Assembly: GCF_000686845.1 (NCBI RefSeq)
Contig: NZ_KK366024.1
Location: forward strand, 213,261-277,260
Length of the DNA stretch: 64,000 bases
Origin: Paenibacillus sp. UNC451MF
Lineage (GTDB): Bacteria > Bacillota > Bacilli > Paenibacillales > NBRC-103111
Direction: 5' to 3'
Below, in pieces: positions 1 through 64,000 of this stretch; within the stretch, counting starts at the first letter, position 1, and each line of letters begins with the position of its first letter. The translations under genes and the position numbers were made by a program. Under the pieces are notes generated by a model. It ran no database searches, was not told where the DNA came from, and saw only the letters and a list, made by a program, of their open reading frames with translations.

Positions 1-2
1 TA

Positions 3-276
3 TTACAAATAAAATGTACTTTTGTTGGGAGATTAATAATAGTGTTTATATTCGGAATTCTCTCAAGTGATAATCTTATTAAGATGATTGTAGCAGGTCT
101 TCCTACATTAATGATAGCTATGATAGTCCCGTTTATAACTATTAAATTCTCATTAAGGCAGTTTTGGATTTCATACTATTAGAAATTATGAAGACTTCTA
201 TCGCCAAGAACTTGAGAAATCACTTCCAGATATGACAACTGATGAGCTTCATTCAATGTTTGATTCAATGGATTGA
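3..276 (+). pseudogene. 3' end of a membrane protein gene, apparently frameshifted
   Basis: From the window edge one frame reads a hydrophobic stretch (about residues 10-50: FVGRLIIVFIFGIL, then TLMIAMIVPFITIKF) and stops at 180-182. A second frame, offset by +1, takes over near 150-175 and reads a charged, protein-like tail (YEDFYRQELEKSLPDMTTDE) to a stop at 274-276. The simplest reading is one gene of a membrane segment plus a cytoplasmic tail, joined by a one-base frameshift near the TTTTGG run. A sequencing error, or simply a short gene ending at 182, cannot be excluded. Family not recognised; the 5' end lies outside the window. Confidence 0.4.
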
Positions 277-359
277 GATTCTGATAGCAAGCTCATGGTC
301 TTTAAAGAGAATAAGAAAAGAGACTAGATGAAATCGAAGTTTTATTAGGAGAGTATTCC

Positions 360-749
360 ATGACAACATATAGAGAAATGGAACTTATTCAACGAGGAAT
401 TGAAGAAGGTGATTCTTCTTTGGTTGATGATGCTATTGTGGATAATTTTATTGGTTGGCTTCCTAGTTATAATTGCATTACTGCCGCAGAAGGATACTTT
501 TCTTTTCTTTCGTCAATTGCTAAATACAAACCCAACCTAATTGAGCCATTGTTAAAGAAAGCAATAGAGCCAGTTTACTTTTTAGGTTACGATAATGCAG
601 AGGGAGTTCTTAGTTGGGCGATTCAACTTGCCAATAATCCAAATGCTCACTATAAATCGTCTAACTTGGGGAAATTTTGGCTGCTGCAAGAATTACCTAT
701 ATACAAAGATTTCATTGAGAAATGCCTCAGTGAATATATGGATGAATGA
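360..749 (+). CDS. Hypothetical protein, 129 aa
   Basis: ATG at 360 follows an AGGAGAG ribosome site at about 347-353, and no other start codon lies between it and the upstream in-frame stop at 312-314. The product is soluble and acidic with predicted helices, and it has no signal peptide or membrane segment. I do not recognise the family. A small acidic protein just after a broken membrane-protein gene could be an immunity-type protein, but nothing in the sequence proves that. Confidence 0.6.
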   Translation: MTTYREMELIQRGIEEGDSSLVDDAIVDNFIGWLPSYNCITAAEGYFSFLSSIAKYKPNLIEPLLKKAIEPVYFLGYDNAEGVLSWAIQLANNPNAHYKSSNLGKFWLLQELPIYKDFIEKCLSEYMDE

Positions 750-820
750 AATTGAGATTTCATAGAGAAAAGAACAATATGAATGCTATACATATAGCCT
801 TATTTTAAAAAAGGTAATGA

Positions 821-843
821 AAAGAAACAGCCTAAGCTGCTCT
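821..843 (-). terminator. Rho-independent terminator of the SMR pair
   Basis: On the minus strand AGCAGC-TTAG-GCTGTT forms a short hairpin followed by TCTTTT. It sits just downstream of the second SMR gene. Confidence 0.5.
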
Positions 844-865
844 TTTCCTAAAATTACGACTCCAA

Positions 866-1183
866 TTAAGCCCCTGTAAGCTTTAATCCGATCACTCCGA
901 CAATGACTAATCCGATAAAAAAGAGACGTTTAGGCGCTCTTGATTCTTGATAAAGCCATATACCGACTAGTGCTGCTCCGGCTGCCCCGATTCCTGTCCA
1001 GATGCTGTATGCAGTTCCAATAGGGATATGTACTAATGCCTTGGACAAGAAATATAAGCTTAACCCCATAGAAGGGATACAGGCTAAAGTCCAGTACAAT
1101 CTGCGGAAGCCTTCTGATTTTTTTATCAATATGACGCCGATAATTTCCATGACGCCAGCTAAGAGCAAGTATATCCAAGACAT
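866..1183 (-). CDS. SMR-family efflux subunit (YkkD/YvdR-like)
   Basis: A 105-aa protein with four hydrophobic helices, the standard size for small multidrug resistance (SMR) transporters. The essential membrane Glu is present (E13, GVMEIIG), as is the TM3 signature YSIWTGIGAAG. SMR proteins exchange protons for cationic drugs or guanidinium derivatives. Its ribosome site (AAAGGAA) lies inside the last codons of the upstream SMR gene and the gap is only 4 nt, so the two are translationally coupled. They probably form a heterodimer like B. subtilis YkkC/YkkD or YvdR/YvdS. Substrate cannot be read from the sequence. Confidence 0.88.
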   Translation of the reverse strand: MSWIYLLLAGVMEIIGVILIKKSEGFRRLYWTLACIPSMGLSLYFLSKALVHIPIGTAYSIWTGIGAAGAALVGIWLYQESRAPKRLFFIGLVIVGVIGLKLTGA

Positions 1184-1187
1184 TCAA

Positions 1188-1541
1188 TCAATTCCTTTCA
1201 TGTTCGCTCTTAGGTTTATCCGTCTCCGATACACTCATCTTGAGTCCCAAAAGCCCCGCTAGAAGCACAATGATAAAAAATATTCTCAACCCGTCTCGCG
1301 GCTCACCCAAAAACAGCATTCCCACGATAACCGTACCAGCCGCTCCAATTCCGGTGAAAACCGCATACGCTGTCCCAATAGGAAGCTGGGAAACTGATTT
1401 GGTGAACAAATAGAAGCTAACTACAATACATAGTATGGTTAACACTGATGGAATCAGTTCTGTAAAACTATGTGTATATTTTAGTCCCGTTGCCCAACCT
1501 ACATCCATTAATCCCCCTAATACTACATAAATCCATGCCAT
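1188..1541 (-). CDS. SMR-family efflux subunit with Asp at the key acidic site (YkkC/YvdS-like)
   Basis: A 117-aa four-helix SMR protein with the TM3 signature YAVFTGIGAAGT; Phe in place of the usual Trp is also seen in YkkC-type partners of paired systems. At the position of the normally invariant Glu (residue 13) it has Asp (GGLMDVGW). The hydrophilic tail (KPKSEHERN) is longer than in self-sufficient SMR proteins. AAAGGAG about 11 nt upstream of the ATG serves as ribosome site. It is the first gene of the two-gene minus-strand operon. I looked upstream for a guanidine-I riboswitch and did not find its conserved core. Confidence 0.87.
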   Translation of the reverse strand: MAWIYVVLGGLMDVGWATGLKYTHSFTELIPSVLTILCIVVSFYLFTKSVSQLPIGTAYAVFTGIGAAGTVIVGMLFLGEPRDGLRIFFIIVLLAGLLGLKMSVSETDKPKSEHERN

Positions 1542-1736
1542 TATTTTGTTATGCTCCTTTCTGCCTGATCATCTCGAGTTAATCTGTATGTACTACAATA
1601 CTGTCTGAACGGTTCTATTTCAAATTTTTTTTGCGGACACTCGACAAATTAAGAAAAAGTACTCTATTAATGGGCATATTTACCTGATATATTAGTACAT
1701 AAAGCGACAAGCAATCTAATGAATGAGGTATTTCCA

Positions 1737-2843
1737 ATGAAACTACAGCCATTCAAGAAAGCCATCGTTTCTATTCTTATTATTGGAATCACAAGCTTTC
1801 CATCTATGAACGTCGAAGCCGCAATAAGTCCAAACGCTATCGTAGTGGCTTCTTCTCTCAACGTTCGCAGTAAGCCGGAGGTTCAATCATCCATTGTCGG
1901 ATCTTTGAAGCAGAATACGGTTGTGGTCACTTCGGAGCAGAAATACGGATGGATCAAAATCAAAGCCGGAAGCACGACGGGTTGGGTAGCAGGTCAATAT
2001 TTGCAAATGCTCACTGCGGAAAAGTCGGACAAGCCAGTACTAACAAGCTCGAATAATAAAGAAACGACGGTTACTCGAAGTTCTACGGTTTTAGCAGATT
2101 CGCTGCATATGCGCAAAGGCCCGGGAACTCAACATGACATCGTAAGCATCCTGTCCTCAGGTGCATCGCTTGCAGTACTGGATAGTAAGGAAGACTGGGT
2201 CCAGGTTCGAACGACTAAAGGAGAAACAGGCTGGGTGCTTGGGAAATATGTAGGGGCACAAAACAACGACTCTGTGAGCACATCCTCAACATCTAAAGGA
2301 TTAAAAGGAAAAGTAATTGTCGTAGACCCTGGGCATGGCGGTAGTGATACCGGAACTCAAGGGAAGAAGTACGGCTCTAATGAAAAAACTCTGAATTTAT
2401 CGACGTCCCAATATTTAGTGAATCAACTTCGGCAGGCAGGCGCACAAGTAACACTAACGAGATCTAGTGATAAAGAGAATCCGAATCTGTCAGCGAGGGT
2501 TGCGATAAGTGAACAGAAGCGGGCAGACGCCTTTGTCAGCATCCACTACAATTCGTCACCGAAAGCGAATAGCGGGACATTAACTTTTTTTTATTCGAAT
2601 TCCAAGGACATGCCGTTAGCCAGAAAAATCGAATCCCAGCTGAATCGCTCGTTGGGACTGAAGAGCAATGGAATTTCGTATGGCAATTATCATGTGCTTA
2701 GAGAAAATGCGAGACCTTCCGTTCTCGTTGAGCTCGGTTTTTTATCCAATGCCAAGGATGAAGCGCTAGTAAGAAGCGATAGCTATCAAATTAAAGCAGC
2801 AGAAGCGATAGTGAATGGGTTAAGGGATTATTTTAGTGGATAG
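1737..2843 (+). CDS. Secreted N-acetylmuramoyl-L-alanine amidase with two SH3b domains
   Basis: I chose ATG 1737 because GAGGT lies 7 nt upstream and the protein then begins with a clean signal peptide (MKLQPFKKAIVSILIIG, cleavage near VEA-A); an in-frame ATG at 1719 has no site. Two SH3b wall-binding domains follow (about residues 35-90 and 112-168), then an Amidase_3 domain (about 190-368). Zn ligands are visible as the His of DPGHGG, the Glu of SNEKTLNL and the His of SIHYN; the catalytic Glu is in VELGFLSN. The enzyme cleaves the bond between MurNAc and the stem peptide in peptidoglycan outside the cell. A terminator follows directly, so it is monocistronic. Confidence 0.92.
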   Translation: MKLQPFKKAIVSILIIGITSFPSMNVEAAISPNAIVVASSLNVRSKPEVQSSIVGSLKQNTVVVTSEQKYGWIKIKAGSTTGWVAGQYLQMLTAEKSDKPVLTSSNNKETTVTRSSTVLADSLHMRKGPGTQHDIVSILSSGASLAVLDSKEDWVQVRTTKGETGWVLGKYVGAQNNDSVSTSSTSKGLKGKVIVVDPGHGGSDTGTQGKKYGSNEKTLNLSTSQYLVNQLRQAGAQVTLTRSSDKENPNLSARVAISEQKRADAFVSIHYNSSPKANSGTLTFFYSNSKDMPLARKIESQLNRSLGLKSNGISYGNYHVLRENARPSVLVELGFLSNAKDEALVRSDSYQIKAAEAIVNGLRDYFSG

Positions 2844-2864
2844 GAAATAATGCAATTAATAAGA

Positions 2865-2891
2865 GGTTGCTGCTTAGGCGGCAGCCTTTTT
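2865..2891 (+). terminator. Terminator of the amidase gene
   Basis: GGTTGCTGC-TTAG-GCGGCAGCC forms a 9-bp stem followed by TTTTT. Confidence 0.85.
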
Positions 2892-2960
2892 ACGAGCATA
2901 CTTTTCTAAATTACTCATTGCTATTCCCGAAAACAAACTACCTAAACAAGCTTACCTATG

Positions 2961-3003
2961 AAGATCTGCCCCTAAACTGAGGAGGGGTGCAGATCTTTTT
3001 AGT
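2961..3003 (+). terminator. Second hairpin plus T-run, with no gene between it and the first
   Basis: AAGATCTGC pairs with GCAGATCTT, with extra CCCCT/AGGGG pairing inside, followed by TTTTTAG. It lies about 130 nt before the next gene, so it may be a back-up terminator or part of a leader for the 3130 gene. Confidence 0.7.
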
Positions 3004-3129
3004 TTTTATAACAATGAATTCACCTAAATATATCAGAATCTCATTTGATGAAAGAGACTAGCAAGTTCGTCCAATCTCTGAAACTAGCGACCGCATAGAA
3101 TGAGGTATCAATATAAAGGAGGTAACAAA

Positions 3130-3468
3130 ATGAAGAAACAAGTGAAAGCAACGATTAGTAAGAAAGCAGTTGGTAGAAAAATCGTTCTTAATCCTAATAA
3201 TGCCCGTGCTACTCAAAACCTTGGCAATGGTTTCCGCCGTACGGTATTTGGCGCTCGACTCATTCCTGCAAACAGCTTTCTGACAATTCGTTTCACTGCA
3301 GGTACTGGAAGAGTAGTCATTAATGCCGGCTGGACCATTACTGGCTTCGCTTCTGCTTGGCCAACAGACAGCTTTCCTTCCACAGATACGGTTTGGATTT
3401 TGATCATTGAGAACCCTACGAACGTTAATAGATTCGTTACTCCGTACCTGATCACCAAAACTCGCTAA
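3130..3468 (+). CDS. Unknown 112-aa beta-rich protein
   Basis: The start is ATG 3130 with a near-perfect AAAGGAGGT site; an in-frame upstream ATG at 3100 lacks one. The basic N-terminus (MKKQVKATISKKAVGRK) is followed by short alternating hydrophobic/polar stretches that suggest beta strands (FLTIRFTAG, RVVINAGWTITGF, TVWILIIENP). There is no signal peptide, cysteine or membrane segment. I do not recognise the family. It converges on the trypsin-like protease gene, with one hairpin between them; a substrate or inhibitor role for that protease would be guesswork. Confidence 0.75.
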   Translation: MKKQVKATISKKAVGRKIVLNPNNARATQNLGNGFRRTVFGARLIPANSFLTIRFTAGTGRVVINAGWTITGFASAWPTDSFPSTDTVWILIIENPTNVNRFVTPYLITKTR

Positions 3469-3503
3469 GTTTCACTCAAACACGATATAAAAACGTAAAT
3501 GTA

Positions 3504-3534
3504 ACCCGGTACTTGAAAAGTACCGGGTTTTTTA
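3504..3534 (+). terminator. Terminator between convergent genes
   Basis: A perfect 12-bp stem AACCCGGTACTT/AAGTACCGGGTT with a GAA loop, followed by TTTTTT. Confidence 0.9.
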
Positions 3535-3544
3535 CTTAGTAAAA

Positions 3545-4612
3545 CTATCGTTTGGTTATGGTACTGCTGCTCCTTACCTGAATGACTCTGATAGAAGCAA
3601 GCTCTCTTGCCGTCAATCGACGGGCAAAAGCTGGATTCCCGTTGGTATTTACGTTTCTTACTATTCCTGCTCCGCTTGGACGAGCTACGCGTGTCCTGAA
3701 TCTTCTCATAAACCAATCCACTGGAAAGGCTATGGAGGTTAACCCATCTGCAGTACCTGCATAATTCACGGCGGAAGCAAAATTATTGTCTCGTCTAAGC
3801 CATACTGAGCCTGAATCCCCAGGTAAAGATACTGGACTGGTGCCGATGATAACGGATTGATTGCGGAACGTGATCACTCCCAGATTACCACCATAATCGA
3901 CTTGAACGTCAGTATTAACCGAATCTACTCTTCCGAATCGCAATCCTGTGGTGCGACCCACCTTCTTGAATCGATCCCCAACTCTATAGGATGTTACATG
4001 ACCTGGAACAACGCCGACGGTAGCATAACGAGGATTTAATATACTGTTACGGACAGGTAACGATAAAGCGGCATCAATAAAATTAGTAGCATTGCGCCTT
4101 AATAAAGCGTAACGTGATAGAAATCCGACCCGGTCCACACGAGGACGTCCATTATCAGCTCCTCCCGGTTGCAATGTTTCAGCACGCACATTAGTATTCA
4201 GCGGGTTGGTTAGAACGTGAGTATTACTGAAGATGTAGCGTTGATTTGCACCTGGGAAATTGGTGGCGATCAAGCCTACTGTGCCTGATCCTGCTGACGT
4301 ACCGATACTATAGCCAGCAGGCACCGGACGAATACGCCCCCGATAGTTAGCGTGGGAACGAATTTTCCCTGTCTTTACCACACGTATCGGAACGTTTACC
4401 GACTTGCCTTTAACACTTATGGAAACGGTTGAAGCGATCCCAAGAGCCACTGCAGATAACGCATCGGCATAAATAATGACGGCGGCTCCCTTTTTTGGAC
4501 GCTGGGGATCGTGATAGCCTACACCAATACCTTGAACTTTGGAGTGCTTCAAGATGGACGGTGCCATTCGCTCCTTCATGGCGTAAGCTTCAGCAAATGT
4601 AGCCAAATTCAT
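3545..4612 (-). CDS. Trypsin-like serine protease, probably cytoplasmic
   Basis: ATG 4612 is 9 nt from AGGAG; a GTG at 4615 is less likely. The 355-aa product carries a chymotrypsin-fold triad in order: His132 (FSNTHVL), Asp180 (NFIDAALS) and Ser267 (SLPGDSGSVW). The first 100 residues (with GVGY.DPQRPKKGAAVIIY) form an extra N-terminal domain, as seen in bacterial proteins related to Nal1-type peptidases. There is no signal peptide or membrane anchor, which is unusual for this fold and points to a cytosolic role or non-classical export. The substrate is unknown. The gene is transcribed away from the sensor kinase. Confidence 0.82.
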   Translation of the reverse strand: MNLATFAEAYAMKERMAPSILKHSKVQGIGVGYHDPQRPKKGAAVIIYADALSAVALGIASTVSISVKGKSVNVPIRVVKTGKIRSHANYRGRIRPVPAGYSIGTSAGSGTVGLIATNFPGANQRYIFSNTHVLTNPLNTNVRAETLQPGGADNGRPRVDRVGFLSRYALLRRNATNFIDAALSLPVRNSILNPRYATVGVVPGHVTSYRVGDRFKKVGRTTGLRFGRVDSVNTDVQVDYGGNLGVITFRNQSVIIGTSPVSLPGDSGSVWLRRDNNFASAVNYAGTADGLTSIAFPVDWFMRRFRTRVARPSGAGIVRNVNTNGNPAFARRLTARELASIRVIQVRSSSTITKR

Positions 4613-4628
4613 CACCTATTTCTCCTAG

Positions 4629-4644
4629 AATACGATAGTGTATT
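4629..4644. promoter_or_regulatory. Inverted repeat AATAC-N6-GTATT before the protease gene
   Basis: A perfect 5-bp dyad lies 17-32 nt upstream of the protease start, in the promoter position. It could be an operator; no regulator is known. Confidence 0.25.
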
Positions 4645-4788
4645 ATCGCTTTGGAGAAAGTGCTTGTGTCATTTACCTCTATGTAGGTTAGTTCAAGGTC
4701 AGATTTATAATCATAATGGATGTCCGGTCAGTCAAAAGCAGGGGGATTCGGCTGTTCAGCCTCAAAAAAGATTTAATTCGACAAAATC

Positions 4789-4817
4789 TTACATTTGTAT
4801 TGTTTTCTTGCTATAAT
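4789..4817 (+). promoter_or_regulatory. Promoter of the sensor kinase gene
   Basis: TTACAT, 17-nt spacer, TATAAT; sigma-A type. Confidence 0.65.
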
Positions 4818-4851
4818 AAAGGTTGAGTTTGAGCGGGGTGGTCCAACGAAA

Positions 4852-6597
4852 ATGAGATTTTATAAAAATATTCCTTTAAAAACATCCTTAGTGTTCATTA
4901 TCATCTTGATATTACTTAACACTTCCTATTATCAGCACTATAAAACGTTGCTAGAAGATAATCAAAAAGAAAAAATGGCAATCTTATATAACAGTATTAA
5001 AACCAATATGGAACAAACCGCTGCAGGTGAGCAGTTTGTGGAGGACATGATCGGTGAAAATCTTCGGATGGCTGCTATAGCTATCAAGAAGAGCATTAAC
5101 CCGGATATTAATAATATCGATAATCAGGACTTAGTCGAGTTGAAAAAGAGTATTGGTGTCGATGAGATTACTCTTTTTACTCAAACCGAAGATGATATCG
5201 TCGGGACAAAATCATCAGATCCCAAAGATCTCAATGTAAGCTCTAAAGGTTGGGATCATTATTTTACAGCGTTCAAGCAACTGTTTGCTCGACAGCCTGT
5301 TGATGTGGGTATAGGACAATCGCTTGCTAACTATTGGAGCGGCCCGAGAGATACCGCTACGACAAGTCAAACCGATATTAATAAGTGGGGATATTACTAC
5401 GACGGTACTACGAACTATATTATTAATCCGTTTGTCCATGATACTAACTTTCGTAAATATCAGCAGGCCATAGGGATCGAAGATACGATTCGTCGATTAA
5501 TGAAGGATAATCCTCACACAGCATTGGAAGTATCGGTTTTGAATACGGATAAGCTCCTTGAACATACGCTGCCTGAAAATTTTCCAACACCAAGTAACTG
5601 GTTCTCCGCGAGGGAAATATATTTTGGGTCTTATGATTATCGGGATCCTCATGAGAAGCAGTACGCACAATTGGCTTTGACTAAGGATACAACCATTTAT
5701 TATGTTACCGAATCTAACGGGAAATCCGTGATGAAAAGCTTCACCCCAATACATAATTCTTATTTAAAGTACAATGCTTTCAGCTCGCCACCTTTGATAG
5801 CTATTACTTCCGACTATACGGAAATTAATAACATTCTTCATCGACACCTAATGCAAATAATATGGTTTATGAGTGTTTGTACTTTACTGGTATTGGCCAT
5901 TATGGGTACTATCCTATGGATTTTCAAAAGAAATAAGGAGCGTGCCCTTCAAGATGTTCAAGAAGCATATGTAGGGAACATTGAAACTTTATTTCAATCG
6001 GTGCGGGAGCAGCGGCATGATTTTATCAATCATATACAAACCATTCATGGATTTCTGGCACTCAAGAACTATGATGAATTGAAAAAGTACACGAATACCT
6101 TGGTCGGTGAAATTAGGGTAGTTAACGAGCTGGTCAATCTTAAGGATCCTGCGCTTATCGCGCTAATCCAGGCCAAGTACGCTCAAGCTGAATCCTTGCA
6201 CATCCAGTTTGAATACGATTTTGAACATATGGAGCTGTTAAAGACGAGTCCGATCAAGTCAACCGATGTTGTGAAGATGCTAAGCAATTTAATTGATAAT
6301 GCTTTTGACGCTACATTGGATTTGGAAGCTGGGAACCGTACTGTTACCGTGAGAGGGACAATCGTTAACAACCAGCTTCATTTTTTAGTACGCAATACAG
6401 GTCATGTCATTCCGCTTGAAATTCGCGGTCAAATCTTTGAATCGGGCTACTCCTCGAAAGTAACCGGTAAAAATTCCGGCTTAGGTCTTCATATCGTGAA
6501 ACAGCTGTTGATCCGATATAAAGGTTCGATTCAATTAAAAAGCGAGGAGAGTTTTACTGAGTTCCTCATTTCGATACCTTTGAGCTCGACCCTATAA
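4852..6597 (+). CDS. Orphan sensor histidine kinase, Spo0B/CitA-type core
   Basis: The start is ATG 4852 after GGGGTGG; the longer frame from 4795 would overlap the promoter -10 box. TM1 is at about residues 11-26, a large extracellular sensor region runs from about 30 to 330, and TM2 spans about 340-362. The phosphoacceptor motif is RHDFINHIQ, the form used by the Spo0B-like dimerisation domain of CitA/DcuS/AgrC-type kinases. The HATPase_c domain follows with an N box (LSNLIDNAFDA), F/G1 region (IFESGYSSK) and G2 box (GLGLHI). It phosphorylates a response regulator on sensing an external ligand, but no response regulator is adjacent: the next gene, 18 nt on, is an oxidoreductase. Confidence 0.88.
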   Translation: MRFYKNIPLKTSLVFIIILILLNTSYYQHYKTLLEDNQKEKMAILYNSIKTNMEQTAAGEQFVEDMIGENLRMAAIAIKKSINPDINNIDNQDLVELKKSIGVDEITLFTQTEDDIVGTKSSDPKDLNVSSKGWDHYFTAFKQLFARQPVDVGIGQSLANYWSGPRDTATTSQTDINKWGYYYDGTTNYIINPFVHDTNFRKYQQAIGIEDTIRRLMKDNPHTALEVSVLNTDKLLEHTLPENFPTPSNWFSAREIYFGSYDYRDPHEKQYAQLALTKDTTIYYVTESNGKSVMKSFTPIHNSYLKYNAFSSPPLIAITSDYTEINNILHRHLMQIIWFMSVCTLLVLAIMGTILWIFKRNKERALQDVQEAYVGNIETLFQSVREQRHDFINHIQTIHGFLALKNYDELKKYTNTLVGEIRVVNELVNLKDPALIALIQAKYAQAESLHIQFEYDFEHMELLKTSPIKSTDVVKMLSNLIDNAFDATLDLEAGNRTVTVRGTIVNNQLHFLVRNTGHVIPLEIRGQIFESGYSSKVTGKNSGLGLHIVKQLLIRYKGSIQLKSEESFTEFLISIPLSSTL

Positions 6598-6615
6598 ACA
6601 GGAGGTTACTGAACC

Positions 6616-7566
6616 ATGCAAACAATCAAATGGGGTGTGCTAGGTTATGCCCGTATTGCCAAAAACTCCGTTATACCAGCTATTATAAAATCGGACAATA
6701 GTACACTATATGCCGTAGCTACCGGGAGCCAAGAAAAACAACAGGAATGCAGGGAGCTTTTCCAATGTCCTCATTTGTACTCGCAATATGATGAGTTGTT
6801 GGATGATCCTGAAATCCAAGCGGTGTACGTTCCGCTACCAAATTCACTGCATAAGGAATGGGCAATAAAAGCTATGGAGAAAGGCAAGCACGTATTGTGT
6901 GAGAAGCCTATCGCTCTAAATGCATCTGAGTGTGAAGAGATGATCCGTATTGCAGAAAAGAACGGCGTTTTACTTATGGAAGCTTTCATGTATAGATACA
7001 CGGATAGAACGAAGAAAGTCAAAGCTATTGTGGAGAGCGGAGAAATCGGAGAGGTTCGCTATATTCAATCCACCTTCCGTTTCCTACTGGACCGGCCTAA
7101 TACTATCAAAGTTCAGCCAGAGCTCGGCGGCGGTTCCTTATATGATGTCGGTTCCTACCCGGTAAATTTTGTAGGGATGATTATGAACCAGGTTCCTGAA
7201 TCGTGCGTTTCAGAGTGTGTTAAGGAAAATGGAGTCGATGTGATGTTCTCAGCACTATTAAAGTATTCTAACGGAGCTATTGCCAGCATTAGCTGTGGAT
7301 TTAATGCATTCAATCAAATGAACTCTGAGATTGTCGGTACAAAAGGACGAATTGAAGTACCGGATACGTTCCTTGGAACAGAGGGCTCTATTCGAGTTAT
7401 AACAACGGAGGGTATCCGTCAAGTACAGACTCAAGAATCGGACCGTTACACATTAGAGGTATCTGATTTTGCCGATGCAATTCTGAATAATCGTCAACCG
7501 TTGATTGGGCTGGAGGAAACGCACCGGAATATGCAGGTGATTGATTTATTGATTAAAAGTATGTAG
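6616..7566 (+). CDS. Gfo/Idh/MocA-family NAD(P)-dependent oxidoreductase
   Basis: The 316-aa protein has an N-terminal Rossmann fold (WGVLGYARIAKNSVIPAI) and the family hallmark EKP (LCEKPIALNASECEEMI, about residues 96-110). The C-terminal half (about 125-300) is the alpha/beta substrate domain, with GGGSLYDVGSYPVN matching the conserved catalytic helix region. Members oxidise or reduce sugars, inositols and related polyols; the substrate is not readable here. AGGAGGT precedes the ATG. It lies 18 nt after the kinase gene, so co-transcription is likely, and a strong terminator follows. Confidence 0.9.
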   Translation: MQTIKWGVLGYARIAKNSVIPAIIKSDNSTLYAVATGSQEKQQECRELFQCPHLYSQYDELLDDPEIQAVYVPLPNSLHKEWAIKAMEKGKHVLCEKPIALNASECEEMIRIAEKNGVLLMEAFMYRYTDRTKKVKAIVESGEIGEVRYIQSTFRFLLDRPNTIKVQPELGGGSLYDVGSYPVNFVGMIMNQVPESCVSECVKENGVDVMFSALLKYSNGAIASISCGFNAFNQMNSEIVGTKGRIEVPDTFLGTEGSIRVITTEGIRQVQTQESDRYTLEVSDFADAILNNRQPLIGLEETHRNMQVIDLLIKSM

Positions 7567-7607
7567 AGGATTTGGAGTGAAAACTCCGGTAGACTCGGGT
7601 TTCTCAC

Positions 7608-7639
7608 AGAACTGTGCTCATTAGCACAGTTCTTTTTTT
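7608..7639 (+). terminator. Terminator after the oxidoreductase
   Basis: AGAACTGTGCT/AGCACAGTTCT, 11-bp stem, then TTTTTT. Confidence 0.93.
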
Positions 7640-7790
7640 GTTAGATAGTTAGGGAGCGGGTCATATAATCTGATCGTATAGGAGCAGAGGAGTAGTCTTT
7701 TCTCGTTGATAAAATATGGTATATTATGGTATGGTTTGACTGGTTCAGATATAGCTAGATTAAGACTTTATTCTAAAAGGAGGTTACAGC

Positions 7791-8321
7791 ATGGATTATG
7801 AAAAAATATATTTGATAACCGATATAGATGGGTTTACTCCACAAATTGCTAGAATAGTATCGATGATGAATTATGCTAGGCTCACCACCTTGAACACCGT
7901 CAAAGGCCTAAGTATGGAACAATTAGATTATGTACATGATTCAAATAGCAACACGATTGGAGCGCTGTTGTTGCATCTAGCGGCTGTCGAACTAGGATAT
8001 CAGCTAGACACATTCCATAAAAGGAAGCCTAATGCAGAGGAAACGAAAAAATGGAAACCTGCCTACGAGCTTGGGGATTTAGGACGTAAAGAAATTCATG
8101 GGCATCCGTTAGACTATTATATTGACGAATTGAACCAAATGAGGCAAACGACACTGGAAGAGTTTAAACAGCGTGATGATGATTGGTTGTACGAAGAAAG
8201 CCCATTTTGGGGAGGCAAACCCGCCAATCATTATTTTATGTGGTTCCATGTGTTTGAGGATGAAATCAATCATCGAGGACAAATGAGATGGTTGCGCAAG
8301 AGACTGCCGGCTATCGGTTGA
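7791..8321 (+). CDS. DinB-like (DUF664) protein
   Basis: A 176-aa four-helix protein of the DinB/YfiT superfamily. The putative metal-site histidines are visible in LLLHLAAVE and in the pair WFHVFEDEINHRGQM near the C-terminus. Most members are of unknown function; some are thiol (bacillithiol)-dependent transferases. The start is supported by AGGAGGT 8 nt upstream. It overlaps or closely precedes a small reading frame. Confidence 0.85.
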   Translation: MDYEKIYLITDIDGFTPQIARIVSMMNYARLTTLNTVKGLSMEQLDYVHDSNSNTIGALLLHLAAVELGYQLDTFHKRKPNAEETKKWKPAYELGDLGRKEIHGHPLDYYIDELNQMRQTTLEEFKQRDDDWLYEESPFWGGKPANHYFMWFHVFEDEINHRGQMRWLRKRLPAIG

Positions 8322-8359
8322 TACCTTTTCCGACGATCCAGCAATATGGTTACCGACAC

Positions 8360-8572
8360 ATGTTAATTGAAAATGAGGTTTTAACTATTTTGGGGGACAA
8401 GGCTAAAGAATGGATAAAAACACTAAAGAAGCAAGGCTTCAAAACGGAACCAGCATTTGGACGATTATTAGGGCTGGAGGGTAATTACTACGAACAACTA
8501 CTTGACTTTGAAACTTGGGATAAAGATCAATTAGAACGTCATTTGAGCACTATTTCATTAGAGGGATTGTGA
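8360..8572 (+). CDS. Small hypothetical protein, 70 aa
   Basis: The frame is open from 8288, but that start would overlap the DinB-like gene; ATG 8360 (MLIENEVLTILGDKAKEWI) is the more natural start although its ribosome site is weak. The protein is helical and charged, with a WDKDQLERHL tail, and has no signal or membrane segment. Family not recognised. It is probably in the same transcript as the DinB-like gene, and a terminator follows. Confidence 0.5.
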   Translation: MLIENEVLTILGDKAKEWIKTLKKQGFKTEPAFGRLLGLEGNYYEQLLDFETWDKDQLERHLSTISLEGL

Positions 8573-8614
8573 TTTAACGATATTTGGTGAGTTAATAAGG
8601 AACAACTCTATAAA

Positions 8615-8645
8615 GGCATACAGGCTCCGTATGCTCTTTTTTGTA
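8615..8645 (+). terminator. Terminator
   Basis: GCATAC/GTATGC hairpin followed by TCTTTTTT. Confidence 0.7.
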
Positions 8646-8766
8646 ATCTTCTTATTTATCCGTTGGTAATAAGAAGGATAATTTAACGTGTTAATACAAA
8701 ATATAACAGGGTAATAAGAGGCAAGGGAAGGAATTCCTGTATGATCGAATTCGGGAGGATGCATGA

Positions 8767-10089
8767 ATGAATCAATCTGATGAGCGTGCAATGACACGTA
8801 AAATTACGGCTAACATCTTCAAAGGCTCGGTAGGAAATCTCATCGAATGGTATGATTGGTACGTCTATGCTGCGTTCGCTGTTTATTTCTCAGCAGAGTT
8901 CTTCCCGAAGGGAAATGCGACAAGCCAACTGTTGAATACAGCTGCAATATTTGCTGTCGGGTTTTTGATGCGCCCTATTGGCAGCCTCGTGTTGGGTCGC
9001 TATGCGGATCGTTATGGCCGGCGCGCAGCGTTGACGCTATCCATCTCTATCATGGCAGGTGGTTCCTTGATTATTGCATTCACTCCTAGTTACAGCACAA
9101 TTGGTATTATGGCGCCCATAATCCTTGTTCTGGCACGTCTACTCCAAGGACTTTCTCTCGGAGGGGAGTATGGTACCTCGGCAACGTACTTATCCGAGAT
9201 GGCGAGCAGTGGCAAACGCGGATTTTATTCGAGCTTTCAGTATGTCACACTAATTGCAGGACAACTGATAGCGTTGGGTGTGCAAATTATTCTACAACAA
9301 ATGCTTGACGAGCCCGAGATGAAAGCTTGGGGCTGGAGAATTCCCTTCGTAATCGGAGCATTTGGAGCATTAGCCGTACTATGGCTGCGCCGCACGATGG
9401 ACGAATCGGAGCAATTCTCCAAAATGGATTCTGAGAGCCGCAAGAAAGCCGGTACGATACGTGCTCTGATGAAGCATCCCAAAGCTGTAATGACCGTTGT
9501 CGGACTGACGCTCGGGGGAACGGTTGCTTTCTATACGTACACCACCTATTTGCAAAAATTTATGGTTAATACGGTAGGGATTAATAAAGAGGTAGTTAGC
9601 TGGATTAACTTTATTGCACTGCTAGTATTTGTTATACTCCAACCGCTTGCAGGTTCTTTGTCTGACCGAATCGGGCGACGTCCTTTACTGCTATGCTTCG
9701 GAATTTTTGGAACGCTGTTAACCATACCGCTGTTTATGATCATGGAGCATACACAGAACCCCATCGGAGCATTCGTCCTGATGTTGATCGGACTCATCAT
9801 AGTCACGGGCTACACATCCATCAATGCCATTGTAAAAGCGGAGCTGTTCCCAACGGAAATCCGTGCTTTGGGAGTAGGCTTCCCGTATGGACTCACCGTC
9901 GCAATATTCGGTGGAACAGCAGAGTTCATCGCCCTATGGTTTAAGTCCATCGGAACTGAATCGCTTTATTACTATTATGTCGCGGCTTGCATACTCGTGA
10001 GCTTAATCGTGTACTGGCGGATGGGTGAGTCTTCCAAAGTATCCTATATAGAAAACGAACACGAAGCTCAAAAAACTAACAAGCTGTAA
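8767..10089 (+). CDS. kgtP: MFS dicarboxylate/alpha-ketoglutarate:H+ symporter, KgtP-like
   Basis: A 440-aa, 12-helix MFS protein of the metabolite:H+ symporter family. The match to E. coli KgtP runs along its length: GNLIEWYDWYVYA at the start, FLMRPIGSLVLGRYADRYGRR in the TM2-TM3 loop, ARLLQGLSLGGEYGTSATYLSE, SSFQYVTLIAGQL, GWRIPFVIGAF, LSDRIGRRPLL and ELFPTEIRALGVG. It should import 2-oxoglutarate or a related dicarboxylate with protons. GGGAGG lies 8 nt before the ATG. It is monocistronic, with terminators on both sides. Substrate assignment is by similarity only. Confidence 0.9.
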   Translation: MNQSDERAMTRKITANIFKGSVGNLIEWYDWYVYAAFAVYFSAEFFPKGNATSQLLNTAAIFAVGFLMRPIGSLVLGRYADRYGRRAALTLSISIMAGGSLIIAFTPSYSTIGIMAPIILVLARLLQGLSLGGEYGTSATYLSEMASSGKRGFYSSFQYVTLIAGQLIALGVQIILQQMLDEPEMKAWGWRIPFVIGAFGALAVLWLRRTMDESEQFSKMDSESRKKAGTIRALMKHPKAVMTVVGLTLGGTVAFYTYTTYLQKFMVNTVGINKEVVSWINFIALLVFVILQPLAGSLSDRIGRRPLLLCFGIFGTLLTIPLFMIMEHTQNPIGAFVLMLIGLIIVTGYTSINAIVKAELFPTEIRALGVGFPYGLTVAIFGGTAEFIALWFKSIGTESLYYYYVAACILVSLIVYWRMGESSKVSYIENEHEAQKTNKL

Positions 10090-10111
10090 GTAAAAGTTGA
10101 ACTCGGTAACG

Positions 10112-10139
10112 GCAGACCGATTGCGGTCTGCTTTTTTTT
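10112..10139 (+). terminator. Terminator of the kgtP-like gene
   Basis: GCAGACCG-ATTG-CGGTCTGC followed by eight T. Confidence 0.95.
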
Positions 10140-10232
10140 GCATGGATATACAAAAGGGAATTTAACTAAAAATAACAAAATATGTTAAATTAGATAAAAT
10201 GAAAGATTGGCATAAGATAACTGAATTCAATT

Positions 10233-10264
10233 AAAAAAGAAGGTCCTTAAGCAGGGCCTTCTTT
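10233..10264. terminator. Bidirectional hairpin serving the minus-strand FAD gene
   Basis: AAAAAAGAAGGTCC / GGGCCTTCTTT; read on the minus strand it ends in TTTTTT. It lies about 130 nt past the end of the FAD oxidoreductase gene. Confidence 0.75.
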
Positions 10265-10392
10265 GCGTTGTTGCTAAGTTACCCGGAATTTGCCGGGCGT
10301 CCTTCTATCCTAATTGATCCTTGTTCGATGCAAGAAAAGAACTAGAAAATGTTCTATTTTAAACGCGGACGCTTTTTGTAATTATCATGCTT

Positions 10393-12642
10393 TTACTCGT
10401 AGCAACGGACCTCTACTATTTCAGCCCTTGTGCTGCCGTTAGTGGCTGTCATAACAATCCGCAGCTTACCTGTTACAATAGGGGAGGAGAGCTTATGAAT
10501 TCTTTTTCGCGTATGGTTGTTATGCTCTTCGGCTAACGTGGTCCATTCACCACGCACCCATGCTTGTATTTCATAGTCCTTGACCAGCTCAGGAATGACT
10601 TCAAACGGTGTGCGGTGATGGTGCAGGTTAATTAAATCTTCATTGATATCATCGTTAAAAGTGATATGAACAGTGCCGATCTCAACAGGCTCCTGCCAGC
10701 TAAGCTCCAGCCATTCGGGTCTTCCTTGCTCCATCGGCTGTGACGACCACATATGGGGTCCACCGTATGGACGGGTATAGCCGTCAATTGCTCGGCTAGC
10801 AGAAAAGGCTTCGGAAGATGCGCAGAGCGTAAAGCACAGCGGTTTCCTGACGAAAGTATGGCCGCTCCATTCGACGACTGGCTGATGGTGATGCATCTCT
10901 CCGTAGTCTTTGGAGCTTTGTTCGTCCATTGCATGCCGAAAGGCAAGCACACCTGTTATTGGACGATCCGATAAATGAACGGAAGCATTAGCATTCCGTT
11001 TGACTACGATGAACGCATTCTGTGCGCTCTCCGGCTTCCAGAACAGATCGGCACGGACCCACTGTTTCTCGCCTGGGGCAACAGCAGCTTTAGCAGTCGC
11101 CACAAGAGAATGAGGAACATAATTTTGGGGTTTGCCCGTGCTCCATAGCTCAACGATTAATTCGGTAGGATGTTCCGTATCGATAAGCAGCTCAACGCCG
11201 TCAATAATTGGATCGACTGGCACGATGAAACCTAGATCGGTTTCTAAGGGCAACGTCCCAACGGATTGCTTTAACTCAAGCTGAGTAAGAGTGCTGGAGG
11301 CGCTTACTTCAGCCCGCAGCGCAGCGTCCTTAGTATCGTTGTTCTTCAGTCCAAGGACTGCGGCATCCTGGCGCAGCAAGGTTTGCTGCAGCTCGCCCAA
11401 GTAATTAGCATGCAAGACGCGAGGAGTTACGTTGTTCATTACGCACAATGCTGCTCCGGTACCAGCAGCTTCACCGATGACAGCGCAAGTTGCCATCACA
11501 CGCGTCGTGCCAAATGCGACATGCGAGGCACTGATATTGCGACCCGCCATGAGCATATTGCTCACATTAGCGGAGTAAAGGGAGCGAAACGGAATGTGAT
11601 AGCTTCCGTCTATATGCATATGCTTGGATCCTTTGGCCGTCGCATACATACCTTGGGGTGGATGCAGATCTATCGACCAGCCACCGAATGCGACGCGGTC
11701 CTCGAATGCTTCCTGTGCGATAACATCGTTCTGATTCAGTACATAATCGCCGACAAAACGGCGATATTCCCTTTTACCAGGCAGGGAGCCAATCCATTCC
11801 AGGGTTAAATTGTCAGCGTCGAACTTGCCTGAATTTTTGATATAGTCCCAGATGCCATAGATAACCGAAGACAGTTCATCACGGATACGCTCGTTATCAT
11901 GTACGGTGTCAAGCTCTCCGCCCCATTCAATCCACCAATAGGCACAGCCGTTATCCCCGCTGCGAATGACACGCTTCATAGGGATTGAGGTCTGTGTAAT
12001 GTCTTTGGCAAAGCTGGGTGCTATATATTTCACAGGGCGTCCAGCATCCTTTGTATAGAACAGCAGCGTACTGCCAAGTGTAATATCGTCGGGTACAAGA
12101 GGTGCCCATTCTTCATTAAACTCTTCTTGAGCTTCACGCCCAATACGGAACTTGGCGCCTGCAAGGAATCCTACGAGGCCGTCTCCAGTACAGTCGAGGT
12201 ACACTTTGCTCTCAAAGTGAATACGCCGTTCCGATCCCATCATCCACCCGGTAACCGAGGTGATCGAGCGATTATCCTCGTCGCCGACGGCTTCCACTTC
12301 GTGTACATCGGTATTGAGGAACAGTGTAATATTGCTTTCGGCTTTTACCTTTTCAAGAATGATTAAATCCCAAATATAGGGATTCCCATCGATGTTCCGG
12401 TATTGGTTCTCAACAAATAGCTCTCCCATAATACCCGTTTCACGGGCATAGCGGTGAACGCCGTGAGAGGTTGCTCCACATACCCAGACCCGTACCTCAC
12501 TGCTTGAATTTCCGCCCAGAACGGGACGGTTTTGGACCAGGGAAACCGTTTGCCCCAAGCGAGCGGCAGCAACCGCTGCACAAACACCTGCCAATCCGCC
12601 GCCGATGACTGTGACGTCTGAAACGATAGATTCATATCTCAT
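10393..12642 (-). CDS. FAD-dependent oxidoreductase with C-terminal discoidin-like region
   Basis: The 749-aa protein begins with an FAD-binding dinucleotide fold (VTVIGGGLAGVCAAVAAARLG), then GGNSSSEVRVWVCGATSHG, typical of the FAD_oxidored (pfam12831) family found in polysaccharide-use loci. The conserved LDCTGDGLVG and AGRNISASHVAFGTTRVMATCA segments complete the flavin fold (to about residue 430). Residues about 570-749 resemble a carbohydrate-binding F5/8-type domain (ASRAIDGYTRPYGGPHMWSS, then WLELSWQEPVEIGTVHITF). No signal peptide is present. The divergent AraC regulator next to it probably controls it. The substrate is likely a sugar or glycan-derived compound, not defined here. Confidence 0.82.
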   Translation of the reverse strand: MRYESIVSDVTVIGGGLAGVCAAVAAARLGQTVSLVQNRPVLGGNSSSEVRVWVCGATSHGVHRYARETGIMGELFVENQYRNIDGNPYIWDLIILEKVKAESNITLFLNTDVHEVEAVGDEDNRSITSVTGWMMGSERRIHFESKVYLDCTGDGLVGFLAGAKFRIGREAQEEFNEEWAPLVPDDITLGSTLLFYTKDAGRPVKYIAPSFAKDITQTSIPMKRVIRSGDNGCAYWWIEWGGELDTVHDNERIRDELSSVIYGIWDYIKNSGKFDADNLTLEWIGSLPGKREYRRFVGDYVLNQNDVIAQEAFEDRVAFGGWSIDLHPPQGMYATAKGSKHMHIDGSYHIPFRSLYSANVSNMLMAGRNISASHVAFGTTRVMATCAVIGEAAGTGAALCVMNNVTPRVLHANYLGELQQTLLRQDAAVLGLKNNDTKDAALRAEVSASSTLTQLELKQSVGTLPLETDLGFIVPVDPIIDGVELLIDTEHPTELIVELWSTGKPQNYVPHSLVATAKAAVAPGEKQWVRADLFWKPESAQNAFIVVKRNANASVHLSDRPITGVLAFRHAMDEQSSKDYGEMHHHQPVVEWSGHTFVRKPLCFTLCASSEAFSASRAIDGYTRPYGGPHMWSSQPMEQGRPEWLELSWQEPVEIGTVHITFNDDINEDLINLHHHRTPFEVIPELVKDYEIQAWVRGEWTTLAEEHNNHTRKRIHKLSSPIVTGKLRIVMTATNGSTRAEIVEVRCYE

Positions 12643-12781
12643 AGAACCGTTGACACCTCACCTTTGTGTAATAGTGAATATCTATAATTTCATTTTAAAA
12701 TACTCCATTCCCTTTTAACATACATATAGTTACAATAGACATATACTTTATTTCAGTAATATCAGGGGTGTGTACAGCACT

Positions 12782-13549
12782 ATGGAATTGAAGCTTCTTT
12801 CACATGTTTACTGGCTTCGTAAGAAACAATTTATGCTCTTGTCCGACACTTATCCCTGCTGGACCCTATTTGCCGTCGAGGCAGGCCAGTTTAGCTACAA
12901 CATTGGAGAAGAGAGGGGTTCAGCAGAGTTTGGCGATTTGGTTCTATGTCCCCCTCATATAGCCTTTCAAAGGCAAACGCTGGAGCCACTGACGTTTCAT
13001 TTTCTTCAATTCGTGTGGCTAAAAGAGCCGTTTGCATCGGATGAACCACCTTGGAGTGGTAAGCTCTCAGTGAACGATAAGGACAGGTTATTGTCCGACT
13101 ACCAGTATCTAAGACGATTCACTGGATGGGATGAAGGCAGTACGCTGCATAAGCAGCATATGTTAAATGACATGTTGAGGTTGGTTATGCTTGAACAGGG
13201 TGAGCAGGTAACAAATATTGGACATAGAGATGCCCTTATGGATGAAGCAAAAAAAAGATTAAGCGAGCGGGCCTACGAAAGCTTTTCTATGCAAGAACTG
13301 GCTGAGCAGCTAGATCTCACCCCCGTGCAGCTGACCCGTAGATTCCGTAAAGCATTTGGTGAGACGCCTTCCGAGGCTTTGAACGAAATTCGCCTTACAA
13401 GGGCAAGGCATTTACTCGAGGGCTCGACTCTGAAATTGGATGAAATCGCCGCACAGTGCGGGTACGAGAACGGTTTTTATTTAAGTCGAGTCTTTACCAA
13501 GAAAACAGGCATGGCACCTTCTATTTATCGGAGTTTGCATCGGGTTTAG
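12782..13549 (+). CDS. AraC-family transcriptional regulator
   Basis: I prefer ATG 12782 (AGGGGTG 11 nt upstream) to the GTG at 12770, which sits on the ribosome site. The N-terminal half is a cupin-like sensing domain (FAVEAGQFSYNIGEERGSAEFGD...). The C-terminal 100 residues carry the two AraC helix-turn-helix motifs (FSMQELAEQLDLTPVQLTRRFRKAFGE; LKLDEIAAQCGYENGFYLSRVFTKKTG). It is divergent from the FAD oxidoreductase gene across a 139-bp AT-rich gap and probably activates it in response to a sugar. Confidence 0.9.
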   Translation: MELKLLSHVYWLRKKQFMLLSDTYPCWTLFAVEAGQFSYNIGEERGSAEFGDLVLCPPHIAFQRQTLEPLTFHFLQFVWLKEPFASDEPPWSGKLSVNDKDRLLSDYQYLRRFTGWDEGSTLHKQHMLNDMLRLVMLEQGEQVTNIGHRDALMDEAKKRLSERAYESFSMQELAEQLDLTPVQLTRRFRKAFGETPSEALNEIRLTRARHLLEGSTLKLDEIAAQCGYENGFYLSRVFTKKTGMAPSIYRSLHRV

Positions 13550-13624
13550 GGGGGGGCGAAGAAAAGTGGAATATACTAAAAAATAATGAATATTGGATGG
13601 ATATGATATAAACTCGCACGATTT

Positions 13625-13672
13625 AAAAAGTTTATTCCAACTTGTAGTAGAAGTAGGAATGAGCTTTTTTTT
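13625..13672 (+). terminator. Terminator of the AraC gene
   Basis: A long stem (AAAAAG, TTATTCC and ACTT arms pairing with AAGT, GGAATGA and CTTTTT) followed by T8. Confidence 0.8.
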
Positions 13673-13805
13673 GTAGCTGTTATATTTGAATGATGAACCT
13701 ATATTGCTGAAATCCAATTGACAAAATGTGTAAAATGGTTTAATTTGTAATTAAACAAACATCTAATTAGAATAATATCAAATTATAAAGGTGTGAAGAA
13801 GTGCC

Positions 13806-14411
13806 ATGCAATTAGATAAGCTGGTGAATTACCACAAAGCTTTAGCAGATCCGACACGCTTGAAAATGCTGCTCATGCTTGCCGAGGGCGAGTTAAACGG
13901 GCAGGTCCTCGCTGAAAAATGCTTTTTGTCAACGGCAACGATTACTCACCATGCCGCAAAGCTCCGTGAAGCAAGCTTAATTAATGAACGAAGAGAGAAG
14001 AATATGATTTTCTTTTCACTGAATCATTATTTTATTAAGAGTAATGCCATGGCAACATATGATTTTATTTATAAGCAGAAAAATGGATCGGGGGGAACGG
14101 AACGTTTGGATGATACAAACAAACGTATGGCTGAATCGGTAATCAAAAATTTTATGACTTCAGATGGAAAACTGAAGCATGTTCCAGCACAATTAAAGAA
14201 AAAACTTATTGTTTTGGAGCATATGGTGCAGCAGTTGGAGCAGGGACGTCACTATTCAGAAAAAGAAATTAATGAGTTCATTAAAGCCTATCATGATGAT
14301 TTTGCTACCATACGCAGGGAATTTATTATGCATCAATTTTTGTACAGAGAAAACGAAATATATGAAGTTAATCCTCGAGAGATGTGGGCTCGTTGGGAGA
14401 CATTGGCATGA
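13806..14411 (+). CDS. ArsR-type winged-helix regulator fused to DUF2087
   Basis: The 201-aa protein starts with an ArsR-like winged helix (residues 5-75: ALADPTRLKMLLMLAEGE, recognition helix LSTATITHHAAKLREASL). The C-terminal half (about 110-195) matches DUF2087, with LKHVPAQLKKKLIVLEHM and the ending EIYEVNPREMWARWE. No cysteine metal site of the ArsR type is seen. The effector is unknown. The gene has an AT-rich promoter region upstream and is followed by the YmaF-like gene 100 nt later. Confidence 0.85.
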   Translation: MQLDKLVNYHKALADPTRLKMLLMLAEGELNGQVLAEKCFLSTATITHHAAKLREASLINERREKNMIFFSLNHYFIKSNAMATYDFIYKQKNGSGGTERLDDTNKRMAESVIKNFMTSDGKLKHVPAQLKKKLIVLEHMVQQLEQGRHYSEKEINEFIKAYHDDFATIRREFIMHQFLYRENEIYEVNPREMWARWETLA

Positions 14412-14512
14412 TGTGTTGAACTGAAAAAACGGTGAAATTGGCTCTTGTCCAAGCCACTTAGAAATAACGCTCATACCTTAAATCATCTCTAATCGAAAGG
14501 TTGATGATAAGT

Positions 14513-14890
14513 ATGGCGAGAACCACACAAGGAAACGGCGGTCCTGTGCAATTTAGGCATCGAATGGAAGGCTTGACTTCGCTGGTGGAAGGACACAGAC
14601 ATGCTTTTGGTAATTTGACCGATTTATTCATTCCTGAGGACGGAAGACACCGTCATAATTTCCGTGGTATTACTACTACAGCGGATGGGCATCGTCATTC
14701 CTATTCGGGGCAAACGGGTCTTAACATCGGTATCGGCCCGAACCATTTTCACCGATTTAGAATATTCACGAATGTTGCCGATGGACATCGCCACATCATT
14801 TCCGGAAGAACAACCGGCCTTATTCGGATCGGCGCCGTGGTCGGTCACAAATTGATTATTGAGAAAATCGTAAAACAGCGCGTGAAGTAA
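14513..14890 (+). CDS. ymaF: YmaF-family HxH-repeat protein
   Basis: The start could be ATG 14513 (MARTTQGNGG) or ATG 14504; GAAAGG at 14495-14500 fits 14513 better. The 125-aa protein has five HxH pairs, at residues 28/30, 46/48, 60/62, 78/80 and 92/94, usually within a DGHRH context. The steps are 18, 14, 18 and 14 residues, so the true repeat is 32 residues. This matches the YmaF family of Bacillus and relatives, whose function is unknown; regular HxH pairs suggest metal binding. It has no signal peptide. Confidence 0.82.
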   Translation: MARTTQGNGGPVQFRHRMEGLTSLVEGHRHAFGNLTDLFIPEDGRHRHNFRGITTTADGHRHSYSGQTGLNIGIGPNHFHRFRIFTNVADGHRHIISGRTTGLIRIGAVVGHKLIIEKIVKQRVK

Positions 14891-14898
14891 GGGAACTA

Positions 14899-14951
14899 AG
14901 AAAGGCCCTGCTTGCCATATTTTTTGTGGCATGTTAGGGCCTTTCTCTTTG
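14899..14951 (+). terminator. Terminator after the YmaF-like gene
   Basis: AGAAAGGCCCT/AGGGCCTTTCT with a further TGCC/GGCA pairing inside, then CTTT. Confidence 0.85.
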
Positions 14952-14972
14952 TTTGGATAAGTTAATATTTAT

Positions 14973-15974
14973 TTATGCCATCGTCTCGAGCATTTTCAGT
15001 GAAACTTGATAATGAAGCTCTTCTTGTTGTAAATAGCGTCTGAATTCGTCTAGAACATATTCGGCCATACGAGTGACCTCGGAAGGGTTGCTTCCAGCAA
15101 TATGTGGCGTCAATATAACATTGTCAAGCGTTAACAGCTCACTCTCAGGCTGTGCAGGCTCAGGATATGTAACGTCCAGTACTGCCGTTCTAGTGGGTAC
15201 TGTACGAAGAGCGCGGATCAAGTCCTCCTCGACAACTTGCAGCCCTCTTGCGGTATTAATGAAGGTTGCGTAAGGAAGCATGAGTTCAAAATGCTCTTTA
15301 TTCAAAATGCCCACGGTAGCAGGGAGATTAGCCAAATGATTAGATATCGTATGACAATGGGTGAAAATTTCTTTTAACTCTTTCTTGTGTACGTTAAGCT
15401 TTTGAGCAGCAGCATCCGATAAGAAAGGATCAAAGACGTCAATCTCCAACTGATAGGGCTTAAGGAGCTCAATAACCTTTCTGCCGATCATACCAGCACC
15501 TAGAATACCGACCCTGGCATTAAAATTTCCAGGAAAGGATTTCGCATATCTCGATGCATCCCGTCTGTGCGTTTTACAGCGAAGAGCGCTTTGGAAAAAG
15601 CCTTTGTTCGCAAGCACGATTTGAGCAGCTGTGTACTCCGCTACCGGAACAGCATTGGCAGCCCACGCGCTTACTATTGTGATGTCCTGATGGAGAAAGG
15701 GTCTTGCAAAGTTCTGAACGCTTCCCGCTGCATAAAATAGCGCTTTCAAATTAGGGAAATACTTCTGAATTTCTTCTCGATTGAATGTCGGCATCCCCCA
15801 ACTAGAAAAAGCGACTTCGATGGTTCTCAAAGACGCAGCATGTTCTTCCACATTATCCTTATTGACGACTATCGGGTACAGATCAGCCAGTGTGCTAAGC
15901 TCCTGTTGAATAGAATCGTTGTAAACATCTTTAATTCTTATTTCGCTTCCCAAAAACATGGCTCTTTTCTTCAC
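14973..15974 (-). CDS. D-2-hydroxyacid dehydrogenase family protein
   Basis: The GTG start (MKKRAMF) follows GGTGGG. The 333-aa product has the NAD fold with GILGAGMIG (about residue 153) and the catalytic residues of the family: Arg in FINTARG, Glu in VTYPEP and His in TPHIAGS. These enzymes reduce 2-oxoacids (glyoxylate, hydroxypyruvate and others) with NAD(P)H. The substrate-domain N-terminus is divergent, so the substrate cannot be named. It is convergent with the YmaF-like gene and monocistronic. Confidence 0.88.
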   Translation of the reverse strand: MKKRAMFLGSEIRIKDVYNDSIQQELSTLADLYPIVVNKDNVEEHAASLRTIEVAFSSWGMPTFNREEIQKYFPNLKALFYAAGSVQNFARPFLHQDITIVSAWAANAVPVAEYTAAQIVLANKGFFQSALRCKTHRRDASRYAKSFPGNFNARVGILGAGMIGRKVIELLKPYQLEIDVFDPFLSDAAAQKLNVHKKELKEIFTHCHTISNHLANLPATVGILNKEHFELMLPYATFINTARGLQVVEEDLIRALRTVPTRTAVLDVTYPEPAQPESELLTLDNVILTPHIAGSNPSEVTRMAEYVLDEFRRYLQQEELHYQVSLKMLETMA

Positions 15975-16216
15975 TAAATCCCACCACCCTACGAGAAATG
16001 CATTTGGTCACAGAGTTGGTCTAAGTTGCGTCTTAAGCCTGATTATACATCAGATTTTTGAATTGTGCGGCAAAGTTATTAAATTATTTTGAAGTAAGCT
16101 CCCTAAGTAGAAAACTGCACATTCACAAGGAACGGTTATTGAGGTTATTATAGTTAAATAAGAAGAGACTGCTTGAGAATCCGCGATCGAATTGCTAAAA
16201 GTAGGGATGTGACTTT

Positions 16217-17185
16217 GTGAAAATATATACAAGTGAAGAAAGAGATGCGCTGTTGGCTCGTCTTAATGATCAACAACGACAATATTTGAATGAAGATATG
16301 ATCAGAGGCCGGCGAACGGTATTTGCCAATGTGATGTCTCGAGGGAAAGGTTATTTTATTCCAGAAGGAGCCACCTTTGAAGATATAGAACACCTTCTAA
16401 CCTCCTGGGTTTACATAAATTATATTGATGCTGGCCACGTATCCTCGGAGCTGAAGTGCGAATGCGGAAGAGCCTTGAGATATCAACACATTGTTCAAAA
16501 TAAGGAAGACGGTGTCATTAAAAAGTTCGGGATCGATCATTTACAGCTTCACACTGGTATTGATGCCAAAATTGTTGCAGAAATATTAAAGGGCTTTGAT
16601 GCTATTGATTTTGAACTGGATGAAATCTTATCCAAGATAGAGAAGGGCTGGTCTATGGAGATGCAGCGGCTGCCTGATTTGAGGGAGCTTACACTGCCTA
16701 ACGATATTCAAAAGCATCTTGAATTGGGGCTGCCGTTACTTGATCGTCAAGTCGTTCGTATTCGTAGGCTGGCAAATGAACGAATCGTATCCAAATCCAG
16801 GTTTGTGCAGCCTCCGAGCTTAGCGGATTCTACAACTTCAGACACGGTTACCGATGGCAACGATCTTATTCAGTTAGATTTGTTTGCAATGGAGAGCCCC
16901 GTGAACATTTCTCAATCAGGCGTTACTTCAAGTACAATCCTGAACGATCAATTATCATCGGAGCAGCAAATGGCTATTTTATCGTTACTACAAGAGGGAG
17001 TTTCGAGCGCCCGTACTTTATGCGAGCTGTTGATTAAGCATCATGGAGCCTCAGGTCAACGATTTGAGTATTCCATGACCAAAAAACCGCAAATTTATCC
17101 TATCGTTTGTAGGTTCATTGATTCATGTGAAAATTCACTATTAATTCGCGGAAATCAGGAGGATCGCTATTACGAATGGATTTAA
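16217..17185 (+). CDS. Unknown 322-aa protein
   Basis: GTG start with a weak AGGGATG site. No known domain is recognised with confidence. There is a cysteine cluster at about residue 80 (LKCECGRALRYQH), which looks like half of a zinc site, and a helical C-terminal segment after a low-complexity linker (about 195-240). The C-terminal 80 residues resemble a compact winged-helix-like unit (LLQEGVSSARTLCELLIKHHG). Some Bacillus DUF3895 proteins have a similar size and ending, but I could not confirm this. No signal or membrane segment. Confidence 0.7.
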   Translation: MKIYTSEERDALLARLNDQQRQYLNEDMIRGRRTVFANVMSRGKGYFIPEGATFEDIEHLLTSWVYINYIDAGHVSSELKCECGRALRYQHIVQNKEDGVIKKFGIDHLQLHTGIDAKIVAEILKGFDAIDFELDEILSKIEKGWSMEMQRLPDLRELTLPNDIQKHLELGLPLLDRQVVRIRRLANERIVSKSRFVQPPSLADSTTSDTVTDGNDLIQLDLFAMESPVNISQSGVTSSTILNDQLSSEQQMAILSLLQEGVSSARTLCELLIKHHGASGQRFEYSMTKKPQIYPIVCRFIDSCENSLLIRGNQEDRYYEWI

Positions 17186-17381
17186 GAAAATAGTTCCTCC
17201 TATGAATGCGGGTTGTTTGCTTGATGTTCTACTCCTTCCTGCCCGATCATAAGATGGTTATCGGCTAGCTGAAACCGGGAATGTTTGGAAAAGATCGACT
17301 GTTAACCGGATTGAACATAAAGATCAGCACGATACATTCCGATATATAGTAAATATATAGAAAAGGGAGGAGACTGCAGAG

Positions 17382-18161
17382 ATGTGGACTCGCAAACAAC
17401 TGAAAGATAGAGCGAAGGATGTGTTAAGAACCTCCTATTGGAAAGCGTTTCTCGCCAGCCTGCTGCTTGGCATTGTAACTGGCGGGATACCGAGCTGCTC
17501 TTTTAACTCTGATTTTGGCGGACGTGGAGGAGGAAACCATCAGGAATTTTCGACATCATTCCCTGGAATCAATAAAGGATTTAACTATAATTTCGATGGG
17601 GAATTAAATGGCATCTTCCTTGCTGTTCTAATTGGTGCCATTATTATTGCTGTTATTGTATTTTTGGCTACCCTAGCTTTTCGAATCTTCGTAAGCAATC
17701 CTTTAGAGGTGGGAATTAGAAAGTACTTTGCTCAATCGGCTCGGAATGAAGTGAATTTGAATTACATGGGATTTGGATTTTCAAAAGGTAATTACGTAGT
17801 TATCGTAAAGGCGATGCTATGGCGCTGGTTTCTTAATTTCTTGTGGTATTTACTCCTCATCATTCCGGGTATCGTGAAGTCGTATGCATACAGCATGGTT
17901 CCTTACTTATTGGCAGATAATCCTCACCTCGGGACTAAACGGGCTGTAGAGCTTAGCAATCGGATGACGCAAGGACATAAGTGGAGAATATTCGTCTTGG
18001 ATCTTTCTTTTCTTGGCTGGTATTTATTAGGTACGATCGCTCTGTTCATTGGTGTATTGTTCGTTATGCCTTATGTGAATGCAACGCAAGCTGAGCTTTA
18101 CCTGGTACTTCGAGAACAAGCTATTCATGAAGGAATAACGAGTGAGACGGAGTTAGAATAA
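17382..18161 (+). CDS. DUF975 integral membrane protein
   Basis: The 259-aa protein starts with the DUF975 signature (RKQLKDRAKDVLRTSYWKAFLA) and has about five to six hydrophobic helices with a Gly/Asn-rich loop after TM1 (about residues 44-75). The central part (FVSNPLEVGIRKYF, then IIPGIVKSYAYSMVPYLLADNP) is the conserved DUF975 core. Function is unknown. GGGAGGAG precedes the ATG, and a terminator follows. Confidence 0.87.
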   Translation: MWTRKQLKDRAKDVLRTSYWKAFLASLLLGIVTGGIPSCSFNSDFGGRGGGNHQEFSTSFPGINKGFNYNFDGELNGIFLAVLIGAIIIAVIVFLATLAFRIFVSNPLEVGIRKYFAQSARNEVNLNYMGFGFSKGNYVVIVKAMLWRWFLNFLWYLLLIIPGIVKSYAYSMVPYLLADNPHLGTKRAVELSNRMTQGHKWRIFVLDLSFLGWYLLGTIALFIGVLFVMPYVNATQAELYLVLREQAIHEGITSETELE

Positions 18162-18170
18162 GCATGATTG

Positions 18171-18199
18171 GGGCTGTCGAGTTTATCGGCAGCTTTTTC
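18171..18199 (+). terminator. Terminator of the DUF975 gene
   Basis: GCTGTCGA-GTTTA-TCGGCAGC hairpin followed by TTTTT. Confidence 0.85.
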
Positions 18200-18441
18200 A
18201 TTTTTCTATACTTGATGTTTTAATGAAGATTAATCTTTCAAGTGAGGCTATGATGACAATTACTTCAAGAAGTCTATAAAAAAGCTGCTGCCTGCTTGCT
18301 AAGTAATATGGAATCAGTAACGATACGGAAAAGAAAAATTGATTATAACCAATTTATCAACTAAGCTTGCGTTGACAGCTAATATGGTGGCGTGCTAACG
18401 TTCTTATGTACCCTAATAATCCCATATTTAAAAGGAGAGGC
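18200..18441 (+). promoter_or_regulatory. Promoter region of the bmr-like operon
   Basis: This gene-free stretch contains a perfect -35 box TTGACA at 18372-18377; the best -10 candidate is TAACGT at 18396-18401 (18-nt spacer), which is weak. The leader ORF ribosome site (AAAGGAGAGG) ends the region. Nothing else is recognised. Confidence 0.4.
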
Positions 18442-18540
18442 ATGAAGATGTTGATCATTGCATTTCGAAACCCGTTCCCAATGGCTACGGTTAATAATTG
18501 CATATTGAACCATGAGGCCTCTCTAGATTCTGGAAAATAA
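18442..18540 (+). CDS. Putative leader peptide, BmrB-like, 32 aa
   Basis: ATG 18442 follows an excellent AAAGGAGAGG site. The peptide begins MKMLIIAFRNPFP and ends at 18540. It is followed by a stem (AGCGCA/TGCGCT), then a strong terminator hairpin, then the ABC exporter genes. This is the arrangement of B. subtilis bmrB-bmrC-bmrD, where ribosome stalling on the bmrB leader by translation inhibitors prevents termination and turns on the exporter. The role here is inferred from order and structure, not from peptide sequence. Confidence 0.6.
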   Translation: MKMLIIAFRNPFPMATVNNCILNHEASLDSGK

Positions 18541-18628
18541 AGAAGAGTGCGGGTAATACCGCGTTTGCTCTAGCTATATTTAGCGCAGGCCATTCTTCCT
18601 TGGTGCGTGCGCTTGCTTCGGCTTCAAA

Positions 18629-18664
18629 AAGCACATTGCCCACGGGTAGTGTGCTTATTTATTT
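18629..18664 (+). terminator. Attenuator hairpin before the ABC exporter genes
   Basis: AAGCACATTGCC pairs with GGTAGTGTGCTT (12 bp with two G-T pairs, 4-5 nt loop), followed by ATTTATTTGG. Just upstream, AGCGCA and TGCGCT (about 18581 and 18607) can form a competing stem. Read-through is needed to reach the first ABC gene, 52 nt later. Confidence 0.65.
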
Positions 18665-18715
18665 GGTTTGGGGCATAAAAATGGGGTGTTGGTATGGAGA
18701 GGAGAGAAAGAACCC

Positions 18716-20479
18716 ATGTTATCGATAATGACTAAATTGGGATGGTTTTTTCGACAAGAATGGAGAAGGTATTCCATTGCCGTCGTACTGCTGATTGTTG
18801 CAGGAATCTTGGAAATATTCCCTCCGATGCTGGTAGGGCGTTCCATCGATGCCATTGGCCTTGGGCATATGACTTGGGAATATATTGTTACTACGCTGCT
18901 TTGGCTCGCAGTTATCACAGTTGCGGCGTATATTATTTCGTATATCTGGGGCTATAAGCTATTCGGAGGAGCATTTGTAGTTGAGAAGCTCATGAGGGGC
19001 CGGTTAATGCGGCATTTTCTCAAAATGACTCCGTCTTTTTACGAGAACAATCGTACGGGTGATTTAATGGCCCGAGCCACAAATGACCTTCAAGCATTAG
19101 CTCAAACAGCTGGGTTTGGGATTTTGACTTTACTGGATTCTACTCTGTGGATGGCTACTCTGCTTGTTACGATGACGGTGTTTGTTTCCTGGAAACTGAC
19201 GCTTGCTGCGGTGATCCCGCTGCCGATAATGGCAATTCTGGTCAGCTTCTACGGCGGTTGGATTCATAAAAGATATATGGCTGCACAGGACGCGTTCGGG
19301 GATATGAATGAAGGGGTTCTGGAGACGATATCTGGCATTCGTGTCATCCGGGCTTACACACAGGAACGTGCGGTTGAAAAGCAGTTTGCTGATGTTACGC
19401 AGGATGTACTGGAGAAAAACCTGGCTGTGGTTCGTGTTGACTCCCTGTTCGAGCCTACTATTAAAATCCTGGTAGGTATCAGCTATATGATCGGCATCGG
19501 CTATGGAGCCTATCTTGTATTTCACAATGAACTGACGATAGGGTCTCTTGTCGCCTTCAATGTTTACTTGGGTATGATGATTTGGCCGATGTTTGCCATA
19601 GGGGAATTAATAAACATCATGCAGCGAGGGAATGCATCATTGGATCGGGTTACTGAGACTTTGAATTATGCTGAGGATGTGCCTGAACCGACTAATCCTG
19701 TCATGCCAGAGCATCCTGGAAGCATCGAGTTTCGTAACGTGACATTCCGTTATCCATCTTCTTCGTTCGATAATTTAAGTGACGTATCGTTTACGCTTAA
19801 GTCAGGAGAAACCTTAGGTATTGTAGGACGTACGGGAAGCGGTAAATCCACTTTAATAAGACAGCTGCTGAGAGAATATCCGACGGGGGATGGCAATGTG
19901 TTTGTTGCCGGTGTTCCTCTCGAACGTATTGGGATGGATCGCTTGAAATCATGGTTAGGCTATGTGCCCCAGGAATCTTTCCTGTTCTCTCAAACTATTC
20001 GCGCCAATATGTACTTTGGTAATGAGCATGCTACAGAACAAGAGCTTAAGTCCGCGATGGCTGTCTCGGCTTTTTCCAAGGATTTGAATTTTCTTCCTGA
20101 GGGAATGGACACTCTCGTCGGTGAGAAGGGTGTTGCGCTCTCTGGCGGGCAAAAGCAGCGTGTATCAATGGCCCGGGCGCTCATTGCAGATCCGCAAATT
20201 TTGATCCTCGATGATGCAATGTCTGCTGTCGATGCCCGTACCGAAGCAGAGATTATTGGCAATATTCATAAAGAAAGATCGGGCAAAACAACTATTATAG
20301 CCACTCATCGTCTATCAGCTGTGCAGCATGCCAATCTGATTCTTGTTATGGATAACGGACGTATAGTCGAACAGGGAAGGCATGAGGAGCTGCTCAGTAA
20401 GGGCGGATGGTATAAAGAACAATATGACCGCCAACAGATGGAAGCGCAGCGTGTGGAAGGAGATGAGGAAATCGGATGA
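18716..20479 (+). CDS. bmrC: ABC multidrug exporter subunit, BmrC/YheI-like
   Basis: ATG 18716 is chosen (AGAGGAGAG about 9 nt upstream), giving 587 aa, close to B. subtilis BmrC; the frame opens at a TTG at 18668 without a ribosome site. Six TM helices (about residues 15-300) precede a nucleotide-binding domain with Walker A GRTGSGKS, signature LSGGQ and Walker B ILILDDAMSAVD. Asp replaces the catalytic Glu, as expected for the degenerate site of a heterodimeric exporter; the H-loop is ATHRLS. The gene overlaps bmrD-like by 4 nt (ATGA). The pair should expel hydrophobic drugs. Confidence 0.9.
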   Translation: MLSIMTKLGWFFRQEWRRYSIAVVLLIVAGILEIFPPMLVGRSIDAIGLGHMTWEYIVTTLLWLAVITVAAYIISYIWGYKLFGGAFVVEKLMRGRLMRHFLKMTPSFYENNRTGDLMARATNDLQALAQTAGFGILTLLDSTLWMATLLVTMTVFVSWKLTLAAVIPLPIMAILVSFYGGWIHKRYMAAQDAFGDMNEGVLETISGIRVIRAYTQERAVEKQFADVTQDVLEKNLAVVRVDSLFEPTIKILVGISYMIGIGYGAYLVFHNELTIGSLVAFNVYLGMMIWPMFAIGELINIMQRGNASLDRVTETLNYAEDVPEPTNPVMPEHPGSIEFRNVTFRYPSSSFDNLSDVSFTLKSGETLGIVGRTGSGKSTLIRQLLREYPTGDGNVFVAGVPLERIGMDRLKSWLGYVPQESFLFSQTIRANMYFGNEHATEQELKSAMAVSAFSKDLNFLPEGMDTLVGEKGVALSGGQKQRVSMARALIADPQILILDDAMSAVDARTEAEIIGNIHKERSGKTTIIATHRLSAVQHANLILVMDNGRIVEQGRHEELLSKGGWYKEQYDRQQMEAQRVEGDEEIG

Positions 20480-22560
20480 GCGATGCGAACGAAACGTTAG
20501 ATTATGATATTGACCGAGAACTAGGCTCGGGAACCAAGACCAAAACCGTCAAGCGACTGATCCATTACGCAGTCCAATTTAAGCTGCAGCTGGTGCTTGC
20601 TTTGCTCATGCTTAGTGTTGCCGTAGGAACGGATTTGGCTGGACCATTGATCGCCAAAAGGATCATCGATCTTCACATTTCAGGCATCGAAAAGCCTTGG
20701 TTTGAGACTCAAAACAAAAATGATTATGCTGTCTCCTTTGAAGGGAAGCAGTATAAACGAGACGATCACTTTGAACAAGGCGAAACGCGCGGTAATGAAG
20801 TGAGAGTGCTCCAAATTGATCGTGAATATTATTTCATTGCGGAGCCGATAGCCTTCGATGGCGAACGTAAAGTAACGGATAACACGATTCAAATTACCAA
20901 AGGATCTGAGAGCAAGAGTTACTCAGGGGAGCAGCTCGATCGGCAGCAGCTCTACAGTTTCTTTCGTCCAGAGATGGCAGGCATGCTGAAGCTTTGCTGG
21001 TACTATATGGGCTTGACACTCATATCGGCTATTTTTACTTATGGGCAGCGTTATTTTCTTCAGAGTTCGGCTAACCGGATTATTCGTCGGATGAGAACGG
21101 ATGTGTTTGCGCAACTAAATCGACTGCCAATCCGTTATTTTGATAATTTACCAGCTGGCAAGGTCGTATCCAGAGTTACGAATGATACTGAATCGATACG
21201 AGATTTGTACGTGAATGTGCTGGCGAATTTTACGACAGGCTTTATTCATATGCTCGGCATCTATATCGCGCTGTTTATTCTGGATGTACGGTTAGCAGCG
21301 ATCTGTCTGTTCGTCGTTCCCGCACTCATAGTTTGGATTATAGTGTACGGAAGAATGGCAAAAAAGTTTAATCGGATTATTCGTTCTACTGTCAGCGAAA
21401 TCAACGGTATTATTAATGAATCTATTCAAGGAATGACAATTATTAAAGCTTTTCGTAAGGAGAAGCGGGTCGAAGCTAATTTTGAGGAAGTCAATAATAA
21501 GCTGTTTCATGTGCAGAACAAGCTGCTGAGCCTAAACTCCTGGACGGGGTACAATCTAGTGGCTGTTATCCGAAATGTGGCGCTTGTTGCTCTGATTTGG
21601 TATTTTGGTGGTGCTTCATTAAATGGGGCATCAGGAGCTGTAACATTGGGTGTACTTTACGCCTTCGTCGATTATTTAAATCGGCTGTTTCAGCCAATGG
21701 TAAACATCGTGAATCAACTGCCGAATTTGGAGCGAGCGCTCGTGTCAGCCGAACGAGTCTTTGCACTGGTCGATGAGGAAGGGGAAGATGTCTCCGAACA
21801 GAAGGAGAAGCGTTATCAGGGTCATGTTCGATTCGATCAAGTATGGTTTTCCTATAAGAACGGGGAACCGGTACTGAAAGGAATTACCTTTGAAGCAAAG
21901 CCAGGCCAGACTGTTGCGCTTGTTGGCCACACCGGATCGGGAAAAAGCTCGATATTGAATCTGCTGTTCCGATTTTACGATCCTGAAGCGGGAAGTATTA
22001 CGATTGATGGTAAAGAGACCCGGCAGATGCCGCGGCAAACGATGCGACAGCATATGGGCATTGTGCTTCAGGATCCGTTCCTCTTTTCAGGGACCATCGC
22101 TACGAACGTATCCTTAAATGATCCCTCCATTACACGAGAGCGGATTCATAAGGTTTTAACTGATGTCGGAGCAGAATCTCTTCTGGAGCAGCTGCCTCAA
22201 GGGATAGATGAACCGGTAATTGAAAAAGGCAGCACGCTTTCTGCGGGACAGAGGCAGCTGATCTCCTTTGCACGGGCATTGGCCTTTGATCCGGCTATTC
22301 TAATTCTTGATGAGGCAACATCCAATATCGATACGGAAACGGAAACAGTAATTCAGCAAGCGCTCGATGTGGTGAAGCAAGGAAGAACCACTTTTGTTAT
22401 CGCCCACCGGTTATCTACAGTGAAGAATGCGGATTTGATCCTAGTACTTGATCGTGGCGAAATCGTAGAACGGGGAGATCACCATGCTTTAATGAATCTT
22501 GGGGGCAAATACAGGCAAATGTATGAGCTTCAGCAGGGAAAGCTTGTCCCGAGCCAATAA
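20476..22560 (+). CDS. bmrD: ABC multidrug exporter subunit, BmrD/YheH-like
   Basis: The 694-aa half-transporter has a large hydrophilic insert between TM1 and TM2 (about residues 70-165), which is the extracellular domain characteristic of BmrD. The nucleotide-binding domain has Walker A GHTGSGKSS, a variant signature LSAGQ, Walker B ILILDEATSNID with the true catalytic Glu, and H-loop AHRLS. With BmrC it makes one complete ATP site and one degenerate one. Translation is coupled by the ATGA overlap, and the terminator comes 14 nt after the stop. Expression is probably controlled by the upstream attenuator. Confidence 0.9.
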   Translation: MSDANETLDYDIDRELGSGTKTKTVKRLIHYAVQFKLQLVLALLMLSVAVGTDLAGPLIAKRIIDLHISGIEKPWFETQNKNDYAVSFEGKQYKRDDHFEQGETRGNEVRVLQIDREYYFIAEPIAFDGERKVTDNTIQITKGSESKSYSGEQLDRQQLYSFFRPEMAGMLKLCWYYMGLTLISAIFTYGQRYFLQSSANRIIRRMRTDVFAQLNRLPIRYFDNLPAGKVVSRVTNDTESIRDLYVNVLANFTTGFIHMLGIYIALFILDVRLAAICLFVVPALIVWIIVYGRMAKKFNRIIRSTVSEINGIINESIQGMTIIKAFRKEKRVEANFEEVNNKLFHVQNKLLSLNSWTGYNLVAVIRNVALVALIWYFGGASLNGASGAVTLGVLYAFVDYLNRLFQPMVNIVNQLPNLERALVSAERVFALVDEEGEDVSEQKEKRYQGHVRFDQVWFSYKNGEPVLKGITFEAKPGQTVALVGHTGSGKSSILNLLFRFYDPEAGSITIDGKETRQMPRQTMRQHMGIVLQDPFLFSGTIATNVSLNDPSITRERIHKVLTDVGAESLLEQLPQGIDEPVIEKGSTLSAGQRQLISFARALAFDPAILILDEATSNIDTETETVIQQALDVVKQGRTTFVIAHRLSTVKNADLILVLDRGEIVERGDHHALMNLGGKYRQMYELQQGKLVPSQ

Positions 22561-22573
22561 TGTAAATAAATAA

Positions 22574-22606
22574 GGGATGCGGGAGTAACTCCTGTATCCT
22601 TTTTGT
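22574..22606 (+). terminator. Terminator of the bmr-like operon
   Basis: GGATGCGGGAG-TAA-CTCCTGTATCC followed by TTTTT. Confidence 0.9.
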
Positions 22607-22641
22607 TTTGCAGTTTGCGTTTAGGCATACATTCCTTTTTT

Positions 22642-22650
22642 TGGTATAAT
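22642..22650 (+). promoter_or_regulatory. Extended -10 promoter of the helicase gene
   Basis: TGGTATAAT (extended -10) with no clear -35; the start codon is 42 nt downstream. Confidence 0.5.
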
Positions 22651-22691
22651 AATCGATAATTAATGGATTTGTAGAAAAGGAGTTTTTTGCT

Positions 22692-25600
22692 ATGGAAAGC
22701 CAAATGCAAGAGGGGGGCTTTCATCCGCTTGTTACACAATGGTTTGATGAGCAATACGGAAGTCCTACCGATGTGCAGATTCGTTCATGGAAGGCGATCC
22801 AATCGGGGATGCACACCTTAATTGCGGCACCGACCGGTTCAGGCAAGACATTGGCAGCACTGCTACCCTGCGTAAGCCATATTCTTCAAGAAAAAGAGGG
22901 GAACACCGATGCTGCTTCTATTCGGCAGGTGAGGCTTCTATATATCACGCCGTTGAAGGCGCTCAACAATGATATCCACCACCATGTTATAGGCTATATC
23001 GCACAGCTTAAGGAAAAAGCAGAAGAGCAGAACTGGAGCTGGAAAGGTCTGTCTGTTGGTGTCCGAACGGGAGATACTACACAAAGCTCGAGAGCCGCAA
23101 TGGTTCGTAACCCGCCGGATGTACTTGTGACTACACCGGAATCGTTGTACTTGCTGCTCACTTCTCCCAAGGGGAGGATGATGCTCAAGGGCGTTCAGTG
23201 GTGCATTGTGGATGAAATTCATGATTTGGCAGGAGATAGAAGAGGACTGCACTTATCCGTTACACTTGAAAGATTAACAGAGTGGATCGGTCAATCGCCA
23301 CAGCGAATAGGTGTCTCTGCTACACAGAAGCCGATTGAGCTTGTTGCGAGATTTCTAGGCGGCTGGGAATTGTCTACACCGACAGGGGAAAAGAAGATCA
23401 TGGAAACGGCCCAAGAGGATGCTTCCATGGTCAGTGCTGAAACAGGAGAATCCTACAACCTAAGGCCGGTAGAAATTATCGAAAGCCGAATGGATAAGAA
23501 ATTCACGCTTCGCGTTACCCTGCCTCACAAAACAATGATCACTAAAGATAAGCAGGAGACCATATGGAAGCCTTTGATAGAGCACATTGTCAAACTCATC
23601 GAAGATAGCCGATCAGCGCTTATTTTTGTCAATAATCGAAGATTATGTGAAAGGCTTACCCTAAGATTAAATGATCATATGGGCTACGAAATGGCGCGCT
23701 CGCACCATGGCAGCATCTCCAAAGAACAACGGCTCGAAGTGGAACGAGCATTGAAGGAGGGGGAGCTTCGCTGTCTTGTTGCAACCTCCTCATTGGAGCT
23801 AGGGATTGATGTAGGTCATATAGATCTGGTTCTGCAGATTGATTCACCCAAGAGCGCCGCTGCAGGAATCCAGCGGATAGGTCGTGCTGGCCACTCCGTC
23901 GGTGACGAAAGTCGAGGTATTATCCTTGCACGTACTCGTGGACAGCTCCCTGAGTGCGCGGTGCTTGCCCAAAGTATTGTGAATCGGCAGATTGAAGATA
24001 TCCATATTCCACGCTATGCGCTGGATGTACTATGCCAGCAGATCGCAGCCATGGTAGCAGCAGATGAATGGGAACTCGAACGACTATATCATATATTCCA
24101 ACGCAGCTATGGCTATCACGGGTTTACTAAGGAACGGTTCCGGTCCATACTTCAAGTTCTGTCCGGATTTTATCCTTTTGTTCGTCCTCTTATCGATTGG
24201 GATCGGGAGAGCAATCGATTGACCCGCCGAAGCTCCACCGCAATGTCAGCGATCATGGGGGCCGGTACCATACCACAAGGTAGCGATTACCCCGTCCATC
24301 ATGCCGAGAGTCGCATTCATTTGGGAGAGTTAGACGAGCAGTATATTTTTGAAAGCCGAGTCGGAGATGTATTTCAGCTAGGAACAAGCTCATGGAGAAT
24401 ACAATCTATTCGGAACGACCGAGTCTATGTGGTTGAAGAGACGGGAAACAAACTAAGTGAGATTCCTTTCTGGCGTGGTGAAGGGCAAGGAAGATCCATT
24501 GCTTTTTCTGCAGAAATCGGACATTTTCTGGAGCAGCTTGACATTCGTATAGACAGAGAAAATAAGCTTCAGACGTTAGATTGGCTGATGGACAGTTATT
24601 ATTTGGACGCATCGGCCGCTGAAGAGCTTCTTATGCTGCTGCATTCGCAAAAAGCAGTATCCGTACTTCCGACGCATCGTAGAATTGTGATCGAACAATT
24701 TCAGGATGAGTACAAGCAGCATCGGCTTATCATTCATAGCTGGTTTGGGCGCAAATTTAATCGCACCTGGCAATTGGCAATTCAAGCCCATGCTGAGCGC
24801 AGCATTCCTTATAGGATATATGCGAGTGCAAAAGATAATGGTATCGAGTTCGTTATATCGGATGGGGGCAGCGGAGAAGCGCTTAGACTGCTTCCGTTAA
24901 TCCGTGAGGTCACCTCGAATCGTTTGGAAACTCTGCTGCAGCAGGCGATACCAGCCTCGCCGCAATTTGGCATAGCTTTCCGCAGGCTTGCTGAGACTTC
25001 CTTACTGTTGTCACGAAGCTTTAACCGGATGCCCTCATGGCAAAAAAGACTGCGTAGTGAGGAGCTTCTTCGGGAATCGCTGCCCTATGCAGAGACGTTT
25101 CCTTTCATAGAAGAAGCGATTCGAATATGTTTGCATGAGGATTTGGATGTGGGTCATGTTCGCGAAGTGTTAGAGCAAATCGAGTCGGGACAGGTGGAAG
25201 TCATTGAGAGACAGTCGGCATTCCCATCCCCGTTTACAGCATTATTCTTATCGGATGCTCTCAATACACAAATTTACGAATCCGATGCGATAAGTAGAGA
25301 TTTACAGGCAAACTTGGCTGGTATGGACCGTGCACTGGCAGGGCAATGGTTCTCCAATGCTTCGAGTCACATGGCAGAGTCTATGAATATGTCGGAACAT
25401 GATGATAAGAGGCACACCGAGAATAATAAGGATGAAGAAAAACCTAGATTGTATGAGTCGGGTGAACTGCTTAGCCTGTTAAAGCATCGTGGGGAAATGA
25501 CGGAAACTGAACTATTGGATTGGCTGGATAAGGATAGGCTGGAAGACCTGCTACATAGGTTATACCAGGAAAAAAAGATAGTACAAATACAATTGGACAG

Positions 25601-27128
25601 TACATCTTCACAGTTATATTGGATTTGCGCTGATGAAGCAGATACTTATTCTCAATTGGGAAAGGATTGGCTTGCTGACAGGTTTATTGCAACTCGTTAT
25701 GTGAATCAAAGAATAAGGATAACATCTCAAGAAATACAGGCGCGATACGGGTTGAAAGAGCAGCGAATTAATGAACTTGTTCACTCATGGGAATCAGAAA
25801 ATCGTATTGAGTTGTCGCAAACAGATCAGGCAGCTACTGACCGAGTTTTGCTGAACCGCCAATTAGATGCACGGCATAACCGTCAACAAGCTGTTGAACT
25901 TAGGAAGGCCACAGAATCTATCCATGCTATAAACTATTGCATCAAGATGATGTCTCTTCAACACGTACTCCCTCACACTCGGCTGAACGGGGAAGTGGGC
26001 TTGAGGCAGGTCATAGAAAAGCTCCAAGGATTGTATTTTCCATTATCTCAATGGGAGTCGTCTATCTTACCGCTTCGGCTAAATGATTATAAGAAAGAAA
26101 TGCTCGACCGGCTCTGCTCTTCCGGTGAAGTCATATGGTTAGGACAAAAGCAAGACGGTGAAAAGGAAGGGCGCATTGCGTTTTTCCTAGCTGAATCCAA
26201 AGAACTTTATTATCCGATGCTTGAAAAGGAAGAGAAGATTGACTTGAACTTTGAAAAAGAACTTCTCCAACTTCTGCAGCGCAAAGGAGCAAGCTTCCTC
26301 ACGGCTCTTAGCCGTGAAACCGGGCATATCCCATCCGAATTGACGGTTGAATTGCTAAATTTATCCTGGAAAGGATTGGTTTCAAACGATCAGTTTGCTC
26401 CCTTACGATTAAATGGTGGCACGACCTCCAAGACGGCCAAAGGCAAAGGCTTTCAATCAGGTCTAGGCAGATGGTATCCCGTAAGTTCGCTAAAAGACGA
26501 AGAAGGCTGTGACCAACAGATATGTGTTCTGGCATGGATTAAGCATTTGTTGAATGGGTACGGATTGTTGACCAAGGACATTGCAGATCTTCATCTCCCA
26601 TGGGAGTGGAGCGATGTCTATGCTGCTCTGAAACAGCTTGAAACCTGGGGGATGCTGACTCGCGGACTATGGGTTGAAAATATTCATACATTGCAATTTG
26701 CAGGCAAGGATCAGATTGAGAGTCTTCGCAGCCGTGAATGGGCAGGAGATACTAGTCCTATCGTACTACCTTCAACGGATCCAGCTAATCCTTTTGGACT
26801 TACTGTCCATTGGCCTGAGAAGGAAGGGATGAGCTTCACCCGAAAAAAAGGGAATGATCTCGTCATACAAGGAGGCCGTTGGCTGCTGTGGATTGAAAAC
26901 AACGGTAAACGCATGTGCCCCATGGAAAAGGTATCAGACGATGAGCTGTATCATTTAATCCGGTCAGCTGCCGAAGGTTATTTGAGGCTGCCTAAAACTC
27001 GAAAATTAATTATAGAAAAGTGGAACGGGCTTCCTGTTTTACAAACGGAGGTCGCAGAAGTACTGTACACGCTGGGAGCCGAAAAAGACCGCGAGTCTCT
27101 TGTTATATGGCCAAGCGCATTAAGGTGA
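22692..27128 (+). CDS. lhr: Lhr-type superfamily 2 helicase (long form)
   Basis: AAGGAG precedes the ATG. The 1478-aa protein has a DExH helicase core (residues about 10-440): Walker A APTGSGKT, motif Ia TPLKALNND, Walker B/DExH as VDEIHDLAG, motif III GVSATQ, motif V SSLELGIDVGHIDLVLQ and motif VI QRIGRAGHS. A winged helix and the Lhr core domain follow (to about 860), and the long C-terminal region (about 900-1478) matches the large Lhr proteins such as E. coli Lhr (1538 aa). Lhr proteins unwind RNA:DNA hybrids and are linked to DNA repair. Monocistronic. Confidence 0.9.
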   Translation: MESQMQEGGFHPLVTQWFDEQYGSPTDVQIRSWKAIQSGMHTLIAAPTGSGKTLAALLPCVSHILQEKEGNTDAASIRQVRLLYITPLKALNNDIHHHVIGYIAQLKEKAEEQNWSWKGLSVGVRTGDTTQSSRAAMVRNPPDVLVTTPESLYLLLTSPKGRMMLKGVQWCIVDEIHDLAGDRRGLHLSVTLERLTEWIGQSPQRIGVSATQKPIELVARFLGGWELSTPTGEKKIMETAQEDASMVSAETGESYNLRPVEIIESRMDKKFTLRVTLPHKTMITKDKQETIWKPLIEHIVKLIEDSRSALIFVNNRRLCERLTLRLNDHMGYEMARSHHGSISKEQRLEVERALKEGELRCLVATSSLELGIDVGHIDLVLQIDSPKSAAAGIQRIGRAGHSVGDESRGIILARTRGQLPECAVLAQSIVNRQIEDIHIPRYALDVLCQQIAAMVAADEWELERLYHIFQRSYGYHGFTKERFRSILQVLSGFYPFVRPLIDWDRESNRLTRRSSTAMSAIMGAGTIPQGSDYPVHHAESRIHLGELDEQYIFESRVGDVFQLGTSSWRIQSIRNDRVYVVEETGNKLSEIPFWRGEGQGRSIAFSAEIGHFLEQLDIRIDRENKLQTLDWLMDSYYLDASAAEELLMLLHSQKAVSVLPTHRRIVIEQFQDEYKQHRLIIHSWFGRKFNRTWQLAIQAHAERSIPYRIYASAKDNGIEFVISDGGSGEALRLLPLIREVTSNRLETLLQQAIPASPQFGIAFRRLAETSLLLSRSFNRMPSWQKRLRSEELLRESLPYAETFPFIEEAIRICLHEDLDVGHVREVLEQIESGQVEVIERQSAFPSPFTALFLSDALNTQIYESDAISRDLQANLAGMDRALAGQWFSNASSHMAESMNMSEHDDKRHTENNKDEEKPRLYESGELLSLLKHRGEMTETELLDWLDKDRLEDLLHRLYQEKKIVQIQLDSTSSQLYWICADEADTYSQLGKDWLADRFIATRYVNQRIRITSQEIQARYGLKEQRINELVHSWESENRIELSQTDQAATDRVLLNRQLDARHNRQQAVELRKATESIHAINYCIKMMSLQHVLPHTRLNGEVGLRQVIEKLQGLYFPLSQWESSILPLRLNDYKKEMLDRLCSSGEVIWLGQKQDGEKEGRIAFFLAESKELYYPMLEKEEKIDLNFEKELLQLLQRKGASFLTALSRETGHIPSELTVELLNLSWKGLVSNDQFAPLRLNGGTTSKTAKGKGFQSGLGRWYPVSSLKDEEGCDQQICVLAWIKHLLNGYGLLTKDIADLHLPWEWSDVYAALKQLETWGMLTRGLWVENIHTLQFAGKDQIESLRSREWAGDTSPIVLPSTDPANPFGLTVHWPEKEGMSFTRKKGNDLVIQGGRWLLWIENNGKRMCPMEKVSDDELYHLIRSAAEGYLRLPKTRKLIIEKWNGLPVLQTEVAEVLYTLGAEKDRESLVIWPSALR

Positions 27129-27135
27129 GAGACTA

Positions 27136-27161
27136 GAGCATCTGCTTTCAAAGAGATGCTC
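27136..27161 (+). terminator. Probable terminator of the lhr gene
   Basis: GAGCATCT/AGATGCTC hairpin followed by TTCGTCATTTG; the T-run is weak. Confidence 0.6.
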
Positions 27162-27210
27162 TTCGTCATTTGTATGGATAATTACGGCTGTGGTGTTATG
27201 AAACGATTTT

Positions 27211-27240
27211 GTTGACAATTAACTCAACATGGGTAATACT
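27211..27240 (+). promoter_or_regulatory. Promoter and operator of the XRE gene
   Basis: The inverted repeat GTTGA-CAATTAAC-TCAAC (27211-27228) covers the -35 box TTGACA (27212-27217); the -10 box is TAATAC (27234-27239, 16-nt spacer). The same GTTGA-N8-TCAAC repeat occurs before the PolC-like gene at 28314. A repressor bound here would block polymerase. Confidence 0.7.
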
Positions 27241-27266
27241 GGTAATAAAAAAGGGGTTACATCAGC

Positions 27267-27614
27267 ATGAGTGAATTCGGCGAACGTTTAAGACAGCTCC
27301 GTAAACAAAATAAAATAACTCAAAGGCAGCTTGCCGAGAGGGTCGGCATCGATTTTACTTATATCAGCAAGATTGAGAGCGGAACGATGGACCCGCCTGC
27401 AGAAGACAAAATCATCAAGATGGCACAGATCTTGCATGTTGAATCAGAGGAGCTTATATTATCGGCAAAAAAAGTACCTACAAGCTTTCAAAAGGTGATT
27501 ACAGAAAATAAGGATGTACCTGTGTTTCTTAGAAAAGCATCCGAGCTTTCTCCAGAACAATGGAGGAAAATTAAAGGCATTATTGGAGAAGAGGAAGGAG
27601 GAGAGGAAAGCTGA
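27267..27614 (+). CDS. XRE/Cro-CI-type repressor of an ImmR/DdrO-like pair
   Basis: The 115-aa protein has an N-terminal helix-turn-helix (residues 5-60: LRQLRKQNKITQRQLAERVG, then TYISKIESGTMDPP) and a C-terminal segment VPVFLRKASELSPEQWRKI that is typical of XRE proteins paired with ImmA/IrrE peptidases. In ICEBs1 (ImmR/ImmA) and Deinococcus (DdrO/IrrE) the peptidase cleaves the repressor. The gene directly precedes such a peptidase gene (30 nt) and has a palindromic operator over its own -35 box, which implies autoregulation. Confidence 0.9.
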   Translation: MSEFGERLRQLRKQNKITQRQLAERVGIDFTYISKIESGTMDPPAEDKIIKMAQILHVESEELILSAKKVPTSFQKVITENKDVPVFLRKASELSPEQWRKIKGIIGEEEGGEES

Positions 27615-27643
27615 ATTCCACAAGGTTTATTTCATTAGAGCAA

Positions 27644-28297
27644 ATGGAAGGCTTGACGGAGCAAATCTTATTGGATTATGGATTCAATCCTCATGATAAA
27701 ATAATTCGTCCCGTCCCAATTGAAGAGATCATTGAATTTCACTTTGATTTAAATATTAGCTGGGAACCGATTGATCATTTGGATGATCAAGGCATGGTCA
27801 TGGCGGCCATTTTTCCAACAGAGAAACAAATAATACTAAATGAAACACAGCGCAATTTATTTGAGGAAAAGCTCGGAACCTATCATTTCACTCTAGCTCA
27901 CGAGTTAGGTCATTGGGTACTCCATTCCTTGCAATCGCCATATTGGCTGCGCTTACAATGTGTCAAGGAAAAGAGTCCATCGGCAGAGGTGATGCGACCT
28001 TTCTATTGCCGCAGCTTTGCGCATAAACCCAAGGTAGAAGTGCAGGCGGATCTTTTCGCAGGATGCCTGTTGATGCCGCGTCCCATTCTGGAGCGGGCCA
28101 TTATGCAGTTAAGAAGAATAGGCCTCATCCAGCTGTCTCACCTTTATAAATTAGCAGATTGTCTGCGTGTTTCGATCACTGCTCTTACTGTCCGTCTGAC
28201 ACAAACAAATCTGTTAAGTATTGATCAGGATGGACGCATTCGATGCATAGGATCCAAAGAGGGGAACCATTACGAGCAGATGACGATGGATTTATAA
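27644..28297 (+). CDS. ImmA/IrrE-family metallopeptidase
   Basis: The 217-aa protein has the zinc-peptidase motif HELGHWVLH (about residues 85-93) and the downstream third ligand in EVQADLFAGCLLMP. It is expected to cleave the XRE repressor encoded just upstream and so release its targets. ATG 27644 has no good ribosome site, while GGAGGAGAGGAAAG lies about 30 nt before it at the end of the XRE gene; translation may be coupled, or may start earlier at a non-AUG codon (CTG at 27611 is in frame). No membrane segment, so cytoplasmic. Confidence 0.88.
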   Translation: MEGLTEQILLDYGFNPHDKIIRPVPIEEIIEFHFDLNISWEPIDHLDDQGMVMAAIFPTEKQIILNETQRNLFEEKLGTYHFTLAHELGHWVLHSLQSPYWLRLQCVKEKSPSAEVMRPFYCRSFAHKPKVEVQADLFAGCLLMPRPILERAIMQLRRIGLIQLSHLYKLADCLRVSITALTVRLTQTNLLSIDQDGRIRCIGSKEGNHYEQMTMDL

Positions 28298-28313
28298 TTT
28301 TTATTGCATAAAT

Positions 28314-28331
28314 GTTGAGTTGATATTCAAC
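28314..28331 (+). promoter_or_regulatory. Second copy of the XRE operator, before the PolC-like gene
   Basis: GTTGA-GTTGATAT-TCAAC has exactly the same arms and spacing as the repeat at 27211-27228. A -10-like TATGAT follows at 28336-28341, with TTGAGT inside the repeat as a possible -35 (15-nt spacer). Confidence 0.65.
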
Positions 28332-28377
28332 ACAATATGATTGTGTGAATATGAATCATACCTATGGAGGGATTAAG

Positions 28378-29970
28378 GTGAAGGATAATATAAACCATGA
28401 AGTGCTATCAAAACATCGACTATATCCAAAACTAGAGAACGAGGAATATCTAATTCGTTCACTGTGTTACACCGCTGCTCAAAATTTATACGGGGAAACA
28501 CTGCCTGATATCGTTAAGAAACGGTTGGAGCTTGAATTGGAGGGTATTATTAACCATGGCATGGTTTCTCCATACCTGATTACTCATCAAGTGGTTAAAC
28601 AATTGAAGTTAGAGGGTTACTTAGTCTCAACACGGGGGTCTGTTGGTTCAACTTTCATCGCTTATTGTCTTGGTATAACAGAAATGAATCCCTTATTCCC
28701 TCATTATCGATGCAATCATTGCAAATATAGTGAATGGATACAAGAGAGTAAGGGCTGTGGTATTGATCTGCCAGATAAGGTATGTCCTAACTGTAGTGAG
28801 ATTATGCAAGGGGACGGTCATCATATTCCTTGTGAGATGTTTATGGGGCTTCAATATGATATCACTCCAAATATAGATTTGTGTGTAGCGACAGAATGTT
28901 CATCCAAGGTATATGACTATTTGAGTGAGCATTATGGCTACGATCAGGTAGTTCGTGTCGGTAATCAACATAGGGGAGGATTCTTTATCCTGCCAAAGGG
29001 TATAAAGCTTGAACAAATTACATTTGCACCTTTTGACGATAACATGGATGGTTTTGGAAAGTCCCTTTCCAATTACAAGGAGCTGGAAAAGTATGTTTTT
29101 AAACTTGATGTATTCGAACATATAGATCCAACTTTTCTCCGCTTGCTTGGTCAACTTACGGGAGTGGAACCCACTACAATCCCAATGCAAGATGCTAATG
29201 TACTTAGTTTGTTTCGCTCTACTCAGGCACTAGGTGTAAGTCCGGAGCAATTACGAACCTGTGTTGGGACTTATGGTATTCCAGAGATGCAGGTTCCTTT
29301 TGTGAGAGCTATGCTAGAAGAGACTCAGCCGAAATCATATTCTGATTTATTACAGATATCAGGACTTTCACATGGGAATGGTACTTGGGAGGCTAATGCA
29401 CAAGATCTGCTGAAATCTGGAGAGCATTCCCTTCAATCGGTTATAGCTTGCAGGGACGATGTTATGTTCAACCTAATCAATTGGGGCGTTGGACACGACA
29501 TGGCTTTTCTTGTTTCGGACAATGTACGAAAAGGCCTTGGGATCAGTGGGGAATGGGTGAAGGAGTTAGAAGTCAATGTCCCTTCCTGGTTCATTGAGTC
29601 TTGTCAAAAAATGAAGTATTTGTTTCCGAAAGCGCATGCTGTAACCTATGTCATCTCCGCAATAAGATATGCTTATTATAAATTGTATTATCCGTTAGAG
29701 TTTTACGCCGTCTATTTTTCAGTTCGGGGTCGTGATTTTAATTTGGAACTGTGTACTGAAGGTGCTGAGGTTATTGGAAATATACTTGATAAACGGGATG
29801 AACAGCCACAGCCTGATACCCAATATGAAGTGTTGCTGGATCTCTCAGATCATCAAGTGGCATTGGAGATGATGCTGAGAGGAATTTGTGTTAAAAGGGA
29901 CACAATAAGCGGTCAATACCTCTTTGAGTATAATCATCATAAATTGAAAGTACCGCTTGTGGACGTTTGA
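28378..29970 (+). CDS. Truncated PolC-like protein: polymerase core only, altered active site
   Basis: GTG 28378 has GGAGGG 6 nt upstream; a GTG at 28345 does not. The 530-aa product aligns from residue 16 with the palm/fingers of Gram-positive DNA polymerase III PolC: TRGSVGSTFIAYCLGITEMNP, a zinc finger (C112, C115, C136, C139) and VPFVRAMLEETQPKSYSDLLQISGLSHG. The N-terminal, exonuclease and PHP domains, the C-terminal helix-hairpin-helix part and the clamp-binding tail are all missing. The usual PDIDLNF is PNIDLCV: the first catalytic Asp is Asn165, while Asp167 and Asp244 (FKLDVFEH) remain. About 45 residues after VVRVG are deleted. It is unlikely to be a normal replicase. Confidence 0.85.
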   Translation: MKDNINHEVLSKHRLYPKLENEEYLIRSLCYTAAQNLYGETLPDIVKKRLELELEGIINHGMVSPYLITHQVVKQLKLEGYLVSTRGSVGSTFIAYCLGITEMNPLFPHYRCNHCKYSEWIQESKGCGIDLPDKVCPNCSEIMQGDGHHIPCEMFMGLQYDITPNIDLCVATECSSKVYDYLSEHYGYDQVVRVGNQHRGGFFILPKGIKLEQITFAPFDDNMDGFGKSLSNYKELEKYVFKLDVFEHIDPTFLRLLGQLTGVEPTTIPMQDANVLSLFRSTQALGVSPEQLRTCVGTYGIPEMQVPFVRAMLEETQPKSYSDLLQISGLSHGNGTWEANAQDLLKSGEHSLQSVIACRDDVMFNLINWGVGHDMAFLVSDNVRKGLGISGEWVKELEVNVPSWFIESCQKMKYLFPKAHAVTYVISAIRYAYYKLYYPLEFYAVYFSVRGRDFNLELCTEGAEVIGNILDKRDEQPQPDTQYEVLLDLSDHQVALEMMLRGICVKRDTISGQYLFEYNHHKLKVPLVDV

Positions 29971-30046
29971 TTTTTTAAAGTATTAGGGTTATGTGTTATT
30001 CTTTAGGTAATCAATAAACATCATGGTTATAAGGAGTTGTATTGAT

Positions 30047-30754
30047 GTGTCCATCCCAACGTATCGTCATATCATCATATTATTGCTTTGTATGTCATCC
30101 GGAATCGTAGACGTCGTGGGCTATATTAGTCTAGGACATGTTTTTACAGCGAATATGACGGGTAATATTGTTCTGATGGGCTTAGCCATAGGTCATGTGG
30201 AAGGACTTGCTGTGCTGCGTTCGATTACGGCTTTATTAGGCTTTGTAGCGGGTACAGCAATAGCTGCCCTTATTGTTAACAGAGATAAACTGCCTTCGGT
30301 TTGGCCAGCCTCCGTAACGATAGCTCTTACCATTGAAGCGGTTATTCTCATTATTTTTGCGGTCAGCTCCAGCTGGTTTAAAGGATCAGAGACTATGGTC
30401 TACTTTCTTATTGCCCTTTTAAGTTTGGCTATGGGCATGCAAACAACAGCAGCTAGACGATTAGGTATTGCGGGGATCTCTACTACGGTTTTAACGAATA
30501 ATTTGGCCAATGTTATTGAAGACGGTATTCATCAGCTAAGGCTGCTGATCAGAAGAGAGACGAAGAACACGCTTAGTCGTGATTCATTGCTCAGGTTATT
30601 AGCCGTGGTTATTTACTGCTTGGGTGCTATTATCGGAACGCTGGCTGAAGTTTCGTACCCGCTTGCTATTGTGTGGGTCCCCATAGCTGTCTTAGGAGGT
30701 ATTATCGTGGCGGCGGGGATCCGATTTCGGAATGATTCTGCTGTTTACAAGTAG
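30047..30754 (+). CDS. DUF1275 (YoaK-like) membrane protein
   Basis: GTG 30047 fits the AAGGAG site (10 nt); ATG 30023 lies upstream of that site. About 235 aa with six hydrophobic helices and the DUF1275 signature SSGIVDVVGYISLGHVFTANMTGNIVLMG near the N-terminus, then AMGMQTTAARRLGIAGISTTVLTNN. Function of the family is unknown. It lies 76 nt after the PolC-like gene with no clear terminator between, so read-through from that promoter is possible. Confidence 0.85.
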   Translation: MSIPTYRHIIILLLCMSSGIVDVVGYISLGHVFTANMTGNIVLMGLAIGHVEGLAVLRSITALLGFVAGTAIAALIVNRDKLPSVWPASVTIALTIEAVILIIFAVSSSWFKGSETMVYFLIALLSLAMGMQTTAARRLGIAGISTTVLTNNLANVIEDGIHQLRLLIRRETKNTLSRDSLLRLLAVVIYCLGAIIGTLAEVSYPLAIVWVPIAVLGGIIVAAGIRFRNDSAVYK

Positions 30755-30842
30755 ATGTTCATCCAAAATGGTACCGGATTTATCATTGTCGATATGCCTA
30801 CTGAAATTATATCTCTTCTTTTTTTGATCAAATAAAGCACGA

Positions 30843-30877
30843 GAAGCGGGATAATTCGATCCTGCTTCATTTTATTT
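30843..30877 (+). terminator. Terminator of the DUF1275 gene
   Basis: GAAGCGGGAT/ATCCTGCTTC stem (one G-T pair) then ATTTTATTT. Confidence 0.7.
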
Positions 30878-30916
30878 AGCAGCAGAATTTCAAACCGACC
30901 ATCTAATAAGAAGAAA

Positions 30917-30957
30917 GACGATCTTTCCCGGATAGTCGAGGAGATCGTCCTTTTATT
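30917..30957. terminator. Bidirectional terminator between convergent genes
   Basis: GACGATCT/AGATCGTC with a 17-nt loop; T-rich on both strands (CTTTTATTTT, and TTTCTTCTT on the minus strand). Confidence 0.7.
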
Positions 30958-30993
30958 TTAGCAGTGCTGCATAATATTAGTTCTCAGATAAGC

Positions 30994-32016
30994 TTATGTA
31001 GCTTTATACCGATGCTCGACCTTCATAACTTTCCATACCGTTACCGAAATGAGCCAGGCCAGGATGAACAAGGCAACAAGTAAATAACCGAGATCCCCAA
31101 AGTCCAGTTCATTAATCCATACGAAAATAGGAGCTTGCAGGTTCAGTTTATCCGTCAACACCTGGACTAGCTCAACCATTCCGATGATTAATGCTGCTAT
31201 GACAGAGACCGTAGTGACCGTCACATTATAGTACAGTTTTCTAAGTGGTGTCGTGAATGCCCAACGGTAAGCTTTGGTCATGAACATTCCGTCAGCTGTA
31301 TCCATTAAGCTCATGCCTGCAGCGAAGAGCAGAGGTAGAGAAATAATTCCGAAGACGGGGACGGATGTTTTGGCCGCGGTAGCCGAAATGGCTAATAAAC
31401 CTATCTCTGTTGCCGTATCGAAGCCAAGTCCGAACAAAAAACCTAACGGATACACATGCCAGCCGCGACTGATGAAACGGAACATAGGCTTCAATAACCG
31501 GGAAAAGAATCCTCGGGAATCAAGTATTTCCTCAAGCTGCTCGTCCAAGAACCGACCTTGGCGTATTTTTCGAAAAACTTGAAATAACTGGATTAAAATA
31601 ACAAGATTAATAATACCAATCAATACGAGAAAAGCTCCAGACACCGTAGTACCTATCAATCCGCCAATCTCCTGCATTTGCGGCATTGCCTCTTGAATCC
31701 ATTTCATTGACAACGCTATGGTCAGCACCATCAGGAATACAACGGACGAGTGACCGAGGGAAAAATAGAAGCCTACACCCAAAGGATTTCTTTTTTGCTG
31801 GATCAATTTACGGACTGTGTTGTCGATGGCAGCTATATGATCGACGTCAAATGCATGTCTCAATCCAAACGTATAAGCTAACAACCCAAGACTCCAAAAG
31901 CTTGCATCGCCGCGGGCTGCTGTGATTAATCCGATAATACCTAACACATGAAGCGCTATGACTACGAAGAAATAGCCGCCCCAATCCTTTTTATTGCTCA
32001 AGATATGATTTAACAC
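30994..32016 (-). CDS. NiCoT-family nickel/cobalt permease
   Basis: GTG start with AGGAGGAG 6 nt upstream. The 340-aa, eight-helix protein carries the NiCoT signature in TM2 (RHAFDVDHIAAIDNT) plus FSLGHSSVVF and LGFDTATEIGLLAIS. HoxN/NixA-type permeases import Ni2+ or Co2+ with high affinity for urease, hydrogenase or B12 enzymes; none of these is in the window. No riboswitch or NikR-type site was recognised upstream. Which metal it carries cannot be told. Confidence 0.92.
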   Translation of the reverse strand: MLNHILSNKKDWGGYFFVVIALHVLGIIGLITAARGDASFWSLGLLAYTFGLRHAFDVDHIAAIDNTVRKLIQQKRNPLGVGFYFSLGHSSVVFLMVLTIALSMKWIQEAMPQMQEIGGLIGTTVSGAFLVLIGIINLVILIQLFQVFRKIRQGRFLDEQLEEILDSRGFFSRLLKPMFRFISRGWHVYPLGFLFGLGFDTATEIGLLAISATAAKTSVPVFGIISLPLLFAAGMSLMDTADGMFMTKAYRWAFTTPLRKLYYNVTVTTVSVIAALIIGMVELVQVLTDKLNLQAPIFVWINELDFGDLGYLLVALFILAWLISVTVWKVMKVEHRYKAT

Positions 32017-32211
32017 CTTGGCTCCTCCTGTAATTTTATATTTATATTTTTGATCGTTATAATTCGTGCCACTACAATAACAAATAGTAACACAAAATGC
32101 TTTAATGTATAGATTTTTCTCGAAAAAATATTTTATGTCTTAATGCCTTTGCATCCTATGCCGCGGGCGTGTAAGATAATATGGATACTACAATAAGGAA
32201 GGAGAGGCTAT

Positions 32212-33279
32212 GTGGTTTTCGGAGCACGCGTATGGAAGACAGGAATTGCAGTGACATTGGCATTATATATTAGTGCTTTGTTAAACTTTACTCCTCCCGT
32301 TATTGCGGCAGTAGCTGCTATTTTCGCAATGCAGCCTTCGATCTATCGGTCCTGGCGGTATTTTTTGGATCAGCTTCAAACGAATGTGCTGGGGGCAGCA
32401 CTGGCTTTGCTTGCAGGAACGTTCTTTTCCAATAATGTAATTGCGATTGGGATTGTGTGTATTCTTGTAATCATTGTTTGTTTAAGGATGGGAATGGAAG
32501 AAACGATTGGGCTTACGCTAGTGACCGTTGTGGCGGTTATGGAGGCATCAGGTGAGTGGGCCTTTGCAGTCAATCGTTTTTTACTGAGCTTAATTGGAAT
32601 TGGATGTGCATTTATTATTAACGTCCTCTTTTTTCCACCTAAGCCCAAGGAGCAATTTGAAGCTCAAATCCACACTGTTTTTAGCAAAATGTCGCTTCTT
32701 CTTCGTACGGTCATTTCCGACGAAATCAAAGAGACAGTGTTCCGGGAAGAAAAAGGGGAGCTATCGAACTCCTTACAGCTTCTTGCGGGCAAGTATAAGC
32801 TCATGGAAGAAGAAGTGAAGAAGCTCAAACGCGGTAAATTTAGCATGATTCGTCATTTGGTTATTTATAAGCAGATGCTGCGTGCGTTATCCAAAGGGCT
32901 TGAGGTGCTGGATACGGTTGATGAACATTTTTTTCAAGCGAATCGGGGGCCTGAGACCGATGCTCTGTTCGATGGGCATTTGGAGAAATTAATTAAGTTT
33001 CACGAGCATGTGCTGCTGAAGTTTGACGACAAGCTTAAAGCTGACAGCTCGGAAGGCTACGATATGGAAGCGGAGAATGAAAAGTTTATGAGCTTGCTTA
33101 TAGAACGCTATCAAGACCAGCCAACTGGAATCTTGCGCCTCTCGGTCGTGGCTGCGGCAATGTACGATTATGGCCATCAGGTAGCCAGATTGGATAAGCT
33201 GTTGGAGCATTATCATCGGGGAGATTCCGAAACCAAGGAGCCCCTGGAGCTACTACGAAAAAGTTTTAAAAGAAAATGA
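32212..33279 (+). CDS. Aromatic acid exporter-like (ArAE/DUF939) membrane protein
   Basis: GTG 32212 with GGAAGGAGAGG upstream; the overlapping ATG at 32210 is out of frame. The N-terminal 145 residues are hydrophobic helices (GARVWKTGIAVTLALYISALL, then FAMQPSIYRSWRYF), and the C-terminal 200 residues are a soluble helical domain with a long charged coiled-coil-like stretch (KLMEEEVKKLKRGKF). This matches the DUF939/ArAE_1 family. Transport of aromatic acids is an inference from the family name. A terminator separates it from the next gene. Confidence 0.85.
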   Translation: MVFGARVWKTGIAVTLALYISALLNFTPPVIAAVAAIFAMQPSIYRSWRYFLDQLQTNVLGAALALLAGTFFSNNVIAIGIVCILVIIVCLRMGMEETIGLTLVTVVAVMEASGEWAFAVNRFLLSLIGIGCAFIINVLFFPPKPKEQFEAQIHTVFSKMSLLLRTVISDEIKETVFREEKGELSNSLQLLAGKYKLMEEEVKKLKRGKFSMIRHLVIYKQMLRALSKGLEVLDTVDEHFFQANRGPETDALFDGHLEKLIKFHEHVLLKFDDKLKADSSEGYDMEAENEKFMSLLIERYQDQPTGILRLSVVAAAMYDYGHQVARLDKLLEHYHRGDSETKEPLELLRKSFKRK

Positions 33280-33294
33280 TGAATTCTAATATAA

Positions 33295-33329
33295 AGAGCT
33301 GACAGCAGTAAAAGCTGTTGGCTTTTTTC
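33295..33329 (+). terminator. Terminator
   Basis: AGCTGACAGC/GCTGTTGGCT 10-bp stem with TTTTTT. Confidence 0.85.
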
Positions 33330-33355
33330 TCAGAGTGGGGAGGAGACTTGAAGAA

Positions 33356-34126
33356 ATGCATACAATTGACAGCCTAACGAACGATCTTAAACGGATGGGC
33401 ATTGATCCCAAAGGGACCTTGCTTATGCACTCATCTATGAAAAGTATAGGGCATGTTGAAAACGGTGCGGACACTGTGCTGGATGCTCTTACCAATTACA
33501 TGGAGGAGGGATTGTTGGTACTGCCGACACACACTTGGTCATACATTAACTCTAGTAATCCGAAATTTTACGTGGAATCATCGCCTTCATGTGTAGGTAT
33601 TTTACCGGAATTGTTTCGCAAACGCCAAGGTGTTCATCGCTCTTATCATCCCACTCATTCCGTTGCCGCTTATGGAAGTGATGCGAAGTCCTTAGTACAA
33701 GGGGATGAACGATGGGATACACCCTGCCACAGGGAATCTGCCTGGGGAAAGCTGCTGGACCGACAAGCGACCATTATTCTAGTGGGCGTAGATTTACGCA
33801 GAAATACCTTCATTCATGGAATAGAAGAATGGGTGGATATACCTGGAAGGCTAACGGATGGACACGAAGAATTATATACTGTACTTGTTGATGGGACAGA
33901 GCTGCGCGTTCCTTCCAGAAGACACTGCGGTTTGTCTTGGTCTCTGCACTTTTGGAAGGTGGAAGAGGTATTGAAGGAGCAGGGAGCGGTGAAGTTAGGA
34001 ACCTTTGGTGACGCTGTGGTTCGAATTTGCGATACGGTGAAGTTGAATAAGATACTATCTCATATGCTGAAGGTGAACCCGGACTTATTTTCTGACAATG
34101 AACCTTTAACGGGGACTTATTTTTAA
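33356..34126 (+). CDS. AAC(3)-family aminoglycoside N-acetyltransferase-like protein
   Basis: ATG 33356 (GGGGAGGAG 10 nt upstream) is preferred to the GTG at 33335. The 256-aa protein has the Antibiotic_NAT signatures LLMHSSMKSIG, VLPTHTWSYI, HPTHSVAAYG and NTFIHGIEE. The family transfers acetyl from acetyl-CoA to N3 of deoxystreptamine aminoglycosides, but many chromosomal members (YokD/FrbF-like) act on other amines, so resistance cannot be assumed. It has no antibiotic gene cluster around it and is followed by a short membrane protein gene. Confidence 0.88.
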   Translation: MHTIDSLTNDLKRMGIDPKGTLLMHSSMKSIGHVENGADTVLDALTNYMEEGLLVLPTHTWSYINSSNPKFYVESSPSCVGILPELFRKRQGVHRSYHPTHSVAAYGSDAKSLVQGDERWDTPCHRESAWGKLLDRQATIILVGVDLRRNTFIHGIEEWVDIPGRLTDGHEELYTVLVDGTELRVPSRRHCGLSWSLHFWKVEEVLKEQGAVKLGTFGDAVVRICDTVKLNKILSHMLKVNPDLFSDNEPLTGTYF

Positions 34127-34144
34127 TTTGAATAACCGGTTAAA

Positions 34145-34179
34145 TGCGGGACTCGATTTGGATTTCAAATCTTCCCGCA
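34145..34179. other. Strong hairpin between the acetyltransferase and small membrane protein genes
   Basis: TGCGGGA/TCCCGCA outer stem with GATTTG/CAAATC inside. No T-run follows, so it is more likely an RNA-processing or stability element, or a weak terminator. Confidence 0.4.
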
Positions 34180-34203
34180 CCTTAAATTGAAAGGAGAATA
34201 AGG

Positions 34204-34410
34204 ATGTCAAGGCAGAGGGCGGCAAACGAAAATAAAGTTCGATTAGCCGGTTTTTTTCTATTCATCGTATTAATCACTGTACTATGTATGTATGTTATAT
34301 CTGCATTGTTGAATCCGGTTGGTGATCAAGGACTCATTATAGTTCTGTGTATCACCATCTCCTTGCAATTGTCATTTCTTACCACACTTCAAATAGTTAG
34401 AAAAAAATAG
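34204..34410 (+). CDS. Small two-helix membrane protein, 68 aa
   Basis: AAAGGAG precedes the ATG. After a charged N-terminus (MSRQRAANENK) two TM helices follow (about residues 13-34 and 42-62), ending in RKK. Family not recognised. Confidence 0.7.
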   Translation: MSRQRAANENKVRLAGFFLFIVLITVLCMYVISALLNPVGDQGLIIVLCITISLQLSFLTTLQIVRKK

Positions 34411-34525
34411 GAAGAAATCATAAGGAAAATGAAAAATGATTGTACAGGTAAAAGGAGTAAGATACAATATAAGATATACGGTGAACGATGTTCTATAATA
34501 AAGAACAAGAGGTGATCTTGCTGAA

Positions 34526-35485
34526 ATGAAGACGATAAAACAATTTGTGTTTACGGATTCACGTCCTTTTAAGGAATGCCATGCATCAACCCTAATCGTA
34601 CTGCCCAATGGAAATGTATTAGCTTCTTGGTTTGGAGGTACCAAAGAGAAAAATCCGGATGTGGCCATTTGGCTCTCACGCCGGGAGGACATTGGAGAGT
34701 GGTGTGCTCCAATAAAGGTGGCTGATGAAGAGGAATTGGCTCATTGGAATCCCGTGCTTTTTCAAGATCCGGCCAGTGGACGTATTTATTTATACTATAA
34801 AGTAGGTCATGAAATTCCTGATTGGTACACGCGTGTGATTCATTCGGATGACGGTGGTTACACCTGGAGCACACCGGTAGAGCTTATACCTGGTGACATT
34901 GGAGGCCGAGGACCAGTTCGAAGCAAACCGATTATACTTAGTGATGGAAGGTGGATTGCTCCTGCTTCTATCGAGACGCGAACGGCATGGGACGCATTCG
35001 TCGACTTTTCAGATGATCAAGGACGGACATGGATTAAAAGCAGCATGGTTCCCTTGGATCGCAGCCGTATTAAGGGGAAAGGGATTATTCAGCCTACCTT
35101 ATGGGAAGGCCAGGATGGAATCGTTCACATGCTGCTTCGAAGCACTGAAGGTGCCGTATATCGAAGCGATTCTAACGATCGCGGTTTAACATGGTCGGAG
35201 GCCTATTCAACCTCTCTTCCGAATAATAATAGCGGGATCGACCTTGTCAAGTCACAGGGAACGCTATATTTGGTTATGAATCCTATCGAAGGCAACTGGG
35301 CGGCCCGAACACCTTTAGTGATTCAACATTCCATTGATGGGGGACAAACTTGGAAGCTGCTAAAAGTCTTGGAGGATGAGCCCGGGGAATATTCGTATCC
35401 TGCTATTGTAACGGATCATCAGTCGCTTCATCTAACCTATACATGGCGTCGGGAACGGATTGTATATTGGAATATTGAACTATAG
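34526..35485 (+). CDS. Sialidase-fold (BNR repeat) protein, cytoplasmic
   Basis: The 319-aa protein is built of propeller repeats with four Asp boxes: SDDGGYTWS, SDDQGRTW, SNDRGLTWS and SIDGGQTWK. This fits the BNR_2 family of sialidase-like glycosidases. GKPIIL-type Arg-rich segments (RGPVRSKPIIL) occur, but a complete sialidase Arg triad was not verified, so the true substrate may be another glycan. There is no signal peptide. AGAGGTGATC lies upstream. Monocistronic, with a terminator after it. Confidence 0.85.
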   Translation: MKTIKQFVFTDSRPFKECHASTLIVLPNGNVLASWFGGTKEKNPDVAIWLSRREDIGEWCAPIKVADEEELAHWNPVLFQDPASGRIYLYYKVGHEIPDWYTRVIHSDDGGYTWSTPVELIPGDIGGRGPVRSKPIILSDGRWIAPASIETRTAWDAFVDFSDDQGRTWIKSSMVPLDRSRIKGKGIIQPTLWEGQDGIVHMLLRSTEGAVYRSDSNDRGLTWSEAYSTSLPNNNSGIDLVKSQGTLYLVMNPIEGNWAARTPLVIQHSIDGGQTWKLLKVLEDEPGEYSYPAIVTDHQSLHLTYTWRRERIVYWNIEL

Positions 35486-35502
35486 TGGCATGACAGCTTG
35501 AA

Positions 35503-35531
35503 GGGCGGTGTGAGACACACGCTCTTTTTTT
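35503..35531 (+). terminator. Terminator of the sialidase-like gene
   Basis: GGGCG.TGTG/CACACGCTC hairpin and TTTTTTT. Confidence 0.8.
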
Positions 35532-35544
35532 GTTTTTTAACGAA

Positions 35545-35571
35545 TTGACAGCTGTGATGTATAGTTATAAA
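35545..35571 (+). promoter_or_regulatory. Promoter of the carbamoyltransferase-like gene
   Basis: TTGACA, 15-nt spacer, TATAAA. Confidence 0.5.
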
Positions 35572-35588
35572 ATGAATAATTATGCAAT
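35571..35588 (+). promoter_or_regulatory. Candidate ARG box
   Basis: AATGAATAATTATGCAAT fits the general ArgR/AhrC pattern TNTGNATWWWWATNCANA at all but the two end positions. It begins at the end of the -10 box, so a bound arginine repressor would block transcription. Confidence 0.5.
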
Positions 35589-35623
35589 AAATATTATAAA
35601 TATACATTCAAGAGGTGGTTTAA

Positions 35624-36544
35624 TTGAAGCATTTGCTATCTTTAAAAGAACTGGACAGGAATGAGCTTGTAGCCTTAATTCAAAAGGGAGTGGACATAAA
35701 GCGAAATCCAGAACGCTATTATGAAGCTTGTAAACGAAATGGTTTGCTGATGCTATTTCAGAAAACATCTACGAGAACCAATCTGTCCTTCCAATCGGGG
35801 ATTAATCAAATGGGTGGATACGCCGTTGTAATGGATTGGGAGTCGAGTAATTTTGTTTTATCACCGATTCAATATGAAGTTCGCTATGCATCAAGAAATT
35901 GTGATCTCCTCATGGCACGACTGAAAAAGCATGAAGATATCGTCGAGTTGGCGACCTACTCACAAGTACCTATCATTAACGGCTGCTGTGAAAAGTATCA
36001 TCCTTGCCAAGCATTAGCCGATTTAATGACCATATATGAAATCTCGGGCTCTTTTGATGGAGTAACACTCACCTATGTGGGCATACACAATAATGTTGCG
36101 AACTCTTTAATTATTGGGTGCATGACGCTGGGAATCAAGCTTCAGGTGGTTACGCCTGTCATTAATGAAGCATCGTGGGAAGAAGAGCTTATGACAGAAG
36201 CTCGACTAAGCAAGTATATTGAATGGAAAGAGGATCTTGCCAAAGCTCTTTCAATAACGGACTACGTATATACCGATACCTGGATCGACATGGAATTTTT
36301 TCATGACCCTGATTATCAAGAGGAGAAACAGAAAAGAATGCAAGTCATGCTTCCATATCAACTGAACAAGAGCAATCTGGGAGAATATTCTCCTTATATC
36401 ATGCACGATATGCCCATTCATCCTGGTTTTGAGATAGCAAAAGATCTCATAGAATCCGAGAAGTCGGTTATTTATCAACAAGCGGAAAATAGGATGCACA
36501 TTCAAAAGGCATTAATGCTTTATTTACTCCAAACGAAATACTGA
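35624..36544 (+). CDS. Ornithine-carbamoyltransferase-like enzyme with altered substrate loops
   Basis: TTG start with AGAGGTGG upstream. The 306-aa protein has the aspartate/ornithine carbamoyltransferase fold: the carbamoyl-phosphate motif STRT (residues 49-52) and HPCQ (126-129) are intact. The second-substrate elements differ from OTC: the SMG loop reads DME (222-224) and HCLP is HDMP (261-264), so the Cys that contacts ornithine is absent. It should transfer a carbamoyl group from carbamoyl phosphate, but to an acceptor other than, or bound differently from, ornithine. It stands alone with a candidate ARG box, away from any arg operon in view. Confidence 0.82.
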   Translation: MKHLLSLKELDRNELVALIQKGVDIKRNPERYYEACKRNGLLMLFQKTSTRTNLSFQSGINQMGGYAVVMDWESSNFVLSPIQYEVRYASRNCDLLMARLKKHEDIVELATYSQVPIINGCCEKYHPCQALADLMTIYEISGSFDGVTLTYVGIHNNVANSLIIGCMTLGIKLQVVTPVINEASWEEELMTEARLSKYIEWKEDLAKALSITDYVYTDTWIDMEFFHDPDYQEEKQKRMQVMLPYQLNKSNLGEYSPYIMHDMPIHPGFEIAKDLIESEKSVIYQQAENRMHIQKALMLYLLQTKY

Positions 36545-36727
36545 TATCGTACAGTTGAATATCGTATGTGAGAAAAGATAGATAAGCTGCACGTGTCGCG
36601 GCATAGCTGTCTTTTTTGTTTAGCAATGGCTATTTACATGTCGAACATATGTGCTGTATAATGAGGAAAATGTGGATAAATATGGAACTAATATATAGCT
36701 AGTAATCTATATTTTCGGAGGATGGTT

Positions 36728-37684
36728 ATGGAGCTTGCAAAGCAAAGAGAACTATTGACAATTGTATTCAGAGAGGCACTGCAAACCTTTGTTGACAAAA
36801 TCAAGCAAGACGATCAAGTTATAGCGGCAATACTCATGGGTAGCTTATCCTACGATCAAGTCTGGGAGAAGTCCGATATAGATTTAAAACTGATCGTTCA
36901 CGAGCAAAAGCTGAATAAAAGTTACATGTGTTTTGTTGAAAATGATGTGCCGATTAATACAAGCATTCAAACTCGCAATGATTTTAAGCGTTGGATTGAA
37001 CGTTCTTTGCAAAGCTCTATCAGCCATTCTATGCTCATACGAAGTACGCTTTTGTTTACCAAGGATAGTTCCATCACGCCATATTTTGATCAAATACGGA
37101 CGGTCGGTGAGCGTGATCGCCAGATGCAGCTAATGAGACTAGGGTGTCACGGGCTAGGTATACTGGCTAAGGCTGAGAAATGGCAATATGTTAAGCAGGA
37201 CACCACATACAGCGCACTATGGATTATGAAGCTAGTGGATATACTTGCACAGATTGAAGTAGTTCTGAACGGTGAAGTCCCTATGCGGGAATCAGTTCAA
37301 CAGGCCATGACGTTCAACACCGATTTTTTTGATTTGGTTTACGTTCAAATGGTGCATAATGAAGTTAATGAGCAGATGGTCCATACCGTCCTTCAGCAGA
37401 TCAATACGTATTTGAGTGAACGGGGAGACCGATTGTTTCAACCGATCCTTGCGTATTTAAAGGAAGAAGGCGACGTTCGTACCGTAACGGATATTGTTGA
37501 TAAGCTTGGAGTTATTGTGCAAATTGATAACGGTTCCATTACAACGGCTTGTGACTGGTTGGTGGAGCAGGAGCTTCTTGTGAAAATGGAGAGTGAGACA
37601 AAAGCGACTCCGAAGAGCCGAATAGAGCTGTCTGAGCCTGCTTACTTATATGAGAATCCAGATGATTTAGGATGGGAGATGTGA
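36728..37684 (+). CDS. Nucleotidyltransferase-like protein
   Basis: ATG 36728 is 6 nt from CGGAGG; ATG 36722 overlaps the site. The 318-aa protein has the polymerase-beta-type motif GSLSYDQVWEKSDIDLKLI (Gly-Ser followed by Asp-x-Asp) near residue 40, so metal and nucleotide binding is likely. A helical middle domain is followed by a C-terminal winged-helix-like part (VTDIVDKLGVIVQIDNGSITTACDWLVEQELL). The acceptor is unknown. It ends 6 nt before the UvrA-like gene, so the two are co-transcribed. Confidence 0.8.
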   Translation: MELAKQRELLTIVFREALQTFVDKIKQDDQVIAAILMGSLSYDQVWEKSDIDLKLIVHEQKLNKSYMCFVENDVPINTSIQTRNDFKRWIERSLQSSISHSMLIRSTLLFTKDSSITPYFDQIRTVGERDRQMQLMRLGCHGLGILAKAEKWQYVKQDTTYSALWIMKLVDILAQIEVVLNGEVPMRESVQQAMTFNTDFFDLVYVQMVHNEVNEQMVHTVLQQINTYLSERGDRLFQPILAYLKEEGDVRTVTDIVDKLGVIVQIDNGSITTACDWLVEQELLVKMESETKATPKSRIELSEPAYLYENPDDLGWEM

Positions 37685-37690
37685 GATCAG

Positions 37691-40585
37691 TTGAGGCAAT
37701 TCATAGAAGTCAGAGGCGCAAGGCAAAACAACTTGCAAAATATCGATGTAAATATACCGCGGGATAAGCTAACGGTAATTACCGGCGTGAGTGGTTCGGG
37801 TAAATCCTCGCTTGCGTTTGAGGTCATCTACGGAGAGGGGCAGCGGCGCTTTCTTGAGTCCTTATCCACCTTCGCCAAGAGCCGAATGAATCAATTGAAG
37901 AAGCCGGACGTCGATTTTGTATTTGGCTTATCTCCAGTCATCGCGATTGAGCAGAAAAAAGGAATCGTTAATCCAAGATCAACAGTTGGAACGATGACAG
38001 ATATTTATGACTTTTTAAGATTACTTTTTGCATCTGTCGGGGAAGCAAGCTGTCCGTTCTGCGATCATCCCGTCCCGATACGCACACCGAATCAAATGAT
38101 GGATCATATTCAATCTCTCCCGGAGGGTACGGAGGTTGAGGTGCTTGCACCGATTTACAAAATATATGGTGAAGACTTTGAAACGTTGTTTGATGAAATA
38201 CGGACCAAAGGATTTCGTTCAGTTAAAATCGATGGCGCTACTTTTAGCTTGGGGGATATGCTCGAGCTCGATGATGAGTTGGAATATCAAATGGAAGTCA
38301 TCATTGATAAATTTGTAGTTAAGAAGGATACGTTCAAGGTATTGACTAAAACGATTGAAAACAGCTTAAAGCTGGTAGGTGAAGGGTTTATTCGATTCGA
38401 AATCATAGAGCAGCCCGAGAGGGAGAAAATCGATCGAGATGTATTTTACAGAGGGTTTGCTTGTCCGGAGCATCATCTTACTTTGGGGGAGCTGCATCCA
38501 TCTTACTTTTCTTTTAACGATCCTGATAGTGCATGCAGAACATGTGGCGGTATTGGAACGTTTATGAGGACGGAAGCGCGATTTCTAATCAAAAATGAGG
38601 AAAAAAGTATAGCTAAGGGAGCGCTGGACTCTAAGCTGCTTGGAACGAACGGCAATACATGGCGATGGTCCATCCTGTACAGCCTGGCAAAGCACTACGG
38701 TTTCAGCTTGGATACTCCTCTGAAAGAGCTGCCTGAATCAATCATTAATATTTTGTTTTATGGAACCAAGGGACAAAAGTTTCCTTTCATTGCGCCTGAG
38801 GACGCATCCAAGACCCAAGCTCGCCATGCAGGCAAATTAATGGGTTACGGCGGACTCGTCAATATGGTAAATCGCTGGTATAAAATGTACTTAAAACGTA
38901 AAGCGACCAATACGTCCGAAGAAGAGTTTTATAAGCGTGTTATGGTTGAACATATATGTCCTGACTGCGAAGGAAGAAAATTGAAGCCGCAGCGGTTTTG
39001 CGTTAAGGTGGGTACTGGAGATATTCATGAACTATGCAGTCACTCGCTAAAGGATCTTCAGCAATTTTTAGCTGGACTATCGTTTCCGGTGGAGAAGGCT
39101 CAGGTTGGGAAACAAATTACAGGTGAAATTCAATCCAGGCTTACACTGCTTCTTGATATAGGCCTTGACTATTTAAGCTTGGGTCGCCGTTCGGATACCA
39201 TTTCAGGCGGTGAAGCTCAAAGAATTCGTCTATCTACTCAAATAAGCTCTGGACTTATGGGAATGCTCTACGTTCTGGATGAGCCGAGTATCGGGCTGCA
39301 TGCTAGAGATAGTATACGGATAGTCGATACATTGAAAAAACTGCGCGACACGGGCAATACGATTATTGTAGTTGAGCATGACATCGATACGATTTGCAGT
39401 GCTGACCATATTATCGAGGTCGGACCCGGTCCAGGTACTCATGGCGGCTGCATTATTGCACAAGGTACGGCGGAGCAACTGCGGATGCATTCGGAATCTA
39501 TTACAGGCTCGTTCTTGTCCGGGGCAAGAAAAATCGAAGTACCCTCCAAGCGACGTCAGGCGTCAGGCCTAACGCTTTCCATAAAAGGAGCAAGAGCTAA
39601 TAACTTGCGTAGTGTGAATGTAGATATCCCGCTAGGACTTATGGTGTGCATTACGGGAGTTTCCGGATCAGGGAAAAGTACGCTTATTAATGAGGTTATG
39701 TACAAGCAGCTCTACTCTGTATTCCATGATGCACGCATTGTTCCTGGTGAACACGACTCGGTGGAAGGTCATGAGCATTTGACAGGCATTATTAATATCG
39801 ATCAATCTCCAATTGGACGTAGTTCTCGTTCTAATGCAGCGACTTATGTAGGTTTTTTCGACCGAATTCGGGAATTGTTTGCTGAAGCTGCAAGGATAGC
39901 AGGCAAGGAGCTCAGCAAGAACGATTTTAGCTTCAATCAGAAAAATGGCGGGCGATGCGAGCATTGTCAAGGTGAGGGGATTGTCACGACTCCATTGCAA
40001 TTTATGCCCGATGTTGAATCGGTTTGTCCGGTATGTAAAGGAGCTAGATTCAATGAGGAAGTGCTGGATGTGCGGATCAAAGACCATAACATTGCTCAAG
40101 TGCTGGAGATGAGCATTGAGGAGGCGGTGGACTTTTTCTCCGAGCAGCCTTATATCCTTCACAAGTTAAGCGTATTGAATCAGTTGGGACTCGGTTATTT
40201 GCGGGTTGGTCAATCGGCTACAACTCTATCAGGTGGAGAGGCTCAGAGGATCAAGCTTGCAACAGAGTTAAGTAAAATAAAACGCGGTGCACACAACTTG
40301 TATATTTTGGACGAACCTACAACAGGTTTGCATTTGCAGGATATTCAAAAATTGATCGACTGCATTCAACAGTTGGTTGATGCTGGACATACCGTTGTCG
40401 TTATTGAGCATCATCTAGATATGATTAAAGTAGCAGATCATATTATCGATATGGGACCGGATGGCGGAAAAAATGGGGGAGCAGTTGTTGCTAGCGGAAC
40501 ACCCGAAGAAGTGGCTAAAGTACAAGAATCTTTAACAGGCAAATTTCTAAGTGAAGTACTTGTTGCCGAAAATTGCTATTGGTAG
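37691..40585 (+). CDS. UvrA paralog (UvrA2-like ABC ATPase)
   Basis: TTG start after GGGAG. The 964-aa protein has two ABC domains: Walker [10 protein letters not shown] and GVSGSGKST, signatures [18 protein letters not shown] and [18 protein letters not shown], Walker [11 protein letters not shown] and [10 protein letters not shown]. The zinc module of domain II is intact (CEHCQGEG...CPVCKGAR). In the first module the usual CxxC is CxxH (FACPEHH) before CRTCGG. The region after Walker A ([30 protein letters not shown]) also departs from housekeeping UvrA (YARQFL..). Paralogs of this kind act in damage tolerance or drug self-resistance; which applies is not known. Confidence 0.88.
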
Positions 40586-40600
40586 TCAAATGACAAATAA

Positions 40601-40783
40601 TGGGATCTGCCATTATCGAACCCGGTAGTAGCCGAAAGGGCAGGTTTTACTCTGCAGGGTACCTTTCATTGTGATGATCGTGGAACAGATGGATCCCTAA
40701 GAGATACGCTAGTTTTCGCTAAGGTTCGTGGTTTTGAATTCGACCCTTGTAATGCATATTTTTTAACCAACAGTCAAAATTAG
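40601..40783 (+). pseudogene. 3' fragment of a GNAT N-acetyltransferase gene
   Basis: The frame from 40604 reads SNPVVAERAGFTLQGTFH, then DGSLRDTLVFAKV, the C-terminal acetyl-CoA-binding end of RimI/RimJ-type GNAT acetyltransferases, and stops at 40781-40783. An in-frame stop at 40598-40600 lies right before it and no 5' part is present, so it is a truncated remnant of about 60 codons. Confidence 0.6.
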
Positions 40784-40785
40784 AC

Positions 40786-40815
40786 TTTACAAAATTCATC
40801 AAAAAAAGGTATAAT
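40786..40815 (+). promoter_or_regulatory. Promoter of the riboswitch transcript
   Basis: TTTACA, 18-nt spacer, TATAAT; the riboswitch begins about 28 nt downstream. Confidence 0.65.
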
Positions 40816-40842
40816 ATAAGATACAATTCAATATGTTTATAG

Positions 40843-40985
40843 CGCTGAGTTTTCTTTGAGAAAAACGGGGGAACCAAGTAACATGGGGTGAATCATGATG
40901 TAGCTGGGAGCTGCATTGTGTAGGGCGTATTCTCACCGCCCGAATCCGACAGCTAACCTCGTAGGCGACCGTGGGAAGGATAGAT
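40843..40985 (+). ncRNA. ydaO/yuaA (cyclic di-AMP) riboswitch
   Basis: All conserved blocks of the ydaO class are present in order: ACGGGGGAACCAA, TGGGGTGAATC, a variable stem, TAGGGCGT, and CCGAATCCGACAGCTAACC followed by TCGTAGGCG. In this class binding of c-di-AMP promotes termination and switches genes off. A terminator follows 13 nt later. The usual targets are potassium uptake and cell-wall hydrolase genes; here the only gene before the next terminator is a 55-aa ORF. Confidence 0.92.
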
Positions 40986-40997
40986 TTGCTTATAAAA

Positions 40998-41023
40998 GCA
41001 CAAGGTCTAGCCTTGTGTTTTTC
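40998..41023 (+). terminator. Expression-platform terminator of the riboswitch
   Basis: CACAAGG-TCTAG-CCTTGTG followed by TTTTT; 66 nt before the small gene. Confidence 0.85.
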
Positions 41024-41088
41024 GTGCTACCAAAAAGCAAAAAAGTCTTTCCGTCTCAGCACCGTACATTTGAGAGGAGGATTTGGTT

Positions 41089-41256
41089 ATGGACAGCAAA
41101 GAAAAATTGTTTCACTTGTTAGACGGTTTGACGGAACGAGATCAGAGGGCAGCCATCGAATTCATTCAATTTCTTGCACACCGTAACGGAAAGAAAATTA
41201 AAAATGAAGATGTCATCAATCTCTATGGCAAAAATTATTTTGTTGTTCCAGATTGA
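41089..41256 (+). CDS. Riboswitch-controlled small protein, 55 aa
   Basis: ATG 41089 follows GAGAGGAGG. The product starts MDSKEKLFHLLDGLTERDQ and ends YGKNYFVVPD. The first 30 residues form one amphipathic helix pattern (LTERDQRAAIEFIQFLAHR), similar in style to DUF2281-like or antitoxin-like small proteins, but I cannot assign a family. It has no membrane segment or cysteine. It is alone between the riboswitch terminator and another terminator, so it is the sole visible target of the c-di-AMP riboswitch. Confidence 0.75.
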   Translation: MDSKEKLFHLLDGLTERDQRAAIEFIQFLAHRNGKKIKNEDVINLYGKNYFVVPD

Positions 41257-41292
41257 TAAGCATGCAGAACTTATTATAGAACTGTAATACAA

Positions 41293-41338
41293 AAAACGGC
41301 CGTATCTCGGTATAATCCGAAGCGGTCGTTTTGTTTTT
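41293..41338 (+). terminator. Terminator after the 55-aa gene
   Basis: AAAACG..CCG..CTCGG arms pairing with CCGA..CGG..CGTTTT, then GTTTTT. Confidence 0.8.
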
Positions 41339-41349
41339 CACAAATAGTG

Positions 41350-41400
41350 TTGACGTGATAAAAAAGATTAAGTATAGTTATTTCATACCTATACGGGTAT
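41350..41400 (+). promoter_or_regulatory. Promoter with CstR/CsoR-like operator, site 1
   Basis: TTGACG, 17-nt spacer, TATAGT, and at the expected transcription start the dyad ATACCTATACGGGTAT (41385-41400). ATACCC..GGGTAT is the type of site bound by CsoR-family persulfide sensors (CstR). Confidence 0.65.
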
Positions 41401-41456
41401 GTGTAAATCAAGTTGTTAAAATGCATTTGGATTGTCCATTTTTTTTGATTATCAAC

Positions 41457-41472
41457 ATACCCTATAGGGTAA
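41457..41472 (+). promoter_or_regulatory. CstR/CsoR-like operator, site 2
   Basis: ATACCCTATAGGGTAA, a nearly perfect dyad immediately before the ribosome site of the rhodanese gene. Confidence 0.6.
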
Positions 41473-41488
41473 TCGAGGAGGGTCATAA

Positions 41489-41800
41489 GTGATTTTTAAA
41501 GAACAACTTCCGCAGGAAGTAATGATTAAAATCCAAAACAATGAGCCAGTATTTGTTCTGGATGTACGTGAATCTGATGAATGGGAATCAGGTCATATAC
41601 CAGGGGCAACACATATTCCGCTTGGGCAAATAGCCAGAGCACTAAATGAACTGAAATCAAGCCAAGAAACGGTTGTTGTCTGCCGCAGTGGCAATAGAAG
41701 CCGGATGGCTTGCGAATACTTATCTTCATTTGGATATAACGTGGTTAATATGAAAGGCGGAATGTCGGATTGGACAGGGAAAGTTGAATACGGCAAATAA
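41489..41800 (+). CDS. Rhodanese-domain sulfurtransferase
   Basis: GTG start after GAGGAGGG. The 103-aa single rhodanese domain has LDVRESDEWESGHIPGATHIPL and the active-site loop CRSGNRS with Cys65. It carries sulfane sulfur as a Cys persulfide. First gene of a persulfide-handling set, 17 nt before tusA-like, under two CstR-like sites. Confidence 0.92.
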   Translation: MIFKEQLPQEVMIKIQNNEPVFVLDVRESDEWESGHIPGATHIPLGQIARALNELKSSQETVVVCRSGNRSRMACEYLSSFGYNVVNMKGGMSDWTGKVEYGK

Positions 41801-41817
41801 AAAAAGGAGGAATTAAA

Positions 41818-42042
41818 ATGGCAAACTTGGTTATTGATGCGAAAGGCTTAGCATGTCCTATGCCTATTGTTAAAGCTAAAAAAGGTATCGATTCTCTGGA
41901 GTCTGGTCAAATTATGGAACTCCATACGACCGACAAAGGGTCAATGCAGGATTTTCAGGCATGGGTTAGGTTGTCCAAGCATGAGCTGATTGAAGCGAAG
42001 GAAGAGAATGGAGTATTTGTTTTTCTAGTGAAGAAAGGGTGA
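41818..42042 (+). CDS. TusA-family sulfur carrier protein
   Basis: A 74-aa protein with the TusA motif DAKGLACPMPIVKAKK; Cys13 of CPMP is the sulfur-carrying residue. AAAAGGAGG precedes the ATG. It passes sulfane sulfur between rhodanese and DsrE-type partners, both encoded here. Same transcript as the rhodanese gene. Confidence 0.92.
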   Translation: MANLVIDAKGLACPMPIVKAKKGIDSLESGQIMELHTTDKGSMQDFQAWVRLSKHELIEAKEENGVFVFLVKKG

Positions 42043-42096
42043 AGGTTAATCAATTTTAGCTGGTAGCTTTTTTTCCAGACATCATTCATTGAACCT

Positions 42097-42113
42097 ATAC
42101 CCTACAAAGGTAT
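42097..42113 (+). promoter_or_regulatory. CstR/CsoR-like operator, site 3, inside a promoter
   Basis: ATACCC-TACAAA-GGTAT lies between TTGAAC (42089-42094) and TATACT (42111-42116), a 16-nt-spaced promoter for the second rhodanese-like gene. Confidence 0.5.
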
Positions 42114-42127
42114 ACTATTATTCAATA

Positions 42128-42143
42128 ATACTACTGGGGGTAT
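42128..42143 (+). promoter_or_regulatory. CstR/CsoR-like operator, site 4 (half-site)
   Basis: ATACTACTGGGGGTAT: the right arm GGGGGTAT is perfect and the left arm only partly matches. Confidence 0.4.
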
Positions 42144-42160
42144 ATTGAAGGAGGTCATCA

Positions 42161-42544
42161 GTGATGAAATGGTTGGTGCTTATTGTTTTATTGTTTATTT
42201 ATTATATGTGGTTTAGACCTGTAAAAGGTTTGAAATATATGGATAGCCATACATTATGTGAGTTTATGAAGAACTCGGAAGATCCAGTCATTCTGCTGGA
42301 TACCAGAGACTCTGTTGATTACTATGCAGGTCATCTGGAAGGTGCTGTCCATATTTCATTAGGACGGCTCCCTTACGTAAAGAAGAAAGAGCTGAAGAAG
42401 GAAGCGCAGATTATTTTAGTTTCCGACTCGAAATACCGCAGTAAGAAAGCAGCAAGAATTTTGAAAAAGTCCGGATTTTCTCATTTGAGCGCTTTAAACG
42501 AAGGAAAGCCTTCTTACTGTTCGAAACAGCCGATAGGAATTTAA
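42161..42544 (+). CDS. Membrane-anchored rhodanese-like protein lacking the active Cys
   Basis: GTG 42161 or ATG 42164 after AAGGAGG. An N-terminal TM helix (WLVLIVLLFIYYMWF) is followed by a rhodanese domain (VILLDTRDSVDYYAGHLEGAVHISLGRL). The loop that should read CRSGNRS reads SDSKYRS, so the catalytic Cys is Ser88. It probably cannot carry sulfur and may be a binding or scaffold protein at the membrane. The C-terminal Cys118 (KPSYCSKQP) is the only other candidate thiol besides Cys33. Follows its own CstR-like sites. Confidence 0.82.
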   Translation: MMKWLVLIVLLFIYYMWFRPVKGLKYMDSHTLCEFMKNSEDPVILLDTRDSVDYYAGHLEGAVHISLGRLPYVKKKELKKEAQIILVSDSKYRSKKAARILKKSGFSHLSALNEGKPSYCSKQPIGI

Positions 42545-42565
42545 GAAGTTAGAGAGGACGTCATT

Positions 42566-43048
42566 ATGGGAGAAAATAAAGAGAAGACTACGATTGTACT
42601 GTTCAGCGGGGATCTTGATAAAGCGATCGCTGCTTTCATCATTGCAAATGGGGCGGCCGCTTATGATCATGATGTGACGATATTCTTCACTTTCTGGGGA
42701 TTGAACGCACTTCGTAAAGATGAGCCGTTAAAAGTGAAAAAAGGTTTTCTCGAAGGGATGTTTGCGAAGATGATGCCTCGAGGTGCCGACAAGCTGGGAC
42801 TATCCAGAATGAATTTTGGAGGCATGGGTCCTCAAATGATCAAGCATGTGATGAAAAAGCATAATGCGTTAACCCTTCCACAATTAATTGAATTGGCCCA
42901 GGAGCAAGGCGTTAAATTAGTTGCTTGTACTATGACAATGGACTTGTTAGGGCTGCAAAAGGAAGAGCTGATGGATGACATTGAATATGCAGGTGTTGCC
43001 GCTTATTTAGGGGATGCTGCAGAAGCAAAGGTAAATCTGTTTATTTAA
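42566..43048 (+). CDS. DsrE/DsrF/DrsH-like protein
   Basis: A 160-aa DsrE-fold protein: TTIVLFSGDLDKAIAAFIIANGAAAYDHDVTIFFTFWGLN at the start, and the conserved Cys in VACTMTMDLLGLQKEEL near residue 127. DsrE-like proteins accept sulfur from TusA. It lies 21 nt after the degenerate rhodanese gene and closes the cluster; a bidirectional terminator follows. Confidence 0.9.
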   Translation: MGENKEKTTIVLFSGDLDKAIAAFIIANGAAAYDHDVTIFFTFWGLNALRKDEPLKVKKGFLEGMFAKMMPRGADKLGLSRMNFGGMGPQMIKHVMKKHNALTLPQLIELAQEQGVKLVACTMTMDLLGLQKEELMDDIEYAGVAAYLGDAAEAKVNLFI

Positions 43049-43102
43049 GTTTTGAAACGGTGCATGAATTGAAGTACACAAGTAAATGCTAGAAAAGACC
43101 AA

Positions 43103-43133
43103 AAAACATTAGCCCTGAACAGCTAATGTTTTT
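43103..43133. terminator. Bidirectional terminator
   Basis: AAAAACATTAGC/GCTAATGTTTTT with T-runs on both strands. Confidence 0.88.
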
Positions 43134-43140
43134 CGCGTTG

Positions 43141-43890
43141 TTACATATCGGTCGGCATTTCGATTGCCTGTGGTTCATTGAGGGCACGTTGTTTCTTACT
43201 TTTTGAAATCCAAATCACTATTATAACGATAAGTATTAGGATTACGAATCCGACCATCAACGACAAGTTCAAAATGTTGAGTGTTTTAATATCGACTTTA
43301 ATATCATTGTTTTTACCTGCGAACAAGTCCCACTGATAGGTTTTACCGTCATCTAATACCCTTGATGCATTTTGCATTTCCGCTTTGTCCGGCAGTGTCA
43401 GTGTAAACTTTAGATCAATCTGACTTACCATCATTTTTTGGAAGCCAGTAGGATCGGATGGGTCCGCTTGCATAGTGCTAAGATCAAAGTTACCTACCAA
43501 ATGGTTTGTATTGAAAAGCAACCCTTTATCGGTTGAAATATTCATTTTATTTTCGTTTGCAAAATCTTTTTGAATAACACCTACGTTTTTAATATCTTTA
43601 GCATCGGCAACGTGTTTTTTTGCTTGAACACCCTGATAATCCCCATCTTTATATTGAGTGACAGTGAACCCTTCTGATTCAAAGTTCTTTTTCATTTCCC
43701 CGATCAAATCGGTCTTGTTTTTGGTATCCATACTCATTAGAGCAATTAATTGAGAGCTCATACCCAATTTATAGTCAAGATCTGCCGATGAATCTTTGTT
43801 TAATGTAACATGGAAATCTCCTTTGATACAGCCGTTTAGCAAGATCATCGTGAGGATGAACATAAGGGCCATTAACATTTTCTTTCTCAT
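43141..43890 (-). CDS. DUF3153-type lipoprotein with C-terminal membrane helix
   Basis: I take the Met at 43890 (MRKKMLMALMFILTMILLNGC) as start because it gives a standard lipoprotein signal with lipobox LLNGC. The extracytoplasmic domain (about residues 20-205, beginning KGDFHVTLNKDSSADLDYKLG) is followed by a TM helix (about 212-233) and a short basic cytoplasmic tail. This layout matches DUF3153 proteins, whose role is unknown. Monocistronic. Confidence 0.8.
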   Translation of the reverse strand: MRKKMLMALMFILTMILLNGCIKGDFHVTLNKDSSADLDYKLGMSSQLIALMSMDTKNKTDLIGEMKKNFESEGFTVTQYKDGDYQGVQAKKHVADAKDIKNVGVIQKDFANENKMNISTDKGLLFNTNHLVGNFDLSTMQADPSDPTGFQKMMVSQIDLKFTLTLPDKAEMQNASRVLDDGKTYQWDLFAGKNNDIKVDIKTLNILNLSLMVGFVILILIVIIVIWISKSKKQRALNEPQAIEMPTDM

Positions 43891-44019
43891 TGAAATACAC
43901 CACTTTAACATAGAATTTAACAACATTAACCATTATATATAACGATTGGTATCCTGTCTATGATAAAAGTAGTTCCAAAATCCTAAGGGGGGAAGTACCT
44001 CCTTTACATAATAAACCAA

Positions 44020-44056
44020 AAATCCCGCATGGCCTATATGCCAAACGGGATTTTTA
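44020..44056. terminator. Terminator between minus-strand genes
   Basis: AATCCCG..TGGC/GCCA..CGGGATTTTT-type hairpin, T-rich on both strands. Confidence 0.85.
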
Positions 44057-44096
44057 GTCTTTATTAAGCTGCCAAAGGGTTCCGTGAAAGCGATAC

Positions 44097-44384
44097 TTAA
44101 TCGACGTAATAAGCGCCATTAGGTAGGGCTGTTCCTTTATTAACGACTACCAAACCGACTCCGCCTGGTATAAATGCTACCATGGAATCATTAGTGGTTA
44201 CATATATGCCGGGGACATAAGTGCCGTTCACATTGGTTTGAACTGTAGAAGAAATAATCATTGTTTCAGGAGCTGTAGATGATGAGTTAGCTGCGTCCTC
44301 AACCGGTGCTGCACCTACCACCGCGGGAAGCATTAAAGAAGTTCCTACTACGAGAACAGATAATCTGGTTTTGAGCAATTTCAT
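44097..44384 (-). CDS. Small secreted protein, 95 aa
   Basis: Met at 44384 (AAGGAGTGG upstream) gives a signal peptide (MKLLKTRLSVLVVGTSLMLP, cleavage near VGA-A). The mature part is about 70 residues, Ser/Thr/Val-rich and without cysteine. Family not recognised. Confidence 0.7.
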   Translation of the reverse strand: MKLLKTRLSVLVVGTSLMLPAVVGAAPVEDAANSSSTAPETMIISSTVQTNVNGTYVPGIYVTTNDSMVAFIPGGVGLVVVNKGTALPNGAYYVD

Positions 44385-44642
44385 CGTTACCACTCCTTAT
44401 CATTGGTTGTATGTACTAGTAAGGGGCTTTTATATATCCGCCTGGGAATAATTACCCTGTTACTGGATTTTGAAGCATTCCTTAGAATAATTTGTTAATT
44501 GGGTTGTTGTTCAGGTATGTGCAAGTAAAGAATTATGCAGAGTCGGATGGAACCGGTTTATAATAAATGGCTCGTATGATAGACTTTGAAGGGCGCCCAT
44601 TGCACATGAGGCTTGAGAAGATGGACAGAGGAGGAAAATGGG

Positions 44643-45593
44643 TTGAGAAAGACAGCACCGAACATTTTAGTGTATCATCGCGAGGCGGATAAATACGCGA
44701 ACGTTCTGCGAGAGCATGGCTATACATCTATTCAAACCGCTTCAACCAGAGAGGAAGCACTTCTGTATTTGAAAGAAACCGATGTTATTTTAAGCTGGAG
44801 ATTCCCTACTGACCTGTTGACGGGTCCTGAAGCTGCAAAAGTTCGATGGATTCAATCTACAGGAGCAGGTATCGACGACTTAGTGACGGATTCGAACATT
44901 CCTAGCAATATAAAGATAACGCGGATTCTGGATCAATTCGGAGGTTTAATCTCGGAGTATGTGTTTGCTTATCTTTTATACATTACAAAAGAACTTCCTA
45001 GAATGCGGGAAGCACAGGCTCAGAGCCGCTGGGAGCCATTTAAGGTCGGTACATTAAAAGGAAAAGTCATTGGTGTTGCAGGACTGGGGTCGATAGGTTC
45101 GGAGATTGTTAGAAAAGCTCGTGCTTTTGATATGACGGTATATGGATTGAGCTTCAGCGGAACCAAAGCGGATCTTGTAGATCAACATTACGATGCAACC
45201 AATTGGGAATCCTTCGTTCGTGAGTTGGATTATTTGATTCTGACCTTACCATTAACTCCTGCAACGCATCATGTTATTAATAAAGAGATTATGAGCGTTA
45301 TGAAGCCTAATGCAAGTATTGTGAATGTTGGACGAGGTCAGCTTGTTTCGGAGGAAGACCTGGTAGCCATCATGGAAGAAGGGCTGCTGCATGCAGCTGT
45401 TTTAGATGTATTTGAGAATGAACCGCTCGATCCAAGCCATCCCTTATGGTCGCTGCCAAACGTATATGTTACTCCACATTTGTCGGGTCAAAGTAACTTC
45501 GAAGAGGTAGGACGTTTTTTCGTCGACAATCTTCGGTTATTCGAGCAAGGAGCCGAGTTAATAGGGACGGTTAATCGGCAAAGAGGATACTAG
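44643..45593 (+). CDS. D-2-hydroxyacid dehydrogenase family protein
   Basis: TTG 44643 after GAGGAGG; the open frame extends to 44613 without a site. The 316-aa protein has the NAD fold (GVAGLGSIGSEIVRKA), catalytic Arg (VNVGRGQLV), Glu (VFENEPL) and His (TPHLSGQ). WIQSTGAGIDDL in the substrate domain groups it with GhrA/YoaD-like glyoxylate/hydroxypyruvate reductases more than with the 14973-15974 enzyme. Substrate not determined. Confidence 0.88.
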   Translation: MRKTAPNILVYHREADKYANVLREHGYTSIQTASTREEALLYLKETDVILSWRFPTDLLTGPEAAKVRWIQSTGAGIDDLVTDSNIPSNIKITRILDQFGGLISEYVFAYLLYITKELPRMREAQAQSRWEPFKVGTLKGKVIGVAGLGSIGSEIVRKARAFDMTVYGLSFSGTKADLVDQHYDATNWESFVRELDYLILTLPLTPATHHVINKEIMSVMKPNASIVNVGRGQLVSEEDLVAIMEEGLLHAAVLDVFENEPLDPSHPLWSLPNVYVTPHLSGQSNFEEVGRFFVDNLRLFEQGAELIGTVNRQRGY

Positions 45594-45608
45594 TGGTAAA
45601 AAAAAATG

Positions 45609-45649
45609 AATCCCCCTGGATCACTTATGAAGTGACCGGGGGGATTTTT
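45609..45649 (+). terminator. Terminator
   Basis: AATCCCCC..CACTT/AAGTG..GGGGGGATT hairpin then TTTTG. Confidence 0.9.
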
Positions 45650-45787
45650 GGTTAATACAGAGTAAGAATGAACTGCAATCAAAATGAATACATATAGATC
45701 AAGCATAGAAAGTAGACAACTCCTCAAACGACATTCTAGGGACTGCTTAAGGGGACTACTTCAAATACTTTTATGAGGTGATAAAGG

Positions 45788-47245
45788 ATGAGTCAGAACA
45801 AGAACAAGCTTACTACGAGCTGGGGCGCTCCCGTAGGGGACAACCAGAACTCCATTACGGCAGGCTCACGGGGGCCGACTCTCATTCAAGATGTACATTT
45901 ACTAGAAAAACTGGCGCATTTCAACCGGGAACGGGTGCCAGAAAGGGTCGTTCATGCTAAAGGCGCAGGAGCGCATGGTTATTTCGAAGTGACCAATGAT
46001 TTGACAAACTATACGAAAGCGAGTTTTCTAGCGGAGGTTGGAAAAAGAACACCGTTATTCATCCGTTTCTCTACGGTTGCGGGGGAAAATGGTTCCTCGG
46101 ATACCGTGCGGGACCCAAGAGGTTTTGCCGTAAAATTTTATACGGATGAAGGGAACTATGACCTGGTAGGCAATAACACTCCTGTGTTTTTCATCCGTGA
46201 TGCCATTAAGTTCCCTGACTTTATCCATACGCAAAAAAGGCATCCGCAAACCCATTTAAAAAACCCGAATGCAGTATGGGATTTCTGGTCGTTATCCCCT
46301 GAATCCCTACATCAAGTGACGATCCTGATGTCGGATCGCGGTATTCCCGCAACATTCCGGCATATGCACGGCTTCGGCAGTCATACTTTTAAATGGGTGA
46401 ATGCTCAAGGAGAGGGAGTATGGGTGAAATATCATTTTAAAACAGAGCAGGGTGTGCAAAATTTAGCACCTGAGCTTGCAGCCAAGCTTGCAGCAGACAA
46501 TCCGGACTACCATACAGAGGATCTGTTTAACGCAATAGATAAGGGAGAATTCCCATCATGGAAGCTCTGTGTGCAGATCATGCCGCTGGAGGATGCAAAT
46601 ACATATCGTTTCGACCCATTTGATGTTACCAAAGTATGGTCCCAAAAGGACTATCCATTAATTGAAGTAGGGCGCATGGTACTGGATCGAAATCCGGAAA
46701 ATTACTTCGCTGAAGTTGAACAGGCGACGTTCTCGCCAGGAACCTTGGTCCCAGGGATTGATGTCTCGCCCGATAAAATGCTGCAAGGCCGCTTGTTCGC
46801 TTACCATGATGCACATCGCTATCGTGTCGGAGCTAACCATCAATCATTGCCAATTAACCGAGCTCGCAATGAAGTGAACAACTATCAGCGGGACGGACAA
46901 ATGCGGTTTGATAGTAACGGAGGAGGCTCCGTTTACTACGAGCCCAACAGCTTTGGAGGACCTTCTGAGACTAGGGAGAATAAGCCGGCGGCGTTTGAAG
47001 TGTCCGGTGAAGCGGATAGTGTAGCCTACGATCATCATGATCACTTTACTCAAGCTGGAGACTTGTATCGTTTGTTAAGCGAAGAGGAACGTACGCGTCT
47101 GGTTCAAACTATTGTTGGCGCTATGAGTCCAGTTGAGAGTGATGAGATAAAGCTTAGACAAATCGGACACTTTTACAAAGCGGATCCGGATTATGGACAA
47201 CGTGTTGCTGAGGGACTGGGGCTAAGGGTAACGGAAGAAAACTAA
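45788..47245 (+). CDS. katA: Heme catalase (KatA-type, small subunit)
   Basis: GAGGTG lies upstream of the ATG. The 485-aa protein has the distal His in [14 protein letters not shown], the Asn in [13 protein letters not shown] and the heme-ligand Tyr in [14 protein letters not shown]. The length fits small-subunit monofunctional catalases, which split H2O2 into water and oxygen in the cytoplasm. I looked for a PerR box (TTATAAT-type dyad) in the 190 nt upstream and did not see a good one. Confidence 0.95.
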
Positions 47246-47247
47246 TC

Positions 47248-47298
47248 GAAGGCGGCAGCTGCCCTTTACATCGTGGAGGACCGCTGCCTTTCTTTTTA
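47248..47298 (+). terminator. Terminator of katA
   Basis: GAAGGCGGCAGC pairs with GCTGCCTTTC (one bulge), then TTTTT. Confidence 0.7.
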
Positions 47299-47397
47299 TG
47301 AAAATAGGGAGTATAGATCTGAACTTCGCACCGTTCTTGTAAGCGTTAGCATAGTATGCTGAAACACAAATATTGTTTAATAAAAGAGGTGAATACT

Positions 47398-47889
47398 ATG
47401 AGAACTCGTATCTTATCCGAGCAAATGATAAAGAAACGGTTTCCGCATATTCGTTATGTAAGGATTCATACAGAGGGCCCAAATAAAGTGACGGTTTATG
47501 CTTGGAACGAGGATTTGCAACTGCAGGATAAGGATGTGCGCAGCTTGAAGCAATATGCATCTGATTACTTGCATCCTTATGTTTGTTTCAAGGTAAAGGC
47601 CTACCAGATGGTACAAACGGATCGAGTACCACAAGTGCAGGAGCTTCCGGACGGTCTCAAGAAAAAGGCAATGAGCAGAATTCTCGATCAGGATGAAATT
47701 ATGGATTATATGAACCAGGTTTTTCCTTATGGCAGGCTGACTTTTACGGATTATGATTCTGTTGCGGGTACGCTGCGATTTGAATTTCTTTCAGATCATC
47801 CAGTGAATCACATGGAACGAGGGCTTATTACTAACTATATTAGCGAAATGATCCCAATTGGTACTCGGTGTGAAGTCGAATTCAGATAA
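47398..47889 (+). CDS. Unknown 163-aa protein
   Basis: ATG 47398 with AGAGGTG; the longer frame from 47356 has none. Mixed alpha/beta composition: residues 1-60 (MRTRILSEQMIKKRFPHIRYVRI) and about 90-163 (LDQDEIMDYMNQVFPYGRLTFTDYD) look like two similar units, each a helix followed by strands, so it may be an internal duplication. No signal or membrane segment. Family not recognised. Confidence 0.7.
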   Translation: MRTRILSEQMIKKRFPHIRYVRIHTEGPNKVTVYAWNEDLQLQDKDVRSLKQYASDYLHPYVCFKVKAYQMVQTDRVPQVQELPDGLKKKAMSRILDQDEIMDYMNQVFPYGRLTFTDYDSVAGTLRFEFLSDHPVNHMERGLITNYISEMIPIGTRCEVEFR

Positions 47890-48020
47890 TGATGGTGTTG
47901 GTTGAGTAGTGTCAGAGGGGTTCAGACCTTTCATGTAAGCTCAAGTGATGTTTTTTGTTTGAAATGAGCCAAGGTCTCATGTAAACTGGGTCTTGAAACT
48001 GCATGAAGGGATCTGAAAGA

Positions 48021-48197
48021 ATGAAGATGATTATGTTCTTTGCACTGCTGTTACTGTACCCGCTATTTTTACACTGGATCAAAATTAGCGATTACAGAGT
48101 CGTTCCTCTGGTGGTTCCCTATGCGCTTGGAGTACTATCCATAACGATCATGCTGACAGGTATTGCCGAATTTATTATGAAGAAAATGAAACCGTAG
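48021..48197 (+). CDS. Small two-helix membrane protein, 58 aa
   Basis: ATG 48021 lies 9 nt from AAGGGA; ATG 48003 is an alternative. Two TM helices (about residues 3-18 and 25-50) and a C-terminal KKMKP. Family not recognised. Confidence 0.6.
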   Translation: MKMIMFFALLLLYPLFLHWIKISDYRVVPLVVPYALGVLSITIMLTGIAEFIMKKMKP

Positions 48198-48260
48198 GTA
48201 GTTCAAAAGAACTGGTATCATTCGTTATTATAAATGCAGCTAGCTTTAAAAATATCGCAA

Positions 48261-48302
48261 AAAAGCGCATCTGTAGCTTAACAGAGCGCTTTTTTATTTT
48301 TA
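48261..48302 (+). terminator. Terminator
   Basis: AAAAGCGC..CTGT/ACAG..GCGCTTTTTT. Confidence 0.85.
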
Positions 48303-48409
48303 TAGGAAAAAATGCTCAGTTGAGAAGGGAAAAGGAAATAAATGTCGAAAAGAGAATATGTATGTCGAAGTGAAGTGTAGTGTCATATTGTTAAAGGGGT
48401 TCGATAAAT

Positions 48410-50173
48410 ATGAAAGGTTTCAAATGGATTCAAAATCGCCTGGCGTTGCGGATTTCTGCTGTTGTGATGGTTGTTATTGTTTTGTTATCCGCCGGGTATG
48501 TCTTTTTGCAAGTCAGCAATGTTAAGACAGCAGCTAAGGGAGTAATTACAAGCTATGGAATCCGAATGGCTGATAGCTATTCCAAAAAACTGGATACGGC
48601 CCAATTAGAACCGTTCCTGAAAAATCCGCAGGAAAATGACAAGTATTGGAGCATTCGTCAAGAGCTCAATCTGTTCCGTGAGCAAATCGGCGCATTGTAT
48701 GTTTATATTGTCAGAATTGATGAAAGCCAAAGGCCTCTTATCGTCATCGACGGTCAACCTAAAGGATCGGAATCGGCTTCCCCTATTAATGAGGTAACGG
48801 ATATTCCAGAAGACGCGGTCCAAGCTCTGTTAACAGGAGGGACGGCTAGCTCACCCATCATAGATAATCCTCAATACGGCAAGTACATATCCTCTTATGC
48901 ACCTATTAGAAGAGCGGATGGCACGATGATCGGAGTTTTAGGTATTGATACGGATGCAGCCGTAACCGACTCGATTGCCGGAGATATGATTCGTCAGAGT
49001 ATTCCTTTTTATTTAATGATGGCGGTTATAACAATTTTAAGCCTGGTTTGTATTACATGGGTTCTTATCCGTTCGTTCAGGCCGCTCAAGTGGATTGCGG
49101 GGGCGTCAGAACAAATTGCCGTTGGTGAATTGGCTGATGCGAACCGCTTACTAATGGCTCATCCCGTCAGGTCTTCAGATGAGATCGGAGCAGTATACCA
49201 AACAATGGTAAAAATGTCCGTTAGCTTGAATACGATCATTGGGCGCATCGTCTCCAATGTAGCGCAAACATCAGAGCAGCTTGTCAATTCCTCTGATCAA
49301 TTCGCTTCGGATGCTCAGCACGTGCTTGAAATCAATACGAAAGCTAACCGGGCGGTCGGGCAAGTAGCTGAAGGAGCTCAAGCACAGAGCATGAGTTCGG
49401 ATGAGAGCAGCCGTTCCATGGAAGAAATTACGACGGCGATTCAACGAATCTCGGAAGCCTCACTAACAGCTGCGGATGCATCCCAAAAAGCACTGGAGAA
49501 TGCTGAATCGGGCAAGTTGGCTATTCACCAAATGAATTTGCAAATCCACACGATTTCCTCCGCGGCTGGAGAGGCAGTTCAAAGGGTCGGTGTCCTTCAG
49601 GGGTATTCGCAAGAGATTGAGAGTGCATTGAGCGGAATTGCGGAAATAGCAAATCAAACGAAGCTTCTGGCGCTCAATGCTTCTATTGAGGCTGCTAGAG
49701 CCGGTGAGCACGGAGCGGGTTTTGCGGTTGTGGCAGGTGAAATACGAAAGCTTGCTGAGAATGCCTCAGGCTCTGCACTACGGATCGGAGAGCTGCTGCA
49801 TAATGTGCAAAACGAGTCGCAGCGCATCAGTGAAGCTATGAACAAAGGTTCGGAAGAAGTACAGACAGGTACGGTATTATCAGAGAAGGCTGAAGAATAT
49901 TTAACGCTGATAGTAGAGAAATTCCGCTTTGTAGCCGATCAGATTCATGATATTTCGGCTGCAACCGAGCAAATATCGGCAGGCTCGGAGGAAGTTGCTG
50001 CATCCGTCATCGGAATAGCGGATATTGCCAAAGCATCCTCGGACCAAACTCGACAAATACGTGAATTAACAGATATTCAACTGGACGTTGTTAAGCAAAT
50101 GGCTGACTCCGCAATTGCTTTGAATGAAATTACACAGGATATGCGAGAAGCTATCAAACAAATCAAAGTATAG
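48410..50173 (+). CDS. Methyl-accepting chemotaxis protein
   Basis: The 587-aa protein has TM1 (about residues 12-32), a single-cache-like extracellular domain (ALYVYIVRIDESQRPLIVIDGQ, then APIRRADGTMIGVLGIDTDA), TM2 (about 197-220), a HAMP region and a long coiled-coil signalling domain. The hairpin tip is intact: IANQTKLLALNASIEAARAGE, then GFAVVAGEIRKLAE. It couples an external ligand to CheA/CheW. The nearby chemotaxis core genes are not in the window. A terminator follows. Confidence 0.92.
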   Translation: MKGFKWIQNRLALRISAVVMVVIVLLSAGYVFLQVSNVKTAAKGVITSYGIRMADSYSKKLDTAQLEPFLKNPQENDKYWSIRQELNLFREQIGALYVYIVRIDESQRPLIVIDGQPKGSESASPINEVTDIPEDAVQALLTGGTASSPIIDNPQYGKYISSYAPIRRADGTMIGVLGIDTDAAVTDSIAGDMIRQSIPFYLMMAVITILSLVCITWVLIRSFRPLKWIAGASEQIAVGELADANRLLMAHPVRSSDEIGAVYQTMVKMSVSLNTIIGRIVSNVAQTSEQLVNSSDQFASDAQHVLEINTKANRAVGQVAEGAQAQSMSSDESSRSMEEITTAIQRISEASLTAADASQKALENAESGKLAIHQMNLQIHTISSAAGEAVQRVGVLQGYSQEIESALSGIAEIANQTKLLALNASIEAARAGEHGAGFAVVAGEIRKLAENASGSALRIGELLHNVQNESQRISEAMNKGSEEVQTGTVLSEKAEEYLTLIVEKFRFVADQIHDISAATEQISAGSEEVAASVIGIADIAKASSDQTRQIRELTDIQLDVVKQMADSAIALNEITQDMREAIKQIKV

Positions 50174-50198
50174 CAAATCCATGCTATAATGGAACAAA

Positions 50199-50229
50199 AG
50201 CGAGGGAAAGTGTCCCTCGCTATCTTTTT
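50199..50229 (+). terminator. Terminator of the chemotaxis receptor gene
   Basis: AGCGAGGGA/TCCCTCGCT then ATCTTTTT. Confidence 0.9.
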
Positions 50230-50256
50230 GAGAACCGTATGAGAGGATGGAGGATT

Positions 50257-51828
50257 ATGGTCATCGATGCTGTTCAAAAAATGATAACGTTTGCAATCGA
50301 GGGAGATACTGCAGCAATGAAGAATCTATTGCTGCAGGACCCTGAGCTCGTTAATTGCTCCCGAGGTTATTTTACTCCATTACATTTTGCCGTTAGATCA
50401 GGACATTTATCTTCGGTTCAACTGCTGCTCGAACATGGAGCGAATGCAGCAGAGAAGAATTTGGAATGGCAGGACTCCCCTTTGACAAAAGCCAAGGACA
50501 GGGGTTTTGACGAAATTGCTGAGCTGTTAGATCAACATTTGAGGAATCATTATCAAAGCAAACCTGAAGGAAGCTGGATCGCCGGTATTATCAGAAGCAG
50601 GCAGAAAGAAGACATTCTTCGTGAACTGGACTCTTACCCGGAATCGATTCATTATGGGGACGAACGGGGAAATACTCCGATGCATTGGGCTGTCCTGACC
50701 CGGCAATTGTGGCTTATTGACGAGTTGCTGCGCCGCGGGGCTGATCTGCAAGTGAAACGTGCCGATGGAGCAACTCCGATTCAGCTTGCCGTAGACGGAG
50801 ATTACTGGTATCGTGCCCGTCGTGATTTGAATGTCGAGGCACTGCGTAACCAATGGTTTCTTGCTGGATATTTAGTAGCTCGCGGAGCGCCGTATGATAT
50901 TTGGATAGCTTCTGTCGTTGGGGATACAGAGCATGCAGCTATTCTCATCGAAGATGACCCGTCTCTCGTCAACAAGCCAAATAGTATTGGAAAAAGACCC
51001 ATAAGCTACGCGGCTGCATATGGCCACATCAATTTACTTAAGTTTTTGCTCCAGCATGGAGCAGAGCCAAATGCAAGTGAAAGTGGCGCAGAGAAGGGAA
51101 GCGCACTGTGGTCAGCTGTAAAGGGCAACCATGAGGAATGTGCCAAATTATTGCTGGAGCATGGAGCGGATCCCAACGCAGGAGTGGAAGCAGGGGGGAA
51201 CTCTTTATTTATTGCAATGCACGAAGGCCATGACACATTGGTAAAATTGCTGTACTCCTATGGGGCCGCAGGTAACCTCGACTCAGCTTGCTGCTTAGGG
51301 AGAATTGATATTGTAGCCGAACTTATTAAAGCCAGTCCTGCTCTCGTGAATTCCGGCGGAGACTACGGTCCGTTATGCATGGCGGCAGGTTATGGCCATA
51401 CCGATATCGTTAAAATGCTTATCCGCAGCGGAGCGGATCTTAATGCTCCCTGGGATACCAATAACTTTGTTGGTTACGCTGTTGACACTGGACCCGAGAT
51501 GGTTCGATTATTGTTAGAAGCTGGAGCGGATCCTAACAACGCAAACTGGCAAGGGATTACCTATTTGCATAAGGCAGCATGGATGGGGAATATCACATAT
51601 GCTCAATTGCTTATTGATAATGGTGCACGATTAGATGTAGTGGATAAAGAATATCAATCGACTCCGCTGGGCTGGGCAGCAAAATACGGTCAAATGGAAA
51701 TGGTACGGTTTCTACTGGAGAAGGGGGCAAACCCAAGGCTTCCAGAGGAGGTGTCTTGGGCAACTCCGTTTGCTTGGGCAACAAGCAGGGGACATACTGA
51801 AATACAAACCTTGTTAGCCTCTTTGTAA
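50257..51828 (+). CDS. Ankyrin-repeat protein
   Basis: ATG 50257 has GGAGG 4 nt upstream; ATG 50239 precedes that site. The 523-aa protein is made almost wholly of ankyrin repeats, about ten to twelve, with the usual pattern (YFTPLHFAVRSGHLSSVQLL; LLLEHGADPNAGVEAGGNSL; LYLHKAAWMGNITYAQLL). No enzyme domain or signal peptide is seen. It probably binds a protein partner, unknown. Lone gene. Confidence 0.88.
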   Translation: MVIDAVQKMITFAIEGDTAAMKNLLLQDPELVNCSRGYFTPLHFAVRSGHLSSVQLLLEHGANAAEKNLEWQDSPLTKAKDRGFDEIAELLDQHLRNHYQSKPEGSWIAGIIRSRQKEDILRELDSYPESIHYGDERGNTPMHWAVLTRQLWLIDELLRRGADLQVKRADGATPIQLAVDGDYWYRARRDLNVEALRNQWFLAGYLVARGAPYDIWIASVVGDTEHAAILIEDDPSLVNKPNSIGKRPISYAAAYGHINLLKFLLQHGAEPNASESGAEKGSALWSAVKGNHEECAKLLLEHGADPNAGVEAGGNSLFIAMHEGHDTLVKLLYSYGAAGNLDSACCLGRIDIVAELIKASPALVNSGGDYGPLCMAAGYGHTDIVKMLIRSGADLNAPWDTNNFVGYAVDTGPEMVRLLLEAGADPNNANWQGITYLHKAAWMGNITYAQLLIDNGARLDVVDKEYQSTPLGWAAKYGQMEMVRFLLEKGANPRLPEEVSWATPFAWATSRGHTEIQTLLASL

Positions 51829-52008
51829 TGGTTTGCGTAAATGCGCATGCAAGTCGAAAATGTGTCATTTTGCGACTAATCGAGACTAATTTGTATATTT
51901 ATAGTAAAATAATAGTAATTTTCATTTTTGAAAGTTACATTTACAAGTATTTGAAGCACTGAAAGAAGTTCGACGACAGCGTCAGACGTTCAAAATGAGG
52001 TGAATTCG

Positions 52009-52851
52009 TTGTTACAGAAACAACAAACCAATGAAAGTAATGAAAAGGGAAAAACGCTTAACAAATCTGCTTTGATGGTGTCCTTATTTATGGCGACAGC
52101 CTTGGTAGGATGCGGTCAAGAACCACCCAAAACGCCGGTGGCATCGACCGGGCAGCAGGTAGCAGCCACTCCTAGTCCAACCCAACAACCGGGTGATCCC
52201 AGTGCACCTCCTTATGGCGGAACACAAAATGACTATTGTCAAGATGATAACAACGACAATAAATGTGATGATTCAGGTGATACGTATGACAAGGATTATG
52301 CCTATACACATAATGGTAATACGTATTATGGAAGAGAATCGTCCATCTCCTCTGGGCTCCTTACAGGCGCTTTGGCGGGTGCGGTTATAGGCGCAGCGGC
52401 AGGCAGCTTAGGAAGATCTGGGCAGCAGCCAGTTACCAACACCAGACCGAATACAAATACAGGAACGGATGTAAGGAATGCTCCGCCAGCGGCGAAGAGC
52501 ACTCCAACGGCTACACCTGCTCCGACTCCTTCGACATCATCACGATCTGGCTCCTTTACGTCGTCATCGAATACCAGTAGTACGACCAAAGAGAGTAATG
52601 CAACTACAGCTCCTAAAAGCAATACCGGCACAACAGGCTCCAATGCGACCAGCTCCGGTTCATCCAGCTCTTCTGGTTCGACAAGCACTTCGAGCTCCTC
52701 AGGTTCAAAGGGGACTTCCATTTCCTCGGGAAGTACGGGATCTTCGAGCAGCAAGTCGTCCAGCAGCATATCAAGCGGGACATCGGCTTCCAAGGGCGGC
52801 ATAGGCAGCAGCTCCTCTAGCAGCTCGCGTTCAAGCGGATCAAGCAGCTAA
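52009..52851 (+). CDS. Lipoprotein with acidic motif, glycine zipper and Ser/Thr-rich tail
   Basis: TTG 52009 (GAGGTG 7 nt upstream) or GTG 52000. A basic N-terminus leads to a hydrophobic stretch ending in the lipobox ALVGCGQ, so the protein should be lipid-anchored outside the membrane. Next come an acidic Asp/Asn cluster (DDNNDNKCDDSGD, possibly Ca-binding), a glycine zipper (LLTGALAGAVIGAAAGSLG) and about 130 residues of low-complexity Ser/Thr/Gly. The tail looks like a cell-wall-spanning, possibly glycosylated stalk. Family not recognised. Confidence 0.75.
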   Translation: MLQKQQTNESNEKGKTLNKSALMVSLFMATALVGCGQEPPKTPVASTGQQVAATPSPTQQPGDPSAPPYGGTQNDYCQDDNNDNKCDDSGDTYDKDYAYTHNGNTYYGRESSISSGLLTGALAGAVIGAAAGSLGRSGQQPVTNTRPNTNTGTDVRNAPPAAKSTPTATPAPTPSTSSRSGSFTSSSNTSSTTKESNATTAPKSNTGTTGSNATSSGSSSSSGSTSTSSSSGSKGTSISSGSTGSSSSKSSSSISSGTSASKGGIGSSSSSSSRSSGSSS

Positions 52852-52898
52852 TGGTAGAGCTCAGACATTAAAAGAGCAGCTTTTTTCCGAACTCTAGT

Positions 52899-52942
52899 AA
52901 CATCCACAGTGACGCATTCAGCGCTGCTGTGGATGTTTTTTT
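52899..52942 (+). terminator. Terminator
   Basis: AACATCCACAG/CTGTGGATGTT, 11-bp stem, then TTTTT. Confidence 0.92.
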
Positions 52943-53065
52943 GTATTATTTAGGAAGAGGAACCCTATAAAACTAGTATTTACTAATTTTTCTTGCGGAA
53001 TCACATAAGAGTAGGTAAGATTTAGGATATATAGTAACTAACAGCTGATAGGGAGACTTGGGTGA

Positions 53066-55552
53066 ATGAAGAGAATGAAGCGTTTGAGTAAGGAAGTCAT
53101 GAAAGGTTCCGTTGCAGTAATGGTTGCCGCAACAATGCTGGTTACTCCAGTTTATGCAGATGCATTGCCTAGCGGAGCAGCAATTCCGACACTGGTAGAG
53201 AAGACGACATCCTCTGTCGTTGCCATTATTGGCAGACCGAGTGATGACAAGAAAATATCAAAGTCTGACAGATACCAACTAGCACATGGAACGGGGGTCA
53301 TCGTTCGCGCTGATGGCTATATAGTAACCAATGCTCACGTTGTGAAGAACATGCGCAACTTGACGATTGTGACTTCTGACGGCAGGTCATACTCTGGCAA
53401 GACTACTCATTTCGATGAAGAAAGTGATTTGGCGCTCGTTAAAATCGAGGCAAACGGACTTACTCCAGCAAGTTTCGCTTCATCCTCCGAGATTCATGTT
53501 GGCGAGTCGGTCATGGCTATCGGGACCCCTTTATCCTTTGCACTTCGAAATTCGGTAACCTCTGGAATTATTAGTGGGATGGAACGGTCTGTGCAGTCAA
53601 AATACAGACTGATACAAACCGATGCGGCCATTAATCCTGGCAATAGCGGCGGAGCACTTGTTAATATGAAGGGTGAGGTCATCGGCATTAACACCATGAA
53701 GTATGTTGAATACGGCGTAGATAGCCTGGGCTTTGCGATTCCTGTGGATACCGTGCAATATGTTCTTGATCAATTTTTTAAATACGGTAAAGTGAAGCGC
53801 CCTACATTAAGTTTGGAGCTTGCAGAAAGCTGGGAAGCCGTAGTCGGACTTCCGAACAGCAGTGGTCTTGAGGTAACCTACGTAGAACCGGACTCAACAG
53901 CGGCCAAGGCTGGCATTAAGCAAGGGGATACGCTTCTGTCCATTAATTCCGCACAAATACATAATATGGTTGAGTATAATGAAGCATTGAAGAAATATTT
54001 GCCTGGGGATAAAGTACAGCTGAAGCTGCAATCCGGCACTGATACCAAAAGCCTTGATCTTGTGCTTGGAGAAGACACCTCAGGAAGCTCCAATGTTGTA
54101 CAAGATTCCGATGGCTCCTACATTGATGCAGATCAAGGGAAGACGATGATTGGTGACAGCCATTTCGGCTGGTCGATGAAGTATCCTTCGGGTCTTGTTA
54201 AAACAAACCAATCAGCCACAGGTGACAACATTTTGTTCGAGGATGCCAAAGGCGATTATGCCATCAATATTCGTATCCAAGAGAAGCAAAGTAAGGACTT
54301 GTCTCCCTTAGGGCTGCTAAGAAAGCTTGATACCCAATCCATGCTGGATACGATATTGGAGAAGCGATATGTCAATGAAGGTCCTGGCACACAGCCGTAT
54401 GCCAAAGTAGTCGGAGAGAATTCAAGCGGGATGTATTATCAATCTCGGGCATTTTTGAAAGGTGATAAAATCTATTATGCAATACTATTCGTGAACACCA
54501 GTGATAGTAAGAATAGCGCAGCTCAGCGCAATAGTATTGCCGATGTACTGGATTCATTCTCTCTTCAGTACGATGAAAAGAACAGTTCGTTAAAGGACAT
54601 CTCCGTTTATCAGGATAAAAATACGGTATCAACAGAGTATGGTCTGACCTTTGAGTTACCGCAGGAATGGAGTAAAAGAGAGTATTTCGGCAGCAATGAC
54701 TACGAAAACAAGGATGGTGACCAAACGATTTCTGTACAAGTAAGCTCCGCTGCTTCCGGTGATACTCTTGTTGATTGGGCTGCACGACAAGAAGAAGAGT
54801 TTAAGAATACATATGTGGATGAATATCGTGAAATTCAGGGAACTAAGGAAATGACGATTGGCGGAGCACCTGCCATTCAAAATCTTTATAGCTGGACAAT
54901 GGGAGACAAGTGGAAGCAAGCCTACGTGATTTATATTATAAAGGACAAATATAAATACGAACTTAGTATGACCTATCCAAAAGCGTCCAGTATTGAGACT
55001 ATTGAGAAGCAGATAGCAGATTGGTCTAATTCGATACAGTTCCCTAAAGAAGCAATGAACCGTTCATTAAGCATCATTCAGGATGAAGATGATTTGATTG
55101 ATCCTGAACGGAAAGTTACGTTTACGAATAATAAGTACGGATATTCCGTACAGCTGCCTGAACTGTGGTTTGATGGTGGGATTGAAGGGAGCTCAGACAC
55201 GGCAAGCAAGTTCTTCGCATTTGAAGGCGGCAGCTTGAGCGTATCGGCAGACGATCGTTCTAGTCTGGAGGAAGTCCTCAATCGTACTGAACAGGAGTAT
55301 AAGAAAAACGCGGAGAATGACGCGAACTACAAGTACACTGAGACGGATGAATCCATGTTCGACATCGATGTTAAGAAATTTGCGGTGCAGTACAAGAGCA
55401 AAAATGTTCCCTATACTCTTAACGAATATGTACTAGCCAAAAACGGAATCGTATATACGATTCGATTACGGATCAATGACGCTGTGAAGACGGACAAACA
55501 ATGGCAACGATTGAACGATGCGCTACACTCCGTTACTTTTTCGACGAAATAA
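53066..55552 (+). CDS. HtrA-type serine protease with three extra C-terminal repeat domains
   Basis: The 828-aa protein has an N-terminal signal peptide (GSVAVMVAATMLVTPVYA), a trypsin-like domain with triad His in TNAHVV, Asp in ESDLALV and Ser in NPGNSGGAL, and one PDZ domain (about residues 255-340). From about 360 three related domains of about 150 residues follow, each opening with an aromatic-rich strand and a P..W/P..G motif (FGWSMKYPSGL, YGLTFELPQEW, YGYSVQLPELW). They resemble PsbP/DcrB-like folds. Ordinary HtrA proteins end after the PDZ. It should act outside the membrane on misfolded or wall proteins. Confidence 0.87.
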   Translation: MKRMKRLSKEVMKGSVAVMVAATMLVTPVYADALPSGAAIPTLVEKTTSSVVAIIGRPSDDKKISKSDRYQLAHGTGVIVRADGYIVTNAHVVKNMRNLTIVTSDGRSYSGKTTHFDEESDLALVKIEANGLTPASFASSSEIHVGESVMAIGTPLSFALRNSVTSGIISGMERSVQSKYRLIQTDAAINPGNSGGALVNMKGEVIGINTMKYVEYGVDSLGFAIPVDTVQYVLDQFFKYGKVKRPTLSLELAESWEAVVGLPNSSGLEVTYVEPDSTAAKAGIKQGDTLLSINSAQIHNMVEYNEALKKYLPGDKVQLKLQSGTDTKSLDLVLGEDTSGSSNVVQDSDGSYIDADQGKTMIGDSHFGWSMKYPSGLVKTNQSATGDNILFEDAKGDYAINIRIQEKQSKDLSPLGLLRKLDTQSMLDTILEKRYVNEGPGTQPYAKVVGENSSGMYYQSRAFLKGDKIYYAILFVNTSDSKNSAAQRNSIADVLDSFSLQYDEKNSSLKDISVYQDKNTVSTEYGLTFELPQEWSKREYFGSNDYENKDGDQTISVQVSSAASGDTLVDWAARQEEEFKNTYVDEYREIQGTKEMTIGGAPAIQNLYSWTMGDKWKQAYVIYIIKDKYKYELSMTYPKASSIETIEKQIADWSNSIQFPKEAMNRSLSIIQDEDDLIDPERKVTFTNNKYGYSVQLPELWFDGGIEGSSDTASKFFAFEGGSLSVSADDRSSLEEVLNRTEQEYKKNAENDANYKYTETDESMFDIDVKKFAVQYKSKNVPYTLNEYVLAKNGIVYTIRLRINDAVKTDKQWQRLNDALHSVTFSTK

Positions 55553-55569
55553 GTAGGGTTGAACAATCA

Positions 55570-55605
55570 AAAGAGAGGGTTTCCGAAGAGGGGACCCTTT
55601 CTTTA
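55570..55605 (+). terminator. Probable terminator of the HtrA-like gene
   Basis: AAGAGAGGGT/ACCCTTTCTTT hairpin. Confidence 0.65.
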
Positions 55606-55691
55606 TTAATTGACAAACCGTCCATTAAGTACTACATTAGGTACAATTCTATCTATTGAAATATTACATAATGAACATGAGGTGGTATGTC

Positions 55692-56864
55692 TTGAGTCAT
55701 TCGTTTGATCATTTGATCGACCGTAGAAACACTCGTTCTTACAAGTGGGACCAAAGCGAGAAGCTGTTCGGAGAAACGGATATACTCCCGTTATGGGTTG
55801 CCGATATGGATTTTCCAAGCCCGCCCGCTGTCAAAGAAGCTTTGAAGAAACGCGCAGAGCTGGGGCTTTACGGTTATGCCATCCGTACTGATAGTTACTT
55901 CGACTCCATCGTCAGCTGGTTCCGTGAACGCCATCATTGGGATATTCAACAGGGCTGGATTACGGACTCGCCAAGTATTGTGACGTCCTTAAGCCTGGCA
56001 GTTGAAGTTTTCAGCGAGCCGGGGGCTTCGGTTGTTATTCAAACTCCTGTTTACTATCCATTCTATGACGTCATTGAAAGCAATGGGCGTAAAGTGGCCA
56101 AAAACTCGCTTTTACTACGTAACGGGCGCTTCGAGATGGATTATGAACATCTGGAGTCTTTATTCAAAGACGGTGCCAAGCTATTGCTCTTCTGCAGTCC
56201 CCACAATCCGGGTGGACGCGTATGGGAGAAGGATGAGCTGCTTCGATTGGGAGAGCTCTGCTTGAAATATCAGGTTACAGTTATTTCTGATGAGATTCAT
56301 TGTGACTTAACTTTCCCTGGTCATACTCACACTCCATTCGCTTCATTGTCACCAGAGCTTGCTAACATTACCGTAACTTGCCTGGCAGCTACAAAAACAT
56401 TTAATTTGCCCGGGCTCCATACCTCATTTATCGTTGCCTCCAATGCTAATCTAAGGCGGAAAATTGAACATAGACTCAAAACACTCAGCTTGCATATGGC
56501 ACAACACTTTGCCCAGGATGCGGTTGAAGCTGCTTATCGTGAAGGAGCAGAGTGGCTTGATGAAATGATGGTCTATGTAAAAGAGAATCTTGATTACGCG
56601 ATAGATTATTTAGCTAAGCATTTGCCGCAGGTCAAGCCGTTAAGACCGGAAGGCACCTATTTGTTATGGATCGATTGCCGTGAGCTTGGTCTGGATATTA
56701 AAGGATTGAAGGACTTAATGTATCGTCGAGCCAAAGTAGCCTTTAACGAAGGCTCCGTATTCGGAACAGAGGGCGAAGGATGGCTCAGAATGAATCTTGC
56801 GTGTCCGAGATCCATATTGGAGCAAGCACTGCGCCAATTTTGTGATGCAGCCAACGCAAAATAA
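55692..56864 (+). CDS. patB: PatB/MalY-family PLP-dependent C-S lyase or aminotransferase
   Basis: TTG 55692 follows GAGGTGG by 6 nt and gives MSHSFDHLIDRRNTRSYKW, the typical start of PatB proteins; the ATG at 55656 has no site. The 390-aa fold-type I enzyme has WVADMDFPSPPAV, the PLP-binding Asp in VISDEIHCDL, the Schiff-base Lys in LAATKTFNLPGLHTS, and SPHNPGGRVW. PatB-type enzymes cleave cystathionine and related thioethers to homocysteine, pyruvate and ammonia. It may share function with the sodium symporter downstream, 220 nt away. Confidence 0.88.
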   Translation: MSHSFDHLIDRRNTRSYKWDQSEKLFGETDILPLWVADMDFPSPPAVKEALKKRAELGLYGYAIRTDSYFDSIVSWFRERHHWDIQQGWITDSPSIVTSLSLAVEVFSEPGASVVIQTPVYYPFYDVIESNGRKVAKNSLLLRNGRFEMDYEHLESLFKDGAKLLLFCSPHNPGGRVWEKDELLRLGELCLKYQVTVISDEIHCDLTFPGHTHTPFASLSPELANITVTCLAATKTFNLPGLHTSFIVASNANLRRKIEHRLKTLSLHMAQHFAQDAVEAAYREGAEWLDEMMVYVKENLDYAIDYLAKHLPQVKPLRPEGTYLLWIDCRELGLDIKGLKDLMYRRAKVAFNEGSVFGTEGEGWLRMNLACPRSILEQALRQFCDAANAK

Positions 56865-56916
56865 GATGCAGATTTAACAAGTGGGACAAGCAAGGCTTCG
56901 TTTCATATGGTTGCGT

Positions 56917-56943
56917 AGACGGTTCAATTCCATTGAACCGTCT
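56917..56943 (+). terminator. Hairpin after the PatB-like gene
   Basis: AGACGGTTCAA-TTCCA-TTGAACCGTCT perfect 11-bp stem; the T-run is short (TCTTC). Confidence 0.6.
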
Positions 56944-57086
56944 CTTCATGATGCTTTAGGAGTTAAATCTAGACTGGAGGGATTTAATGAAGCGAAAGAT
57001 GAGCATAATAAGGAAAACTTAACAATAATTGCTGAAGTGAACGTTTTTATTATTTTTGTGAAAGTGAAAGGATTGGAGATAACAGC

Positions 57087-58448
57087 ATGAGTAATAAGGC
57101 ATCGGAGACATCTCTTAAGAAGGGGACGAAAGACCGTTTTACCACTTCAGGGTTTATTATTGCGGCGATAGGCAGCTCTGTTGGGTTAGGTAATATGTGG
57201 AAATTCCCGTATATTACAGGAAAGCATGGCGGTGCCGCGTTTTTCCTATTATTTATTATTTGTTTGCTAATTGTCGGCTTGCCGATTCTGCTTGCGGAGA
57301 TGACGATTGGCCGTGGTGGTAGGGGCAATGCATCGAGCTCATTATTTAATTTAAGTGGAAAAAAATATTGGAGCGTACTCGGACTGCTTCCGATCCTATG
57401 CGCCTTTCTGACCATGTCGTACTATGCGGTTGTTGCTGGTTGGACCGTTCATTATGCGCTGGAATCATTCACCGGAATGCTGTTTCAGTCGGGTATTGAC
57501 TATAAAGAGAAGTTTGTCTCTTTCGCCGGTGGTTATTTGCCTATCGTATGGCAGGGGCTTGTCGTGATTCTAACCGGTTGGATTGTAGCGAGGGGGATTT
57601 CCGGCGGGATTGAGAAATTCAATAAAGTACTAATTCCAGGATTTTTGATCATTTTAATTATACTTATGTTTCGATCAGTGACACTCCCAGGTGCGGAAGA
57701 AGGGATAAGCTTTTTCTTGAAGCCGGACTTTTCTAAGCTAGATTCAGAAGCGGCTCTTGTGGCCTTAGGTCACGCGTTTTTTTCTCTATCTATCGGGTTT
57801 GGATGTATGCTTACTTACGGCTCGTACGTCGATAAGAAGCAGTCCCTAGGAACAGCTACTCTAGCCATTGGCCTAGGAGATTTAATTTATGCATTCATCG
57901 GCGGTCTTGTTATATTCCCGACTGTATTCTCATACGGACTGAAGCCGGGAGAAGGCGTTGGGCTGGCGTTTATGGCACTGCCAGTAGCCTTTTCGCAAAT
58001 GCCTTTCGGCTTTTTCTTCGGCGGTTTGTTCTTTCTTCTGCTTGCCATTGCGGCATTAACCTCAGCTGTATCGATATTGGAGGTTCCGGTATCGTTTGTG
58101 ATGCATAGATGGAATCTGGATCGTAAAAAAGCGACCTTATATACTTCGATCCTCTGCTTTATATTTGGCGTTCCATCCGCACTCTCGGTTTCAGGTATAT
58201 TGAACCCGTATCAGGTGGGGACAAAAACGATTTTTGATGTTGTTGATTTTACAACTTCGTATATTTTAATGCCGTTGGGTGGTCTTATCATTACCTTATT
58301 TACTGGATACGCTTGGAAGCGAGCCGGGGAAGAAGCAGGATTGACCGGAGCATGGTACAAAATATGGATGTTCTTATTGCGTATAGTGAATCCAATCCTT
58401 ATATTGTTGATTTTCCTGTATTCCATCGGGATCATATCCTTTGATTAA
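57087..58448 (+). CDS. Neurotransmitter:sodium symporter (NSS) family transporter
   Basis: GGATTGGAG precedes the ATG. The 453-aa protein has the LeuT fold signature in TM1 (GSSVGLGNMWKFPYITGKHGGAAF) and LLAEMTIGRGGRG after TM2, with about eleven TM helices in all. It should import an amino acid with Na+. The substrate cannot be read, but the neighbouring PatB-type lyase makes a sulfur amino acid a reasonable guess. Confidence 0.9.
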   Translation: MSNKASETSLKKGTKDRFTTSGFIIAAIGSSVGLGNMWKFPYITGKHGGAAFFLLFIICLLIVGLPILLAEMTIGRGGRGNASSSLFNLSGKKYWSVLGLLPILCAFLTMSYYAVVAGWTVHYALESFTGMLFQSGIDYKEKFVSFAGGYLPIVWQGLVVILTGWIVARGISGGIEKFNKVLIPGFLIILIILMFRSVTLPGAEEGISFFLKPDFSKLDSEAALVALGHAFFSLSIGFGCMLTYGSYVDKKQSLGTATLAIGLGDLIYAFIGGLVIFPTVFSYGLKPGEGVGLAFMALPVAFSQMPFGFFFGGLFFLLLAIAALTSAVSILEVPVSFVMHRWNLDRKKATLYTSILCFIFGVPSALSVSGILNPYQVGTKTIFDVVDFTTSYILMPLGGLIITLFTGYAWKRAGEEAGLTGAWYKIWMFLLRIVNPILILLIFLYSIGIISFD

Positions 58449-58513
58449 ATGGACAATAGAGGCGTTCCTGCAGTATTTTTGCATCCTCTAACTTAAGACA
58501 ATGGAGGTACGAC

Positions 58514-58906
58514 ATGAAAATTCATCTGACTAGCGTATTTGTTGACGATCAGGAAAAGGCCTTAAAGTTTTATACGGAGGTACTTGGCTTTGTGAAGAAA
58601 ATGGATATGCCGGCAGGTGAATTCAGATGGTTAACTGTTGTCTCACCGGAGGGACCCGAAGGACCCGAAGATATTCAGCTGCTCTTAGAGCCAAACAACA
58701 ATCCAACTGCCCAAACGTATCAAAAGGCAATTTTTGAGCAGGGGATAGCAGCGACGTCGTTTGCCGTGGAGGATATTCATAAAGAGTACGAACGATTGAA
58801 AAAGCTAGGAGTAGTATTTACTATGGAGCCCACAGCGATGGGGCCTGTGACCGTAGCTGTTTTCAATGATACCTGTGGCAACCTCATTCAATTGGGTCAG
58901 ATGTAA
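58514..58906 (+). CDS. VOC-superfamily (glyoxalase/bleomycin-resistance-like) protein
   Basis: A 130-aa single VOC module: MKIHLTSVFVDDQEKALKFYTEVLGF at the start and FNDTCGNLIQLGQM at the end, the conserved edges of the fold. Metal ligands are not complete by eye (His3-type ligand present, Glu not certain). ATGGAGG precedes the ATG. Function unknown; often a dioxygenase, lyase or drug-binding protein. Confidence 0.85.
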   Translation: MKIHLTSVFVDDQEKALKFYTEVLGFVKKMDMPAGEFRWLTVVSPEGPEGPEDIQLLLEPNNNPTAQTYQKAIFEQGIAATSFAVEDIHKEYERLKKLGVVFTMEPTAMGPVTVAVFNDTCGNLIQLGQM

Positions 58907-58952
58907 TTTCTGTTACGAACTGGAATACCAGCTAATGAAGAGCAATACAGTA

Positions 58953-58985
58953 GGAGCTTGCCTTGAGCAAGCTTCTTTTTTTATT
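58953..58985 (+). terminator. Terminator of the VOC gene
   Basis: GGAGCTTGC/GCAAGCTTC stem then TTTTTTT. Confidence 0.88.
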
Positions 58986-59045
58986 TTTCTTTTTATGACT
59001 GACTAAGGTACTGGCATCTCTAAAGGCCTATGCAGTGCCCCTTCT

Positions 59046-59201
59046 TCAACCTGACTGTGGAAGAAAAGATCCCTGGGTGTTATAAGAAAATAAAGCGCGC
59101 GCGACATGGACTTCTTGAGCGATGTCTACGCCAACGACCAGATGATGAGCGGTAATGTTTTCTATGGGTTGATTTTGTTTGTCTTGTGTCTTAAACTTCA
59201 T
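59046..59201 (-). pseudogene. N-terminal fragment of an IS110-family transposase
   Basis: On the minus strand, after AGGAGG, a 51-codon frame reads MKFKTQDKQNQPIENITAHH, then LVVGVDIAQEVHVARALF. This is the start of an IS110/IS116-type DEDD transposase with the first catalytic Asp (VGVDIA). It stops at 59046-59048; the remaining 350 residues are gone. The 97 nt between this fragment and the P450 remnant (59202-59297) may be part of the element end. Confidence 0.75.
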
Positions 59202-59297
59202 GTTAGAGCGACCTCCTAGATGGGCTTTTTGAGGCTTTTGACCTCGTGCGTAACCCCATCGTACTGAGGCGCTCGTTTTTGTTCAAATACCAAATTT
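59202..59297 (-). mobile_element. Possible remnant of the IS110 left-end non-coding region
   Basis: In IS110 elements the non-coding end upstream of the transposase encodes the bridge RNA. Here the stretch has repeated GAGG/CCTC-like words (GCCTCAG, GAGGTC, GCCTC) that could fold, but no complete structure is claimed. Confidence 0.3.
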
Positions 59298-59640
59298 TCA
59301 TTTTACAGGAATTCTAAAGCAGTTTTGTTTCATTAAGGGGGGCGGCATGCTGAAGTGCAGCAACTCTTCAATCAGATTGGGAACTAATGATACATAGGTT
59401 CTCAACTCCTGATAAATGCCCGGCTTGTCAACAGCATGCAATAAAAGATATTGGAAATGAGTTTCGTTGTCGTTTCATTTCCCGCACCGAGCAGTCCAAG
59501 TGCTGACATGACCACTTTCTTCATCTGTTAATTGTTCCCCTCTAGTTAAGCTTTAGTCAAGTCAGAGATAATGTCATCTGCTGGATGCTTCCGTTTTTTT
59601 TGAACGATGGGAAACAAATAATCATGAAATTCCAACATTG
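59298..59640 (-). pseudogene. Decayed cytochrome P450 gene fragment
   Basis: Minus-strand frames read, in order, FHDYLFPIVQKKRKHPADDI, LTKA-stop, then SALGLLGAGNETTTKLISN (the I-helix AGxET motif) and, in another frame, VPNLIEELLHFSMPPP (the ExxR region, with His for Arg). At least two frameshifts and two stops break it; the heme-Cys end is missing. It is clearly dead and lies beside the IS110 fragment. Confidence 0.8.
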
Positions 59641-59774
59641 CTTAAGAAAGACAATGATTTCTTCAACCACGACCGATTATAATAGCTAAATTAAACAGCC
59701 CCAGTCCAGTTGAATTTAGGACTAAGGCAGCTTAAACAATTTTATTTTATTACTTGTCTACTTGACGGGACAGT

Positions 59775-60344
59775 TCAAATTTGATTGCTAGAAAGAAGTT
59801 TCTTCCCTGTCGCTAAAGTTTTTGTCATATTGGCCACACGTTTCCCTAGGGCTTCGCCAAGTGTGAGACCCTTCTCATATAATGAATGACTGAGCTCATC
59901 GTCGCTATCTTCATCAGGAGATGTAATCCCTATTCCATAATAGCTGCCGTAAAAAGCATTCTCCGGAATATTAGCCGGTAACCCGACAACCATCATGCCT
60001 TGATGCAACATCGGCGTAATCAAGTTAAGCAAAGTTGCTTCGATACCGCCATGGACGGTTGCTGTTGTACAGAATACTGAACCGATTTTATCAACTAATT
60101 TCCCATGTGCCCATAAAAAACCGAGCTTATCGATCCATGCTTTTAAGCCGGAACTAATGGAGCCAAAGTGTCCAGGACATCCCCAGATGATGGCATCCAT
60201 CTCTGCAAGATCCCTAATATTTGCATTATTGACGTGATTGATAAAAACCTCTGTCCCTTCAACACTGTTAGCGCCTTTAGCTATGGATCTAGCAAGCTTT
60301 TCCGTATGACCAACCTCACTATCATAAACGATATAAATTTTCAT
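59775..60344 (-). CDS. Flavodoxin-fold (WrbA-like) NAD(P)H:quinone oxidoreductase family protein
   Basis: GGAGGG precedes the ATG. The 189-aa protein has the FMN phosphate loop [16 protein letters not shown] and the flavin-contact loop [20 protein letters not shown], then [17 protein letters not shown] as in WrbA. It likely reduces quinones or similar by two electrons. The 67-nt gap to the next gene upstream, the MFS exporter on the same strand, suggests co-expression with it. Confidence 0.85.
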
Positions 60345-60411
60345 CGTTTACCCTCCTTCAATATATTTGTAGATTAAATGTTAATTCTGAAATATCCCAT
60401 CGTTTTTAAAG

Positions 60412-62157
60412 TTAGAAATTCGATCTTTTTTGAAGTTTCTTAAGAGCCTCTCGATATCCTTTATCGTCAATTACTTCCTCGTTATTCGCTTCCTTAACAT
60501 TCCCCTTCAACCTACGAAGAGCCATCCTATATTCTTTATCGTTAAAATGCTCATCGTCTTTCGAGAATTGAGATTTACTTAAAAATCCTTTAATTGCATT
60601 ACGAAATTCATCGTCAGCACTTTGCTGATCCGCAGGGTCAATATCTCCAGATCGCTCTATTTTTCTGTATTTGGGCGCCACTTCCCTCTCTTGTTGAGAA
60701 AGGTCTTCTTCGGAATTTTCTTTAACACGCTTGATAAAGAACGAAAGCAGTAGAGCTATCACGGCGAACCCGATAATTACAACATACGAATCATTGATCC
60801 CTTGGATGGAAGCTTCCATCATCATCTGCTCTTTCGTCATGCTGTGCGTTCCCCCTACGGGCATCAGATCCGTAAGATGCGATTGCGTACGGCTAGTCAT
60901 AATCGTTACAAGCAGAGAGGTACCCACGGCCCCGGCAACTTGCCGAATCGTATTGGAGATCGCCGTTCCGTGCGCATTCAGTCTGGACGGCAACTGATTA
61001 AGTCCAGCGGTCTGCACGGGCATCAGAAGCAAGGCCATACCAATGCGCCGTCCAGTCGACATTAGTATCAGATAGGAAAAGCTGGTCGAATCCGTCAAGT
61101 TGATAAAACCAATGGAGGTGACGATCGTAATGATCAATCCGATAATGGCCAGCCATTTTGCTCCAAAACGATCGAACAGTTTTCCAGTGATCGGCATTAG
61201 AATGCCCATCACGATGGCGCCGGGAAGCATTAACAAACCCGATTCCAGGGCGCTGTAGCCACGAGCATTCTGTAAGTACAAAGGAAGCAGCATCATATCT
61301 GCATACATAACCATGGTAACCGCGATATTAATTACGGTCGTTAAGGTGAACATGTTATATTTGAATGCCCTGAGATCCAGTAGCGGATTCTTCGAAGTGA
61401 GCTGCCGCCAGGTAAACAGGGCGAGTGCCACTAGCCCAGCAACCATCGTCGTGATTACCTCGGGGCTCGACCACCCTTCACTGCCTGCTCGGCTGAAGCC
61501 ATACAACAATGCTCCGAACCCGACGGTAGAAAAAACGATGCTAAGAAGGTCGAATTTGGTAATGATCCTTTCTGAAACATTTTTCAAGTAGATCAAACCG
61601 CAGACGATGACAATAATAGCTAACGGAATCATGACATAAAACATCGTTTCCCAAGCGTAGCTTTCAAGAATGTAACCGGCAATCACCGGTCCAATCGCAG
61701 GGGCGAAAATGATGGCTAACCCTACCATACCCATCGCGGCGCCCCGCTTCGCGGGAGGGAAGATCGTCAAAATGACATTCGTGAGCAGCGGCATAATAAT
61801 GCCAGCACCGGCTGCTTGGATCATTCGCCCTGTTAAAAGGGTAGGAAAGTCTGAGGCTATCGCGGAAACGATCGTGCCGGCAAGAAAGATCCACATTGAA
61901 GCTTGGAACAGCTGACGTGTGGAAAACCGTTGCATTAGGTATGCTGTGATCGGAATTAGTACACCGTTAACCAACATATAGCCTGTCGTTAGCCACTGGG
62001 CCGTTGCCGCCGAAATATTGAATTCCCCGATTAATTCCGGAATAGCGACGGTCATGACGGTTTGATTCAGCGTGGCGAGAAAGGCACCCAGAATCATTAC
62101 GAATAAAATCGGCCCCTTCTTAATGCTGCTTTGGACCGATGAATTGTTGTTTTTCAA
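60412..62157 (-). CDS. DHA2-family (EmrB/QacA) MFS exporter with C-terminal 25-residue repeats
   Basis: TTG 62157 (GGGAGG 9 nt upstream) is preferred over the ATG at 62166, which touches the site. About 14 TM helices (residues about 15-470) with family motifs TVMTVAIPELIGEF, LTGRMIQAAGAGIIMPL and GPVIAGYILESYAWETMF. A soluble tail of about 100 residues ends in three copies of a motif D-D/K-E/G-F/Y-R-x-A-I/L-K/R, exactly 25 residues apart. It should expel drugs with proton antiport. The divergent TetR gene probably represses it. Confidence 0.9.
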   Translation of the reverse strand: MKNNNSSVQSSIKKGPILFVMILGAFLATLNQTVMTVAIPELIGEFNISAATAQWLTTGYMLVNGVLIPITAYLMQRFSTRQLFQASMWIFLAGTIVSAIASDFPTLLTGRMIQAAGAGIIMPLLTNVILTIFPPAKRGAAMGMVGLAIIFAPAIGPVIAGYILESYAWETMFYVMIPLAIIVIVCGLIYLKNVSERIITKFDLLSIVFSTVGFGALLYGFSRAGSEGWSSPEVITTMVAGLVALALFTWRQLTSKNPLLDLRAFKYNMFTLTTVINIAVTMVMYADMMLLPLYLQNARGYSALESGLLMLPGAIVMGILMPITGKLFDRFGAKWLAIIGLIITIVTSIGFINLTDSTSFSYLILMSTGRRIGMALLLMPVQTAGLNQLPSRLNAHGTAISNTIRQVAGAVGTSLLVTIMTSRTQSHLTDLMPVGGTHSMTKEQMMMEASIQGINDSYVVIIGFAVIALLLSFFIKRVKENSEEDLSQQEREVAPKYRKIERSGDIDPADQQSADDEFRNAIKGFLSKSQFSKDDEHFNDKEYRMALRRLKGNVKEANNEEVIDDKGYREALKKLQKRSNF

Positions 62158-62189
62158 GCTGATCATCCTCCCAAGTAAATCATTTATTT

Positions 62190-62285
62190 AATTTACATTG
62201 TGTTGTATAATTTACATTGTATAAATTAGATTATAGTTTTGATAAAATGTGCTGACAAGTAACACATTATGGATAATGTAAATTT
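62190..62285. promoter_or_regulatory. TetR operator region between the exporter and its regulator
   Basis: AATTTACATTGT occurs at 62190-62201 and again at 62209-62220 (19-nt step), and its complement AATGTAAATT ends at 62285. It overlaps the perfect dyad ACATTA-TGGA-TAATGT (62264-62279). These are likely binding sites of the adjacent TetR protein. Confidence 0.55.
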
Positions 62286-62379
62286 GTTCACGTAAGTACG
62301 GATTATGTAGTTGTATCTTGTTGATGATAATAGACAAAATACTGAAATTGTATCTTATACGGCATAAGGAAAGGAAAGA

Positions 62380-62976
62380 ATGATGGATAATAACAAGCTT
62401 CTAGATCCCCGCATACTTCGTACACGTCAACTGCTTAAAGATGCCCTTATTCAGTTGCTTCAGGAAATGGATATTGAGAAAATAACGATAAATCGCCTGG
62501 CGGAAGAAGCAACTATTAATCGAGTTACCTTTTATTTGCATTATCGTGACATTCCGGATATGTTGGACAAGATGGCGGCGGAAATGATGGAGGACATTCG
62601 TTCGATCTTAAACAAAACACCTGAGAACATGAATTCCTTAGAAGAAGTAGATTCGTCCATGATGGTAAATTTGCTCGAGCACATTGCTGAACATGCTAAG
62701 TTTTATAAAATTGTTCTCGGATCAAGAAAAATTCCTATCTTTACCGAACGTCTGCTAAAGCTTCTAACAGGTTCGATTGCTGAAAGACTAGGAAAAATAG
62801 GGAGCGACTCCTATATTTCGAAAACCGGCATACCTATGGACATTGCCGTAGGGTATTATTCTTCTGCCATGATTGGTACGATTGTTGGATGGCTTCGCAA
62901 CGACATGCCGTATACGCCGCTTTTTCTTACCGAGCAGTTCTCTCTGCTGTCACCTCGTAACCGCAATAACGATTAG
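62380..62976 (+). CDS. TetR/AcrR-family transcriptional regulator
   Basis: The 198-aa protein begins with a TetR helix-turn-helix (ILRTRQLLKDALIQLLQEM, then ITINRLAEEATINRVTFYLHYRD) and has a C-terminal ligand domain of the TetR_C_7 type (MDIAVGYYSSAMIGTIVGWLRNDMPYTP). AAGGAAAGG precedes the ATG. It is divergent from the MFS exporter gene and likely represses both on the repeat-rich intergenic region. Confidence 0.9.
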   Translation: MMDNNKLLDPRILRTRQLLKDALIQLLQEMDIEKITINRLAEEATINRVTFYLHYRDIPDMLDKMAAEMMEDIRSILNKTPENMNSLEEVDSSMMVNLLEHIAEHAKFYKIVLGSRKIPIFTERLLKLLTGSIAERLGKIGSDSYISKTGIPMDIAVGYYSSAMIGTIVGWLRNDMPYTPLFLTEQFSLLSPRNRNND

Positions 62977-63128
62977 CAGGGCGAGCGGGAAACCAAGGGA
63001 TGTTGATATTATGAGGATCTGTACTCAAAAAATACATTGAAAAATCGAAATTCTATCACGGTCTGGTTGTTGATGCTTCACCACACTTTATGGTCACTAG
63101 AGGGTAACATGGATGGACTTATTGATAA

Positions 63129-63281
63129 ATGAAGATGAAGCTGAAATTAGTAGTACATATATTGGATGAGTTCAGAGGACTATCGCTTGCAAATGAGTTA
63201 GTGGAAGTGACGGGAAACTATAGCTTAATATACAACTACGACGCGGCTGCCGGTACAATTTCGGCAGCCGCGTTATACTAA
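63129..63281 (+). CDS. Doubtful 50-aa reading frame
   Basis: ATG 63129 opens a frame MKMKLKLVVHILDEF that ends at 63281. It has no ribosome site, and its last third is the strong hairpin at 63241-63273, so it may be chance or a gene remnant. Confidence 0.15.
   Translation: MKMKLKLVVHILDEFRGLSLANELVEVTGNYSLIYNYDAAAGTISAAALY
63241..63273. terminator. Perfect 12-bp hairpin
   Basis: ACGCGGCTGCCG-N9-CGGCAGCCGCGT. Followed by TATACTAA, not a T-run; it may still stop transcription from the TetR gene. Confidence 0.5.
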
Positions 63282-63442
63282 ACAGGTAGGTGAGTTTAAT
63301 TGGATATGCTGAACCCTCCTACATGTCAAGACAAGTTTTTCGTGTTTTTACAATACAGAATTTCATGATTTTGTTACATTGGGCATAGGAAAACCTTATA
63401 ATATCGGTTTACTCCCATTCTGTAGAGAGAGGTAGTGAAACA

Positions 63443-63832
63443 ATGAAGCTATCGCAAATCAGATTGATAACCAATGATTTTCACAAGAGTGTATCGTTTT
63501 ACAGAGATGTGATGGAGTTACCACTAGGAACATATGCTGAGGGGATGCAGTTCGCATCGTTTAATACCGGCGAAACTAAAATCGAAATCTTTTCCCGTCA
63601 TCAGATATCCGAAGTGATTGGCGAAAAAAACCTTCCAACTGACATGGATTTACAATCGAAATTCTTACTCAGTTTTGCGGTGGATCAAGTCGATGAGGTT
63701 TGCTTCGGTTTGAAGAATAAAGGAGCATTATTCCTCAACGAGCCTCATGATCAAAAGAATTGGAATGCCAGAGTCGCCCATTTACGGGATCCCGATGGCA
63801 ACGTGATTGAACTATACAAGCATCCGTTATAA
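63443..63832 (+). CDS. VOC-superfamily (glyoxalase-like) protein
   Basis: GAGAGAGG precedes the ATG. The 129-aa VOC module begins MKLSQIRLITNDFHKSVSFYRDVMELPLG and ends HLRDPDGNVIELYKHPL, both canonical edges of the fold; the Glu of NVIELY is a likely metal ligand. Function unknown. It converges on the partial AraC gene. Confidence 0.88.
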   Translation: MKLSQIRLITNDFHKSVSFYRDVMELPLGTYAEGMQFASFNTGETKIEIFSRHQISEVIGEKNLPTDMDLQSKFLLSFAVDQVDEVCFGLKNKGALFLNEPHDQKNWNARVAHLRDPDGNVIELYKHPL

Positions 63833-63840
63833 GTCTGGAA

Positions 63841-63999
63841 TTATTCACCCTGCAGCTTGGTGTATTCTTCTGGAGATTTTCCAATAATGGATTTGAAATC
63901 TTTAATGAAATGGGCTTGATCGTAATAACCAAGATCCAAAGCAAGTTTTGACCAATCGGGAATATCCCCGTTGGTCATTTTTTCTACCGCTTCGTGAAG
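63841..63999 (-). CDS. AraC-family regulator, C-terminal end (cut by window edge)
   Basis: The minus-strand frame reads IPDWSKLALDLGYYDQAHFI, then KDFKSIIGKSPEEYTKLQGE and stops at 63841-63843. This is the second helix-turn-helix of an AraC regulator. Its stop is only 9 nt from the end of the convergent VOC gene. Confidence 0.85.
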   Translation of the reverse strand, partial: LHEAVEKMTNGDIPDWSKLALDLGYYDQAHFIKDFKSIIGKSPEEYTKLQGE

Positions 64000-64000
64000 T

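Follow-up and report, generated by a model that had tools for sequence, protein, structure and literature searches.

The stretch of Paenibacillus sp. UNC451MF DNA analysed here, 64,000 nucleotides in length and referred to as the window, contains genes for an XRE repressor and an ImmA/IrrE-type protease next to a gene descended from PolC. A regulon of the XRE/ImmA pair that is joined by one conserved operator is well supported by sequence comparison, because the strict operator GTTGAGTTGANNNTCAAC was confined to ImmA-bearing genomes and always stood before an XRE, a PolC-like, a second-PolC, an M16-DnaE or a DUF3892 gene. We consider it probable that the pair is a two-gene switch of the ImmR-ImmA/CapH-CapP kind, that its regulon in this family consists mainly of accessory DNA polymerase III alpha genes, and that it runs through the full cycle proposed below. 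The sites, the co-occurrence of the genes, the cargo, the degeneration of the PolC-derived protein and the constraint at the codon level are direct observations.

The repressor gene (27267..27614, plus strand) codes for 115 amino acids and is directly followed by a gene for an M78 metallopeptidase with an HEXXH motif (27611..28297, plus strand, about 228 amino acids), the arrangement that characterises an ImmR/ImmA-type pair. The reading frame of the protease overlaps the stop codon of the repressor gene and probably starts with CTG (27611), an ATG at 27644 being the alternative; in several of its homologues an ATG or TTG start occupies the corresponding position. Domain scans upheld the gene calls of an earlier sequence-only reading, which had named an XRE protein, an M78/IrrE-type peptidase and a PolC-derived open reading frame. 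In the repressor GIDFTYISKIESG was identical in 13/13 homologues and the C-terminal FLR was invariant, and so was HELGH in all 13 homologues of the protease. The best PADLOC match of the repressor was capH (1e-13) and its best NCBIfam model was phage RstR, below the cut-off of that model. For the protease the best PADLOC match was capP (4e-21), followed by RmrA models, and the sole PDB match at E 0.01 was CapP (7t5t, 4.5e-8). All 13 ImmA proteins had capP as their best PADLOC match, the capH match having been examined for the window repressor only. A profile of the repressor matched another regulator, 9sf2, best in the PDB; by HTH regions it also reached 7t5u (3.2e-6), which we take to be CapH from the neighbouring entry code, the ICEBs1 regulator (0.019) and DdrO entries (0.02-0.11). 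The protease, previously called ImmA/IrrE, is therefore nearer to CapP than to IrrE by its PADLOC and PDB matches. ImmA was found in 10 of 104 genomes of the family (E 1e-15 or better); samples of 392 genomes from the order and 398 from the class contained 13 (1e-12) and two (1e-20) genomes with it, the latter two both from the Paenibacillales order of the window. A viral, phage or plasmid source was considered and rejected, as no close relative was present in the IMG/VR, phage and plasmid sets.

Operator 1 (GTTGACAATTAACTCAAC, 27211..27228) lies over the predicted -35 of the XRE promoter (TTGACA, 27212-27217) and operator 2 (GTTGAGTTGATATTCAAC, 28314..28331) between ImmA and the PolC-like gene; no strand is assigned to either. 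Both had been pointed out before, and in a pattern scan they are indeed the only matches to GTTGA-N8-TCAAC without mismatch in the window. With two mismatches allowed the loose pattern was at chance level (37 found versus a shuffle mean of 31.65). The description of the operators as identical is correct for arms and spacing; in direct orientation nothing else is identical, and after reverse complementation of one site the two match at 15 of 18 bases (GTTGAGTTAATTGTCAAC versus GTTGAGTTGATATTCAAC), the likeness extending into the flanks. The location of the first site over the XRE -35 box could also be confirmed, as it contains TTGACA, a possible -35 hexamer, with AATACT 17 nt downstream; the promoter scan of the region returned 4 promoter-like sites versus 3.4 in shuffles, so that the -35 match alone gives weak support. 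From the end of operator 2 to the likely GTG start of the PolC-like gene (28378) there are 46 nt; the start of the longest open reading frame is a GTG at 28345. In the entire 7.49-Mb genome the loose palindrome was found at 10 places, versus 3 for the reversed pattern. A scoring matrix trained on 18 sites, all from other genomes and with the window sites held out, gave 37.7 and 37.5 for the two window sites and 5.5 to 18.9 for the other eight exact matches, and the best score in 20 first-order Markov sequences of 64 kb was 17.4. Of the 10 exact matches in the genome only the two in the window thus score high, and a chance origin of these sites is ruled out by the held-out matrix together with the family-wide operator scan. 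No exact match to a LexA-type box was present in 26.9-28.5 kb, no RNA family in 26500-31000, and the window contains no pointer to the signal.

The family-wide scan covered 104 genomes with the strict operator GTTGAGTTGANNNTCAAC, and the adjoining gene was read at each match. Twelve matches were obtained, which fell into nine of the 10 ImmA-bearing genomes and none of the 94 others; downstream were a PolC-like gene (five), a second PolC (two), an M16-DnaE arrangement (one), DUF3892 (two) or the XRE gene (two). The reversed control gave 1 match in the same 104 genomes. The tenth ImmA genome, G009, is without an exact GTTGAGTTGANNNTCAAC and has a site with one mismatch. For the extended operator, 13 matches with 0-1 mismatches were detected in 22 chosen genomes, all of them in ImmA genomes and none in the 12 without ImmA. 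Matches with two mismatches occurred also in the ImmA-less genomes G008, G010 and G023, and with three mismatches in 21 of the 22 genomes, whether or not ImmA was present; the two groups are told apart only by matches with 0-1 mismatches. An exact-arm site was located 5' of the XRE gene in 12 of 13 pair loci examined, and no recognisable operator of its own was seen at the pair of G057.

The order site-XRE-ImmA-site-PolC-like is found in the window, in G009 (second site with one mismatch) and in G031, which belongs to another genus, and together with the common operator it bears out the previously claimed link between the three genes. In G039, G049 and G057 the PolC-like gene, with an operator in front of it, is on a different contig from the pair; G049 and G039 have a one-mismatch site behind ImmA, with no polymerase there. 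The PolC-like protein had been regarded as the output of the regulon. This gene is indeed one of its targets, but it shares that position with a second PolC (G053, in the order site-XRE-ImmA-site-second PolC, and G057, where an intact second PolC has two operators, one with a mismatch), with a second DnaE (G091, site-XRE-ImmA-site-M16 peptidase-second DnaE) and with DUF3892 (site-XRE-ImmA-site-DUF3892 in G101 and in G001 of the window's genus). The pair and DUF3892 are also found on an element, by its sequence, with serine recombinases and RadC in three f10 genomes, which are of another family in the same order, and in one of them (G171) a D5-like protein is by the pair as well. The position of the pair before DUF3892 in G001, G101 and f10 indicates that polymerases are neither the sole nor the oldest cargo. 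Such polymerase genes also occur outside the regulon, as the second PolC of G085 has no operator and the second DnaEs of G053 and G085 no exact one; in G053 a single, unlike match with one mismatch lies within a broken M16 gene.

Several further observations concern the surroundings of these genes. The f10 regions with XRE-ImmA, DUF3892, serine recombinases and RadC are L076 8900-14500, L077 8600-15000 and L078 9400-17400, the last with an additional D5/DUF5906 protein. In three genomes the pair, or the pair plus second PolC, is followed by a gene for an ECF sigma factor (L066 7344-8033, L062 7529-8170, L067 7848-8495; the domain scan covered L066 only), and G049 has an operator-like site immediately 5' of it. 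Genome G220 encodes a second PolC of 1199 amino acids with PHP and exonuclease domains near an XRE-like gene (L050 7108-10707), and no exact operator is present at this locus. Second DnaEs that are 90-91% identical to that of G091 are encoded in three genomes of two genera (L063 3372-6941, L195 6995-10369, L196 7586-11155), and the M16 peptidase gene before the second DnaE is intact in G091 and apparently broken in G053. By domain scan, the neighbours of the window module are a helicase, ABC transporters and DUF1275. The helicase, an Lhr-like protein of 1478 amino acids (22692-27128) directly upstream of the module, matches PADLOC DpdJ (4.7e-167) and scores higher with an NCBIfam helicase model (3.2e-225, below the cut-off of that model); it is also located in front of the module in G009 and of the solitary PolC-like gene of G011.

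The PolC-like gene of the window (28378..29970, plus strand, GTG start after GGAGG) codes for a degenerate PolC paralogue of 530 amino acids, on which PolC models match over palm and fingers. The stretch after the PDID motif is the thumb region of the polymerase, and a C-terminal motif of the QLSLF type is its clamp motif. Palm and fingers are retained and homologous to PolC, which speaks for PolC by descent; the N-terminal/OB part, PHP, exonuclease, thumb region and C-terminal QLSLF end are missing, and the first catalytic Asp is replaced (PNID for PDID). A functional PolC would need all three catalytic Asp residues (PDID, KLD), PHP, exonuclease, thumb region and clamp motif, a set that is incomplete in this protein. 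Given the loss of exonuclease, PHP and thumb region and the exchange of one catalytic Asp, this protein probably does not function as a polymerase, judged from its sequence. The genome's own PolC, located in an open frame of 1463 codons, is 45-47% identical to it, in two pieces. A predicted model (mean pLDDT 72.9) matches PolC 3f2b with a TMq of 0.85; it was built from 7 sequences, and four of the five models were under 63.

Relatives of this protein were searched in 296 genomes (104 of the same family), with four candidates per genome scored and genomes with more than two matches rescored. Among the matches listed there are at least seven PolC-like genes (window, G009, G011, G031, G039, G049, G057). 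The intact second PolCs (G053, G057, G085) and the 1199-residue PolC of G220 were left out of these seven, as were the native gene of G017, which is spread over two frames, and also a weak 31% fragment of G053 with two TGA codons. A tree of 24 rows, in which five of 13 further native PolC loci were taken in, separated the seven PolC-like proteins from PolC2 and native PolC by a branch (100/100), a division to be read with a long-branch warning; the intact second PolCs form a group (89/93). None of the seven has the exonuclease, and each is missing some 40-45 residues or more behind the PDID motif. Three are without a PHP and in the remaining four it is degenerate; the first catalytic Asp is changed to Asn in four, PDID being still present in three. 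Among the matches listed, six of the seven genomes with a PolC-like gene also have ImmA, compared with four of 97 others (Fisher, 9e-7); since the genomes are related, this P overstates the association. The sequence-only reading had named homologues of the PolC-like gene without the pair as evidence against its proposal, and one of the seven is of this kind: G011 has neither the pair nor a full operator, only a half-site, TATCAACTCAA, before its PolC-like gene.

In ImmR/ImmA and DdrO/IrrE the protease cleaves the repressor after DNA damage or a signal. By comparison with these systems and with CapP/CapH, we assume the following cycle. At rest, the XRE protein would occupy GTTGAGTTGA-N3-TCAAC at its own and at the target promoters and keep both repressed, as suggested by the position of the sites and by footprinting. 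A signal would activate the M78 protease, the repressor would be cut and the target released. Single-stranded DNA or replication stress is the most likely signal, and DNA damage may act as one; PMC10904395 and PMC13373217 describe CapP and PprI/IrrE as activated by ssDNA. The target in the window would be a PolC descendant that most likely does not synthesise DNA and acts through its retained palm/fingers fold, either on the replisome or on a fork that is stalled or belongs to a phage; a replisome partner, a brake and a phage decoy are candidate roles after release. In relatives the switch is tied to a second PolC that is intact, or to an M16 peptidase together with a second DnaE. More tentatively, the cycle might amount to an SOS-independent 'replisome swap', in which ssDNA at stalled forks acts on ImmA and frees alternative alphas or, in the lineage of the window, a dead PolC mimic that docks at the fork or at a phage replisome and pauses or redirects synthesis.

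Part of the evidence can be read differently. The pair could be the immunity module of an ICE or phage and the adjoining polymerases the passenger replication genes of a mobile-element remnant rather than a host regulon. In the three f10 genomes pair and operators do have serine recombinases and RadC as neighbours, and in G171 also a D5-like protein, and the second DnaE is 90% identical in G091 and G053, which belong to different genera, so that transfer, possibly a recent one, is implied. Pairs of the ImmR/ImmA type are, moreover, often located on conjugative transposons and phages according to section 4.4 of PMC8072749. Against this stand the genes scanned by the module (nine in the window plus two further right, four in G009, four in G031), among which no recombinase or phage domain was detected, the operators before polymerase genes on contigs other than that of the pair in three genomes, and the low identity of the closest ImmA relatives in the IMG/VR, phage and plasmid sets (at most 35%; 25% for the PolC-like family in IMG/VR). 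We regard this explanation as unlikely; it is probably right on the origin of the module and less so on its present role. That the PolC-like frame is a decaying pseudogene with an incidentally shared operator is highly improbable. The loss of domains, the short forms in G011 and G031 (the shortest of the family) and the long branches would agree with decay, but all seven frames, which share 44-56% identity with the window protein, are free of stops, the four cysteines of the palm and many residues of the fingers are invariant, and the operator is kept before the gene in six of seven. In all 21 pairs the third codon position is the most variable and the second the least (for G049-G057 0.46 at the third, 0.23 at the first and 0.19 at the second), which, with seven intact frames, is as expected under constraint.

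Two other explanations are compatible with the core of the switch and concern its output. In a DNA-damage mutasome, the operator-controlled alphas would copy across lesions with the degenerate PolC as an ImuB-like, non-catalytic partner. The second PolC and the second DnaE have retained their catalytic motifs, and the PolC-like protein of G009 ends with QLNMF, which resembles the native QLSLF clamp motif; the window protein, however, is without a C-terminal clamp motif. No Y-family domain was detected among the proteins scanned at the window module, and a degenerate and an intact operator-linked alpha are found together only in G057. The second DnaE of G091, which shares 69% identity with the other DnaE of that genome, scores above the cut-offs of replicative alpha models and below that of the error-prone model. 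A DnaE2 plus an inactive partner polymerase is, as described in PMC8072749, an established mutasome design, and we see this output as conceivable though doubtful. The alternative of an anti-phage module, in which a controller of the CapH/CapP type frees a PolC decoy to stall the replication of phage or host, appears rather unlikely to us. It would agree with CapP/CapH as the best-fitting PADLOC models (RmrA models match too), with the patchy occurrence and swapped cargo, with the genes for FRG-domain and restriction-endonuclease-domain proteins upstream of the pair in G101 and with the control of immune operons by CapH and CapP that PMC13373217 describes. The PolC-like protein, however, matched none of the PADLOC families, and intact polymerases are among the cargo elsewhere.

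The preferred reading, a repressor-protease switch over accessory polymerase genes, combines a switch of a known kind with an unusual regulon. No thumb-less form of Pol III alpha appears in the accessible part of a survey of these subunits (PMC3919608). In the open-access literature searched there was no description of accessory Pol III alpha genes as the regulon of such a switch, none of this probable pseudo-polymerase derived from PolC and, judged by titles, no related report on ImmA with PolC. The switch is tied to accessory copies of replicative polymerases from three lineages, namely a degenerate PolC, an intact second PolC and a second DnaE, and this suggests an unrecognised route for adjusting DNA replication under stress. 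If true, some Gram-positive bacteria would be able to call up alternative or decoy subunits of the replicase when needed, outside the SOS response. As a natural, probably dead PolC, the window protein offers a way to find out which parts of PolC have a role when no DNA is synthesised.

The known targets of repressor-protease pairs include mobile elements, repair genes of Deinococcus and immune operons. With CapH/CapP of CBASS and Bub operons the window pair shares the XRE repressor and M78 protease beside the controlled gene, the best PADLOC matches and, for the protease, the only PDB match; the window repressor, however, matches in the HTH only, and the cargo consists of DNA polymerase III alpha paralogues with no adjoining CBASS or Bub operon. 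ImmR/ImmA of ICEBs1 is similar in its adjacent XRE and ImmA genes and in an operator at its own promoter, for which 27211-27228 would be the counterpart, and relatives of the window pair adjoin serine recombinases in the three f10 genomes. In contrast, the genes scanned around the window module include neither an element gene nor a recombinase, the target is replication-derived, and the ICEBs1 regulator was matched only at E 0.019. DdrO/IrrE of Deinococcus likewise consists of an XRE repressor and an M78 protease with a palindromic operator, but the DdrO matches are confined to the HTH (E 0.02-0.11), IrrE was not reached at E 0.01, and the regulon in the window genome appears tiny, with two strong sites among 10 exact matches in 7.49 Mb (exact matches only). 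ImuA-ImuB-DnaE2 also combines regulated accessory alphas with an inactive polymerase-derived protein, which here is of the C-family (PolC) and not of the Y-family, and it has another regulator. With PolC itself (3f2b) the window protein has the palm/fingers fold and the palm cysteines in common; OB, PHP, exonuclease and thumb region are missing from it, as are one catalytic Asp and the C-terminal motif.
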